Part shown: piece after piece, positions 1-49,371 of the stretch | Layout: the number at the start of each line of letters is the position of its first letter | Position numbering within the stretch: the first letter of the stretch is position 1 | Assembly (NCBI GenBank): GCA_017656505.1 | Contig: JACDNU010000015.1 | Location: 1-49,371, forward strand | DNA from: Archaeoglobus sp. | GTDB lineage: Archaea > Halobacteriota > Archaeoglobi > Archaeoglobales > Archaeoglobaceae | Direction: 5' to 3' | Length of the DNA stretch: 49,371 nt | Notes under the pieces: generated by a model | Seen by the model: the letters and a program-made list of their open reading frames with translations, nothing else | Told to the model about the DNA's origin: nothing | The model's database searches: none | Made by a program: the position numbers and the translations under genes

Positions 1-150
1 TTGGAGAGCTTTATGGTTTTCTATAACTATTGGAGATGTTAACTTGACACCACCTCTCACGATTGTGGATAAGAAGATAGTATATTTACATTGAAAGTTT
101 TCGGGAAAAATTTTTCCACCTATGTTTCCTGTGGAATGATGAAAAGGAAA

Positions 151-160
151 AAATTATATA
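151..160 (+). promoter_or_regulatory. TATA box of the small protein gene at 183
   Basis: An A-rich stretch followed by ATTATATA ends just before position 161. Its centre lies about 27 nt upstream of the ATG at 183, the usual archaeal distance between TATA box and transcription start. This favours a leaderless message starting at the ATG at 183 and excludes the in-frame GTG at 162, which would lie upstream of the transcript. Confidence 0.55.
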
Positions 161-182
161 CGTGATTGTTATTGTAGTAAGC

Positions 183-356
183 ATGCAGGAAGTGCAGCTC
201 CCTCGGGAGCTTGCATTTATGGTTAGAAACAGGCTGAAGATAAGGAAAATTCCCTACAAAGAGATCAGAGTTGACAGAATCGCTCTCGATCAAAGCCATG
301 TTGGGCTGATTGAGAAGATAATATCGGAACTAAGGGAAAAGAGGGAAAAACTGTAA
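183..356 (+). CDS. Small conserved protein, paralogue of the gene at 20747-20938
   Basis: A 57-residue charged protein of unknown function. It contains a PRE-x-AF-x-VRNRL segment, then an I-P-x-x-x-IRV segment, then a charged C-terminal helix. The same framework recurs in the 63-residue product at 20747-20938 in this window, so the reading frame is under selection and the two form a small paralogous family. No cysteines, signal peptide or membrane segment are present. The start is put at ATG 183 because a TATA box at 151-160 lies about 27 nt upstream; a GTG at 162 is the alternative and would add seven hydrophobic residues. It stands alone between an unassigned 5' flank and the acyl-CoA dehydrogenase gene. 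Function is not recognised; the predicted alternation of short strands and a helix would suit a small binding protein, which is inference only. Confidence 0.65.
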   Translation: MQEVQLPRELAFMVRNRLKIRKIPYKEIRVDRIALDQSHVGLIEKIISELREKREKL

Positions 357-443
357 CCAAAAAAACTGTAGCTGAATCTGTCGCTATTTTTCGAAAAGAA
401 TTTAAGTTGTTCTAATGTACCCATCTCAACTGGAGGTGTATGC

Positions 444-1601
444 ATGGTCAATTTTGAACTAACTCAGGAACAGAAGGACATTCAGAAGGCCGCGAGAGAG
501 TTCGCGACAAAAGAATTCACGAAAGAGAGGGCTGAAGAGGCTGATGAGAAAGAGGAGTTTCCATTTGATCTCTGGAAGAAAGCCTGTGAACTTGGCTTCA
601 TAGGAGTTCACTTTCCTGAAGAGTACGGCGGAGCGGGAATGGGCATATTTGAAAACATTCTGATCGTTGAAGAATTCTGCAGAGCGGACAGCACGATTGG
701 GAGCGCAATAATACTTTCAGATTTCTCGTCTGAAGTTGTCATGCGTTTTGGCAGCGAAAAACTCAAGGAGGAGGTGCTACCAAAGGTAGCTGGTGGAGAG
801 GCTATTACTGCTGGAGCCTACACGGAGCCCGAGGCGGGAAGCGATCTCACAGCGGTAAAAACCAAGGCAGAAAAGGATGGCGATGAATGGATCATAAACG
901 GAACCAAGACCTTTATTTCAAATGGAACGATCGCAGATTATTTCATTGTCCTTGCAGTAACCGATCCTGAAGCCAAGCCGAGATATCGCGGCTTTACAAC
1001 TTTTCTCGTGAGAAAAGATGCAGAAGGATTGTCAACAACCAAGATAGGTAAGAAAATGGGAATAAGGGCGTCACCCACAGCAGAAGTCGTTTTCAAGAAC
1101 GTCAGGGTTAGTGAGGACGACATTATAGGAGAGCTGAATCGCGGCTTCTACCATGTCCTTGAGTTCTTCGATGAGAGTAGGATCGAGATTGCCGCTCAAG
1201 CTTTAGGCATAGCCCAAGGAGCCTTCGACAGAACGGTGGAATATGTTAAGCAGAGGAAGCAATTTGGTCAACCAATCGGTGCTTTCCAGGCATTACAGCA
1301 TAGAATTGCCGACCTCAGAACTCAGCTGGAGTGCACAAGACTTCTCGTTTACAAATCCGCCTGGAATTACGACCAAGGTCGAATAGATCCCGGCCTCACT
1401 TCGATGGCGAAATACTATGCGGGGAAAGTAGCTGTCAAGGTTTGCGATGAAGCCATTCAAATGCACGGTGGCTACGGATACATAGGCGAGTATGATATAG
1501 AGAGAATTTACAGAGATGCGAAGATAACTGAAATCTACGAAGGCACAAAGGAGGTTCAGCTCAATACCATTGCTAAGGATGTCTTGGGTAAGTTCAAGTG
1601 A
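444..1601 (+). CDS. acd: Acyl-CoA dehydrogenase
   Basis: A 385-residue FAD-dependent acyl-CoA dehydrogenase, the usual family length, expected to form the 2,3-double bond in acyl-CoA in the cytoplasm and pass electrons to an ETF-type acceptor. Landmarks in order: N-terminal helical domain (about 1-120), the middle beta domain with the TEPEAGSD flavin/substrate motif near 125, the RKQFGQPI helix near 270, and the catalytic glutamate in IYEGTKEVQ near 365. A GGAGGTG Shine-Dalgarno ends six bases before the ATG. It is followed after a T-rich stretch by the methylmalonyl-CoA mutase genes, which suggests a role in short or branched acyl-CoA oxidation. Chain-length specificity cannot be read by eye. 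A second, clearly different dehydrogenase lies at 48070. Confidence 0.93.
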   Translation: MVNFELTQEQKDIQKAAREFATKEFTKERAEEADEKEEFPFDLWKKACELGFIGVHFPEEYGGAGMGIFENILIVEEFCRADSTIGSAIILSDFSSEVVMRFGSEKLKEEVLPKVAGGEAITAGAYTEPEAGSDLTAVKTKAEKDGDEWIINGTKTFISNGTIADYFIVLAVTDPEAKPRYRGFTTFLVRKDAEGLSTTKIGKKMGIRASPTAEVVFKNVRVSEDDIIGELNRGFYHVLEFFDESRIEIAAQALGIAQGAFDRTVEYVKQRKQFGQPIGAFQALQHRIADLRTQLECTRLLVYKSAWNYDQGRIDPGLTSMAKYYAGKVAVKVCDEAIQMHGGYGYIGEYDIERIYRDAKITEIYEGTKEVQLNTIAKDVLGKFK

Positions 1602-1610
1602 TTAGATTCA

Positions 1611-1636
1611 TCATATTTTTAAATTATTTTTTTTAA
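1611..1636 (+). terminator. Oligo-T terminator after acyl-CoA dehydrogenase
   Basis: Two runs of T (5 and 8) lie within 35 nt after the stop codon at 1601. Archaeal RNA polymerase terminates at such runs without a hairpin. The following AT-rich stretch to 1743 probably holds the promoter of the mutase operon, but I cannot single out one TATA box. Confidence 0.45.
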
Positions 1637-1743
1637 TAATGAAAGTAAATCAAAAATTTTAAATTTTTTAGCAGAGAGGTTCAATGATAAGAGTGGTAAT
1701 TTGAAGGTAATAAAAAGTAATATGATGAGAAAAGGGTGGTAAC

Positions 1744-3429
1744 ATGGACATTGATGAAGTTAGGAGAAAAAGAGAAGAATGGGATAGGAAATGCCTGAAG
1801 CCTTTCCTTGAAAAATCTGGGGAGAGGCAGGAAAAGTTTGAAAACCTCTCTTGGATTGAGATTGATAGGATTTATGACCCATCAGATATTGAACACCTGA
1901 ACTTTATAGATGATATAGGCTATCCTGGCGATTTCCCCTTCACGAGGGGCGTTTATCCGACGATGTATCGCGGCAGATTTTGGACGATGAGGCAGTTCTC
2001 GGGCTTTGGGGCTGCTGAGGATACGAACCAAAGATGGAAACTCCTGCTTAAAGAGGGACAAACAGGCTTGAGCACCGCTTTCGATTTCCCGACGCTTATG
2101 GGATTGGACAGCGACGATCCACTCTCAGATGGCGAGGTTGGAAAGGTTGGAGTGGCGATAGACACATTGAAAGACTTTGAAATCCTTTTCGATGGGATTC
2201 CTTTGGATAGGGTTTCAACCTCTTTCACGATAAATCCTCCGGCAGCGATAATTTTGGCGATGTATACAGCAATAGGCGATGCTCAAGGAGTGCCAAGGGC
2301 TGAACTCAGGGGCACAATCCAGAACGACATGCTCAAGGAATTTCATGCCCAAAATACTCTCGTTTTGCCTCCTGAGCCCTCGGTTAAGATAATAACTGAC
2401 ATCTTCGAGTGGGGGATAGAGAACGTGCCTAAATTCAATCTGATAAGCATAAGTGGCTACCACATCCGCGAAGCAGGTTCGACAGCGGTGCAGGAGCTTG
2501 CTTTCACCATAGCAGACGGAATGGCCTACGTTGAGGCTGCGATAGAGAGAGGCATCGACATCGACAGATTGGCTCCGCAGCTCAGCTTCTTCTTCAACTC
2601 CCACAACGACTTCTTCGAAGAGATAGCGAAATTCAGGGCGGCAAGGCGAATGTGGGCTAAGATAATGCGTGATGAGTATGGGGCAAAGAATCCCCGCTCC
2701 TGGTGGCTTAAATTCCACACGCAAACGGCTGGTTGTTCGCTGACGGCTCAGCAGCCCCTGAACAATATAGTCAGAACAACGATTCAGGCGATGGCAGCCG
2801 TTCTTGGAGGAACGCAAAGCCTGCACACTAACAGCTTCGATGAAGCTTGGGCTTTACCGAGCGAGGAAGCTGTAAGGGTTGCTTTGAGAACTCAGCAGAT
2901 TATAGCTTACGAAAGCGGGATTCCGAACACGATTGATCCTTTGGGCGGGAGCTATTACGTTGAGTGGCTAACGGACAAGGTTGAGAAGCTTGCCTGGGAC
3001 TACATCGAGAGGATAAGGAAGATGGGCGAGGGAAGCATGCTGAGAGGTGTGCTTGCCGGGATAGAAAACGGTTTCTTCGTCAAGGAGATAACGAATGCAG
3101 CGGCGAAATTCCAGCGTGAGGTTGAGGAGGGCAAGAGGACAATAGTGGGAGTTAACAGGTTCACAATCGAAGAGCAGCTGAAGATTCCGATTCTGAAAGT
3201 CGACCCAGAAGTGCAGAGGAAGCAGATCGAGAGGCTGAGGAAGGTTAAGGCGGAGAGGGATAACGTCGCCGTCAAAGAGGCTTTAGACTGGTTGAGGAGC
3301 GCTGCCGAGAACAACGAGAATGTTATGGAACCGATCTTGGAGGCTGTAAAAGCTTATGCAAGTGTTGGAGAGATAATGGGAGTTCTCAAGGAAGTCTACG
3401 GCACATACAAGAAGCCGATAATAATCTGA
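1744..3429 (+). CDS. mcmA1: Methylmalonyl-CoA mutase, large (catalytic) chain
   Basis: A 561-residue TIM-barrel chain that with the small B12-binding chain at 3451 interconverts methylmalonyl-CoA and succinyl-CoA. The N-terminal segment YPTMYRGRFWTMRQFSGFG (near residue 75) and the following GLSTAFDFPT motif are family signatures for CoA and radical-intermediate binding; the HTNSFDEA segment near 360 is also characteristic. The split into separate catalytic and cobalamin chains is the archaeal arrangement; bacterial and mitochondrial enzymes fuse them. The gene is 21 nt from the small chain and is followed by meaB and an adenosyltransferase, a functional cluster for the adenosylcobalamin enzyme. 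No mutase beta (inactive) paralogue or epimerase is in the window. A GGGTGG motif lies just upstream of the ATG. Confidence 0.95.
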   Translation: MDIDEVRRKREEWDRKCLKPFLEKSGERQEKFENLSWIEIDRIYDPSDIEHLNFIDDIGYPGDFPFTRGVYPTMYRGRFWTMRQFSGFGAAEDTNQRWKLLLKEGQTGLSTAFDFPTLMGLDSDDPLSDGEVGKVGVAIDTLKDFEILFDGIPLDRVSTSFTINPPAAIILAMYTAIGDAQGVPRAELRGTIQNDMLKEFHAQNTLVLPPEPSVKIITDIFEWGIENVPKFNLISISGYHIREAGSTAVQELAFTIADGMAYVEAAIERGIDIDRLAPQLSFFFNSHNDFFEEIAKFRAARRMWAKIMRDEYGAKNPRSWWLKFHTQTAGCSLTAQQPLNNIVRTTIQAMAAVLGGTQSLHTNSFDEAWALPSEEAVRVALRTQQIIAYESGIPNTIDPLGGSYYVEWLTDKVEKLAWDYIERIRKMGEGSMLRGVLAGIENGFFVKEITNAAAKFQREVEEGKRTIVGVNRFTIEEQLKIPILKVDPEVQRKQIERLRKVKAERDNVAVKEALDWLRSAAENNENVMEPILEAVKAYASVGEIMGVLKEVYGTYKKPIII

Positions 3430-3450
3430 ACAATCATCCAAGGTGGGAAA

Positions 3451-3885
3451 ATGGAGGAGAGAGAGAAGAAAATCAGGGTTCTTGTCGCGAAGGTCGGACT
3501 GGATGGGCATGATCGCGGGGCCAAGGTGGTTGCCAGATTTCTGAGGGACGCTGGATTTGAAGTAATCTATACCGGCCTACATCGTACACCGCAGGAAGTG
3601 GCGATGGCAGCGGTGCAGGAGGATGTTGATGTCGTTGGCATAAGCCTTCACAGCGGAGCTCACATGACTCTCGTGCCGAAAGTTTTGAATTACATAAGGG
3701 AGTACGGAGGAGATCCGGACGAGATGGTTGTCCTTGTTGGCGGGATAGTGCCTGAAGACGAATTCGACGAGCTGAAGGCAAAGGGAGTTGATGGGATATT
3801 CATACCCGGCACTCCCATTTCTGAGATCGTTGACTTCATAAAGGAAACAGTTCCGAAGAAAAAGGGAATGAAGGTGAAAAGCTAA
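3451..3885 (+). CDS. mcmA2: Methylmalonyl-CoA mutase, small B12-binding chain
   Basis: A 144-residue cobalamin-binding domain with the Rossmann-like fold of mutases. The DGHDRG motif at residues 18-23 supplies His20, the lower axial ligand of cobalt in base-off B12. The SLHSG and GGIVP motifs further on bind the corrin tail and dimethylbenzimidazole or equivalent base. It pairs with the large chain directly upstream. The start ATG follows AAGGTGGGAAA, a reasonable ribosome binding site. Product length matches free archaeal small chains. Confidence 0.95.
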
Positions 3886-3960
3886 GTTAACTGGCTTAAA
3901 ATTTTAAAATTACCCTAAATAACCTTAAATCAAAACAAATCAAAAACGAAAGGTGTAAGA

Positions 3961-5004
3961 ATGGACGTTGATGAGATCGTTGAAGGGATTCTCTCGGGCA
4001 ACAAAAGGGCTCTGGCGAGGGCGATAACCTTCGTCGAGAACGAGTATCCCGAGGGTAAGGAAATCCTGAAGCGAATTTTCCCGAAAACTGGAAAGGCCCA
4101 CGTTGTTGGAATAACAGGCTTTCCCGGAGTTGGAAAAAGTACGATTGTGAGCAAGCTAACGCAGGAATTCAGGTCGAGGGGGAAAACGGTCGGCATAGTT
4201 GCGATAGATCCGGGCTCCCCCTTCACCGGAGGAGCTTTGCTGGGCGACAGGCTGAGAATGGACGGCTTGGACAGCAGCAAAAAGCTGTGGATAGATCCCG
4301 GTGTTTTCTTCAGGAGTATGAGCTCGAGGGGGAGGGCTGGCGGCTTAGCAGCGAAAACCGGAGATGCGGTGAGGCTGATGGACGCCTTCGGCTTCGATGT
4401 AATCCTCGTCGAGACCGTTGGAGCTGGACAGAGCGAGGTTGATGTTATCGAAGTGGCCGACACATCCATCGTTGCTCTGATGCCGGAGATGGGCGACGAC
4501 ATCCAGATCAACAAAGCGGGAATCCTTGAGATAGGGGACATCTACGTCGTGAACAAAGCCGATTTGGGTGGGGCTGATAAAACGGAGAGATGGATAAAGG
4601 CAATGCTGATGATGGACCAGGAAGCTGTGGAGATTTTGACGAAAACGAGCCATGCTCAGGAATATGAGGTTCAGACAGGAAAGATCTTCGACAAGGTCTC
4701 GAGGGCCGGATGGGTTCCGCCAGTAATCAAAACGATAGCGGACAAGGGAGAGGGAATTCCTGAGCTTGCCGATGCGATAGAAAAACATTTCGATTACCTT
4801 AAGAGCTCTGGGAAGCTAATCGAGACCAGAAAGCAGAGATTAAGCAGGGAGATGATTGAAATTCTCCTCCAAGAGATGAAAAACTATCTCCAGAGGACCG
4901 ACAAAATAAATTTCAAGGAAGTTGTTGAAAAGGTTTCCAGAAACGATCTCGATCCCCATACAGCTGTTGAGAAGATAATGAAATCGATTTTAAAAGATTA
5001 CTAA
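3961..5004 (+). CDS. meaB: MeaB/ArgK-type GTPase, methylmalonyl-CoA mutase chaperone
   Basis: A 347-residue G3E-family P-loop GTPase. It shows a Walker A motif GFPGVGKST near residue 55, a switch-type [15 protein letters not shown] segment, [12 protein letters not shown] near 145 and the NKAD base-recognition motif near 200. MeaB gates cofactor loading into methylmalonyl-CoA mutase and protects it from inactivation; older annotations call it an arginine/ornithine transport kinase. Its position two genes after the mutase chains and directly before a cobalamin adenosyltransferase supports the chaperone role. The 75-nt AT-rich gap upstream contains imperfect AAATCAAAAC repeats and an AAAGGTG ribosome binding site. 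Confidence 0.93.
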
Positions 5005-5030
5005 AATATTCCAAATTTTCTGGTGATACC

Positions 5031-5510
5031 TTGGCGAAGAAAGATGTTAGAAAAACCCATCTGCTCGACAGAAGCCTAGTGGATAAGGATTCGGACATTA
5101 TAAGCTGTCTTGGTACCTTGGATGAAGCCAATTCGTTTATTGGACTTGCGAGGGTTTTTGCCAGAGACGAGAAAATTAAAGAAATCCTTGAGAAAATCCA
5201 GCAGAAGATGTTTAAAGCTGGATTGGAACTGGTTTCCGATCAAAAATTAAGCGAAGAAGATTTTGAGGAGATCAAGGCGATTGTGGATGACTTTGAGAAA
5301 ATCGTGAGAAAACCAAACAAATTCATTTTGCTGGAGAAGAATCGGAGCAGCGCCTTTCTCAGCGTCGCAAGGGCTATCGTGAGAAGGGCGGAGAGGGAGG
5401 CAATAAGGCTGCAGAAGGAAGGGATAACCTCTATTTGGCTTGTCGAATGGCTGAACAAGCTGAGCTACCTGCTCTATCTGATGGTGCTGAGGGAAATCGA
5501 GCTGGAATAG
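5031..5510 (+). CDS. Divergent PduO-type cob(I)alamin adenosyltransferase
   Basis: A 159-residue all-helical protein of the PduO ATP:cob(I)alamin adenosyltransferase family, which makes adenosylcobalamin for the mutase upstream. The GTLDEANSFIGLARV segment (28-42), the SVARAIVRRAER helix (111-122) and LNKLSYLLYL (141-150) align with the family core. However the N-terminal ATP-binding signature, usually TGDxGxTxL, reads KKDVRKTHLL here, and the usual PGG segment is replaced by LLEKN. The start is a TTG 26 nt after the meaB stop; no better start lies upstream in frame. Genomic context argues for the activity, the altered ATP motif against a standard mechanism. It could be a repurposed B12-delivery protein. 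Confidence 0.75.
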   Translation: MAKKDVRKTHLLDRSLVDKDSDIISCLGTLDEANSFIGLARVFARDEKIKEILEKIQQKMFKAGLELVSDQKLSEEDFEEIKAIVDDFEKIVRKPNKFILLEKNRSSAFLSVARAIVRRAEREAIRLQKEGITSIWLVEWLNKLSYLLYLMVLREIELE

Positions 5511-5556
5511 TGCTAATTTTGTCGGTTTAATCGTCTGATCTATTTTTATCCAAACC

Positions 5557-5853
5557 ATGACCGAAGAAAGCTGGAGCAAATTCATGGACTCGTTGGAGAA
5601 GAATGAGGAGTATCACAGAAGGTATCATGCAGCCGTTGCCAATCCCGTTCGAAGGAAAATTCTATCACTTATCGCAAAAGGATTAAACAAATCGGAAATC
5701 ATGGATGAGCTGAAATTAAGCGAGCAGCAGCTGGATTATCATCTCCGCCTTCTCGAGCACGGGTTTTGTATAAAAAGAGATGGTGATTCTTTTAAGCTAA
5801 CAAAGGAAGGGGAAATTGTTCATTATTTGGTAAAGGAAAAATCGAAATTTTAA
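5557..5853 (+). CDS. ArsR-like winged-helix regulator
   Basis: A 98-residue protein with one winged helix-turn-helix domain. Residues 25-80 carry the ANPVRRKILSLIAKG opening helix, the NKSEIMDELKLSEQQLDYHL recognition region (about 43-62) and a wing with KRDGDSFKLTKEGE. This is the ArsR/HTH_20 pattern seen in many archaeal repressors. No cysteine pair for metal sensing is present, so it is probably not a metal sensor. It lies 46 nt downstream of the adenosyltransferase on the same strand; it may regulate the methylmalonyl-CoA cluster, which is inference. Confidence 0.8.
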   Translation: MTEESWSKFMDSLEKNEEYHRRYHAAVANPVRRKILSLIAKGLNKSEIMDELKLSEQQLDYHLRLLEHGFCIKRDGDSFKLTKEGEIVHYLVKEKSKF

Positions 5854-5873
5854 GATAAAATTAGCCCGCGATA

Positions 5874-5896
5874 GATCACAGGATCACAAGATCACA
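5874..5896. repeat. GATCACA triplicated at 8-nt spacing
   Basis: Three exact copies of GATCACA (5874, 5882, 5890) fill the gap between the converging ArsR-like and aEF-1beta genes and touch the aEF-1beta stop codon. One of many short tandem duplications found at gene ends in this window. Confidence 0.85.
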
Positions 5897-6158
5897 GAAG
5901 TTCCACGGACTCTATCTCCACACTCTCAACGCCCTCGATTCCCCTTATTCTATCAACGAACTCGTCGCCTATTGCCCCCTCATCTGGCATAACCGCCATC
6001 ACTATCAAGGCTTTAAGGCCAAAAGCAATCGGCTGGATTTTTTTATCCCTTATATCTACTTTTTCTCCCTTCACTTCCTGAATTTTTTCGAAAATGGAAT
6101 CGAGGCTTGTCTCAACATCGGTCGGCATTATTTTAAGCTTCATTACAACGTCTCCCAT
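5892..6158 (-). CDS. ef1b: Translation elongation factor aEF-1beta
   Basis: An 88-residue archaeal EF-1beta, the guanine-nucleotide exchange factor for aEF-1alpha. The opening GDVVMKLKIMP, the central DKKIQPIAFGLKALIVMAVMPDE and the closing IEGVESVEIESVELL are the conserved alpha/beta exchange domain; archaeal proteins consist of this domain only and are 85-95 residues long. AAGGAGGG eight bases before the ATG is a strong ribosome binding site. It follows a small zinc-ribbon gene, a pairing conserved in many archaea. Confidence 0.95.
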   Translation of the reverse strand: MGDVVMKLKIMPTDVETSLDSIFEKIQEVKGEKVDIRDKKIQPIAFGLKALIVMAVMPDEGAIGDEFVDRIRGIEGVESVEIESVELL

Positions 6159-6206
6159 CCAATCCCTCCTTTCGAATTTAAGCTGTTTTGGCTCAAACTA
6201 ACCAAA

Positions 6207-6374
6207 CTAAGGCCCTTCAAACCCACAGGTCGGACAGACGTAGTGGTTTGCAAGCTTTCTGCATCGCTTACAGCGATAGATTATCTCATCACAGTTGGGG
6301 CAGGGAAATTTCACGTAGTTTGAGCCTATCAGATTTTCCCCGCATGAAATGCACTTATGAATCACGATCTCCAT
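6207..6374 (-). CDS. Small zinc-ribbon protein paired with aEF-1beta
   Basis: A 55-residue protein with four CxxC knuckles at residues 8-11, 25-28, 35-38 and 47-50 (CISC, CPNC, CKRC, CPTC), enough ligands for two zinc ions. This matches the archaeal DUF1610/HVO_2753-like zinc-finger proteins encoded next to aEF-1beta, thought to bind RNA or ribosomes. It is co-transcribed with aEF-1beta 48 nt downstream. Two ATG codons are possible; the second (6374) is chosen because the AAGGAGGG ribosome binding site is about seven bases before it but only one base before the first (6380). Confidence 0.85.
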   Translation of the reverse strand: MEIVIHKCISCGENLIGSNYVKFPCPNCDEIIYRCKRCRKLANHYVCPTCGFEGP

Positions 6375-6417
6375 GAGCATACCCTCCTTCTGTTTTTCCC
6401 TTTAATCCAATACATCC

Positions 6418-7032
6418 CTATACTTTTACGAGCGTTCCTAATGCCTTTTCTCGCAATATATAATCTTTTACCCTTTCAGGATAGTTGCCATTGCAGATGA
6501 AAACGCTTACACCAAATTTTTTAATTAGCTGTGGCGAGTATTTGTCCAAGCAAGTTTCGAAGGTTAAATCGGAAACGTTGATCTCTTCAGCAAGCTTTCC
6601 GTCAATAATTATACCATCAACATCCGTTACCTTGATCACCTTCGCTTTTAGCTTTCCAGCTACCCAGATGGCGATCGAATCGGAGGTGACATCCCAGGAG
6701 TGGGGGAGCTCATCATTTTTGAGCAGGAGGTTATAAGGCAGCAGCACGTTAACGCCACTAACTTCAATTTCAGAGAAATTCTCCGGCATAAGCTTTCTGA
6801 CACCCATCGAAGCAATATAGTATGCGTTCATCTCCATCGCCGCTATCGCCATCCAGTGTGCATTCTCGTCGTCGCATTTCAGCTTTCTAACGTAATCGGC
6901 CAATTTTCCCCCTCCTGGAATAATCAGAAAATTGTGGTTGGAATCGGAATTTAAATCGGATAATTCGAGCAAGAGCTTTATGATCTCCCCCCATTTTTCT
7001 GAAACGCTGCCCCCCAGCTTCACAACCCACAT
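6418..7032 (-). CDS. mfnE: Amino-acid-kinase-family methanofuran kinase MfnE
   Basis: A 204-residue amino acid kinase fold protein. It has the phosphate-binding KLGGS near the N-terminus, PGGG near 40, WDVTSDSIAIW near 114 and the VTDVDGIII nucleotide segment near 136. In methanogens MfnE phosphorylates 5-(aminomethyl)-3-furanmethanol phosphate to the diphosphate used to join the furan to tyramine. The assignment rests on this short kinase form and on the adjacent mfnF, 12 nt upstream in the same operon. Archaeoglobales use methanofuran as C1 carrier, so the pathway is expected. Confidence 0.82.
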   Translation of the reverse strand: MWVVKLGGSVSEKWGEIIKLLLELSDLNSDSNHNFLIIPGGGKLADYVRKLKCDDENAHWMAIAAMEMNAYYIASMGVRKLMPENFSEIEVSGVNVLLPYNLLLKNDELPHSWDVTSDSIAIWVAGKLKAKVIKVTDVDGIIIDGKLAEEINVSDLTFETCLDKYSPQLIKKFGVSVFICNGNYPERVKDYILREKALGTLVKV

Positions 7033-7044
7033 TCTTTCACCTTG

Positions 7045-7995
7045 TTAAGCGGTCTTAACCAAGTTAGCCATCGCGAAAGAGGGAAAGAGATCTGATGCTT
7101 CTCCGTATTTTTCTCTGAGAGAGATGTATTTGAGGTGCTCAGCTTCGCCCACAGCCTCCCTTATCAGGAATTCTCCAACACCGCATCCGATAACTCTTTC
7201 TAGCCCATACTTTTTAAGCTGCCTTTCAATAGCCTCCCTTACTTCTTTAATCATCCTTTCCCTGATCCACCTCGCAAACTCGAGGATCGCTTTTTCTCCA
7301 ACCTCGTCCAGATCACCGCAGAGCATCCTTGCAAGCCTCGTCATGCATTCTTTCCTGCTTTTTCCTCTGCCATCTGGTGTTTCAACGGAATAATCTTCCT
7401 TCTCGATGTCGTCTGTGAGCAGAAAGGCGTCTGCCACTATCGCGAAAAGTTCTGCCGCCAAACGATAGCCTTTATATTCACCCAGACAACATACGGGAGT
7501 TCTTAACGCGCCTAAATAAACCAGCTCCCCCCTCATCACCCTTTCAAAATCGGTTTTGGCCGCTAAGATTTCCTGTTTGAAGGGGATGAGGTCGGTGGTT
7601 GTTGAGCCCATATCGACGAAAAGAAATTCATCGTATTCTCTGCTCAGAAATAAAACCGATGCCACCCAGTTGCTTGCGGCAAACTTCAAAGGATCATCGA
7701 TTGAAGTTGAGAGCTTGCCATCCACGCTGAGAAAGTAAACCTCATCGAAAACCTTTCTCAGTAAATCTGAGATAAATCTTACGCCAGCAGATTTATTCTT
7801 GAAAGCATCTGAAAGCTCAGCGGTGATAACCGCTCCAACCGCTTCTGGCTTTGTTTTTTCCCTTATTTCTATTAATTTGTTTTCAAGGTGATGAAGATTC
7901 TTCCACATCGGGAAATAGATGATCTCTCCTTTACCTCTATCATCAGCCCATTTGAGGTTTGCTCCGCCCACATCGATTCCAATGTATTTTGGCAT
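7045..7995 (-). CDS. mfnF: Methanofuran biosynthesis protein MfnF (hydantoinase-like fold)
   Basis: A 316-residue ASKHA-type protein formerly annotated as an H4MPT-linked C1-transfer protein. Landmarks are the N-terminal GIDVGGANLKWA phosphate-binding loop, FVDMGSTTTDLIP near 125, a GALRTPVC segment near 163 and IGCGVGEFLIREA near 270. MfnF condenses the aminomethylfuran diphosphate with gamma-glutamyl-tyramine to form the methanofuran core. A TATA-like TTTATAAA about 24 nt before the ATG suggests a near-leaderless message. It heads the two-gene mfnF-mfnE operon. Confidence 0.85.
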   Translation of the reverse strand: MPKYIGIDVGGANLKWADDRGKGEIIYFPMWKNLHHLENKLIEIREKTKPEAVGAVITAELSDAFKNKSAGVRFISDLLRKVFDEVYFLSVDGKLSTSIDDPLKFAASNWVASVLFLSREYDEFLFVDMGSTTTDLIPFKQEILAAKTDFERVMRGELVYLGALRTPVCCLGEYKGYRLAAELFAIVADAFLLTDDIEKEDYSVETPDGRGKSRKECMTRLARMLCGDLDEVGEKAILEFARWIRERMIKEVREAIERQLKKYGLERVIGCGVGEFLIREAVGEAEHLKYISLREKYGEASDLFPSFAMANLVKTA

Positions 7996-8043
7996 GGAGA
8001 TTGGAGGATAGAGGTTTATAAAATTTTAACCACGAGGTGAGTA

Positions 8044-8067
8044 AAAACTATTTAAAACTATTTAAAA
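8044..8067. repeat. AAAACTATTT tandem repeat
   Basis: Two exact copies of the 10-mer AAAACTATTT followed by a partial third. They lie between the mfnF promoter region and the stop codon of the metallo-hydrolase gene. Confidence 0.85.
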
Positions 8068-8070
8068 CGA

Positions 8071-8838
8071 TTAGAAAAATGAATCCAACTCCTTCTCCTC
8101 GTCAAAATAGAAGGTCTGAAAATCATAGCCCAATGGATAATACTTGCTCGCCTCGTCGTGAGGTGGATAAAAATGGCCTATGTGGGTGAAAACAATCTTT
8201 TTAGCCCCTATCTCCTCAGCCAGCTTCATAGCAGTTTCAGCGTTCATGTGCTTCCTCAGCCGGAATCCTTCAGGGGCGATCGAATCAACTATGAAAAGGT
8301 CGGGATTCTTGAAAAGTTCAATCGTAGTTTTAGGCAGGTCTTTATTAGTATCGCCGGAGATAACGACTTTGAAATCCTTCCATTCCGCAACAACGCCATG
8401 AGCTTTCCGCAGCGGAGGATGGTTAACATCGCCAAGCGTAAATCGAATTCCTGCTATCTCAAAGGGTTTGTAGCTTTCGACCTCTATCCTGCGATATTTC
8501 ACGAACTGAAGGAATCTTCCTACATCCTCATGGACTTCTCTGGAAGTGTAAACGTTAACGTTCGTTTGCACGCGATAGAAGTCTCCGAATCCGGCGAAGT
8601 GATCATAATGGCTGTGAGTCCAAATTACAGCCTCGACAGAATCCACCTTAGCTTTTAGCAGTTGGGCTCTTAAATCTGGAGAGGTGTCTATGAGAATGTT
8701 CTTTCCCTTATTCTGTATTAAAACTGAGAAGCGAGTTCTCTCCCAGCCCTTGCGCCTTGCATCCTCGCAAGTTTTGCAATGACAGCCGATGACGGGTGTG
8801 CCTGGGGAATCGCCGGTGCCCAGCAAAATAATTTTCAT
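8071..8838 (-). CDS. PhnP-like metallo-beta-lactamase fold hydrolase
   Basis: A 255-residue MBL-fold phosphodiesterase-type protein. The N-terminal GTGDSPGTPVIGCHCKTC (7-24), with the GCxCxxC zinc knuckle, is typical of the PhnP/PqqB branch; the metal motif HSHYDHFAG lies near 95 and SGDTNKD near 160, with a closing THIGH near 220. PhnP hydrolyses 5-phosphoribosyl 1,2-cyclic phosphate, but archaeal homologues have no established substrate and no phn genes are nearby, so only the class is assigned. It follows the AAA ATPase gene by 4 nt and is probably translationally coupled to it. Confidence 0.85.
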   Translation of the reverse strand: MKIILLGTGDSPGTPVIGCHCKTCEDARRKGWERTRFSVLIQNKGKNILIDTSPDLRAQLLKAKVDSVEAVIWTHSHYDHFAGFGDFYRVQTNVNVYTSREVHEDVGRFLQFVKYRRIEVESYKPFEIAGIRFTLGDVNHPPLRKAHGVVAEWKDFKVVISGDTNKDLPKTTIELFKNPDLFIVDSIAPEGFRLRKHMNAETAMKLAEEIGAKKIVFTHIGHFYPPHDEASKYYPLGYDFQTFYFDEEKELDSFF

Positions 8839-8842
8839 GGTA

Positions 8843-10105
8843 TCAGTAGGAAATCTTCAAGTTAAGTCTTTCCCTCACATTGTTTACCGCTTCCACAAGC
8901 AGTTCGTGTTTTACCTTCTCCTCACCACTCAAGAGGGAGTTAAGAACAGCTTCCCTAATAACGAGCTTTATCTCTGCTCCGGTGAAACCCTTCGTGAGCT
9001 TGACAAGCTCTCCGATATCGAAATCCCCCGGAACTTTTGAAAGGGATAGCTCAAAAATCTTCCTCCTTATCTGCTCAGAAGGCTCTGGAAACTCGATTAT
9101 CTTATCAAATCTCCTCCAGACAGCGGAATCAAGCAAGCTTGGATGGTTCGTTGCTGCTATCAGCACAACTCCATCTTCAACGAGATTTATCTCATCAATC
9201 GATTTAAGCAGGGTGTTAACAGCCCTCTTAACAGCCGCATGCTCATCGCTCGTTCTTGTTTTAGCAACGTAATCGAATTCGTCTATGAAAAGGATGCATG
9301 GATTTAGCTTTTTCGCTATCTCGAAAACCTTTTCTATGTTCTTTGACGTCTCCCCAAGAAACTGGCTTGTTATCATTGAAAGCTTTACCTCAACCAAGGG
9401 CAAGTGCAGCTTCTTGCTTAAGGCCCTTGCTGTAGTTGTTTTTCCCGTTCCAGGAGGTCCGATGAAGAGGAGCTTTCCAACCTCGATAACTCCTATTCTT
9501 TCTAGAAAATCTCTCTTTTCGAGGGCAACTTCTATCTTCCTGAACTCCTGAAGCTGGTTCTCATCTAAGGCAACTTCATTAAAATCGACCTTGATGTCTT
9601 CAGGCGAGTAAAGCCTTACAAGTCCAAGCATGTCTGAAGTTTCTTCGTTCTTTTCCAGCTCTGCTATGATGGTCTTAAGCCACTCCTTATCGCTGTATTT
9701 TGGCTTATTTTGCTTTTTAGCCTCTTCATAGGAGACTCCAGCTGAGTCATAGTTCTGGTAGTAGTAAGCCAGAACGGGATTCTTTCTGATCGCATCTATC
9801 CCTCTCTTCAAAAACCATTTGACCGCTAAATCGAAAGAAGTGAGCATGAACTGCCTGTTAAACTCGTTAAAATCCACGAAAGGAAGGGATTTTACGCCTT
9901 CTGTATCTCCGCCATACTTTTTCACGGTATCCAGCTTTACAACAAGCGGGCGGGAAATGCCGTTTTTTCCATAGAAAAGCTTTCTAATCTCTTTTGGAAT
10001 ATCATCCTCATTCAGCTCCTCGAACTTGTTGTAGACTTCTGCCGTCAGCAAGAGTTCGACGACCTTTGTCTGATCCGTCTGATCTGTTTGATCCGTCTGA
10101 TCCAT
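8843..10105 (-). CDS. AAA-family ATPase with (DQT)4 N-terminus
   Basis: A 420-residue protein with one AAA module: Walker A GPPGTGKTT near 220, Walker B CILFIDEFD near 273, sensor-1 AATNHP near 318, arginine-finger region WRRFD and sensor-2 GFTGAEIK near 375. The first 200 residues are not a domain I recognise and contain a YYYQNYDSAG segment. Residues 2-13 are four copies of DQT encoded by a 9-bp tandem repeat. Single-module Cdc48-like ATPases of archaea usually act as unfolding or remodelling hexamers; partners are unknown here. A GAGGTG ribosome binding site precedes the ATG by five bases. It is co-transcribed with the metallo-hydrolase downstream. Confidence 0.88.
   Translation of the reverse strand: MDQTDQTDQTDQTKVVELLLTAEVYNKFEELNEDDIPKEIRKLFYGKNGISRPLVVKLDTVKKYGGDTEGVKSLPFVDFNEFNRQFMLTSFDLAVKWFLKRGIDAIRKNPVLAYYYQNYDSAGVSYEEAKKQNKPKYSDKEWLKTIIAELEKNEETSDMLGLVRLYSPEDIKVDFNEVALDENQLQEFRKIEVALEKRDFLERIGVIEVGKLLFIGPPGTGKTTTARALSKKLHLPLVEVKLSMITSQFLGETSKNIEKVFEIAKKLNPCILFIDEFDYVAKTRTSDEHAAVKRAVNTLLKSIDEINLVEDGVVLIAATNHPSLLDSAVWRRFDKIIEFPEPSEQIRRKIFELSLSKVPGDFDIGELVKLTKGFTGAEIKLVIREAVLNSLLSGEEKVKHELLVEAVNNVRERLNLKISY
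10067..10102. repeat. 9-bp in-frame microrepeat encoding (DQT)4
   Basis: Four near-identical 9-mers (gatccgtct and one- or two-base variants on the plus strand) directly follow the ATG of the AAA ATPase gene and encode DQT four times. Typical of replication slippage in a tolerated protein terminus. Confidence 0.9.
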
Positions 10106-10283
10106 CCAAACACCTCAGGGTTTGAGTTAGTTTAGAGTTGGAAATTTCTCGAATTCAATTTTCTAATTCCAGAACAATCTGGCTCTCATCTTTTAAATTT
10201 TTTGCTAATCATTTGACTGAGGATAGACCAAAGACGGATCAAAGAAAGTAAATATTATTTTCTCAGAGTGGGACATCACCTTG

Positions 10284-10709
10284 ATGAAAGTGCCATGGAG
10301 CAGAATTCACTCCTGGCACTGCGTTGCATGCGGCGAATGCTGCAAACATTTTAAGGTTCCGCTCACTTTCTGGGAGTATCTTCGTTTCAGAAAGCTCGGT
10401 CTCGTTGAGGAGAGGAGGAAGTATTACCTGAGGAAAATTGGCGGGAGATGTCCCTTCCAGATGGGAAGACTTTGCGGAATTCAGGAGAGCAAACCTTTTG
10501 TATGCAAGCTCTTTCCATTCATTATCAGGCAAAAGGGGGATGATTCCGCCCTTTTTTGTTACAACGATGAGGAATACTACGTTTACGTCGACACTTACTG
10601 CAGAAACATCGTTTTCGGAAAACCAAGCTTAAAGTTTAAGGAGATGGTTAGAGAGGCTCTGGACATCTACACTGGCAAGAGATTGAGGCCAAGGTTGCTT
10701 ACATCTTGA
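10284..10709 (+). CDS. YkgJ-type cysteine-cluster protein
   Basis: A 141-residue protein with the CxxCxxCC motif of the YkgJ (UPF0153) family: residues 13-20 read CVACGECC. Further cysteines follow in GGRCPFQMGRLCGIQ and KPFVCKLFPF. The family is thought to bind zinc or an iron-sulfur cluster; no reaction is established. The start is the ATG at 10284; a TTG one codon upstream is less likely. An AT-rich TATA-like element (around 10250) lies about 30 nt upstream. It is divergent from the AAA ATPase gene and just upstream of the TetR gene, from which it is separated by a promoter. Confidence 0.8.
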   Translation: MKVPWSRIHSWHCVACGECCKHFKVPLTFWEYLRFRKLGLVEERRKYYLRKIGGRCPFQMGRLCGIQESKPFVCKLFPFIIRQKGDDSALFCYNDEEYYVYVDTYCRNIVFGKPSLKFKEMVREALDIYTGKRLRPRLLTS

Positions 10710-10726
10710 GTAAACATCTTGGGTAA
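10701..10726. repeat. 13-bp tandem duplication across a stop codon
   Basis: ACATCTTGAGTAA is followed at once by ACATCTTGGGTAA, one mismatch. The first copy contains the TGA stop of the cysteine-cluster gene (10707-10709); in the second copy TGA has become TGG. The duplication lies directly upstream of the TetR promoter. Confidence 0.9.
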
Positions 10727-10729
10727 CAA

Positions 10730-10740
10730 TCTTTTTAAAC
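10730..10740 (+). promoter_or_regulatory. TATA box of the TetR operon
   Basis: TCTTTTTAAAC, an archaeal box A, is centred about 27 nt before the ATG at 10762. It directly abuts the palindromic operator at 10741. Confidence 0.7.
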
Positions 10741-10758
10741 TGATTGAGCGCTCAATCA
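10741..10758. promoter_or_regulatory. Perfect 18-bp palindromic operator of the TetR regulator
   Basis: TGATTGAGCGCTCAATCA is a perfect inverted repeat lying between the TATA box and the start codon of the TetR gene. TGAxTGxxCxxTCA-type palindromes are classic TetR-family operators in fatty-acid and efflux control. Bound protein here would block RNA polymerase at the transcription start, so negative autoregulation is the simplest reading. Confidence 0.8.
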
Positions 10759-10761
10759 ATA

Positions 10762-11253
10762 ATGAAAGAAAAGATTCTCAAGGCTGCACTGAAACTCTAC
10801 TCCTCGAAACCACCCCAGAATGTTACAACGAAAGAGATAGCTAGAGCAGCTGGAGTTTCTGTAGGTTTAATCTTTCATTACTTCCATAGTAAGAATGAGC
10901 TGGAAAGAGAGCTCGTTTCTCACTTCATGGAGAAACATTCGCTCCAAACTGAAAGATTGGATGAATTTGTGAGAGAGAATTTGAGATTCGCCAAGGAAAA
11001 TCCTGGAATATTCAGGTTTTTGCAATACGTTTTTGAGAAAGAAAAGTATGCGGACAGCGATTTGGCGATTAAAGTGTATGAGGATGGGTTAAAAAAGCTG
11101 AAAACTATGCTTGGAGGTGACGAGAGAAAAGCAACTCTTCTGATGGCGATGATAGATGGCTTAGCAATGTATGCGTTCCTTTTAGATCTCGATGTTGAGG
11201 AGTTCAGCGATTCGATTCTGGAGACGCTCGGATTTGGTGGGGAGAATAGGTAG
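10762..11253 (+). CDS. TetR-family transcriptional regulator
   Basis: A 163-residue TetR-type repressor. The N-terminal helix-turn-helix spans about residues 18-45 (TTKEIARAAGVSVGLIFHYF) after the ILKAALKLYSSK helix; the rest is a short all-helical ligand domain containing MAMIDGLAMYAFLLDLD near 125-140. The start is ATG 10762; an in-frame TTG at 10744 falls inside the operator palindrome and upstream of the expected transcription start, so it is rejected. The gene heads an operon with a Yip1-like membrane protein and a membrane polyferredoxin, which it probably controls together with itself. The ligand is unknown. Confidence 0.9.
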   Translation: MKEKILKAALKLYSSKPPQNVTTKEIARAAGVSVGLIFHYFHSKNELERELVSHFMEKHSLQTERLDEFVRENLRFAKENPGIFRFLQYVFEKEKYADSDLAIKVYEDGLKKLKTMLGGDERKATLLMAMIDGLAMYAFLLDLDVEEFSDSILETLGFGGENR

Positions 11254-11255
11254 TC

Positions 11256-11273
11256 AGGTGAGTTAGGTGAGTT
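11256..11273. repeat. AGGTGAGTT tandem duplication carrying the ribosome binding site
   Basis: Two exact copies of AGGTGAGTT lie between the TetR stop and the ATG at 11278. AGGTGA is itself a Shine-Dalgarno sequence, so the duplication gives the membrane-protein gene two ribosome binding sites, at about 7 and 16 nt from the start. Confidence 0.85.
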
Positions 11274-11277
11274 ACAC

Positions 11278-12147
11278 ATGAAATACCTCAATAGAATATA
11301 CGATGAGGCGGATAGGGAGTTCTTGAAACCCCTTTACAGAAATCTCCCTTTCATAGAGGCTGTAGCCGTCATGCTTATTATCAGCAGGGCCATGGCGGAG
11401 AGCATTGAGATATTTCCTTACTCCGTTAGCAAGGCAATCGTAAGCCTTGCAGATAAGTGGGCTTACGCAATTGCACCGCTTGTAGACAAGATTTATGGAT
11501 TCTTTGGTTATGCTTTCTCCCCTGACGTAGCTTTGATGCACAGAATGCCTGCAGAAAATCCGATTTATCCTTTGCCGGTATGGATGATCTCGCTGTGGAG
11601 TTTTTCTGTGGCCTACACACTCTTTTATTGGTTCTCCCTCACTTCAATAACTTATGGTATTGGCAGGCTATTTGGCAGGAATGGGATAAATGAAGGGAGT
11701 GGAAGAAGCGGATCATTTGTAAGGCTGCTTACATGGACGGGGATAGCCCACATACCCATGATCAACTGGTGGTTTTATGTGGGCTGCGAAATGCTCTATG
11801 AGATCGTTAGGCAGGAGATGTATCTAGGTCTAACTCCACCATACACCGTTTCCGCTGTTGAGACAAGTGTTCCGACTCCTCTCGGCTCACTACCCAACTT
11901 CGTCCCGGTTGAAGGCTTTTGGTTTGGCTACGGTATTGGAGTGGCTTTCCTGATGCTAACGATACTGCTGATCTACGGCTTCGTAAAACGTGAATTGGGA
12001 TTGGATCCGTTGAGAACGCTGATTGCAATACTCCCTTGGATAGCTTATTTTGGTTTTTTGCTGGTTGGAAGTCTCAATGTTAATGAGATTACGGGTGTTT
12101 TAAATGCATACGTTGAGCAAGGAAAGGCCTGGAGATGGTTTAGATAG
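11278..12147 (+). CDS. Multi-pass membrane protein, Yip1-like
   Basis: A 289-residue integral membrane protein. Hydrophobic segments are near residues 27-45 (weaker), 98-125, 145-175, 220-240 and 245-265. The GSFVRLLTWTGIAHIPMI segment near 143 resembles the Yip1-domain pattern in which a serine-rich loop is followed by a helix with a conserved proline, so a Yip1-like fold is proposed; confidence in the family is moderate. No metal or redox motif is visible. It sits in the TetR operon and overlaps the following polyferredoxin gene by 44 nt, indicating coupled translation and a likely physical or functional link between the two. Confidence 0.75.
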   Translation: MKYLNRIYDEADREFLKPLYRNLPFIEAVAVMLIISRAMAESIEIFPYSVSKAIVSLADKWAYAIAPLVDKIYGFFGYAFSPDVALMHRMPAENPIYPLPVWMISLWSFSVAYTLFYWFSLTSITYGIGRLFGRNGINEGSGRSGSFVRLLTWTGIAHIPMINWWFYVGCEMLYEIVRQEMYLGLTPPYTVSAVETSVPTPLGSLPNFVPVEGFWFGYGIGVAFLMLTILLIYGFVKRELGLDPLRTLIAILPWIAYFGFLLVGSLNVNEITGVLNAYVEQGKAWRWFR

Positions 12148-12874
12148 GATAGATGAAAGTTTGGATAAGCTCAAGAACGGGATATTTCTTGAGACGGCCA
12201 GAAAGTTGATGAGGGAGATACCTTGGGATCCCATCAGGAAAGTCTTTCTTTTCATCTCGCTGATAATGTTCATAGGAACTATCGCTTACACGGAAGTTAT
12301 GAAAGATCCAACGATTGAATGGGCTTGGTGGTGGCTTTGGTTCGGTTTGTTCCTAACATTTCTCCCTGTTATCATGGGAAGAGTTGCGTGCGGATGGTTT
12401 TGCCCTTATGCAGCCATCCACGACATATTTTTTACGAAATTGAAATACAGAAGAGCTAAATGGCCGGGTAATCTCAAGAATCTGAGATTTTTGGTGCTTT
12501 TCGGGTTGCTTGGATTGCTCGCAACCGTGGAAATATTCCGGGAATGGGACTTCTTTATCTGGTACTGCAGAGCATATTTGATCTTGGCCGTGGTTTGGGG
12601 TTTCATTTTTGCTCCAAGGGATTGGTGCAGGTACGTTTGCGTTCTGGGAGCTTATGCCCAGCTTTACTCGAGAATCAGAGTTCTTGGCATAAAAGTTGAC
12701 GAGAAACTTTGCCTTAGATGTGAAAACTGTGAGTGCGATAAGAATTGCCCGATGGATGTTGACTGGAAAAATGGGGTTAAAGAAAGGTGGATAACGCCCG
12801 ATTACTGCGTACTGTGCCTTAATTGCGTTAACGTATGCCGTTCGGGAGCGGTTTACGCATGGAGGGTGCATTGA
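12104..12874 (+). CDS. NapH/CcoG-like membrane 4Fe-4S polyferredoxin
   Basis: A 256-residue membrane iron-sulfur protein. Hydrophobic helices lie near 47-62, 72-92, 127-145 and 152-170. C96/C100 in CGWFCPY and C175/C179 in WCRYVCVLGA are the paired CxxxC motifs of NapH, NosR and CcoG, although the second lacks the usual proline after its last cysteine. The cytoplasmic tail carries two ferredoxin-like sites: C203, C206, C209, C211, C215 (the spacing is two residues longer than usual and includes an extra cysteine) and C235, C238, C241, C245. Such proteins pass electrons between the quinone pool and soluble or exported partners. No reductase gene is adjacent. A GGTG element six bases before the ATG supports the overlapping start. 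Confidence 0.85.
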   Translation: MHTLSKERPGDGLDRIDESLDKLKNGIFLETARKLMREIPWDPIRKVFLFISLIMFIGTIAYTEVMKDPTIEWAWWWLWFGLFLTFLPVIMGRVACGWFCPYAAIHDIFFTKLKYRRAKWPGNLKNLRFLVLFGLLGLLATVEIFREWDFFIWYCRAYLILAVVWGFIFAPRDWCRYVCVLGAYAQLYSRIRVLGIKVDEKLCLRCENCECDKNCPMDVDWKNGVKERWITPDYCVLCLNCVNVCRSGAVYAWRVH

Positions 12875-12939
12875 TCACGTTTGAGAAAGACTGAGAAAAC
12901 TGAGAAAGCAGAAAAGCAGAAGTAAGAAATCAAAGAAAA

Positions 12940-13758
12940 TCAGAAATCCAAAACGTAATCCTTCAAAATATCCCTTAAGGACACGACATCTCCAATAACT
13001 ATCACTGCTGGAGCTCTAACTTTCTCTTTCTTAGCAATCTCGACTATATTTGAAAGCTTTCCCTCCACAACTCTCTGATCTGGAGTTGTTGCTTTTTCTA
13101 TTATCGCAACAGGAGTGTCAGGACGCTTTCCACCTTTCAGCAATCTGCTAATGTTTCTTTCAAGATTTGAGATACCCATAAGGATAACTATCGTCGCATC
13201 GAGCTTTGCGATCTCTTCCCAATTTATCCTTTCTTTTTCTTTTTTTCCTTCTTCTTCTTTCGCATCTAAGCTCTCTCTCTCCTTCCCGGTGAGAATAAGA
13301 ATTGCAGGAGAAAATCTTCGGTGGTTCAATGGAATACCAGCATACGCCGGAGCTGCAATAGCTGAAGAGATGCCTGGCACAACAATAAAGCTAACACCCT
13401 CCTTTGCCAGGAATTCTGCTTCTTCGCCCCCTCTACCAAAAACGAACGGATCTCCTCCTTTCACCCTTGCAACCTTCTTCCCTTCCTTCGCTAACTTAAC
13501 CAAAAGCTGGTTTATCTCATCCTGGGTTTTCTTATGCCTGCCCTCTCTTTTTCCGGCCTCTATTATTTCGCTTATCTTACACTCTTTTTTGATGAAATTC
13601 TTTATTTCATCTCCAACCAGATCATCAACTAAAGCCACGTCTGCCTCTTTGATGTATTTCACCGCTTTCAGCGTTAATAACTCAATGTCACCCGGTCCGG
13701 CACCAATCAGATAAACGATCCCCTGCTTCTCGGATTTATCCAATTTAGATTTATCCAT
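12940..13758 (-). CDS. cobA: Uroporphyrinogen-III C-methyltransferase (SUMT)
   Basis: A 272-residue SAM-dependent methyltransferase that methylates uroporphyrinogen III at C2 and C7 to precorrin-2, the branch point to siroheme, B12 and, in these archaea, haem made through siroheme. Motifs: VYLIGAGPGD near 15, RVKGGDPFVFGRGGEE near 98 (the signature of the family) and VPGISSA near 125. A lysine/glutamate-rich insert near 162-173 (EEEGKKEKER) is unusual. It is the last gene of the hemA-hemB-hemL-hemC-cobA operon, 9 nt after hemC. Confidence 0.94.
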   Translation of the reverse strand: MDKSKLDKSEKQGIVYLIGAGPGDIELLTLKAVKYIKEADVALVDDLVGDEIKNFIKKECKISEIIEAGKREGRHKKTQDEINQLLVKLAKEGKKVARVKGGDPFVFGRGGEEAEFLAKEGVSFIVVPGISSAIAAPAYAGIPLNHRRFSPAILILTGKERESLDAKEEEGKKEKERINWEEIAKLDATIVILMGISNLERNISRLLKGGKRPDTPVAIIEKATTPDQRVVEGKLSNIVEIAKKEKVRAPAVIVIGDVVSLRDILKDYVLDF

Positions 13759-13767
13759 TTTTCCCCT

Positions 13768-14748
13768 TCAACCTCCATCAAAAATCCTGAGTTCTTCCAG
13801 CAAAGGGCTCACTTTAGCTTTAATATCTTCTGAAATTCTCTCTACTTCTTTTCCAATCACCTTGAGATCTCTTTCACTGCATTCTCCGTAACCTTCAGAC
13901 TTTTCAAGCTCAACCTCAAATTTTCTGTCGAATCTCGCCTCTTTCCTCCCATCAAGGCTGAGAAGCTCGCATTTTATCTCAAAAGAATTTCCATCAAGTT
14001 TGGAGTTAAGTTTGGAGTAGATCCCAGCTGGAATGCTGCATCCAACTCCGAGTTCTTTCAGAATCTCCCTTTCCACCATTGCCTCGAACATCGTTTTCCT
14101 ATGATTCATGAAAGAAACCAGCTCTTCTTCTCCTTCCCTCGTTGCAACGGCAATTATACCCTGATTCGCGGACGGAACGAAAAGTTCCGGATTAAGCCTT
14201 TCGTATGAAATTCGCTCGTGAAGCCCGAGTCTTATCAAACCCGCCTCACCGACGATTATTCCATCATAATCTCCGCTCTCGAGCTTCCTGAGCCTTGTAT
14301 CGAGGTTTCCTCTTATGTCTTTGATTGAAACGTCATCTCTTAATCTTCTTGCTTGGGCTATCCTCCTCAGACTTGAGGTACCTATTACAGCCCCGCTGTC
14401 CATCTCTTCGATCCACTTTCCATTTCTCGATATGAAAGCATCGAACGGGCTCTCCCTTTCCAGCACCGCTGCGATTACAGTTCCTTCAACCCTGTCTGTT
14501 GGAACATCCTTCATGCTGTGAACAGCCACGTCGATCTCTTCATCCGCTAAAGCTTGGTCGATTGCCCTCACAAAAGCTCCAGAGCGCTTGAAAGCGTAGA
14601 GGGGCTTATCTTTCATTATGTCGCCTGATGTTTTTATTATCTGAATTTTTACCTCTTTTCCAGCCTTCTTGAGCTGGTAAATCACCTTCTCTGCCTGAGC
14701 CAAAGCTAACTTGCTCCCCCTCGTTCCTACAACAACTCTTTCAGGCAT
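13768..14748 (-). CDS. hemC: Porphobilinogen deaminase
   Basis: A 326-residue hydroxymethylbilane synthase that polymerises four porphobilinogens. The N-terminal VVGTRGSKLALAQA, the HSMKDVPT loop with the catalytic Asp near 83, the ASSLRR-type GTSSLRR segment near 123 and the cofactor-attachment cysteine in LGVGCSIPAG near 245 are all present. The ATG lies inside the end of hemL (22-nt overlap) and is preceded at about ten bases by GGAGG, so translation is probably coupled. Length is slightly above the usual 300 because of a charged C-terminal region. Confidence 0.95.
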   Translation of the reverse strand: MPERVVVGTRGSKLALAQAEKVIYQLKKAGKEVKIQIIKTSGDIMKDKPLYAFKRSGAFVRAIDQALADEEIDVAVHSMKDVPTDRVEGTVIAAVLERESPFDAFISRNGKWIEEMDSGAVIGTSSLRRIAQARRLRDDVSIKDIRGNLDTRLRKLESGDYDGIIVGEAGLIRLGLHERISYERLNPELFVPSANQGIIAVATREGEEELVSFMNHRKTMFEAMVEREILKELGVGCSIPAGIYSKLNSKLDGNSFEIKCELLSLDGRKEARFDRKFEVELEKSEGYGECSERDLKVIGKEVERISEDIKAKVSPLLEELRIFDGG

Positions 14749-16013
14749 TCGATTACAGCCTCCGTAATTCTTTCTGAATCTTCTTCGCTGTGGCTGTAGG
14801 ACATGAAGCAGGTCTCATACTGCGATGGTGGGAAGAATACACCCTTTTCAAGAAGTCTCCAGAAGAATTGGATGAATAAAGCTGAGTTCAGTTTTAACGC
14901 CTCGTTGTAGTTCAAGGGCTTATCGCCGAAGTAGATGCAGAACATCGAGGCAATTGAATCTGCGGAAACGTTTAGCGAGTTGGCTAAGCTAAAATCGTTA
15001 ACGCCCTCTTTAACATGGTTTGTAATCTTCTCGAGATAGTCGTGGATCTTCTCCTTAACGATAAAGTTCACGGCAGCATAGCCAGCCGAAAGTGTTAGCG
15101 GATTCCCGCTGAACGTTCCTGCCTGATAAACATCTCCAGAAGGAGCTATCCTCTCCATTATTTCCTTCTTCCCACCGAATATTCCACACGGCAGTCCGCC
15201 TCCGGCTATCTTGCCAAGGGTCGTTAGATCCGGCTTAACACCATAATATTCCTGAGCTCCTCCGGCTGCGAGTCTAAATCCGGTTATTATCTCGTCGAAG
15301 ATAAGAAGAACGTCGTTCTCAGCCGTTATTTTTCTTACCTCCTTCAAATAAGACTCCTCAGGCAGAATCAAGCTGGAATTCCCCATTACGGGCTCGAGAA
15401 TGAAGCATGCAACGTCCGGATTTTTCTCCAGAAGATCGGCTAAAGCTTGTGTGTCGTTGTAAGGCACCTGCAAGGTGTTGGCAACGAATTCTTCTGGCAC
15501 TCCAGCGGAATTTGGAATGCCATGGGTTGTTGCCCCGCTTCCCGCTTTAATCAGAACCGCATCATGGGCACCGTGAAAGCTCCCTTCAACCTTTACTATC
15601 TTCTTTTTCCTCGTGAATCCCCTTGCAAGCCTTAACGCTGCCATTGTAGCTTCACTGCCGGAGTTAACGAATCTAAGCATCTCTATGGAGGGATAAAGAC
15701 CTTTTATCAGCTTAGCGAACTTGATCTCAAGTTCTATCGGAGTGCCGTAAAGCCATCCCTTCTCTATCTGTTCTTTTATCGCCTCCTTGATCGCCGGATG
15801 CGCATGGCCCAGGATTAAAGGCCCATAGGCCATGCAGCAGTCGATGTACTCGTTTCCATCGATATCGTAGATTTTCGACCCGATTGCACGCTTTGTATAG
15901 AATGGAAAAGGCTTCACCGCCCTAACAGGGCTGCTAACTCCTCCTGGAAGTAAATCCAAAGCCTCTTTATACAATTTTTCCGATTCAACCAGTTTTTCCG
16001 CAAAATTCGGCAT
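14727..16013 (-). CDS. hemL: Glutamate-1-semialdehyde 2,1-aminomutase
   Basis: A 428-residue PLP enzyme converting glutamate-1-semialdehyde to 5-aminolevulinate. The pyridoxal lysine is in LTTLGKIAGGGLPCG near 270; GGVSSPVRA near 28 and the SGSEATMAA segment near 122 are further signatures. ATG 16013 is preferred to an upstream GTG (16022) because AGGTGA stands five bases before the ATG. It follows hemB by 27 nt in the tetrapyrrole operon. Confidence 0.96.
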   Translation of the reverse strand: MPNFAEKLVESEKLYKEALDLLPGGVSSPVRAVKPFPFYTKRAIGSKIYDIDGNEYIDCCMAYGPLILGHAHPAIKEAIKEQIEKGWLYGTPIELEIKFAKLIKGLYPSIEMLRFVNSGSEATMAALRLARGFTRKKKIVKVEGSFHGAHDAVLIKAGSGATTHGIPNSAGVPEEFVANTLQVPYNDTQALADLLEKNPDVACFILEPVMGNSSLILPEESYLKEVRKITAENDVLLIFDEIITGFRLAAGGAQEYYGVKPDLTTLGKIAGGGLPCGIFGGKKEIMERIAPSGDVYQAGTFSGNPLTLSAGYAAVNFIVKEKIHDYLEKITNHVKEGVNDFSLANSLNVSADSIASMFCIYFGDKPLNYNEALKLNSALFIQFFWRLLEKGVFFPPSQYETCFMSYSHSEEDSERITEAVIECLKELL

Positions 16014-16040
16014 AAAAATCACCTATTCGGATTAAGAAGA

Positions 16041-17006
16041 TTAGTCAAGCATTTCAGCCAGCTCTTTTGCATGATAGGTTATGATTAAATCTGCCCCAGC
16101 TCTCTTTATCGAGGTTAAAATTTCGTAAGCAATAGCCTTGCCATCGAGCCAGCCCTCCTTTTCCGCTGCCTTTACCATGCTGTACTCTCCGCTTACATTG
16201 TAAGCAGCTAGAGGGATGTTAAAGGTGTCTTTAGCTCTTCTTATGATGTCAAGGTAAGCTAAAGCTGGCTTAACCATCACAATATCCGCTCCTTCTTTGA
16301 TGTCCAGCTCGATCTCCCTTAAAGCCTCATCGCTGTTGTGGATGTCCATCTGGTAGCTTTTTCTATCACCAAAAGCAAAACCGGAGTCTGCAGCCTCCCT
16401 GAAGGGAGAGTAGAAATTGGATGCATACTTTGCGGAATAGCTCATTATCGGAACGTCTTCAAAGCCATGATCATCGAGCTTCTCCCTTATCGCCTTAACC
16501 ATCCCATCCATCATTCCCGAAGGGGCAACGATATCAGCCCCGGCTTCAGCATGGCTCAATGCAGTTTCTGCGATAAGCTCGAGCGTTGGATCGTTCAGAA
16601 TCTCACCGTTTTTTACAATTCCACAGTGTCCATGGCTCGTATACTCACAGAGGCAAACGTCTGTAACTATCACCGCATCACCGCATTCTTTCTTTATCAA
16701 CCTCAAAGCCTTTTGGATCACACCTTCTCTATCATAAGCAGAGCTTCCTTTTTCATCTTTATAGGAAGGAATCCCGAAAAGGATGAAGGATTTCAAACCC
16801 AAATCGAGGCATGAGCTGATTTCATCACACACGCCATCAAGCGGTATTCTGAAATAAGAGGGCATTGAGCTTATCTCAACCGGCTTTTTTATGTTCTCAT
16901 CGATGAAAACAGGAACGATCAGATCTTTCTTCCTGACTTCAGTTTCGGCAAATATCTCCCTTAGCTTCTCTTTCCTCAGTCTTCTCATCCTTGTAATCGG
17001 AAACAA
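16041..17006 (-). CDS. hemB: Porphobilinogen synthase (delta-aminolevulinate dehydratase)
   Basis: A 321-residue ALA dehydratase joining two 5-aminolevulinates. The zinc-binding [14 protein letters not shown] loop and the two active-site lysines in SYSAKYAS and [10 protein letters not shown] are conserved, marking a zinc-type enzyme. The start is set at a TTG at 17006: a perfect GGAGGTG lies six bases upstream (17013-17019) and the product then begins [10 protein letters not shown], the canonical family N-terminus. Upstream TTG and GTG codons in the same frame give no better match. The gene therefore begins 68 nt inside hemA. Confidence 0.93.
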
Positions 17007-18243
17007 GTTCTTCACCTCCAAAGAGGTATTCAACGTTCTCTATAATTTCCGGCCTCCCGTTTTTCGCAGCTTCCCTTAGCCTTATCGTGGGCAGTCTTAA
17101 AAATTTCTTGATGAATGAGTTTGCAAAATCCTCAAGAATTGGTAAAATACTCTCGTTGACCTCATACTTAGCTGAGATCTTGTTGTAAAGCTCTAGGATC
17201 TCCTCTCTCTTCACTCTCTCTGCCGATGAGTACATCAGACCTATTGCAGAATTAGCCCTTATTTCCTTAAGCATGTCTTTCAGATTGGCCAACTCCTCTT
17301 CAACAATTTTCTCTGCAAGAGGGATTTTTTCTATTCTTTTTCTCAGATTTCTCTCACTAACTAGCCTTAAATCATCTATTGTGCGGAGAGTCACCCCTGA
17401 AATTTCTCCAACACTCTCTCCTACATCTCTTGGAAGTGCGATGTCTATTACAAGCATTCCTTTATCTCTATTTTCCATCGTTTTTTCAACGATCTCTTTC
17501 CTTAAAATGTAGTGGGGAGCTGAGGTAGCAGATATCACAACATCTGCTATCCCAAGACATTCTTCGAGCATGTCAAATCTTACAGCCTTTCCACCTATGC
17601 TTTTCGCAAGTTCTGCAGCTTTTTCGTAAGTTCTGTTTGCAATTAAAACTGTACATGCCTTTCTGTTGGCTATCGAGTTTGCAACCAAGCTTCCCATTTC
17701 TCCTGCTCCGATAAGTAATACGTTTTTCCCGTCAAGGGAGCCTAAAACCTCCTCTGCTAGCTCAACGGCTGCAGAGCCTATACTTACGGATCCCTGATTT
17801 ATTCCTGTGAGATTTCGAACTTTTCGGCCTGTATTTATTGCTTTATTAAAAACAAGATTGAGAATGTCTCCTACTCCTCCAAGGCTTTTGCTGAGGTGGA
17901 AGTATTCTCTTACCTGCCCGAGAATTTGATCCTCACCAACCATCATCGATTCGAGGCCTGATGCAACCCTAAGAACATGTCTCAAACATTCATCGTTCCT
18001 CAAATATTCGATACAGTTTTTATCAATCTCAAATTGAGATGAGAATCTTTCTAGAGCTTGGAGGGTATTCTTTCCAACAACATAGTATTCGACCCTATTG
18101 CATGTTAATAAAACAGCACATTCCGATATCTCCTTGAAAGAGAGCAAACCCTCAATTGCAGCTCTCAAATCCTTTTGCCAGACCTTTTCAAGTACATCAA
18201 TTGATGCTTTTTTGTGGGAAATGACAATGCACGAAATTTCCAC
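16939..18243 (-). CDS. hemA: Glutamyl-tRNA reductase
   Basis: A 434-residue NADPH-dependent reductase making glutamate-1-semialdehyde from glutamyl-tRNA, the first step of the C5 route. The catalytic cysteine is in [10 protein letters not shown] near 48, [15 protein letters not shown] follows near 92, and the Rossmann [14 protein letters not shown] motif near 180. The start is a GTG with GGTGAT close upstream; a TATA box (near 18297-18309, TTATAAATAG on the minus strand) precedes it by about 60 nt. It is the first gene of the tetrapyrrole operon and its tail contains the ribosome binding site of hemB. Confidence 0.95.
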
Positions 18244-18291
18244 CCTATCACCTTTGCAATAAACCCCCCGAAACGATCATAGTATGGAATG

Positions 18292-18308
18292 CCTCTATTT
18301 ATAACTTT
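18292..18308 (-). promoter_or_regulatory. Promoter of the hemA operon
   Basis: On the minus strand the sequence reads AAAGTTATAAATAGAGG, a good archaeal TATA element. It predicts a transcription start near 18275 and a leader of about 30 nt that carries the GGTGAT ribosome binding site of hemA. Confidence 0.6.
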
Positions 18309-18379
18309 AATTGTTGGTAGGATTGAATTGAAAGACCAAAAGATTATTGGAAAAATAAAGAAAAAACTGACGATGAAAA

Positions 18380-18868
18380 TTAGGTAATCATCAAATCTTC
18401 GATCTCGTTAATCCATTCGCTAACAATTGCCTTATACTCGTTACTTTCAATCTTTTTTCTCTTTATTAGCAAAATTTTAGGAACAAAACCGCTTTTCTTT
18501 ATCTTTTCAACCATGCTTTTTGCATACCTTTTCTCGTCAAATCCGCCATAAGTAATGACGAGAAACACCGTTTTCCCTCTTAAATCAGCTTTTTTCAAAA
18601 AAGCTGTAATGGGGGGACAATTAAAAGTCCATTTTGGCATGCCTAAGAATATTACTTTCGAGGAGATCTCAACAGAATTTATCTCAACTGCGAGATTCGG
18701 GATAAAGGAGAAGATAAGCCAGAAAGCGTAAGGATAGTCTCTCTTCGGCTTGATCTCCTTTAGATTTGTAACAAACCCTCTTCTTTCCAACTCATCTTGC
18801 AGAAACTCAAAGACTTTTCTCGTGTTTCCAGTCCAGGAGAAGTATATCAGATCGACACTCTTTTTCAT
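18380..18868 (-). CDS. Flavodoxin-family protein
   Basis: A 162-residue flavodoxin-like protein. The phosphate-binding loop FSWTGNTRKVFEFL (10-23) matches the T/SxTGxT pattern for FMN; the flavin-flanking loops GMPKWTFNCPP near 77 and TYGGFDEK near 107 follow. Such proteins carry electrons or act as NAD(P)H:acceptor oxidoreductases; the partner is unknown. It is preceded by a 60-residue cysteine-containing protein, 26 nt upstream on the same strand, which is probably co-transcribed. Confidence 0.8.
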   Translation of the reverse strand: MKKSVDLIYFSWTGNTRKVFEFLQDELERRGFVTNLKEIKPKRDYPYAFWLIFSFIPNLAVEINSVEISSKVIFLGMPKWTFNCPPITAFLKKADLRGKTVFLVITYGGFDEKRYAKSMVEKIKKSGFVPKILLIKRKKIESNEYKAIVSEWINEIEDLMIT

Positions 18869-18894
18869 TTTTCTGGTTGATTAAGCTTGTTTCT

Positions 18895-19077
18895 TCAGAA
18901 ATCGTACATCTCCACTCCTCCAAACTTGAAAACTTTTACAACTCCTCTAGATCGACAATCCTCACATTCAACCTCCATTATCATTCTGTCTTCGCTCTCC
19001 ATTTTTCTGATAATCCTTGCCTTATGCTTTTTTCCATCATCACAAACCGGACAATCAATTTCGTAGTACTCGGTCAT
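18895..19077 (-). CDS. Small two-CxxC putative zinc-binding protein
   Basis: A 60-residue protein with CPVC at residues 9-12 and CEDC near 38-41, spaced as a zinc ribbon. It has a strongly charged middle segment. A GGTGAT sequence stands close before the ATG. It lies between serS (upstream) and the flavodoxin gene (downstream) on the same strand. The family is not recognised; a nucleic-acid-binding zinc ribbon is the likely class. Confidence 0.7.
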   Translation of the reverse strand: MTEYYEIDCPVCDDGKKHKARIIRKMESEDRMIMEVECEDCRSRGVVKVFKFGGVEMYDF

Positions 19078-19185
19078 TTATATCACCTTCATAACCTTTA
19101 TAACAATATAACATCTAGTGATCCTTTTCCAAATCTTTCTGAATCTTTCAAGATCTACTGGTCTCTTATCTCTGATCTCTACCCT

Positions 19186-20559
19186 CTACTCTATACTTTC
19201 TTCTTTCCTTTTGGGGAGTAAATATTCTTCTGGAGCGGCATCAATCGCTCTAAGATATTTTTGCAGAGCCTTTGGGATTCTTACGGCTCCATCTTCTTCC
19301 TGAAAATTCTCAATTATTGCCGTTATCGCTCTGGTTGTTGCAATGGCGGTCGAGTTTAGGGTATGGACAAAGCCTTTCGTTGGTTTTCCCCTCTCTTCTG
19401 CATATCTTATGTTCAATCGATAGCTCTGCCAGTCCGTGCAGTTACTGCAGGAGACCATCTCTCTGTATTTTCCTTGGGCAGGCATCCAGGCTTCGAGATC
19501 GTATTTCTTGGCTGCGACAATTCCTATATCTCCAGTGCAGATGTTCACGATTCTGTAAGGCAGCTCTAGCCCCTGCCAAAGGGTTTCAACGTTTTCAAGC
19601 AGCCTTTCATGCCAGTCCCACGACTGCTCCGGCAAACAGAAAACGAACTGTTCCACTTTGTTGAACTGATGGACTCGGAATATTCCCTTGGTGTCCTTTC
19701 CATGGGCTCCTGCCTCCTTTCTGAAACAGGGGCTGACACCAGCATAGAGCAGGGGGAGCTCCTTCTCTCCCAAAACTTCTTCCATGTGCATAGCAGCTAT
19801 CGGATGCTCGGATGTTGCTATCAAATAGAGATCTTCATCCTCAACCTTGTAAATAACCTCTTCGAAATCTTCAAACGCCGTAACGCCGGAATAGGCTTTT
19901 CTTTTCATTAAATAAGGTGGTGAAACAATTGTAAAACCCTTTTTAGCCAAGTAATCGAGAGCGTACATCATGATTGCGAAATCCAGCCAAACGAGATCAT
20001 CTAAAAGGTAGAAAAATCTGGAACCGGCTACCTTTGCAGCTCTCTCGATATCTGTCCAGCCGAAGATTTCTCCAGCATCCGCATGTGGAATAGGTGGTTT
20101 CTCTATTACCTCATAATCGACTTTTCCATCTGTTTGTCTTTTGAATTCCTCCTCAAAACCAACCCAAACCTTCGGCTTCCCCCAGAATTTTATTGGAACG
20201 TTCTCTGAATCATCTGCTCCGATTGGAACGGATTCATGGAGAATGTTCGGGATGGAAAGCAGAATCGTATTGAGCTCTTCTTCAATCTCTTTGAGCTTCT
20301 TTTCCTCCTCTTTAACCTTCTCAGATATTTTCTTGGCCTCTATGATTGCTTTTTCCCTTTCTTCTCCCTTTAATTTCTTAATTTGCTGCGAAATCTTGTT
20401 TCTTTCGTGTCTTAGGGCATCGAGATCGTATCTCTTCTTTCTCCAAAGCTTATCCAGCTCAATTGCCCTATTGACGATCTCAATATCGCCGTTCCTTCTT
20501 TTCTGGGATTCAATTAGAATTTCAGGATTCTCTCTCAAAGCCTTTAAGATGCTCCACAT
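19186..20559 (-). CDS. serS: Seryl-tRNA synthetase
   Basis: A 457-residue class II aminoacyl-tRNA synthetase of the common (bacterial/eukaryal-like) SerRS type, not the rare methanogen type. The N-terminal long-arm coiled coil (about 30-105, rich in K and E) binds the tRNA-Ser variable arm. Class II motif 2 (CFRKEAGAHGKDTKGIFRVHQF) is near 280 and motif 3 (GFVHTLNSTAIATTRAITAI) is near 400. The ATG start gives a normal N-terminus (MWSILKALRENPE). Downstream are small genes on the same strand. Confidence 0.96.
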   Translation of the reverse strand: MWSILKALRENPEILIESQKRRNGDIEIVNRAIELDKLWRKKRYDLDALRHERNKISQQIKKLKGEEREKAIIEAKKISEKVKEEEKKLKEIEEELNTILLSIPNILHESVPIGADDSENVPIKFWGKPKVWVGFEEEFKRQTDGKVDYEVIEKPPIPHADAGEIFGWTDIERAAKVAGSRFFYLLDDLVWLDFAIMMYALDYLAKKGFTIVSPPYLMKRKAYSGVTAFEDFEEVIYKVEDEDLYLIATSEHPIAAMHMEEVLGEKELPLLYAGVSPCFRKEAGAHGKDTKGIFRVHQFNKVEQFVFCLPEQSWDWHERLLENVETLWQGLELPYRIVNICTGDIGIVAAKKYDLEAWMPAQGKYREMVSCSNCTDWQSYRLNIRYAEERGKPTKGFVHTLNSTAIATTRAITAIIENFQEEDGAVRIPKALQKYLRAIDAAPEEYLLPKRKEESIE

Positions 20560-20612
20560 AAAGTACCTCCTGAATCTCCTTCCCGTTTCTGATTAAAAAA
20601 TGTTGTGAGTTT

Positions 20613-20647
20613 GGAATGATATGGAATGATAGTAAAATGGAATGATA
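20613..20647. repeat. GGAATGATA direct repeats (3 copies)
   Basis: Exact copies of GGAATGATA at 20613, 20623 and 20639, upstream of the serS start. Copy spacing is 10 and 16 nt. They could be an operator array or slippage products. Confidence 0.85.
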
Positions 20648-20703
20648 ATAAAAGCTTAAGATAGGTTTTTAACCAAAACGCAATGAATCGGAGATTAAAC
20701 CCG

Positions 20704-20750
20704 TTATCTATTATCTACTATTACCTATTATCTCTCTCATTACTTATTAT
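20704..20750. repeat. Degenerate TATTATC/TATTACC repeat
   Basis: Five or six imperfect 7-11 nt units of the type cTATTAtCt fill the 3' flank of the small gene at 20747. On the opposite strand they read like the GGTAATAGTA units at 47026-47065. Confidence 0.7.
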
Positions 20751-20938
20751 CCCTCGACACCAATTCTGTCACGGGATTGCTGCTGAATCTCAGAAACTAT
20801 CTGCAAAACTCTCTGGTAGTTCTGCTCCTCTACCCCAATAACTTCTACTCTGATGTCTTCGAATGGTATGCGCATTACGTTGAGTCGATTTCTGACAGAA
20901 AAGGCAATTTCTCTGGGTATATGGATAAGCACATCCAT
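20747..20938 (-). CDS. Small conserved protein, paralogue of the gene at 183-356
   Basis: A 63-residue protein that shares the PRE-x-AF-x-VRNRL and I-P-x-x-x-IRV blocks with the 57-residue product at 183-356, followed by a glutamine-rich C-terminal helix. No cysteines or membrane segment. GGAG six bases before the ATG and a TTTTTATAG TATA-like element further upstream support expression. Function is not recognised; the presence of two diverged copies in one 49-kb window suggests a family particular to this lineage. Confidence 0.7.
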   Translation of the reverse strand: MDVLIHIPREIAFSVRNRLNVMRIPFEDIRVEVIGVEEQNYQRVLQIVSEIQQQSRDRIGVEG

Positions 20939-20990
20939 GGAATTATCTCCTAAAATCTTCTATAAAAACATTTTCTTATTACAAAATACA

Positions 20991-21004
20991 ATGATTATTA
21001 TCAT
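20991..21004. promoter_or_regulatory. Inverted repeat ATGAT-N4-ATCAT
   Basis: ATGATTATTATCAT lies upstream of the promoter of the small gene at 20938 (minus) and just beyond the stop of the metallopeptidase gene. The arms are five bases. It could be a regulator site; similarity to iron-regulator boxes is superficial. Confidence 0.3.
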
Positions 21005-21077
21005 GGCTGAACCCTGATAAAATTTTCACTTTAAGCTTTGAAACGGTAAATTTTTTTGAAAGTGTTTAAACTTACTT

Positions 21078-22322
21078 TTAAACTTCGCCGTGGCCGGCGA
21101 TTAGAACTTCGTTCCCCCTTTTAATAATTTTTATTTTCTCTTTCACGTATTTTCCGTCGGCAATCCAGCAATTATTCTGTTTATAGCCAATTTTTTTGAG
21201 CATACTTTCGAAAGCTGACTCAAACTCTTCAACATCGCTTTTGCTATCAAATAGGATTTTCCAGTAGTAAACGAATTCGTTGCCATTTCTCAGAATCTTT
21301 AAGTTGTCGCCTTTCCAACCCTCTGCAGCTTTTAAAGCCCTACAATCTTCCAAATGTGAGGAAAGGAAAAGGTAAATGAAGAACTCTCCCATTCTCGTGT
21401 CTTTTACAACTCTGTGCTGCTGAAGTCTGAAATCGAGTAAGAAATCGCTGTCGTTGAGCTTTACGTTTGTCAAGTTAATCTTTTTGGTCGGATGGAGGAT
21501 TTGGGCAGTCGTAGTCGGAGGATTCCTTAGAATCTCGTCTACGGCCTTGTATCCCCCTTTAAGGTAGATTTTAGCGATGTATTCTGTGCCAAAGGTGTAT
21601 GGGAAGAAGTAAAGGTAGTTTAGGTTACTTTCTTTCTCATATCCTCGGTTCGGTTCTGAGGAGCACTTTATGCTGGAATTTATTTCTCTAATTTCTTCTT
21701 CAATATCTTTTCCGGCGTAAAGCCACCCCATAAGAACAGCATCCCCCTCAATCACCGCTCCGTAAGCTTTATCTCCATCGAAGCTCATGTCGTGCTTTAT
21801 GTTGAAGTACATGTCTTGGACCACGTGTTCAAGCTCATGTGCCAGAGCTTCACCGGCACTCTTTGAATCTGGATCGAAATTCTCCTTGACAACATACACC
21901 TTGTTCTCCCAGAAAAATGCCATAAATCCCCCAACTTCCTTGTTTTTTCGAGCCTCAAAACTGAAGTTTGAAGGAACGAGCAAAAGTGACTTGTAAAAAA
22001 CTTCTTCATCCTTAAGAGCTTCCTTATCTATGGCTGAAGAACCCCATTTTTTCACAACCCACTCCTTTGTTACTATTTCAAGAGGAACATCTGGCGTGTA
22101 GCCTCTTATCTCGCTGACTCTCTCAACGACCTCCTCAAACAGTTGTTGGGTTTTGTTGCAGTAATCAGAATCGATAATCTGAATACTGGGTTTTTTGTCC
22201 AATGATGTATGGGAAGGGTTAGAGTATGAGTAGGATAAGAAGGCAAACACGAGGACAATGCAGACAATGGAAAATGCTACGGAAAATGCTGCGATTATCT
22301 TCCACTTGCTTCTCTCCGTCAC
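21078..22322 (-). CDS. Membrane-anchored putative zinc metallopeptidase (HExxH...E)
   Basis: A 414-residue protein with an N-terminal signal anchor (about 9-31) and an extracytoplasmic catalytic domain. HELEH at 162-166 is a zincin HExxH motif and Glu192 in VIEGDAVL, 26 residues on, is the likely third ligand, as in gluzincin-like archaeal surface proteins (HEL-x-HxxQD...EGDA pattern, the Hvo_1808-like group). The C-terminal 200 residues contain a DSDFLLDF segment and a region of mixed strands. The start is a GTG with GGTG five bases upstream. It is divergent from a small Cys-rich gene at 22384. Substrate unknown; membrane-surface protein turnover is a guess. Confidence 0.8.
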   Translation of the reverse strand: MTERSKWKIIAAFSVAFSIVCIVLVFAFLSYSYSNPSHTSLDKKPSIQIIDSDYCNKTQQLFEEVVERVSEIRGYTPDVPLEIVTKEWVVKKWGSSAIDKEALKDEEVFYKSLLLVPSNFSFEARKNKEVGGFMAFFWENKVYVVKENFDPDSKSAGEALAHELEHVVQDMYFNIKHDMSFDGDKAYGAVIEGDAVLMGWLYAGKDIEEEIREINSSIKCSSEPNRGYEKESNLNYLYFFPYTFGTEYIAKIYLKGGYKAVDEILRNPPTTTAQILHPTKKINLTNVKLNDSDFLLDFRLQQHRVVKDTRMGEFFIYLFLSSHLEDCRALKAAEGWKGDNLKILRNGNEFVYYWKILFDSKSDVEEFESAFESMLKKIGYKQNNCWIADGKYVKEKIKIIKRGNEVLIAGHGEV

Positions 22323-22351
22323 CTTTTCACCACTTGCATTCCAACCGAAAG

Positions 22352-22360
22352 GTTTATTTC
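22352..22360 (+). promoter_or_regulatory. TATA box of the small gene at 22384
   Basis: GTTTATTTC, preceded by the BRE-like CCGAAAG, is centred about 28 nt before the ATG at 22384, predicting a leaderless message. Confidence 0.55.
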
Positions 22361-22383
22361 GTTTTTCCCTGAATTTTTATTCG

Positions 22384-22614
22384 ATGTCATGTATTTTCTG
22401 CATGTATTTTTCCAGCTGTGGGGGAATGGGGGAGATCTGTGAACATTTCAGGTTAAGGGAATCCAGAAAGCGTAATTCGATGAAAAGGCTCACAGAAGTC
22501 AAAAGCATGTCGATAAGCGAGGCTGCAGAAAACATGAACATGAGCGTTACAGATTTTCTTACCTACATCGGAAAGCTGGAAAAAGAGGGAAAGCTAAAGA
22601 TAAAATTCCTTTAG
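22384..22614 (+). CDS. Small Cys-rich protein with helix-turn-helix-like C-terminus
   Basis: A 76-residue protein. Cysteines at 3, 6, 12 and 19 (CxxCx5Cx6C) could hold zinc or an iron-sulfur cluster. Residues 44-74 (SMSISEAAENMNMSVTDFLTYIGKLEKEGKLKI) read as a helix-turn-helix with a short wing. A TATA box 28 nt upstream makes the ATG at 22384 the first codon of a leaderless mRNA, so in-frame codons further upstream (back to 22258) are rejected. It diverges from the membrane metallopeptidase gene and could regulate it; a redox- or metal-sensing role is inference from the cysteines. Confidence 0.65.
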   Translation: MSCIFCMYFSSCGGMGEICEHFRLRESRKRNSMKRLTEVKSMSISEAAENMNMSVTDFLTYIGKLEKEGKLKIKFL

Positions 22615-22657
22615 CTTCCTTTACTCACTTTAAGCTCTTTTACCTTTCAGATTGGTT

Positions 22658-22681
22658 TTCTTAAAAACCATGGCTTAAGAA
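22658..22681. repeat. Inverted repeat TTCTTAA-N10-TTAAGAA
   Basis: Perfect 7-bp arms flank a 10-nt spacer that contains CCATGG, in the gap between the converging ends of the small gene (22614) and sufB (22800). An overlapping hairpin GGTTTT-CTTA-AAAACC precedes it. A bidirectional terminator or a regulator site is possible. Confidence 0.5.
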
Positions 22682-22799
22682 CTATGTAATTTCTAGCTTT
22701 ACAAAAGGCTAGGGTTGAAAAGGCCATTCTTTTGATGTAGTAAAAAATTCGGAAGAATAAAGAATCCATACTCAAAATTCGCACTTAAAAAATCCATGT

Positions 22800-23924
22800 T
22801 CAGAAAAGATCCTTCTCCACCAAACTGATTGCTTTATCGATCTCCCTCTTCAGCATTTCTGGAATTCCCTTTATATCGACCTCAAGGAATCCCCTTATTA
22901 TCGCAGCAGTTGCCTCATCCTTCGACATACCCCTTGACTGGAGGTAGAAGATCTCCTCCTCCGCAATCCTGCCAATAGCAGCCTCATGGCTCAGGTCAAC
23001 GTTAGGATACTTCGCTTCGAGCTCAGGAATGGCGAGAATTTTCCCCTCATCGGAAAGCATCAAACCCCGACACTCCAGATGCCCCTTGACATCCGGCGCC
23101 TCTCCGGCGATGTGTCCTCTGGCAATAACTTCCCCACCTTTACTTATCGTTCTGGAAACTATTTCTGCACTGCTACCTTCTCCTTTCAGGATCGCTCTAG
23201 TTCCAGAATCCACGATCGAGTTTTCAAGAGCGACTATTATGCTGCTGAATATGGCTGTACCTCCTTTTTCAACGTATGCAGTTGGATACATCTGGACGAG
23301 CTTAACGGGGTTCATCAAGACGTAGTTGCTGATAAAAACTCCGTTTTCTTCCACAACCGCTGCGCTTCTCGGCCTTACTTCCACATCCGACTCCCAGCTG
23401 TGGATCATGGTGAAGGTGAGTTTAGCATTCTTTTTCACGTAATATTCGGTAATCCCAAGATGCATTCCGGATGTAACGCCCGGATGTGAGGTGCAGCCGG
23501 AAATTATGTTTAACTCTGAACCTTCCTCTGCGATTATTATGTTGTGAACCTTCTGCGTCGATTTCGCAGTCCTCAAATATAGACAAGCCTCAACCGGAAT
23601 CTCAACTTTCTTTCCCGGCAGAGATCTTATGAAGTAGCCGTTAACATCTTCGCTGTCTGCCTCCTTCGTGTATTTGTCCTGATCTCTTTTTACAATTTTC
23701 CAGTAGTAATCGTGGAGCCAATCGTATTTCTCGAGGGCATCCCTTATGCTCATCACTTCCACGCTTTCGAGGAATGATGAAATTCTAGCGGGCTGCTGGT
23801 CAACTTGAACAAAACTCGCAGCCCTTCTACTTGAATCCAGCTCAATTCCAACGCTTTCTAGCCTCTTCTTAACCTCTGGTTTCTCTACTTCAAGCTGTTC
23901 AGATTCGGAAACTCTCTCAGACAT
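22800..23924 (-). CDS. sufB: SufB/SufD-family Fe-S cluster scaffold
   Basis: A 374-residue right-handed beta-helix scaffold protein of the SufBD family. The long repeat-rich core ends with ECRGLMLSDEGKILAIPEL and SHEAAIGRIAEEEIFYLQSRGM, whose His is the cluster/metal position conserved in SufD and SufB. The position corresponding to the E. coli SufB cysteine in FYCxxRG is leucine here. Start: ATG 23924 with GAGGGGTG nine bases upstream; it lies 40 nt inside sufC. With only SufC beside it and no SufS or SufU in view, this is the two-gene archaeal arrangement called SMS (SUF-like minimal system). Confidence 0.9.
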   Translation of the reverse strand: MSERVSESEQLEVEKPEVKKRLESVGIELDSSRRAASFVQVDQQPARISSFLESVEVMSIRDALEKYDWLHDYYWKIVKRDQDKYTKEADSEDVNGYFIRSLPGKKVEIPVEACLYLRTAKSTQKVHNIIIAEEGSELNIISGCTSHPGVTSGMHLGITEYYVKKNAKLTFTMIHSWESDVEVRPRSAAVVEENGVFISNYVLMNPVKLVQMYPTAYVEKGGTAIFSSIIVALENSIVDSGTRAILKGEGSSAEIVSRTISKGGEVIARGHIAGEAPDVKGHLECRGLMLSDEGKILAIPELEAKYPNVDLSHEAAIGRIAEEEIFYLQSRGMSKDEATAAIIRGFLEVDIKGIPEMLKREIDKAISLVEKDLF

Positions 23925-24670
23925 CTGGTTATACACCCCTCATACCCGTTTTGACTTATTTCATTGAGAATATCCTCTGGGTTCCCAACGCAAGCGATCC
24001 TGCCCTTGTATAGGATGACTCCATAATCCGCATCAACGTAATCAAGGATGTTGCCTGTGTGAGTTATAATAATCCCTGATTTCTTCCTCTTCTCCGGAGA
24101 GACATCCCTTTCAAGAATCTCCCTTATCGTCCCACCAATCAGGCTTATGTTCTCCATATCAACCCCGCTGTCTGGCTCGTCGAACATTACAAAATCGCGG
24201 TTAAGCAGGAGAAGCTGAAGAAGCTCCGACCTCTTGACTTCACCGCCAGAAAAGCCCTGATTAACGGGCCTGTCAAGAAAATCCTCCATTTTAAGTTTTT
24301 TTGCAAATTCGTATATGTCGTCCTCGCTTCTATTCCCAATTTTCGCACAGAATCTGAGCACATCGATCAGCTTCACCCCGCTAACCTTTGGCGGGTTTTG
24401 GAAAGCGATGCCCATCCCGAGCTTTATTCTTTCATCGGTTGGCAGAGAATTGATCTCCTTTCCTCTGAAGATTATTCTCCCGCTGCTTACGCGATAAGCG
24501 GGATTTCCGATTATGGCTGAAAGTAAGGATGACTTTCCACTACCATTAGGGCCGAAGAGGGCATATGTTTCTCCTTCCTTGATGTATAGATTAACGTTTT
24601 GAAGGACAGTTTTCCCGTCAACTTTCAGTCCGAGGTTCACAACCCTCAGCACGTCTCCCTTGGATTTCAT
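23885..24670 (-). CDS. sufC: SufC, Fe-S assembly ABC-type ATPase
   Basis: A 261-residue soluble ABC ATPase: Walker A FGPNGSGKSSL near 40, Q-loop near 90, a signature region reading FSGGEVKRSELLQL near 141 and Walker B DFVMFDEPDSGVD near 165, closing with an ITHTGNIL H-loop. The SGGExKR form and the EPDSGVD sequence separate SufC from transport ATPases. It energises conformational change of its SufB partner, whose gene it overlaps by 40 nt on the same strand. Confidence 0.94.
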   Translation of the reverse strand: MKSKGDVLRVVNLGLKVDGKTVLQNVNLYIKEGETYALFGPNGSGKSSLLSAIIGNPAYRVSSGRIIFRGKEINSLPTDERIKLGMGIAFQNPPKVSGVKLIDVLRFCAKIGNRSEDDIYEFAKKLKMEDFLDRPVNQGFSGGEVKRSELLQLLLLNRDFVMFDEPDSGVDMENISLIGGTIREILERDVSPEKRKKSGIIITHTGNILDYVDADYGVILYKGRIACVGNPEDILNEISQNGYEGCITRCLREFPNLNSLK

Positions 24671-24737
24671 CCTTTTATTGCATGCTCAAGCGATTATAAA
24701 TCTTTCGGGGTGAAAGCTTGAGAATGAAATGAAACGA

Positions 24738-24771
24738 AGTAAAGCTATAAAGTAAAGCTAAAGTAAAGCTA
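24738..24771. repeat. AGTAAAGCTA direct repeats (3 copies)
   Basis: Exact copies at 24738, 24751 and 24762 between the sufC promoter region and the stop codon of the GPN GTPase gene. Confidence 0.88.
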
Positions 24772-25536
24772 AAACAGAATCTTTTCAAGGTCCTCCCCGC
24801 CATAAAAGAGTTCCTGAATCCCGTCGTAGATGTCTTCCATTCCAAGATTCTCGACTGCAGAAACTGGCATGAGGGGCCGGAAAAGGCCGAGATCGCGGAG
24901 TAGGTAGAAGAGCTCCAAACTTATGTTTCTCTCCATAGCTTGGTGAATCCCCTGGTATATCTCCTCCGGATTCAAACTCCAGCTCAGGATCCTCTCCACC
25001 TCTTCCTCGCTCAGAACATCTGCTTTGGCTAGAACTTGAATTTGAGGAATGTTTAGCTTGAACACAGCTGAAGAGCACATGAAAAGAAGGGAAAGAAAGC
25101 CATTTGGTGTTTTGGCCACAACCGGATCGAAAAGATACACCATCACGCTTCTTTCCTTGCCAAGGGTATCGATAAGTAGATTGCTGCTTTCTCTCAGCGT
25201 AAAAAGCTCCATCTGGCCTGGAGTGTCTAGGATGACGTAAGGAACATCGTAATATTCAATTTCATCTTTAATTTCTTCTATCTTCGTGCTGATAAGGTCT
25301 GCAGCGATTATTTGCGCCCCATTGGGGCCAACGCCGTAGTTTAGCATCACATCTTCAAGTGTGAAGTAATCTCTGACGTCGATTTCTGGGTTATACGGAA
25401 GATTCTCAGCTCCGGGATCGAGATTTACAATTACATTCTCGAGATTCTTATAGTCGAACCAGTCGGCTAAGGCCTTCGTTAGATAAGTCTTCCCGGAGCC
25501 GGCAGTTCCGACCATGTAGATCAGAATCTGAAGCAT
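24769..25536 (-). CDS. GPN-loop GTPase
   Basis: A 255-residue GTPase of the GPN family (archaeal Pab0955 type). Walker A GTAGSGKT is at 11-18, the defining GPN loop in YGVGPNGAQ near 70, the G3 region in LDTPGQMELF near 105 and a G4-like AKAD near 170. These enzymes form homodimers in which the GPN loop reaches the partner's nucleotide; eukaryal relatives assist RNA polymerase II import and assembly. The archaeal role is unproven. It stands alone on the minus strand. Confidence 0.92.
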   Translation of the reverse strand: MLQILIYMVGTAGSGKTYLTKALADWFDYKNLENVIVNLDPGAENLPYNPEIDVRDYFTLEDVMLNYGVGPNGAQIIAADLISTKIEEIKDEIEYYDVPYVILDTPGQMELFTLRESSNLLIDTLGKERSVMVYLFDPVVAKTPNGFLSLLFMCSSAVFKLNIPQIQVLAKADVLSEEEVERILSWSLNPEEIYQGIHQAMERNISLELFYLLRDLGLFRPLMPVSAVENLGMEDIYDGIQELFYGGEDLEKILF

Positions 25537-25642
25537 GGTTTAAAGGAAGACAGTAAGAAATTTAGCTTTTTGGAATCGATTAAGGTTGAAAATGGTTTTA
25601 GTTAATTTGAGGGTTCAAGTCAAAATTCAATGAACTCAAATT

Positions 25643-25664
25643 TTAACTCATCCTTAACTCATCC
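25643..25664. repeat. TTAACTCATCC tandem duplication
   Basis: Two exact 11-mers in the gap between the 89-residue hypothetical gene and the GPN GTPase gene, followed by a partial third (TTAACC). Confidence 0.9.
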
Positions 25665-25689
25665 TTAACCCCAAGTCTCAAATCAAGCA

Positions 25690-25959
25690 CTAATCCAAAA
25701 CCACCACTTCGATTCCACTGTTCTTCCACTTCAAAACAACATGCCTTCTTTCCTTTCCATCCAAACCTTGCTTTCTCAGTTCGCTAAAATTTGCTGTCTC
25801 CAAGAAATTTCTCAGGAGTTCGAGCTGCTCTTCTTTTTGCGGATCGTCTTTTTTTAGCAGATAGTTTACAAGCTGATTGAAAACCCTTTTCGCCTCGGTT
25901 TCTATGCAATGTCCTTCTACGATCAGATGAACCTCCACTTTAGGCATAGTTTCAGGCAT
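25690..25959 (-). CDS. Hypothetical protein, 89 residues
   Basis: A short protein predicted as beta-alpha-alpha-beta: a first strand with VEVHLIVEGHCIE, two charged helices (TEAKRVFNQLVNYLL and EEQLELLRNFLE) and a closing pair of strands (HVVLKWKNSGIEVVVLD). No catalytic motif. The N-terminus is a near duplication of MPET/MPKV in both DNA and protein, so the second ATG (12 nt on) may be the start. It begins 3 nt after the udg stop and is surely co-transcribed with udg. Function not recognised. Confidence 0.65.
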   Translation of the reverse strand: MPETMPKVEVHLIVEGHCIETEAKRVFNQLVNYLLKKDDPQKEEQLELLRNFLETANFSELRKQGLDGKERRHVVLKWKNSGIEVVVLD

Positions 25960-25962
25960 AAC

Positions 25963-26694
25963 TCAGATTTCTGAAAAGTAATCTTTAAGAGTTTTGTTTA
26001 AGGTTTTGGTTAAGGTTCTGGTTGAGTTTCTGCCTTTCTCTTTTTGAATTTTTGGCTTTATCTTTATGAATTCTCTCAGCTTGGAAAAATCCTTCTCTAA
26101 GGTCTCTTTTAACGGAGGGCGATACAAAGCTGCAGCTGGATGATATACTGCTATAAGCTTTATTTTCCCCCAGTCAGCCTTAACTTCGAATGGTTTTCCT
26201 CTTACTCTCGTTATCCCGGAAAAAGGTAATCCAAACTCGTTAAAAAGGAGGGATGCAGAGTGTCTGCCGAGGCAGACTATGATAGATGGTTTTAGGACTT
26301 TCAGCTGCCTTATTAAATAAGGTTTGCATGCCTCGATCTCCTCTGGAAGGGGATCGCGATTGTTCGGAGGTCTGCATTTCAGAACATTTCCGATAAAAAC
26401 CTGCTCCCTTCTCAGCCCTAGCTTATCTTCAATCAGCTCTGTTAAAAGCTTTCCAGCATTTCCTACGAAAGGTCTTCCTTGGATATCTTCCTCCCTTCCC
26501 GGAGCCTCACCAACAAAAACGATTCCGGAATAGCTACTCCCTTCTCCCGGAACGTAATTCGTTTTCGTTTTCCATAGATCACATTTCTTGCATTTTTTTA
26601 TTTCTTCTGCAATTTGCTCAAGCTCTAAGTTTATGTTTTCAGAGTTTTCAGAATCTTCGGAGGTGCCAAGAATTGAATCGGAATTTTCCATCAT
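25963..26694 (-). CDS. udg: Family 4 (Fe-S) uracil-DNA glycosylase
   Basis: A 243-residue thermostable uracil-DNA glycosylase removing uracil from deaminated cytosine. The four 4Fe-4S ligands are C35, C38, C107 and C123; the water-activating motif is GEAPGREEDIQG near 62 and the second motif is YHPAAALY near 180. The family is usually about 190-200 residues; the extra length is an N-terminal Ser/Glu/Asn stretch (DSENSENIN) and a C-terminal Thr/Lys/Leu tail (TLTKTLNKTLKDY), both encoded by short tandem repeats. Co-transcribed with the 89-residue gene. Confidence 0.93.
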   Translation of the reverse strand: MMENSDSILGTSEDSENSENINLELEQIAEEIKKCKKCDLWKTKTNYVPGEGSSYSGIVFVGEAPGREEDIQGRPFVGNAGKLLTELIEDKLGLRREQVFIGNVLKCRPPNNRDPLPEEIEACKPYLIRQLKVLKPSIIVCLGRHSASLLFNEFGLPFSGITRVRGKPFEVKADWGKIKLIAVYHPAAALYRPPLKETLEKDFSKLREFIKIKPKIQKEKGRNSTRTLTKTLNKTLKDYFSEI

Positions 26695-26771
26695 TCAAAC
26701 AAAAAATGAGAAGATAAAAAAGTTTACGAATTAAGGTTTGCGAATAAAGATTTTCGCCTTTCTAGAATTTC

Positions 26772-28124
26772 TCAAAACTTCAGAATCCTTGCAGCAACGA
26801 TCAACGGCTCCCATGTGGGTGCAAAAGGAGGAGCATATGCAAGGTCTGCAAAGAAGAGATCTTTTGTCGTGAAACCAGCTTGAATAGCTGCAGCCATCGT
26901 GTTCACCCTAGCAAGAACCGCATCGTATCCAACTATCTGAGCTCCAAGAACTCGCTTCGTCTTGCTATCGGCCACAACCTTTATCATAATCTCCTTTCCT
27001 CCCGGATAGTAGTGGACCTTTGTCTTCGCCTTTATAAAGGTCGACTTTGGTTCAAATCCTGCTTCTCTCGCCTGCTTCTCGTTTAAGCCCGTACCGGCAA
27101 TCTCAAGCTCGAAAAACTTCGTGATCTGAGTTCCAAGCACACCCGGAAATTCAATGTCACCTCCAGCGATATTGATTCCCGCAACGTATCCCATCTTATT
27201 CGCTCCCGGAGCGAGGGGAATCCATACATTCTCGCCCGTTAGCATGTGTCTGCACTCAGCACAATCTCCTGCTGCAAAAACGTTCTCTACATTCGTCCTC
27301 ATTCTTGAATCCGTTTCAATTGCTCCGGTTTTCCCCAGTTTAACACCCAGCTCTTCGGCTAATTCAACATTCGGTTTCACACCGGTTGCAACTATCACTA
27401 AATCAGCCTTGTACTCGTTTTTGTCTGTTATAACCCTTTCAACCCTGTCTTTTCCCTCAAACGCCTGTGCAAGTTCACCTCCGCGGTAGCTAACCCTCTT
27501 TTCCACTTCACTTTTGATAACTTCCCCTATCTCTCTGTCAAACCGTGGTAGGGGGTAATCATACTTCCCAATGAGCGTAACCTTCTTTCCAGTAGCAGCG
27601 AAGGCTTCGGCCATTTCTACGCCAATGTATCCAGCTCCAATGATGACAACCTCCTCAACCCCTTTTGCAGCTTTATGGATCATCTCGGCATCTGGGGGCA
27701 AATCGACGGTATAAACCCCTTTAAGCTCGATTCCATCGATAGGAGGAACCCTCGGAGAAGCTCCTGATGCGATAAGAAGGTAATCCCACTCCATTTCCCT
27801 TTCATTTCCATTTTCGATGTATCTCAACCTTCCCTTCTCTAGCTTTGTAACCTTCGTATTCATGTGAAGGTCGATTCCCCTTTTCTCGATGAAAACGCTT
27901 GGGGGATAGTACATCAGCTTGGAGGTGTCTGTAAGCTCTTCAACGACATACGGAATACCGCATGGGGCGTGGCTCACGAAATTCGTCGCCTCGAAAACCG
28001 AAACATCCCATTCTGGCTTCAAGGCTTTGACTCTCGATGCTGCACTCATGCCGCCAGCTCCACCACCGATAACAGCAACCCTAACAGAAGAACCAGAATC
28101 TCCGGAATCTCCAGTTTCAGCCAC
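26772..28124 (-). CDS. FAD-dependent NADH oxidase / CoA-disulfide reductase family protein
   Basis: A 450-residue flavoprotein disulfide reductase of the Nox/CoADR group. FAD motif [12 protein letters not shown] near 18, active-site Cys55 in [12 protein letters not shown] motif [17 protein letters not shown] near 165, and the FAGDCAE flavin motif near 290. A single redox cysteine is typical of enzymes reducing O2, CoA disulfides or polysulfide. The start is the GTG at 28124: GGGAGGTGA stands five bases upstream, and the first residues ([12 protein letters not shown]) lead into the FAD strand. A longer frame starting upstream would add a spurious hydrophobic segment. Divergent from cofG. Confidence 0.9.
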
Positions 28125-28289
28125 AAAATCACCTCCCTCTAAATTAAAAATTTGAACCTTAATTATTTTTCTGGTTATTTCACAGAATAAAATCCCGCTG
28201 ATGAAATAAAAAGTAACCAACAAAATGAGCTCAAAAGTTTGGTCAAAAATCAAAAAGCTTAACTTAACTTGCCTCCAGTGGACTGGTGA

Positions 28290-29279
28290 ATGCCAACTCA
28301 GGTAACCTTTTCAAGAAACGTTTTCATCCCTCTCACGAATGCATGCAGAAACAGATGTCATTACTGCGGTTTCAGATCGGAGAATCCTCGCCTGATGAAC
28401 CCTTTAGAAGTTGAAGATTTATTGAGAATGGCAAAAAATGCGAAAGAGGCTTTGTTTACATTTGGGGAGAAATCCGAAGTCTACAAATCAGTTAAGAAAT
28501 CTCTTTCATCCCTTGGTTATGGTAGTTTTCTTGATTATGTAGTCGAAATGAACCGAAAGGCGATTGAGCTTGGAAAGCTCCCGCATACGAATGCTGGGGT
28601 GCTAAGCTATTCGGAGATTAAAAAACTGAAACCTTGGAACGCATCTCTTGGCTTGATGCTCGAGCAGGCTGTAGAGCTTCCATGCCATGTCGAAAGCCCC
28701 GGAAAGAAGCCTGAGGAAAGAATTAGGATGATAAAGGATGCAGGCAAGCTCGAGATTCCATTCACGACTGGAATACTCGTTGGAATAGGGGAGAGCTTTG
28801 AGGAGGATCTCTACTCGTTGGAAGTTATTGCAGAGCTGCATTCAAACTACGATCACATCCAGGAGTGCATAATCCAGAATTTCAGCCCTAAGGAGGGCAC
28901 ACCTATGGAGGACTGGGAACCTCCTTCTACAGAAAGACTGCTGAAGCTCGTTAGGGAGGCGAGAAAGATTCTTCCAAAGGATGTAGAAGTTCAGATTCCT
29001 CCTAATCTTGTTCAAGATATTCGTCCGTTCCTCAATGCTGGGGCGAGGGATATAGGCGGAATTTCAGAAGTTACAATAGATCACATAAATCCGGAGGCTC
29101 CCTGGCCCTCAATTGAAAAAATCGAAAGAAGTTTAAACGGTGAGTTTGTCCTTAAGGAGAGGTTGCCGGTTTATCCAAAATACATAAAAAGGAGATGGTA
29201 CGGCGTTATGTGCGAGAGCCTCATCGATAAACTTTCCGATGGAAATGGGTATGCTAAGTTGGAGGTATCAGAGGTGTGA
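28290..29279 (+). CDS. cofG: FO synthase subunit 1 (radical SAM)
   Basis: A 329-residue radical-SAM enzyme. The C19-x3-C23-x2-C26 cluster motif lies in [13 protein letters not shown]. With CofH it forms the deazaflavin FO, chromophore of coenzyme F420, from 5-amino-6-ribitylaminouracil and tyrosine. The HTNAGVLSY segment near 100 and GILVGIGES near 170 are typical of CofG. Next to it, 3 nt downstream, is cofH. F420 is the hydride carrier of Archaeoglobales C1 metabolism. Confidence 0.95.
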
Positions 29280-29282
29280 AAT

Positions 29283-30338
29283 GTGGGTGAAATCGTTCTA
29301 AAAAGTGAAACAATAGAACTCGAGGAATACAAATCCTTGCTTTCTAACCCGTATAAAACTTTCAGACAAGCAGATCAGCTCAGAAGGGAGATTTGCGGAG
29401 ACGAGGTTAGCTTTGTCATAAACAGAAACATAAATTTCACAGATAGATGCATTAACAGATGCAAGTTCTGTTCTTTTAGATTCAGGAAAAATTATCTGCT
29501 CTCAAAAGAGGAAATAGCAAAAAAGGTTGAAGAGGCTTTGGACTACGGCTGCACAGAGGTATGCATTCAGGGAGGGTTGCTGGAAAATGCGAATCTTAAC
29601 TTCTACATCGACATCCTACAAACCGTAAGGGATATTTCCAAATCGATCCATATTCATGCCTTTTCACCAATGGAGGTTTTTCATGCGGCAAGGAACAGCA
29701 AGATGCATGTTGAGGATGTTTTGAGAGAGCTTAAACGTGCTGGACTCGATTCGATTCCTGGTACTGCTGCTGAAATCCTCGTTGATGAAATAAGGGAAGA
29801 AATTTGTCCTGAAAAACTTAAAACCTCAGAATGGGTCTTTGTTATTAAAACGGCCCACAAACTCGGGATTCCAACGACTGCAACGATGATGTATGGGCAT
29901 ATAGAGAGCTGGGAAGACAGAATAGAGCATTTGCTTCTGATTAAAAAAATTCAGCAGGAAACCCATGGCATAACGGAATTCATTCCTCTGCCTTTCATGC
30001 CAAAAAACAATCCCCTCGGAAAGCTCTCATCCGGCTCATCGGGCTTTGAAGACTTGCTCGTCATCGCAATCGCTAGGATTATTCTGTATCCGGAGATAAA
30101 GAATATTCAGGCTTCTTGGGTGAAACTGGGCAAAAAGCTCGTACAGGCTTCGCTCTATACCGGAGCGAACGATGTGGGTGGCACGCTGATGGAGGAGAAC
30201 ATTTCAAAGGCTGCCGGCTCATCAAGCGGGGAGTTTCTGGAAGTAGAAGAAATACTCCAGCTGATTAGGACCGCTGGCAGAATTCCTGTGCAGAGATCTA
30301 CCGTTTATGAGCCGATAAAGAGGTTCGATTCTGATTGA
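29283..30338 (+). CDS. cofH: FO synthase subunit 2 (radical SAM)
   Basis: A 351-residue radical-SAM protein with C56-x3-C60-x2-C63 (DRCINRCKFCSF), the CIQGG segment near 95, HIHAFSPMEV near 125 and the LDSIPGTAAEIL segment near 155, all CofH-like. It catalyses the tyrosine-cleaving half of FO synthesis. The start is a GTG in the four-base gap after cofG; an ATG two bases earlier is out of frame. It overlaps a possible TTG start of the next frame, but that gene is better started at 30353. Confidence 0.95.
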   Translation: MGEIVLKSETIELEEYKSLLSNPYKTFRQADQLRREICGDEVSFVINRNINFTDRCINRCKFCSFRFRKNYLLSKEEIAKKVEEALDYGCTEVCIQGGLLENANLNFYIDILQTVRDISKSIHIHAFSPMEVFHAARNSKMHVEDVLRELKRAGLDSIPGTAAEILVDEIREEICPEKLKTSEWVFVIKTAHKLGIPTTATMMYGHIESWEDRIEHLLLIKKIQQETHGITEFIPLPFMPKNNPLGKLSSGSSGFEDLLVIAIARIILYPEIKNIQASWVKLGKKLVQASLYTGANDVGGTLMEENISKAAGSSSGEFLEVEEILQLIRTAGRIPVQRSTVYEPIKRFDSD

Positions 30339-30352
30339 TTCAGAGGTCAGGG

Positions 30353-30778
30353 ATGAAAAATTTGAGAAAATTACTTCCTGGCATTCTTCTGACGATTCTG
30401 CTTTCCGAAACCGTTAAAGCTGATGTGATATTTCCCGTAACTTTTATCCTGTTACCGCACTTCCCGGCCATAATCCTGATCGAGCTGATAGTATTCGCCT
30501 TGTTCACCTCCTTATACTTGAAGAGGAAAGATGTATCGTTTGGAAGGATAACGGCAGGTGTTTTAGTGGCAAATTTGATAAGCTCGGGTGTTGGATTGAT
30601 CTTTCCAGCCTTTAGCGATATCTCGATCTTGCTCACTTCCACCTACCTGGCATCGGTATCCGTAGAATTCCTCGTTTACAATTCCATCTTCAACCTAAAA
30701 AAGCTGGAACTCCTCGAAATATCGCTTCTTACCAACTTTGCCTCCTACCTTTTCATCGCGCTCATGTTACTCAGCTGA
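30353..30778 (+). CDS. Small membrane protein in the cof operon
   Basis: A 141-residue protein with a signal-like N-terminus (KNLRKLLPGILLTILLSETVKA) and about four hydrophobic segments after it (27-55, 65-85, 90-112, 118-140). No known motif. ATG 30353 is chosen because AGAGGTCAGGG stands just upstream; a TTG at 30335 lies within the cofH stop. Same strand and 14 nt after cofH, so co-transcribed; a link with F420 synthesis is not implied by sequence. Confidence 0.65.
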   Translation: MKNLRKLLPGILLTILLSETVKADVIFPVTFILLPHFPAIILIELIVFALFTSLYLKRKDVSFGRITAGVLVANLISSGVGLIFPAFSDISILLTSTYLASVSVEFLVYNSIFNLKKLELLEISLLTNFASYLFIALMLLS

Positions 30779-30790
30779 GGCACGATCCAT

Positions 30791-32056
30791 TCATCTGAAG
30801 ACGTGCTTTTTCGGAACATCCATCCTTATAAGCGGCTTTGAGAGATGTCTTCTCGCACATGGAGGTACTTCGTAAAAGCCTTCTTCGACATCTCTTTGAA
30901 TTTCCTCAACCTCCTTTTCCTTAGCAATAGTCTTGCATCTCTTGCATCTGAAGGGCTGGTTCTTGCCTGCAGACTCCATTCTTTTCCCGCATACAGGGCA
31001 TCTTGGATTCACCTCTTTTTTTCTCACTAAGTTTACGATCTCTAGCTTTTCTAGATTCAGCGTATCCTTTTTTACCGAACCGAAAACTCTCACCACGTCA
31101 CCTTTTATTAGCTTTAACACCACATCTCTGAACTGCTTTGTCGGCTCGAAGGCTGCACACTTCAACATTCCGAATTTCGTTGAAATTCTGAAGAAAACAT
31201 GGCCGCCCCTAATTACTTCAGGCTCCTCAACAACAATCCCGCTGAGAATGTACGAATGATAGTTTCGCAGTTCCTTGGCTTCTTCTTCCGGAATGAGGTG
31301 CATGTCTGTTGACTGATTCGTTATGAAAAGCATTTTCTTGTGAATTTCCTCAGTTTCTAGGATTTCTGAAGCTCTGTTTATCGAGAAAAAATCGGATCCC
31401 CTTATCCCGTACAGAACCGGGTCAAGACCATTGGGAACGCTTACAACAACCTTGTTATGCCAGTCGACGGTATCCCAGATTTTGGGATAGAATAGCTCAT
31501 CTGCTTTGAAAAAAGTCTCTTCGACTATTTCCCTCTTTTTCCCAAAATTCTCAGGTTTTCTGTATGCAAGAAGTTCGTATGTGAAGTCATCGCTTTCAAG
31601 TCCAACGGAAGCGAGGGCCCCAATCAGCCCCCTCCCTTTTTTGTACTTCAGATGGGGAATCATAAACCTTCCGATCAGGAAAAGAGCTTCATCTATGCTT
31701 ATCAGATCTCTCACAGCTTTAAAAGCAAATCTTGAAAGAGCGTTCAGGATCTCATCGTCATTTTTTACGAATACAACACCCGGATTGGTGTTTTCGTGGC
31801 TTAGCTCAGAATACTCCTGAACCACCCAGTCCATTACCTCCATAACCAGTTCGGTGTCAGGAGTGTCGATTAAGAACGAGACGGCTCCATTTCCACGGGT
31901 TTTGAATGGAATGGTTGGATTTAATCTTATAAGTCTGGGGAACCCTATAACCTCCACTCCTTCCCTCTGTAATTCTTCAATGGCAATAACTGCTAAGTAG
32001 GTTGTACACATTCCTTTTGGTGAATCCGTGTCGTCAATGCCTATCCACAGTTTCAT
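30791..32056 (-). CDS. tiaS: tRNA-Ile2 agmatidine synthase TiaS
   Basis: A 421-residue enzyme that conjugates agmatine to C34 of tRNA-Ile(CAU), so that it reads AUA. The N-terminal GIDDTDSPKGMCTTYL and RGNGAV segments are the ATP/agmatine and kinase-like domain; an OB-fold region around 275-350 (VEEPEVIRGGHVFFRIS) is followed by a zinc ribbon with CPVC and CKRC near 349-372. Domain order and length match characterised archaeal TiaS. A TTTATC element about 27 nt before the ATG suggests a leaderless start. Confidence 0.94.
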   Translation of the reverse strand: MKLWIGIDDTDSPKGMCTTYLAVIAIEELQREGVEVIGFPRLIRLNPTIPFKTRGNGAVSFLIDTPDTELVMEVMDWVVQEYSELSHENTNPGVVFVKNDDEILNALSRFAFKAVRDLISIDEALFLIGRFMIPHLKYKKGRGLIGALASVGLESDDFTYELLAYRKPENFGKKREIVEETFFKADELFYPKIWDTVDWHNKVVVSVPNGLDPVLYGIRGSDFFSINRASEILETEEIHKKMLFITNQSTDMHLIPEEEAKELRNYHSYILSGIVVEEPEVIRGGHVFFRISTKFGMLKCAAFEPTKQFRDVVLKLIKGDVVRVFGSVKKDTLNLEKLEIVNLVRKKEVNPRCPVCGKRMESAGKNQPFRCKRCKTIAKEKEVEEIQRDVEEGFYEVPPCARRHLSKPLIRMDVPKKHVFR

Positions 32057-32182
32057 CCCGAGATGTTCGAGAGAGCGATAAATGAACTTTTTGCGATCCC
32101 CTTAAACTTTTCATTTCTCAAACCCTCATCAAACTTTCATTCTCCACGTAAAATTTAAATCCTTAAAAATTATCCTTAATCT

Positions 32183-32599
32183 ATGTTCGAATTCTTTCAT
32201 GCTGGAGTCTTTGCCGGGGTTTTTGCTGGGATTCTTGTACTCCTCTCAATAATTTTTTCCGGATTCTTTCTTTGGGCAGGATTGAGGATAACTGGAAAGA
32301 AAGCTGGCATTCTTGAAGCAAGCTTGGTAAATCTAGCAGCTGGAGTTCTAGGGGTTGTTGCAGGTTCAATAGTTGTTTTTATACCATTCCTTGGTATTCT
32401 ATCCCCCATTGTAGCTTATCTGGTTTATCTTTACGCTATAAGCTCTTTACTAAAGATCTCCATCCTTCAGGCGTTTTTAGCTTCTATCCTTGCAACGATT
32501 GTTTTCATGGCAATCCTTTTTGCTATTAGCTTTTTCATCGGCATATGGATGCTCAAATTCATACCATTTGGATTCAGGCCAGGAATGATGCATTTTTAG
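32183..32599 (+). CDS. Small membrane protein, 138 residues
   Basis: A hydrophobic protein with about four transmembrane helices and few charged residues. The N-terminus has a GVFAGVFAGI repeat (12-bp DNA duplication). It ends with an unusual IPFGFRPGMMHF. The ATG lies 27 nt from a TTTAAAT TATA element, so the message is probably leaderless. It faces away from tiaS and is separated from the DtxR-like gene by a T-rich terminator. No family recognised. Confidence 0.7.
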   Translation: MFEFFHAGVFAGVFAGILVLLSIIFSGFFLWAGLRITGKKAGILEASLVNLAAGVLGVVAGSIVVFIPFLGILSPIVAYLVYLYAISSLLKISILQAFLASILATIVFMAILFAISFFIGIWMLKFIPFGFRPGMMHF

Positions 32600-32603
32600 G
32601 TTA

Positions 32604-32635
32604 TTTTTCTTTTTTCTGAATTTTTTACTTCTTTT
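32604..32635 (+). terminator. Oligo-T terminator before the metal-regulator operon
   Basis: Four T runs (5, 6, 6 and 4) in 32 nt directly after the stop of the small membrane protein gene, a typical archaeal intrinsic terminator. Confidence 0.6.
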
Positions 32636-32642
32636 AACCCCA

Positions 32643-32653
32643 AATCTTTTAAG
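32643..32653 (+). promoter_or_regulatory. TATA box of the DtxR-like operon
   Basis: AATCTTTTAAG is centred about 27 nt before the GTG start at 32675, so the message would begin at the start codon. Confidence 0.6.
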
Positions 32654-32654
32654 G

Positions 32655-32672
32655 CGTTAGGTTAACCTAACG
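32655..32672. promoter_or_regulatory. Perfect 18-bp palindromic operator of the DtxR-like regulator
   Basis: CGTTAGGTTAACCTAACG is a perfect palindrome between the TATA box and the start codon. Its TTAGGTTA/TAACCTAA halves strongly resemble the DtxR/IdeR/MntR consensus. It explains autoregulation and control of the metal ABC transporter that follows. Confidence 0.85.
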
Positions 32673-32674
32673 TC

Positions 32675-33133
32675 GTGCGTGAGATATACATCCGCTTGGC
32701 TTATAAGGCTTTGAGGGAGGGAATCGATGTAGTCGGGCCCAGCTACTTTTCCAGCAAGCTCGGCATCTCAAAACCAACTGCTCAAGAAGCTTTGATCAGG
32801 CTGGCGGAACAGAACTTGGGGGAGTACATTCCAAAAAAAGGCTTTAGATTGAACAGAACTGGTATAGAGAGAGCTAGAGAGCTTACAAAAAAGCACCGCC
32901 TGATGGAATGTCTTTTCTATGAACTCGGAATGCCACCAGAGAATGCATGCAGAGAAGCAACAAGGCTTGAGGAACATGCAAGTCCCGAGCTAATCAATCT
33001 TTTGAAGACAATCTTCATTAACCGTGAGCTATGCCCGTGCGGGAACAGGATAGAGGAAGGAATAGAGGAAGGGTTAGGGGAAGGGATAGATGAGGAGATA
33101 GGTGAGGGGATAGAGGAGGGTTTGGATGATTAG
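32675..33133 (+). CDS. DtxR/MntR-family metalloregulator with Gly/Glu-rich tail
   Basis: A 152-residue repressor. Residues 1-60 form a winged helix (FSSKLGISKPTAQEALIRLAE, then KKGFRLNRTG wing). Residues 70-125 resemble the DtxR dimerisation/metal domain: KKHRLMECLFYE (H74, E78), then a CREATRLEEHASPEL segment (C92, E94, E99, E100, H101) and CPCGNRI (C120, C122). By eye the metal ligand set is not the DtxR or MntR standard. The SH3-like C-terminal domain is missing; instead residues 127-152 are a Gly/Glu/Asp-rich low-complexity tail encoded by imperfect tandem repeats. Start GTG 32675, directly after the palindrome, leaderless. It overlaps the transporter gene by 8 nt. Confidence 0.85.
   Translation: MREIYIRLAYKALREGIDVVGPSYFSSKLGISKPTAQEALIRLAEQNLGEYIPKKGFRLNRTGIERARELTKKHRLMECLFYELGMPPENACREATRLEEHASPELINLLKTIFINRELCPCGNRIEEGIEEGLGEGIDEEIGEGIEEGLDD
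33048..33128. repeat. Purine-rich GGGATAGAGGAA-type tandem repeats
   Basis: Six to seven degenerate 12-nt units encoding GIEEGL-type repeats at the end of the metalloregulator gene. Strand is almost pure purine over 80 nt. Confidence 0.75.
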
Positions 33134-34106
33134 GAAATTCGTGAACTCGGTTTTCTTCATTTTCATCGTTTTTCTACCTCAGTCTGCCGTAGCTCTTGAT
33201 ATCGTTTGCACGAATCCGGATTTCGTTCCGATAGTAAAGGAGATTGGGGGCAGTGAAGTAAGCGTAACGTCTCTTCTCCCTCCTGGAAGCGATCCCCATT
33301 CTTTCTCCATTTCAAAATCCGATATGGATCGACTGAAAGCTTCTGATCTTATCATTCTTACGAATTCGGAGCTTTTCAGTTTTGAAAAAAAGATAAAAGC
33401 TGAATACGCTGAGAAAGTCTTGGATTTCAGTGACTACTCCGCGGAAGGAGCAAGGCTCGACGACTTTCCGGGTTTCAGAAATAATCCCCATGGATACTGG
33501 CTGAAAATTGAAAATGCCGTCTCCATTGCTAGGGCAGTAGAAAAAAAGCTTTCTAGGTTATATCCTGAGAAAAAGGATTATTTCGGCAAGAACCTCGAAC
33601 TTTTTGTGGAGAAAATGGATGATCTGAAAGAAGTTTCTTCAAAGGTGGTTGGAGTAAATTACGGAAAGAATACCAGCTGCTTAGCAGTCATTCCAGGGGT
33701 AACCTACATAATCGAGAATGCTGGTTTGAGAGTTGGAGCGGTTCTTATGGGAGAGGGGTTGGGTTTTGCAAGCGGGAAAGAGTATGCTGAAATTCAGGAT
33801 AAGCTTAAGTCGGATGAACTTTCGTGCATAGTCGTTCCGGAATCGATGAAGAAGTCTAAAGCGGGAGAGATCGCTGAGCAGCTCTCTAGAGATTCTGGAA
33901 AGCCTGTCGTTTACGTTAAGTTTGTCGTTGGAGCTCAGGATGTTGATTATTCTGAGATACAGATTTATAATTTAATCGCGTTTGCGAAAGCCTTTAGTGT
34001 AACCAAAAGTGAGTCCATAGCTAGCAGTCAGGAGTTGTTATATATTCTGATTCTCATGGTTTTAATTGAGGCAGCAGTGATTGTATTCCTATGGAGGGCA
34101 GGCTGA
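33126..34106 (+). CDS. ZnuA-like metal-binding protein, membrane-anchored
   Basis: A 326-residue cluster-A-I substrate-binding protein for zinc or manganese. Signal peptide 1-23 (cleavage after AVA); mature part with DPHSF (His58) and NPHGYW (His122), two of the usual metal ligands. The region that should hold the third His (FHxAYxYF type) reads CLAVIPGVTYIIEN, without His, and the fourth acidic position is uncertain. A C-terminal transmembrane helix (about 303-323) anchors the protein outside the membrane, replacing the lipid anchor of bacteria. It overlaps the DtxR-like gene by 8 nt and precedes the transporter subunits. Confidence 0.87.
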   Translation: MIRKFVNSVFFIFIVFLPQSAVALDIVCTNPDFVPIVKEIGGSEVSVTSLLPPGSDPHSFSISKSDMDRLKASDLIILTNSELFSFEKKIKAEYAEKVLDFSDYSAEGARLDDFPGFRNNPHGYWLKIENAVSIARAVEKKLSRLYPEKKDYFGKNLELFVEKMDDLKEVSSKVVGVNYGKNTSCLAVIPGVTYIIENAGLRVGAVLMGEGLGFASGKEYAEIQDKLKSDELSCIVVPESMKKSKAGEIAEQLSRDSGKPVVYVKFVVGAQDVDYSEIQIYNLIAFAKAFSVTKSESIASSQELLYILILMVLIEAAVIVFLWRAG

Positions 34107-34178
34107 AATTGAAAAAATCGAAGTTGAAAATTGAAGCTGAAAAATTGTTGAAATCCCAATTAACAAAAAGGTGATAAG

Positions 34179-34988
34179 ATGAAGCTAAATTCAACCGAGG
34201 AAAAGCTGAACACGAATGCGATAGTGGCAAATGGTGTTGAATTCGGATACAACGATCAATCCATCCTCTCAGATATAACTTTCCAAGTAAAGAAGGGAGA
34301 ATTTGTCGCCATCACTGGGCCAAACGGTTCTGGAAAGACGACCTTGCTTAAACTCATTCTTGGAATTCTCCAGCCGAGAAAGGGTGAAATAGTTGTGATG
34401 GGTTACAACACGAGAGAAAAGGAAAAGATAATGAGCCTGGCAGGCTTCATGCCTCAGAAAGAGCATATTTCTACGAATTTTCCGATTCTCGTTAAGGATG
34501 TCGTAATGCTCGGCTTGGGTGCGAGGAGGGGAATTGTGAAATCGGGAAAAGCGTACGAGAGGGAAGGAATCGAAGCAATAAAGGCTGTCGGGCTGAAGGA
34601 TGAAATTTGGAATAAGAGGTTTGCGGAGTTGAGTGGTGGTCAGCAACAGAGAGTCCTCCTCGCCAGAGCACTCGCAATTAAGCCGAAAATCCTTTTATTG
34701 GACGAACCATTCAATGGAGTAGATATCCCGAGCCAGAACAAGATTATTGAGCTTCTCTCAGAACTGAAGGAGAAGGATGTTACAGTTTTGCTCGTAATCC
34801 ACAACGTGAATCCCCTTTTACATGAAATCGACAAGATAATGCTGCTTAACCGAAGAATAATCGCATTTGGGAAACCAGATGAGATTTTTACGGAAGAGAA
34901 TCTGATCGCAACTTATGGTGCTTCAATCCCGATAATCTACTGCGAGGAAGGCTTTGCACATCCCGTTTACAGCGACATTCACGGTTAA
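34179..34988 (+). CDS. Metal ABC transporter ATPase
   Basis: A 269-residue ABC ATPase: Walker A GPNGSGKTT near 49, Q-loop MPQKEH near 95, signature LSGGQQQRVLLARAL near 150, Walker B ILLLDEPFNGVD near 172 and the H-loop VIHNVN near 205. ZnuC/MntB-like by sequence and context. AAAGGTGATAAG stands directly before the ATG. The 72-nt gap after the binding-protein gene contains imperfect GAAGTTGAAAATTGAAG repeats. Confidence 0.92.
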   Translation: MKLNSTEEKLNTNAIVANGVEFGYNDQSILSDITFQVKKGEFVAITGPNGSGKTTLLKLILGILQPRKGEIVVMGYNTREKEKIMSLAGFMPQKEHISTNFPILVKDVVMLGLGARRGIVKSGKAYEREGIEAIKAVGLKDEIWNKRFAELSGGQQQRVLLARALAIKPKILLLDEPFNGVDIPSQNKIIELLSELKEKDVTVLLVIHNVNPLLHEIDKIMLLNRRIIAFGKPDEIFTEENLIATYGASIPIIYCEEGFAHPVYSDIHG

Positions 34989-35000
34989 GAGGGGGAGAGG

Positions 35001-35831
35001 ATGGATCTCTCGGTTTGGTCGAGTTTATCTCAGCCATACATGCAGAGGGCTATTGCCGGGGTTGTTATAATTGCGATAAACGCTGCTGTAGCTGGTTCTT
35101 TTACCGTATTCAGGAACGTCTCCTTTTTGGTAGCCGGAGCAAGTCACTCTGCTTTAGCTGGGGCAGCCCTCTTCATTCTCTTAGGTTTTTATGGCTTTCA
35201 CGGATTCTTCAGCAATCCGCTTATCGGAGCTATGCTCTTCGCGATCGCAACCGCTTTGATCGCAGCATATGCACCTAGGGAGGAAACGAACACCGCAATA
35301 GGGATCTCATTTGCAATGTCTATGAGTTTGGCCATCCTCTTCATTTCGATGATAAGGGAGTATGCTGCAAAGGTTTGGGGTCTGCTCATCGGGGATCTTT
35401 TTCTGCTAACGTATGAAGATCTCTATCTAATGACCTTCGTGACCTTTGTGACTCTTATTCTGGCAATGCTCTTTTACAGAGCTTTTCTCTTCATCTCTTT
35501 CGACTGCGAAGGTGCAACAGCCTTTGGATTGAATACGAAGGGTTACAACTACCTTTTGCTATCCATCATAGCCGTTTCAGCGGTAATGCTCTTGAAAGGA
35601 GTTGGGGCTATCTTGGTTTTTGCGATGCTCGTAGCTCCTGCAGCTGCAGCAAATGAGCTTGCCTCAAACATAAAGAACGTTTTTATCTTCGCTTTCATAA
35701 TCGCCCTGTTTAGCGGATTCGCGGGCATAGCAATATCTTTCCCCTTTGAAGTCTCCCCGGGAGCGATTGCATCACTTCTTGCGACGATGATTTACTTCCT
35801 CAGCTTCCTTGGCAAAAAATTGAGAGGGTAG
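35001..35831 (+). CDS. Metal ABC transporter permease
   Basis: A 276-residue ABC-3 family permease with about eight transmembrane helices. Typical features are the N-terminal QRAIAGVVII helix, SFLVAGASHSALAGAAL near 50, KVWGLLIGDLF near 128 and the LLKGVGAILVFAMLVAPAAAA motif near 195, which includes the conserved cytoplasmic coupling region. GGGGGAGAGG stands before the ATG. Last gene of the metal-regulated operon. Confidence 0.92.
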   Translation: MDLSVWSSLSQPYMQRAIAGVVIIAINAAVAGSFTVFRNVSFLVAGASHSALAGAALFILLGFYGFHGFFSNPLIGAMLFAIATALIAAYAPREETNTAIGISFAMSMSLAILFISMIREYAAKVWGLLIGDLFLLTYEDLYLMTFVTFVTLILAMLFYRAFLFISFDCEGATAFGLNTKGYNYLLLSIIAVSAVMLLKGVGAILVFAMLVAPAAAANELASNIKNVFIFAFIIALFSGFAGIAISFPFEVSPGAIASLLATMIYFLSFLGKKLRG

Positions 35832-35932
35832 CTTGGTGATTGATGTTAAGGTTTTGATGTGCATCATCAACTGTTGTCACTCCCTAAAACCAAATCAAAC
35901 ATTTTTTAAACATGGATGAGAAGTGCTGAAGG

Positions 35933-37411
35933 ATGACAAGGGTTCTTGTTGTTGATGCTGGCGGTAGGGGCAACGCCATTGCTCACGCTTTTTCGCGAAG
36001 TTCAAAGGTTAAAGAGGTTTTCGTGGCTCCTGGAAACGCAGGAAGTGAGTTTTTCGACAAGTGCAAGATTGCGAAGCTCGATGGAAAACCTATACCTTCG
36101 ATAAGGGCAATAGATGAAATCGTAAGGTTTGCTAAGCGGGCGGAGATCGATCTCGCTTTTATTGGCCCTGAAGAGCCTTTGAGTCTTGGTTTGGTGGATA
36201 AGCTTGAGGAAGAAGGAATAAGGGCGGTTGGGCCAAGAAAAGAGGAAACGATTCTTGAAGCTAGCAAATGCTGGGCGAAGGATTTTCTCAAAAAGATTGG
36301 AGTTCCGATTCCCTCTTACAAAAACTTCGATAATCCTGAGGAGGCGGAGGAGTTCATAAAAGAATTCTATCGTGAAAATGAGGGCAATGGTAATCTCGTT
36401 GTAAAAGCTGATGGACTCGCTGCCGGAAAAGGAGTTTACGTCTGTGATTCTATAGAGGAATGCTTGCTTGCCGTCGATGAAATAATGAGGAAGAGAAAGT
36501 TTGGGGATGCTGGGAATAGAGTTTGCATAGAGGAGAGGTTGTATGGTATAGAGGTGGCTTTCACAGCCCTCTGCGATGGTAGGCATGCGGTATGCTTTGG
36601 CCATGCGAAGGATTACAAACGAGCGTTCGATCCGGATGACGTTGAGGGACTCAAGAACTTTCATATCGGCTTGACAAAGAAGTTTATCACCTCTAAAGAT
36701 GCAGAAAGGCTCTTCAAGGAAGGAAAACTCCTCAACCCGAATACCGGCGGTATGGGGGCTGTGTCTCCCCATCCGAGCGTTGATGGAGAGATTGAAGAGA
36801 AGATAATGAACGAAGTCGTTCTTCCCATAGCTTCGAAGTTCAGGGAGGAAGAGGGGAGGAGCTTCAGAGGCGTGCTCTATCCTGTTATAATGCTCGTAAG
36901 GGAAAACAACGAGCTCACACCAAAAGTTCTCGAGATAAACGTAAGGGATTGCGATCCAGGGGCTGAAGCAAAGCTTCCGAGGCTTGAGAGCGATATTTAC
37001 GAGTTATCTCAAGCAATCATCGATGGGAAGCTCGATGAGGTGGAAGTTAAGTTCTCAAACTCTTGGTGTGTAGCTGTTTGCGCGGTAAGCGGGTTCATGA
37101 GGGGGAGAGAAGGCCTGAAACCCGGATACCCGGGAGATCATTACACTAGTCAGCCAATCAAAGGACTTGAGCGAGTAATAAACTCCGACAACACCTTCGT
37201 TTATGCGAATGGCATTTCTAAGGATGGAGCTCAATCTCAGGGATCTCAGGGATCTCAGGGATTCCAAACTACCGGCGGGAGGGTGCTAACTGTCTCAGCC
37301 CTAGGAAAATCGCTGGAGGAAGCGAGGGAAAGAGCTTATCAGGCTTTGTCGACTATAGAATTTCCTGGGATGCGGTACAGAAAAACAATTGGCCAGGATG
37401 TTCCCGATTGA
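35933..37411 (+). CDS. purD: Phosphoribosylamine-glycine ligase
   Basis: A 492-residue ATP-grasp enzyme of purine synthesis (GARS). VVDAGGRGNAIAHAF near 5, FIGPEEPLSLG near 75, VKADGLAAGKGVYV near 150 and the Mg-site EINVRDCDPGAE near 335 are diagnostic. A GSQGSQGFQTTGG insert near 437-450 comes from a 9-bp tandem repeat in a surface loop. A TTTTTTAAA TATA box centred 27 nt before the ATG indicates a leaderless message. Confidence 0.95.
   Translation: MTRVLVVDAGGRGNAIAHAFSRSSKVKEVFVAPGNAGSEFFDKCKIAKLDGKPIPSIRAIDEIVRFAKRAEIDLAFIGPEEPLSLGLVDKLEEEGIRAVGPRKEETILEASKCWAKDFLKKIGVPIPSYKNFDNPEEAEEFIKEFYRENEGNGNLVVKADGLAAGKGVYVCDSIEECLLAVDEIMRKRKFGDAGNRVCIEERLYGIEVAFTALCDGRHAVCFGHAKDYKRAFDPDDVEGLKNFHIGLTKKFITSKDAERLFKEGKLLNPNTGGMGAVSPHPSVDGEIEEKIMNEVVLPIASKFREEEGRSFRGVLYPVIMLVRENNELTPKVLEINVRDCDPGAEAKLPRLESDIYELSQAIIDGKLDEVEVKFSNSWCVAVCAVSGFMRGREGLKPGYPGDHYTSQPIKGLERVINSDNTFVYANGISKDGAQSQGSQGSQGFQTTGGRVLTVSALGKSLEEARERAYQALSTIEFPGMRYRKTIGQDVPD
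37234..37260. repeat. ATCTCAGGG x3 in-frame microrepeat in purD
   Basis: Three exact 9-mers encoding SQG repeats in a loop of the ligase. Confidence 0.92.
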
Positions 37412-37434
37412 GGTGTTTCAAGGGAGGCTTAAAA

Positions 37435-37848
37435 ATGGAAGATAATAGTGATGAAGTCAAGAAGCATCTGGTAAAGGATTTTATGACAACAGAGGTAGTT
37501 TCGGTGAGTGAAGACACTCCCATTGAGCAAGTGATCAAGCTAGTCATCGAGAAGAAATTCAACGCGTTTCCCGTTGTGAGGGGTAGCAAGCTTGTAGGCA
37601 TAGTCAGCAAGATGGATCTCATAAAGATGTACACTCTCGGAAACCTCTCTGGAGCAAAAAGGGTAAAAGACATCATGCGGAGGGCTGTGGTTGCAGTAGC
37701 CCCTAAAGACCCACTCGAGTATGCTGCAAACTTGATGGTTGACTACAGGATCAGAAGTCTGCCCGTAACGGATGAACAATCAAACCTCATTGGAATTCTT
37801 TCCATCGGAGATGTTCTGAAAGCGTTCTTGGATGAAAAGAGAGGATGA
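37435..37848 (+). CDS. Two-CBS-domain protein
   Basis: A 137-residue protein made of two CBS repeats: about 10-65 (VKDFMTTEVVSVSEDTPIE...FPVVRGSKLVGIVSKMDL) and 78-135 (VKDIMRRAVVAVAPKDPL...LPVTDEQSNLIGILSIGDVL). CBS pairs bind adenosyl ligands such as AMP, ATP or SAM. The ATG is preceded by GGGAGG; an upstream TTG overlaps the purD stop and is rejected. The gene follows purD by 23 nt, so a link with adenine nucleotide sensing is plausible. Confidence 0.9.
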   Translation: MEDNSDEVKKHLVKDFMTTEVVSVSEDTPIEQVIKLVIEKKFNAFPVVRGSKLVGIVSKMDLIKMYTLGNLSGAKRVKDIMRRAVVAVAPKDPLEYAANLMVDYRIRSLPVTDEQSNLIGILSIGDVLKAFLDEKRG

Positions 37849-37898
37849 GAGATTAACCCGAGGATAACCTAGAGCTGAGGAGGCATAACCGGGACAAC

Positions 37899-40259
37899 TC
37901 AAGCATGCAGTATCGTGGGCAGTATCGTGGCACAGGCTACGCCTCTTTTGCTGACTTTAACACCGGCCGTATTCCTGCCGTGGACAGGGATGCTTTTTAC
38001 CTCTGTCTTTATCGCGTATCCGTCCTCACTTAAGGCGAGAAGTTCCTCATCTCCTTTTACGAACTCAGAGAATATCACCTTTCCGTTTCTGTTAGAGAGC
38101 TTGATGTTTCGAACGCCCTTCGCTCCCCTCTTTGTGAGTCTGTAGTCTTCAATTGGCGTACGCTTTCCGAAGCCCTTTGTTGTCAGGGTTAGAATGTATC
38201 CATCGCTTTCAGCGGGTGTCATCCAAGCGATCTCGTCCCCCTTCTGAAGTTTTAGAGCTTTCACTCCCTTAGCGGTTCTGCTGTAGATGGGAATGTCTTT
38301 AATCTTGTACCTTGCTGCAAGGCCCAGCCTCGTTGCAATGAGGATCTCATCTCCTCTCGCAATCCTAGCAGCTTTAATCTTTCCTCCTGCAACCACTCCA
38401 GCTCTTTTCGCGTTTTCGAACTCTTTCAATCCAGTTCTCTTTATGAAACTATCCTCTGTTAGCAGAATCGCCTCACCCTCGAATTCGGGGATGGAAAGAA
38501 CCGAAACTATTCTTTCTCCATCAGCAAGGGAAATGAAGTTTTTGATGTGAACACCTTTGCCCGTTCTCTCCTGCTTTGGAATCTCGTAGGTGTTGATCCA
38601 GTAGGCCCTTCCTTTATTGCTGAAGAACAGCAGCTTGTGGTGGGTATTGCAAACAGATACGAATTTGGGCAGATCTTCGTGACGGAGGGAGACTCCAATA
38701 ACTCCAACTCCCCCCCTCCTTTGCGTCCTGAAGGTTTCGAGGTTCATCCTCTTTATGTATCCCTGTGAGGTTACTACGAGCAGGTTATCTTCTAGCGAAA
38801 TCAAATCCTCGAACGTTATCTCACCTATCTCCGAAACGATGGATGTTCTTCTGTCGTCGCCATACTTCTGCGACAACTCCTGAATCTCCTCAACCAATAT
38901 GGCATCGATCCTTTCCTGTGATGCGAGAATTTCCTTATATTCCTTTATTTTCAGCCCGATCTCCCTGTGCTCCTCCAGTATTGCTTCCTTTTCGAGACTT
39001 GTAAGCTTTTGCAACCTCATCTGTAAAATGGCATTAGCTTGGACTTCTGAAAGATTGAATCTTTCCATGAGACTCTTCCTCGCCTCATCTGGTGATGAAG
39101 AGGATTTTATTAGAGCTATTACCTCATCGATATTATCTAGGGCTATCTTTAAACCTTCAAGGATGTGATACCTTTCCTCCGACTTCTTTAGGAGGTATCT
39201 GGTGCGGCGGGTTATAACCTCCCTTCTGTGATTGACGAATTCCTCAATCAGTCCTTTGAGGTTCAGTATCTTTGGCACTCCGTTAACGATAGCGAGATTG
39301 ATCACGCCAAAAGTTGTTTGCAGTGGTGTGTAAGTGTAAAGCTTGTTCACAACCGCCTCAAAATCTCCTCTTCTTAGCTCTACGACTATTCTTATTCCTT
39401 CCCTGTCCGATTCGTCTCTGACAGCTTTGACTTCCTCAAGCTTTCCCTCTTTCACGAGTTCGGCTATCTTCTCGACGAGCTTAGCTTTGTTAACCTGATA
39501 GGGAACTTCTTTGATCACTATTGCATTCTCTTCGAAATCTACCTTTCCCCTAACGACTAGCTTTCCCTTCCCGGTTTCGTAAACCTGCCTTATTCCCTCC
39601 TTACCAACTATCACACCGCCAGTCGGAAAATCCGGGCCTTTAACGATTTTAAGCAACTCGGCAATTGTTATCAGGGGGTTTTTAACGTATTCGATGATCG
39701 CCGAACAGATTTCTCTCAAATTATGGGGTGGCATATTAGTTGCCATGCCAACAGCAATCCCGCTCGATCCGTTAACGAGAAGATTCGGAATCTTTGAGGG
39801 TAGAACAGAAGGCTCGTTTAGCGTTGAATCGAAATTCGGCACGAAATCTACGGTCTCTTTGTCAATATCAGCCAGCATTTCCTCGGCAAGCTTCGTGAGT
39901 CTTGCTTCAGTATATCGCATGGCAGCCGCGACATCGCCATCTATGCTGCCGAAGTTTCCTTGGCCATCAACCAGCGGATAGCGCATACTGAAATCCTGGG
40001 CCATCCTCACCAGAGCATCGTAAACGGCTGAATCGCCGTGAGGATGATATTTGCCGAGAACATCTCCGACTATTCTTGCACATTTTCTATATGCTCTGTT
40101 GCTCAGCAAACCCATTTCGTACATGGCATACAAAATCCTTCGCTGCACCGGCTTTAACCCATCCCTTACATCGGGCAAGGCCCTTCCTATGATAACGCTC
40201 ATTGCGTAGTCAATGTAGGAACTCTTCAGTTCTTCGCTAATCTCCCTTATCAGCTCCAT
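37899..40259 (-). CDS. gyrA: DNA gyrase subunit A
   Basis: A 786-residue type IIA topoisomerase subunit. The quinolone-resistance region [19 protein letters not shown] and the active-site tyrosine in [13 protein letters not shown] are conserved. The C-terminal beta-pinwheel starts with the GyrA box QRRGGVGV near 510, the motif required for DNA wrapping and negative supercoiling, so this is a true gyrase and not topoisomerase IV. It follows gyrB by 8 nt. Bacterial-type gyrase is an ancient import into Euryarchaeota. Confidence 0.96.
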
Positions 40260-40267
40260 TCTCTCAC

Positions 40268-42139
40268 CTAGATATCAAGATTCTTGACCTCTCTTGAGTT
40301 CTCGATTATGAACTGTCTTCTTGCCTCTACATCTTCTCCCATCAGAGTTGAGAAAAGCTCTTCAGCCTGTAAAGCCTCCTCAACCGTTACCTGCAAAAGG
40401 ATTCTGCTTCGCGGATCCATGGTTGTCTCCCATAACTGCTCTGGATTCATCTCTCCCAGCCCTTTGTATCTCTGAACTTCTCCTCCACCCATTCGATTGA
40501 GCAGATCTTCGAGCTCACGATCGGAGTAGGCGTAGAAAACCTTCTTTCCCTTCTTAACTCTGTAAAGCGGGGGTTGGGCTATGTAGAGGTAGCCGTTCTC
40601 TATCAGAGGCCTCATGTGGCGGTAGAAGAAAGTTAAAAGCAGAGTGCGGATATGCGAGCCGTCAACGTCTGCATCCGTCATTATTATGACTCTTTTATAT
40701 CTAGCCTTGGTTATATCGAAATCCTTCCCTATTCCGGCCCCAATTGCTGAAGCTATTGCTTTGATTTCCTCGTTCTTCAAGGCTTTCGCAAGTCCAGATT
40801 TCTCTACGTTGATTATCTTACCTCTCAAAGGCAGAATTGCTTGAAAGTTCCTGTCCCGAGCTTGCTTTGCAGATCCGCCAGCAGATTCGCCCTCTACAAT
40901 AAAGAGTTCCCTCTCTTCCGGATCTTTCGAAGAACAATCGGCAAGCTTCCCTGGAAGCGTTATTGAGATGTCGTTTTTCCTTTTCACGAGTTCCCTTGCC
41001 CTCTTTGCAGCCTGTCTAGCCATCAAAGAGAGCATGCATTTGTCTATAATTAGGTTGGCCTCGTTCGGATGCTTTTCAAGCCACTTGAGCATTTCTAAAT
41101 ATACCGTTGATTCGACGACAGTCTTAACATCCGAATTCGTGAGCTTTGTTTTGGTTTGCCCCTCGAACTGCGGCTCAGGAAGCCTGACGGAAATCATCGC
41201 CGTAAGGCCTTCTCTTATGTCTTGGCCGGTGAGATTCTTGAATTTTTTAACGTATTTCTTACCGTATTCATTTATCGCTCTCGTAAGCCCCGAGCGAAAA
41301 CCGCTTATGTGCGTTCCCCCTTCGATTGTGTGGATGTTGTTCGCGAAAGCCAGAACATTCTCGAAATCCGAATCCGTGAATTGGATCGCAACCTCAATTT
41401 GAATCCCATTCTTTACGTTCTCGAAGTATATCACATCATGCAACGGGTTCTTGTTCTTATTAACCAGAGCTATGTACTCTGCCATTCCCCCCTCCGAATA
41501 GAAAACATCCCTCTTCCCGCTTCTTTCATCGATTAGCTCTATTCTTATCCCCTTCGTCAGAAATGCCAGTTCTTTGAGCCTTTGGGAGATGATATCGTAT
41601 CTGAATTCAGTAACCTCGAAAATCTCATCATCCGGTTTGAATCTTATAATCGTTCCCGTCTCATCCGAATCATCGAGCATCTCTACATCCTTTTGCGGAA
41701 TTCCTCGCTGATATCGCTGGTGGTAAACCTTGCCGTTCCTTTTCACCCATACTTCCAGCCATTCAGCTAAAGCATTAACAACGCTTAAGCCCACTCCATG
41801 CAGTCCGCCGGAAACTCTGTAGGCTTTCCTGTCAAACTTTCCGCCAGCATGAAGCTTGGTAAGAACTATCTCCAAAGCATTTTTGCCCGATGCATGCTCT
41901 TCTGTTGGAATACCCCTACCATCATCTTCGACGGTTGCAGAACCATCTTTGTGAAGAATAACCTTTATGTTCTTGCAAAAACCAGCTAAGGCTTCGTCAA
42001 TTGAGTTGTCAACAACCTCCCAGAGGAGGTGATGCAGACCTCTGATTCCAGTTCCACCTATGTACATTCCTGGTCTTTTTCTTACAGCTTCCAAGTCTGA
42101 AAGCACCGTTATGTGCTTAGCAGTGTAGCCAGCTTCCAT
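40268..42139 (-). CDS. gyrB: DNA gyrase subunit B
   Basis: A 623-residue GHKL ATPase subunit. N-terminal [19 protein letters not shown] and [13 protein letters not shown]-lid [20 protein letters not shown] acid in [17 protein letters not shown] and DxD in [11 protein letters not shown], and the [11 protein letters not shown] motif. It lacks the 170-residue insert of enterobacterial GyrB. ATG 42139 is preferred over GTG 42148, which is inside the GAGGTG ribosome binding site. A GATATAATATTAA promoter element (42168-42178, minus strand) precedes it. Confidence 0.95.
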
Positions 42140-42507
42140 ACCTTTCACCTCAATTAATCTTGAGTTAATATTATATCATTTGATAACTCACCACTATCCA
42201 TCGTATCCTCCTTAAACTTCGAATTCAAGAGGGAAACAAATTCGATAATTTTTTGTGGTCTATTTCCTTTGCAAGAGCATAAATTTTGCTTCTTATTCTT
42301 CAAACCCACAATAAACTTTCGATAAAGTAGTAAATAAATTTTTCTATTGATTTTGAAACTCAGTGGAGCTTTTACGGAAATTATCTTATGATGGGAATTA
42401 AATCTGGATGTAACATTAATCAGCTTTTTTATAAAATTACATGATGATGAAAAACGGGCGAAGTCAAGTTGGGAAACTATTTATAATTAAAAACCAAATG
42501 CTTCTTC
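42140..42507. other. 368-nt intergenic region between gyrB and acyl-CoA ligase
   Basis: Divergent promoter region, strongly AT-rich. It holds the gyrB TATA element near 42168-42178 (minus) and the ligase TATA box at 42479-42487 (plus). No open frame of useful length, tRNA or palindrome of note is seen between them. An ATGATGA motif at 42442 resembles a C box but no matching D box follows. Confidence 0.6.
42479..42487 (+). promoter_or_regulatory. TATA box of the acyl-CoA ligase gene
   Basis: TTTATAATT preceded by GAAAC lies 25 nt before the ATG at 42508, predicting a leaderless message. Confidence 0.6.
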
Positions 42508-44205
42508 ATGAGCGTGGGAAAGAACCTTAGAGAAGTTTCCGATGAGGAAATCGAAAGAGTATGGGTTAAAAGCTACGATGAAGGGGTTAGAGCGGAGTTG
42601 GAGTATCCTATCATTCCCCTTTACGATTTTCTGGAGAATGCCGCGAAAAATCATCCAAACTCGGTAGCAGCAGACTTCATAGGGAAAAGTATAACCTATC
42701 GAGAGCTAAACGATCTTTCCAACCGTGTAGCAGCTTTTCTTTTCAAAAATGGTGTGAGAAGGGGAAGGGTGATCTTGGGGATGCCAAACACACCACATTT
42801 CCTTGCAGTCTACTACGGAATTCTCAAAACTGGTTCGACAGTTGTCCAATGTAATCCCCTCTATACGGAAAGGGAACTCAGGCACATAGCCGATAACAGC
42901 GAGGCAAAGATCATGTTCGCTTTTGAGCCGATGTATCCAAGGCTCAAGCCTTTACTCGACGATGGTACGCTGGAGAAGGTCATCATCTGCAAGATCGAAG
43001 ACTTCCTAAAGTTCCCGCTGAATCTCCTTTACCCCCTCAAAAAAGAAAAAGTGAAAATTGATAGCAGGCCGGAAGTGTTATACTGGAAGGATGTTGCGCG
43101 ATATTCCCCAGCTGCAGAAAAGGAGGAAGTAAATCCAAAGGAAGATATAGCGGTCTTCCAGTATACAGGCGGCACCACCGGTTTGCCTAAAGCTGTGATG
43201 CTCACCCATTTCAATTTGGTTGCGAATGTGTACCAACTTATAGAATGGTTCCCGGATCTGTCAAACAAGGATGTTTTCATAGGGGCGCTGCCATACTTCC
43301 ACTCCTATGGCATGACTACGAGCATGAACCTGCCCATCGCTTTGGCTGCCAAAATCGTTCTCATTCCCGATCCGAGAGATCTGAAGAGGATTTTGGATTC
43401 AATTCAGAAGCATAGAGCCACGATTTACTGCGGTGTTCCGACGATGTACAATGCAATAAACAACTACCCCGATGTCGGAAAGTACGATCTCACTTCTATA
43501 AAGGCATGCGTAAGCGGAGCCGCTCCATTGCCGATCGAAGTCAAAAAGAAATTTGAGGAGCTAACCGGTGGTAAGCTCGTGGAAGGCTATGGCTTGAGCG
43601 AAACCTCCCCGGTAACACACGCAAACCCGATAAACGGAGTCAACAAGGAAGGAAGTATTGGCTTACCCCTTTCAGACACGCTTGCAGTTGTTGTCGACGA
43701 TGCCGGAAACATCCTGCCTCTGGGTGAGGTGGGGGAGATCGCCATCAAAGGACCGCAAGTTATGAAAGGCTACTACAAGATGGATGAAGAGACGAAGAAC
43801 ACGCTGATAAACGGCTGGTTACTCACCGGCGACATAGGAAAGATGGATGAGGATGGCTACTTCTATATAGTTGACAGGAAGAAGGACATGATCATAGCTG
43901 GAGGTTACAACATATATCCGAGAGAGGTTGAGGAAGTCCTCTATGAGCATCCAGACGTGCTTGAGGCTGCCGTTATTGGTGTGCCAGATCCTAAGCGAGG
44001 AGAAACAGTTAAAGCCTTCATCGTGCTTAAGGAAGGTTCAACTGCTACCGCTGAAGACATTGAGAAGTTCTGCCGCGAAAGGCTAGCTGCCTACAAGGTT
44101 CCGAGGATAATCGAATTCAGAAAGGAACTACCGAAAACGAACGTTGGAAAAGTCCTGAGGAGGGTGTTGAAAGAAGAAGAGCTGAAGAAGCTGGGGAAAG
44201 CTTAG
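42508..44205 (+). CDS. Acyl-CoA ligase (AMP-forming, long/medium chain type)
   Basis: A 565-residue adenylate-forming enzyme activating a fatty or related acid to acyl-CoA. ATP loop YTGGTTGLPKAVMLTH near 215, acyl-adenylate motif GYGLSETSPVTH near 358, hinge region VDRKKDMIIAGGYNIYPRE near 455 and the catalytic lysine in TNVGKVLRRVL near 550. The substrate chain length cannot be read. It supplies substrate for the acyl-CoA dehydrogenases in the window. The stop codon lies within a 10-bp tandem duplication. Confidence 0.92.
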   Translation: MSVGKNLREVSDEEIERVWVKSYDEGVRAELEYPIIPLYDFLENAAKNHPNSVAADFIGKSITYRELNDLSNRVAAFLFKNGVRRGRVILGMPNTPHFLAVYYGILKTGSTVVQCNPLYTERELRHIADNSEAKIMFAFEPMYPRLKPLLDDGTLEKVIICKIEDFLKFPLNLLYPLKKEKVKIDSRPEVLYWKDVARYSPAAEKEEVNPKEDIAVFQYTGGTTGLPKAVMLTHFNLVANVYQLIEWFPDLSNKDVFIGALPYFHSYGMTTSMNLPIALAAKIVLIPDPRDLKRILDSIQKHRATIYCGVPTMYNAINNYPDVGKYDLTSIKACVSGAAPLPIEVKKKFEELTGGKLVEGYGLSETSPVTHANPINGVNKEGSIGLPLSDTLAVVVDDAGNILPLGEVGEIAIKGPQVMKGYYKMDEETKNTLINGWLLTGDIGKMDEDGYFYIVDRKKDMIIAGGYNIYPREVEEVLYEHPDVLEAAVIGVPDPKRGETVKAFIVLKEGSTATAEDIEKFCRERLAAYKVPRIIEFRKELPKTNVGKVLRRVLKEEELKKLGKA

Positions 44206-44214
44206 GAAAGCTTA
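44195..44214. repeat. GGAAAGCTTA tandem duplication across a stop codon
   Basis: Two exact 10-mers; the TAG stop of the acyl-CoA ligase gene (44203-44205) is at the junction of the copies. Confidence 0.92.
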
Positions 44215-44239
44215 AGAAGCGTAGGAAATCAACTTGAAG

Positions 44240-44800
44240 TCACGTGAGGGGCTGCCAGTCCATGCCCCTTGCTTTAATCTCCCTCTTTTTCGCTTCCATG
44301 AATCTGAGGACTCTAGAATGCTGAGCTCCTTCGATAAGCAACATTATAGCCTCTCTCGCTGCACTAACGTTCTCCATATCTCCAATGATCGCAACCGTTT
44401 TGCCGTAAATGGAGAGGTTAACGTCTAACGTGTCTTCTATATTGCTCCTCATCTTGCCATCCTTTCCGATGATCCTCCCTTTTATTCTTTTAATCGCATT
44501 CTCATTAACGTAATCGGCCAGATTTATTATCTCGAGAACCTTAAAATCATCCTTCAGGAGTTTGAACGCAATCTCAGGCCTGAAACCTCTAGCTATCGCT
44601 TTGATAACGTTCTGGGCTTTTATGAAACCTATTGCATCGTTACCCATTATGCTCACCGTTCCGTCTTTGGATACCTTGATCTTGCAGCCCGTCTCCTGCT
44701 CTATCCTCTGCTTTATTTCGCCCTCTCTGCCTATAATTACACCAATTCTGTCGTCAGGAACTCTTATCTGCGTTTGCTGAATGAAATTGCTGGAATCCAT
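44240..44800 (-). CDS. Pno1/Dim2-like KH-domain RNA-binding protein
   Basis: A 186-residue archaeal protein with two KH domains: the first with VPDDRIGVIIGREGEIKQR near 13-30, the second with IKGRIIGKDGKMRSNIED near 105-122, both containing the GxxG RNA loop. It corresponds to eukaryal Pno1 (Dim2), a small-subunit biogenesis factor. In many archaea it is adjacent to rio1 and aIF1A, as here. AAAGGTGAT precedes the ATG. Confidence 0.92.
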   Translation of the reverse strand: MDSSNFIQQTQIRVPDDRIGVIIGREGEIKQRIEQETGCKIKVSKDGTVSIMGNDAIGFIKAQNVIKAIARGFRPEIAFKLLKDDFKVLEIINLADYVNENAIKRIKGRIIGKDGKMRSNIEDTLDVNLSIYGKTVAIIGDMENVSAAREAIMLLIEGAQHSRVLRFMEAKKREIKARGMDWQPLT

Positions 44801-44840
44801 ATCATCACCTTTCGGCTTTAAACCACCAGTTCATATTTTA

Positions 44841-45948
<1,108 letters not shown>

Positions 45949-45953
45949 GTGAC

Positions 45954-45959
45954 CACCTC
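45954..45959 (-). promoter_or_regulatory. Ribosome binding site deciding the aIF1A start
   Basis: GAGGTG on the minus strand lies five nucleotides before CTG 45948. The only alternative, a purine-rich GAGGAGGAGG (which codes the EEE of the protein), sits about 13 nt from TTG 45918, too far for normal use. Confidence 0.65.
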
Positions 45960-45980
45960 TTGCTAGCCTAATTACTTGTT

Positions 45981-46973
45981 TTACTCGCTTTCTTCCAACC
46001 TTCTTCTAGTATTTTCAAGGAGTTTGTTTAAATAATTTGCTATCGATAATTTTAAGTCCATCGGATGGAGGTTTCCGGCTGCATAATCCTTCGATAATTC
46101 CTCAAATGTCTCGTATTCAACATCTCCTCCGAATTTGGCCGGTCTTTCAACCACGAATTTGTCGAATCTCGGAAATATGTGGTATTGGGCAATCTGGATT
46201 ATCGGATTATCTTCAAGCTGCTTTTCCGGACAGAAGGCCTTCCTTATCTTCTGGTTCACAACTTCGGGCGAATCTCTGACGGAGATATAGTTTCCTTTGG
46301 AAGAACTCATCTTCTCTCCATCCAAACCGAGAAGGATTGGAGTGTGCAGGCAAACCGGCGAAGGATATCCGAGCTTGGGCAGGTTCTCCCTTGCAAGCAT
46401 GTGTATTTTCCTTTGGTCTATCCCTCCCACAGCGAAGTCTACTTCGAGGTGTGCGATATCCAAAGCCTGCATAAGCGGGTAGATCATCTGCGAAACGACC
46501 GGATCCTCTTTCCTCCTGCTTACCTCATCCATGCTCCTTCTCGCTCGATTTACGGTTGTTAACCTGGCCATCTTGAGGACATCCAAAACGTAATCTCTCT
46601 CCAGCTGGAACTCGCTTCCCAAAACGAATTCAGCCTTATCTTCTTCCAAGCCGAGGGCGATGAAAGCTCTTCGGTTGTACTCCGCAACCTCCCTGATTTC
46701 ATCGAAGTCCCCCTTCTCGTTCAGATAAGCATGAACGTCGGCCAGAAGAACGACTATATCTACTCCAGCCTCTTGGAGATCCATGAGCTTGTTTACCGTC
46801 ATCATGTGGCCGAGATGAATCTCACCGCTTGGCTCGTAGCCTACATAGGCCTTTGGCTTTTTCGTCTCCAAGATTTTGATCATCTCCTCTTCCGTTACTA
46901 TCTCCACGAGATTTCTCCTTATCAAATCCACCCTCGCGCTTTTCGCTGCCACACTCGCATCGCTGGAAGCCAT
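45981..46973 (-). CDS. tyrS: Tyrosyl-tRNA synthetase
   Basis: A 330-residue class I synthetase of the archaeal/eukaryal type. The HIGH-equivalent is SGEIHLGHMMT near 45; the tyrosine pocket contains QMIYPLMQALDIAHLEVDFAVGG near 165-185 (in parts) and the KMSSSKG motif lies near 220. The start is ATG 46973: a TTTAAAAA element is centred about 26 nt upstream, giving a leaderless message. A frame running back to 47102 adds a 43-residue hydrophobic stretch that includes the promoter and is rejected. First gene of the tyrS-aIF1A-rio1-KH operon. Confidence 0.94.
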   Translation of the reverse strand: MASSDASVAAKSARVDLIRRNLVEIVTEEEMIKILETKKPKAYVGYEPSGEIHLGHMMTVNKLMDLQEAGVDIVVLLADVHAYLNEKGDFDEIREVAEYNRRAFIALGLEEDKAEFVLGSEFQLERDYVLDVLKMARLTTVNRARRSMDEVSRRKEDPVVSQMIYPLMQALDIAHLEVDFAVGGIDQRKIHMLARENLPKLGYPSPVCLHTPILLGLDGEKMSSSKGNYISVRDSPEVVNQKIRKAFCPEKQLEDNPIIQIAQYHIFPRFDKFVVERPAKFGGDVEYETFEELSKDYAAGNLHPMDLKLSIANYLNKLLENTRRRLEESE

Positions 46974-47025
46974 GTGGGGAAGATGTTTGGAGAGATTTTT
47001 AAAGGTTTTCAAAAGAAAATTAGGA

Positions 47026-47065
47026 GGTAATAGTAAGTAATAGTAGGTAATAGCAAGTGATGGCA
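47026..47065. repeat. GGTAATAGTA-type 10-bp tandem repeat (4 copies)
   Basis: Units GGTAATAGTA, AGTAATAGTA, GGTAATAGCA and AGTGATGGCA follow each other without gaps, upstream of the tyrS promoter. Confidence 0.88.
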
Positions 47066-47164
47066 ACAAGAAACCAACAAGAAATTTTAAAAAACCAATC
47101 ATCTATGATTAGTCCGGGAGCTTGACCGCTATCAATCAAGCGACACTATCGATCATTAATCCAA

Positions 47165-47295
47165 GCGGGGGTTGCCGAGCCAGGCCAAAGGCGGTGGACT
47201 CAAGGCCCAGATAAAGCTAGAATTCAAACTGAACTCGATCTGAGGGAGAAATCCACTCCCGTAGGGGTCCGAGGGTTCAAATCCCTCCCCCCGCA
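47165..47295 (+). tRNA. tRNA-Leu (anticodon CAA) with 46-nt intron
   Basis: Acceptor stem GCGGGGG/CCCCCGC with discriminator A, D stem GCC/GGC with a GAGCCAGG loop, anticodon stem GTGGA/TCCAC and T arm GAGGG-TTCAAAT-CCCTC. A long variable arm follows the anticodon stem, as expected of leucine tRNA. The loop reads CT-CAA-G before the intron, anticodon CAA at 47201-47203 (reads UUG). The intron, about 47205-47250, interrupts the loop after position 37. CCA is not encoded. Confidence 0.92.
47205..47250 (+). other. Archaeal tRNA intron (splicing-endonuclease type)
   Basis: Removal joins loop position 37 (G) to position 38 (A) and restores a 7-nt anticodon loop. CCC-AGAT near the 5' end pairs with ATCT-GA-GGG near the 3' end, but the central helix of the bulge-helix-bulge is weak, so the junctions may be off by one or two bases. 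Confidence 0.75.
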
Positions 47296-47392
47296 TTAAT
47301 TTACCGGTAAAAAATGTTGGGCATATTTTCGGATTTTGGTTACAGATCTCTGGAATTTTGAAATCAAGGTAACAAGATAACGGTTTTCCAAG

Positions 47393-47872
47393 CTAAAGCC
47401 TAGTCCTCCGATGATCCTTATGCGTCCTTCCACTAATAAACGAATTAAATCTGTCAATCCTTATTTCGTTCTTGTTCAGCCAAGCTTGGAACTTGTTACT
47501 TTCCTCTATTGCTTCATCCAGCCCCCTAAATCTTACGATTATGCAGAGATTGTACTCGCTTCCAATAATTTCAAAAACATTTTCGACAAAGTCGAGCCTT
47601 TTAAGGTGTTCTACAAGCTTTTCCAGTCCCTCTCTGTCGTTGTGGATTCCCAAGAGCACCACACCAATCTTGTCCATCCCTATTCTTGCGTAATCAACCT
47701 TCCAAACACCTTTCTTGATTTCTTTAAGAATACCTTCCCTTTCCAAAACCCTCATCCGGTTATAGATGGTTTTTGTTGAAACTTTCAAATCTTCGGCAAT
47801 CTCATCCTGGGTTTTGGAGTTGAGAATACCCTCTACAATTTTCGTATTTAGTGGATCTTCAAGCAATTTCAT
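47393..47872 (-). CDS. Lrp/AsnC-family transcriptional regulator
   Basis: A 159-residue regulator. Winged helix at 8-60 (TQDEIAEDLKVSTKTIYNRMRVLEREG) and a RAM-type ligand/oligomer domain at about 68-150 (KIGVVLLGIHNDREGLEKLVEHL, IIGSEYNLCIIVRFRG). A CTTATAAAA element (47894-47902 on the plus strand) is centred about 26 nt from the ATG, so the message is leaderless. It diverges from an acyl-CoA dehydrogenase gene and may regulate it; Lrp proteins commonly control the adjacent gene. Confidence 0.88.
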   Translation of the reverse strand: MKLLEDPLNTKIVEGILNSKTQDEIAEDLKVSTKTIYNRMRVLEREGILKEIKKGVWKVDYARIGMDKIGVVLLGIHNDREGLEKLVEHLKRLDFVENVFEIIGSEYNLCIIVRFRGLDEAIEESNKFQAWLNKNEIRIDRFNSFISGRTHKDHRRTRL

Positions 47873-47893
47873 ACCTAATATCTTGTAAGAATA

Positions 47894-47902
47894 CTTATAA
47901 AA
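47894..47902 (-). promoter_or_regulatory. TATA box of the Lrp-type regulator
   Basis: Reads TTTTATAAG on the minus strand, about 26 nt before the ATG at 47872. Confidence 0.6.
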
Positions 47903-48069
47903 TTTTCCGGAGACTTGAAAAATATGTCGAACATTGTCTTACATTCGGACTATTTGAAGACTTACCCTATTTTATTTCTGATTATACGAAGTAACATTGA
48001 ATTTGCATGCTATTATATCGAAATCATTAAATAGTTATGCAAAAACAATCGAGATAAGGAGGTCTCTCT

Positions 48070-49215
48070 ATGGATTTCTCTCTCACAGAGGAGCAGAAAA
48101 TGCTGAAAAATGCAGTCAGAGAATTTGCCGAGAAAGAGATTATGCCTTACGGACGAGAATACGATGAAAAGGCTGAATATCCTTGGAAAATTTTCAAGAA
48201 AGCTGCCGAACTTGGGTTCGTTGGACTTGATATTCCTGAGAAATACGGGGGAGCTGAGCTGGACTTCGTTTCTGTTGCGCTGGTTGCAGAAGAGCTTACC
48301 AGAGCTGATAGCGGTGTAGGCTCTGCTGTTGCAGCTTCTGTGCTTGGATGTCCGATGGTGAAATACTTCGGCACAGAAGAGCAGAAAGAACGCTATCTCA
48401 GAGCGGTTGTCGAAGGGAAAACAACATCTGCCATAGCGATAACCGAACCGGAAGCTGGAAGCGATGTTAATGCCGTCAAAGCGAGAGCTGAGAAAAGCGA
48501 AGATGGATACATTCTCAACGGCTCGAAAACGTTCATAACGAACGGAAGCATCTCTGACTGGGTTGTCGTTATAGCAAGAACGGATTTCGAAGCTAAGCCA
48601 GCATACAAAGGTTTTTCGGCACTAATCGTTGAAAAGGGGATGGACGGTTTTGAGGCAAGGCCGATAAAGAAGATGGGCCTTAACTGCCATGATACCGCTG
48701 AGCTTTTCTTCAAAAACGTTGAAATTCCAAAAGAGAATCTTGTTGGGATGGAGAATTTCGGATTCTATCAGCTAGTGCACTTCTTTAACGAAAGCAGAAT
48801 TCTGGTTGGGGCGATACAGCTTGGCATGGCGGTTGGAGCATACGAAAGAGCTTTGGAGTATGCGAAGCAAAGAAAGGCCTTCGGAAAAGCACTAATCGAC
48901 CACCAAGCCATCCAGTTCAAGCTCGCTGATATGTACACAGCTATTGAAGCTGCCCGCCTGTTAGTTTTCAAGGCAGCATACCTAGTCGATAAAGGAAAAC
49001 CAGATCCAGCTCTAAGCTCTGCTGCAAAGCTGTTTGCGAGCGAGACGGCGATAAAGGTAACGTATGAAGCTGTCCAGATCTTCGGCGGCTATGGCTTCAG
49101 CAAGGAGTATGATGTTGAGCGCTATTACAGGGATGCGAGGGTTGGGACGATTTACGAAGGGACTAGCGAGATCCAAAGGCTGATAATCGGAAGGAGGCTG
49201 GCTGGGAAGCTTTAG
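48070..49215 (+). CDS. acd: Acyl-CoA dehydrogenase (second)
   Basis: A 381-residue FAD-dependent acyl-CoA dehydrogenase, related to but distinct from the one at 444. Motifs: ITEPEAGSDVNAVKA near 124, RKAFGKALIDHQAIQFKLAD near 272, and the catalytic glutamate in TIYEGTSEIQRL near 365. AAGGAGG stands eight bases before the ATG. It is divergent from the Lrp regulator with a shared 197-nt promoter region. No ETF genes are in view. Confidence 0.94.
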   Translation: MDFSLTEEQKMLKNAVREFAEKEIMPYGREYDEKAEYPWKIFKKAAELGFVGLDIPEKYGGAELDFVSVALVAEELTRADSGVGSAVAASVLGCPMVKYFGTEEQKERYLRAVVEGKTTSAIAITEPEAGSDVNAVKARAEKSEDGYILNGSKTFITNGSISDWVVVIARTDFEAKPAYKGFSALIVEKGMDGFEARPIKKMGLNCHDTAELFFKNVEIPKENLVGMENFGFYQLVHFFNESRILVGAIQLGMAVGAYERALEYAKQRKAFGKALIDHQAIQFKLADMYTAIEAARLLVFKAAYLVDKGKPDPALSSAAKLFASETAIKVTYEAVQIFGGYGFSKEYDVERYYRDARVGTIYEGTSEIQRLIIGRRLAGKL

Positions 49216-49225
49216 ACCAACTTAG

Positions 49226-49240
49226 TTTTTGTTTTTAAGT
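49226..49240 (+). terminator. Oligo-T terminator after the second acyl-CoA dehydrogenase
   Basis: TTAGTTTTTGTTTTT lies 10 nt after the stop codon, consistent with archaeal intrinsic termination. Confidence 0.5.
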
Positions 49241-49340
49241 CTTTTGAGTTAATGTAATGTTAAAAAGAGCATAATTGACTTTCATCAAACTTCATTAAAA
49301 GGAAACAAAAATTCATAAATATAATAGGGTCCTTACCAAA

Positions 49341-49371
49341 CTAGCTCTCAGCTAACCTCTGCAACACCTTC
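49341..49371 (-). CDS. Possible 3' end of a gene entering from the right edge
   Basis: On the minus strand the last 31 bases read an open frame ending in K-V-L-Q-R-L-A-E-S and a TAG stop. The amphipathic sequence looks like a protein C-terminus, but ten codons are too few to be sure. Confidence 0.3.
   Translation of the reverse strand, partial: KVLQRLAES

Follow-up and report, generated by a model that had tools for sequence, protein, structure and literature searches.

A TetR-headed cassette for a NapH-type membrane polyferredoxin and a remote Yip1 relative in Archaeoglobus: a candidate inducible electron-transfer accessory

Membrane polyferredoxins of the NapH/MauN type (TIGR02163) combine a four-helix core with two cysteine pairs and two C-terminal 4Fe-4S sites, and their cofactors are predicted to be cytoplasmic. 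In Wolinella, NapH takes electrons from menaquinol toward the periplasmic nitrate reductase (PMC5928378), while NapH homologues of ANME archaea have been discussed as oxidisers of quinol or methanophenazine, orphan NapH-like genes being common in archaea, ANME genomes included (PMC9012536). Such orphans are scattered through the archaea without an assigned job. The CcoG/FixG proteins are likewise membrane proteins with two 4Fe-4S clusters; CcoG is not itself a respiratory enzyme, reduces Cu(II) and has an effect on copper tolerance (PMC7558416). Genes for archaeal proteins of the Yip1 family (PF04893, arCOG02054) are found in cassettes that also encode other small membrane proteins, and the Yip1 proteins have been implicated in membrane processes (PMC5898192).

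The window analysed here is the whole 49,371-nucleotide stretch of contig JACDNU010000015.1 from an Archaeoglobus sp. genome assembly (GCA_017656505.1; 2.52 Mb, 95 contigs). At 10762-12874 it holds three co-oriented genes, for a TetR regulator, a multi-pass membrane protein and a NapH-type membrane polyferredoxin. The ORFs bear out the operon-like unit proposed in the initial annotation, and the genes are neighbours again in the Archaeoglobales MAG B4_G15. The features, with cysteines compared at loci L034 and L035, are as follows.

About 10731-10739: TATA-like CTTTTTAAA, just upstream of the palindrome
10741..10758, no strand: putative TetR autoregulatory operator, the perfect 18-bp palindrome TGATTGAGCGCTCAATCA, conserved and genome-unique
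10762..11253, + strand: TetR-family regulator, 163 aa (PF00440 match)
11278..12147, + strand: multi-pass membrane protein, 289 aa, remote Yip1-domain relative over residues 113-263 (hhalign)
12104..12874, + strand: NapH/MauN-type membrane polyferredoxin, 256 aa from the first ATG (TIGR02163, Fer4/Fer4_5)
12389..12406, + strand: first CxxxCP motif, C96GWFC100P; cysteines invariant in L034 and L035
12626..12640, + strand: second CxxxC, C175RYVC179, followed by V and not P; cysteines invariant in L034 and L035
12710..12751, + strand: first C-terminal 4Fe-4S site, C203-x2-C206-x2-C209-x-C211-x3-C215-P; four cysteines aligned with the L035 site
12806..12841, + strand: second C-terminal 4Fe-4S site, C235-x2-C238-x2-C241-x3-C245, followed by R, no proline; standard spacing, cysteines invariant in L034 and L035
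L034:793-1122, B4_G15 contig QMZD01000221.1: H-NOX remnant with a frameshift, broken up by a DDE transposase gene

Counted from the first ATG of the polyferredoxin, the two membrane protein ORFs share 12104-12147, which is the 44-nt overlap noted at the outset, and B4_G15 keeps both this ATG and the open frame through the overlap; alternative starts may lie at TTG 12113 or TTG 12161. A search for the trio in other archaeal genomes, suggested together with the initial annotation, found it in synteny only in B4_G15 (about 80% complete), at the same place and split over two contigs, so that the cassette is so far known from two related heat-loving archaea. Profile searches with the middle protein matched 2 of 393 genomes of the phylum; bacterial genomes were covered by one pattern-limited scan with the polyferredoxin as query. 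Between the two genomes the middle protein is 88% identical (dN/dS 0.067) and the polyferredoxin 86-89% identical (dN/dS 0.056), so that purifying selection on both is strong. Because they are conserved in this sister genome at a dN/dS of about 0.06, the trio goes beyond a chance arrangement: it is real and selected, and is made of protein types whose families are already known. In the congeners G001, G002 and G003 the CxxCxxCC and SUMT genes that flank the cassette adjoin each other, 20-187 bp apart, and the pair, missing between them, is therefore accessory. Gain in the lineage of the window and B4_G15 is the simplest reading of this distribution, though the cassette may instead have been lost in G003.

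The polyferredoxin matches the Fer4/Fer4_5 models of Pfam and the NapH/MauN model TIGR02163 at 50.3 bits (E=2.3e-13) against a cut-off of 213 bits, and by this comparison it is homologous to NapH/MauN while standing outside the curated subfamily. The NapH half of the proposed NapH/CcoG likeness is thus borne out at the level of homology; for the CcoG half, no CcoG model appeared among the 25 best NCBIfam matches listed, and no cco or copper gene lies in the annotated neighbourhood of the trio. From hydropathy and charge pattern, the protein is predicted to cross the membrane about four times, N-in/C-in, with the cysteine pairs and the C-terminal 4Fe-4S sites on the positive, cytoplasmic side; structure prediction from a shallow alignment gave a pLDDT of about 40, which is too low for the model to be of use. 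As first described, there are two CxxxC pairs, and where NapH/MauN proteins carry two CX3CP motifs, the trio protein has CGWFCP and, without the proline, CRYVCV, a loss that is also seen in the NapH-like protein L045. Both C-terminal four-cysteine sites are present too, and the earlier observation that one has non-standard spacing and a fifth cysteine holds: C209 falls in a 2-residue insertion relative to L035, which leaves C203, C206, C211 and C215 as the likely ligands. Beyond the genus, its closest NapH-like relatives share 31-36% identity with it, most of them being orphans. Neither NapG/NapA nor Mau structural genes lie beside the polyferredoxin in the window annotation or in B4_G15, again in difference from NapH/MauN systems.

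Less can be said for the Yip1 likeness of the middle protein. Pfam gave no match at E<=1, the gathering score of PF04893 thus not being reached, and an HMMER profile that we built from the Yip1 genes of related genomes scored it at 9-14 bits only. Alignment of residues 113-263 to the same family-built Yip1 alignment, including a core of the GSFxRxLxxTGxAxxP type, reached an hhalign probability of 63-68, while among about 130 unrelated membrane ORFs the highest value was 25. The protein is therefore best described as a remote relative of Yip1, judged from profile similarity, and not as a proven member, so that the initial assignment is kept in this weaker form. It differs from archaeal Yip1 proteins, whose genes sit in small-membrane-protein cassettes (PMC5898192), in that it lies below Pfam detection, has 289 aa and is encoded next to a polyferredoxin. 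Its AlphaFold2 model has a pLDDT of 42, the alignments for the two membrane proteins holding only 2 and 3 sequences. Relatives were sought in plasmid and viral collections, with none found; a Yip1-like neighbour was sought around 20 distant NapH-like genes (0/20) and a NapH-like gene beside 30 Yip1 genes (0/30).

The regulator is a clear TetR-family member (TetR_N, PF00440, E=1.4e-14, 54 bits against a cut-off of 24), with 3egq as its closest solved structure (E=5.6e-18). It is 73-75% identical to the B4_G15 copy and 39-48% identical to the closest TetR proteins of other members of the family and order. Between the TATA-like CTTTTTAAA and the TetR ATG at 10762 sits the palindrome TGATTGAGCGCTCAATCA, in the position of an operator at the regulator's own promoter. 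It is unchanged in B4_G15 despite diverged neighbouring bases, has a single match in its own genome at up to 3 mismatches, and at up to 2 mismatches is found in 2 of the 55 family genomes; a search of its own genome and the family genomes for additional copies, as a regulon pointing to an acceptor, found none. Because the palindrome is identical in the relative and unique in the genome, this TetR protein probably represses the cassette only, through TGATTGAGCGCTCAATCA as a putative operator. The earlier suggestion that a small molecule induces the operon through TetR fares well here, as a dedicated operator is consistent with a repressor that controls itself and is released by a small ligand, two properties that we infer. 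The window holds two perfect 18-bp palindromes; the other, CGTTAGGTTAACCTAACG at 32655-32672, lies 2 nt upstream of the start of a DtxR-type regulator gene (32675-33133) that heads a ZnuA/ABC metal-uptake operon (33126-35831).

Related TetR proteins in the family (34-48% identity) mostly have, at the same start-codon position, TGACTGACCGGTCAGTCA or a close variant of this palindrome, and most of those inspected (L138-L143 and L146) head an operon for a secreted CARDB protein, an ABC ATPase and an FtsX permease, while L144 and L145 head no exporter. The trio thus shares with these Archaeoglobi exporter operons (for example L138, L141 and L146) a homologous regulator and a palindrome at the start codon, and differs from them in its operator, TGATTGAGCGCTCAATCA in place of TGACTGACCGGTCAGTCA, and in controlling a redox pair instead of an exporter. 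Both kinds of TetR are present in B4_G15. Searches of the window genome matched neither the exporter-type operator nor, at close similarity, the secreted protein of the exporter; 5/5 congeners have the two, and the exporter operon appears to be missing from the window genome. In a TetR tree that includes the congeners' exporter-type proteins from G005 only, the forks around the trio TetR are not well supported and give it no firm sister group.

A second parallel comes from three family members (L050, L053 and L054), where two half-length ArsP_1 permease genes are followed by a NapH-like gene and, in L050 and L053, are preceded by an HTH/ArsR-type regulator. Like the cassette, these clusters join a regulator (L050, L053), multi-pass membrane genes and a NapH-like gene; they differ in that the permease is ArsP_1 and not Yip1, and the L054 NapH-like protein is 25% identical to the trio polyferredoxin. 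An AAA ATPase gene and the CxxCxxCC gene, which has matches in 54/55 family genomes, flank the trio on the left, and a tetrapyrrole operon (SUMT, hemC, hemL, hemB, hemA), convergent with it, on the right. The annotated genes of the window, apart from about 9 kb at its right end, include no nap, nos, cco or other terminal reductase, in agreement with what had been noted; this is not striking in itself, as NapH-like genes commonly stand as orphans in archaea. In B4_G15 a remnant of an H-NOX gene (HNOB, E=9e-21) lies directly downstream of the polyferredoxin on the same strand, and since it shares its contig with the polyferredoxin, SUMT and hemC, it is no binning artefact. It is the sole H-NOX gene in the 55 family genomes, the window genome has none, and a search on plasmids found none. 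This one broken gene hints at a link between the cassette and NO or O2.

Taken together, we tentatively favour, at somewhat less than an even chance, a lineage-specific, self-repressed and hence inducible membrane electron-transfer accessory with a role in detoxification or stress, the detoxifying part being drawn by analogy from the contexts of relatives. Seated on the palindrome that separates the TATA box from the start codon, a TetR dimer would block its own operon until a small-molecule ligand bound the repressor and released it. The operon would then yield a NapH-type protein that is predicted to span the membrane with four helices and to expose its CxxxC pairs and its two C-terminal 4Fe-4S clusters to the cytoplasm, and that could move electrons between ferredoxin in the cytoplasm and the membrane or menaquinone pool. 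The Yip1-like protein, to judge from gene coupling only, may be its membrane partner and present or export the substrate, and the most likely role of the whole would be to reduce or dispose of a toxic or stress compound at the membrane. We count in support the palindrome at the TetR start, the exporter context of relatives, selection, the lack of the pair in three congeners, the kept overlap, the helix pattern, the ArsP_1 analogue and the H-NOX remnant; against it count the presence of the pair in two genomes only and the fact that not all TetR relatives head exporters. The uncharacterised redox system of the initial annotation retains its membrane protein with predicted clusters, and as no acceptor was found, the system around that protein is something we infer.

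The most serious competitor, which we consider unlikely, is a respiratory shuttle in which the NapH-like protein oxidises menaquinol, or feeds the pool from ferredoxin, for a reductase encoded elsewhere, with the Yip1-like protein as anchor and TetR sensing a metabolite that marks the acceptor. The route from menaquinol to the nitrate reductase in Wolinella (PMC5928378) and the quinol or methanophenazine oxidisers of ANME archaea (PMC9012536) are precedents for it. However, the cassette is missing in most family members, no reductase shares TGATTGAGCGCTCAATCA within 3 mismatches because the operator is genome-unique, and no NapG-like or haem partner gene stands beside the polyferredoxin; being absent from most relatives and standing alone, the cassette does not look like an energy-conserving respiratory complex. 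Metal handling after the manner of CcoG, in which a metal ion such as Cu(II) is reduced at the cysteine pairs and clusters and moved with the help of the Yip1-like protein, would fit the Cu(II) reduction and copper tolerance seen with that two-cluster protein (PMC7558416) and the family NapH-like genes that adjoin ArsP_1 half-permeases and an ArsR-type regulator, yet the regulator here is a TetR and not of a metal-sensing type, the polyferredoxin matches NapH/MauN models, and the annotated neighbourhood is without a copper gene, which makes this account improbable.

We give similarly little weight to an NO or oxygen stress module, in which the cassette once ended in an H-NOX gene, broken in B4_G15 and lost in the window, and protected iron-sulphur or haem metabolism. 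The position of the remnant directly behind the polyferredoxin and its contig shared with SUMT and hemC speak for it, but it is known from one genome only, is absent from the window genome, and, frameshifted and transposase-interrupted, may have had its own promoter. That the trio is a dispensable passenger, a mobile or decaying accessory pair with no fixed role in its host, would agree with its occurrence in two MAGs only, the empty site in three congeners and the transposase inserted beside the cassette in B4_G15; the low dN/dS of both membrane genes (0.06), a sign of strong purifying selection, already disfavours this, as does the operator conserved exactly in B4_G15, and we regard it as improbable too. 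A bolder version of the redox idea, namely a new type of inducible archaeal redox module in which a NapH-type polyferredoxin has a Yip1-domain protein as its obligate partner, so that the Yip1 fold would gain a redox role, possibly with H-NOX-linked control by gas sensing, also seems to us a long shot.

On the favoured reading of an inducible accessory, the cassette would be a rare hint at the role of prokaryotic Yip1-type proteins, and since its polyferredoxin is accompanied by a switch of its own, by a single predicted operator and by one dedicated membrane partner, the function of this protein is directly testable through the compound that releases the repressor. Finally, across window positions 8071-13758 compared with B4_G15, synonymous divergence (pS) is about 0.8 in genes up to TetR but only about 0.55 in those for the Yip1-like protein, the polyferredoxin and SUMT, and this drop after TetR could mark a recombination boundary.
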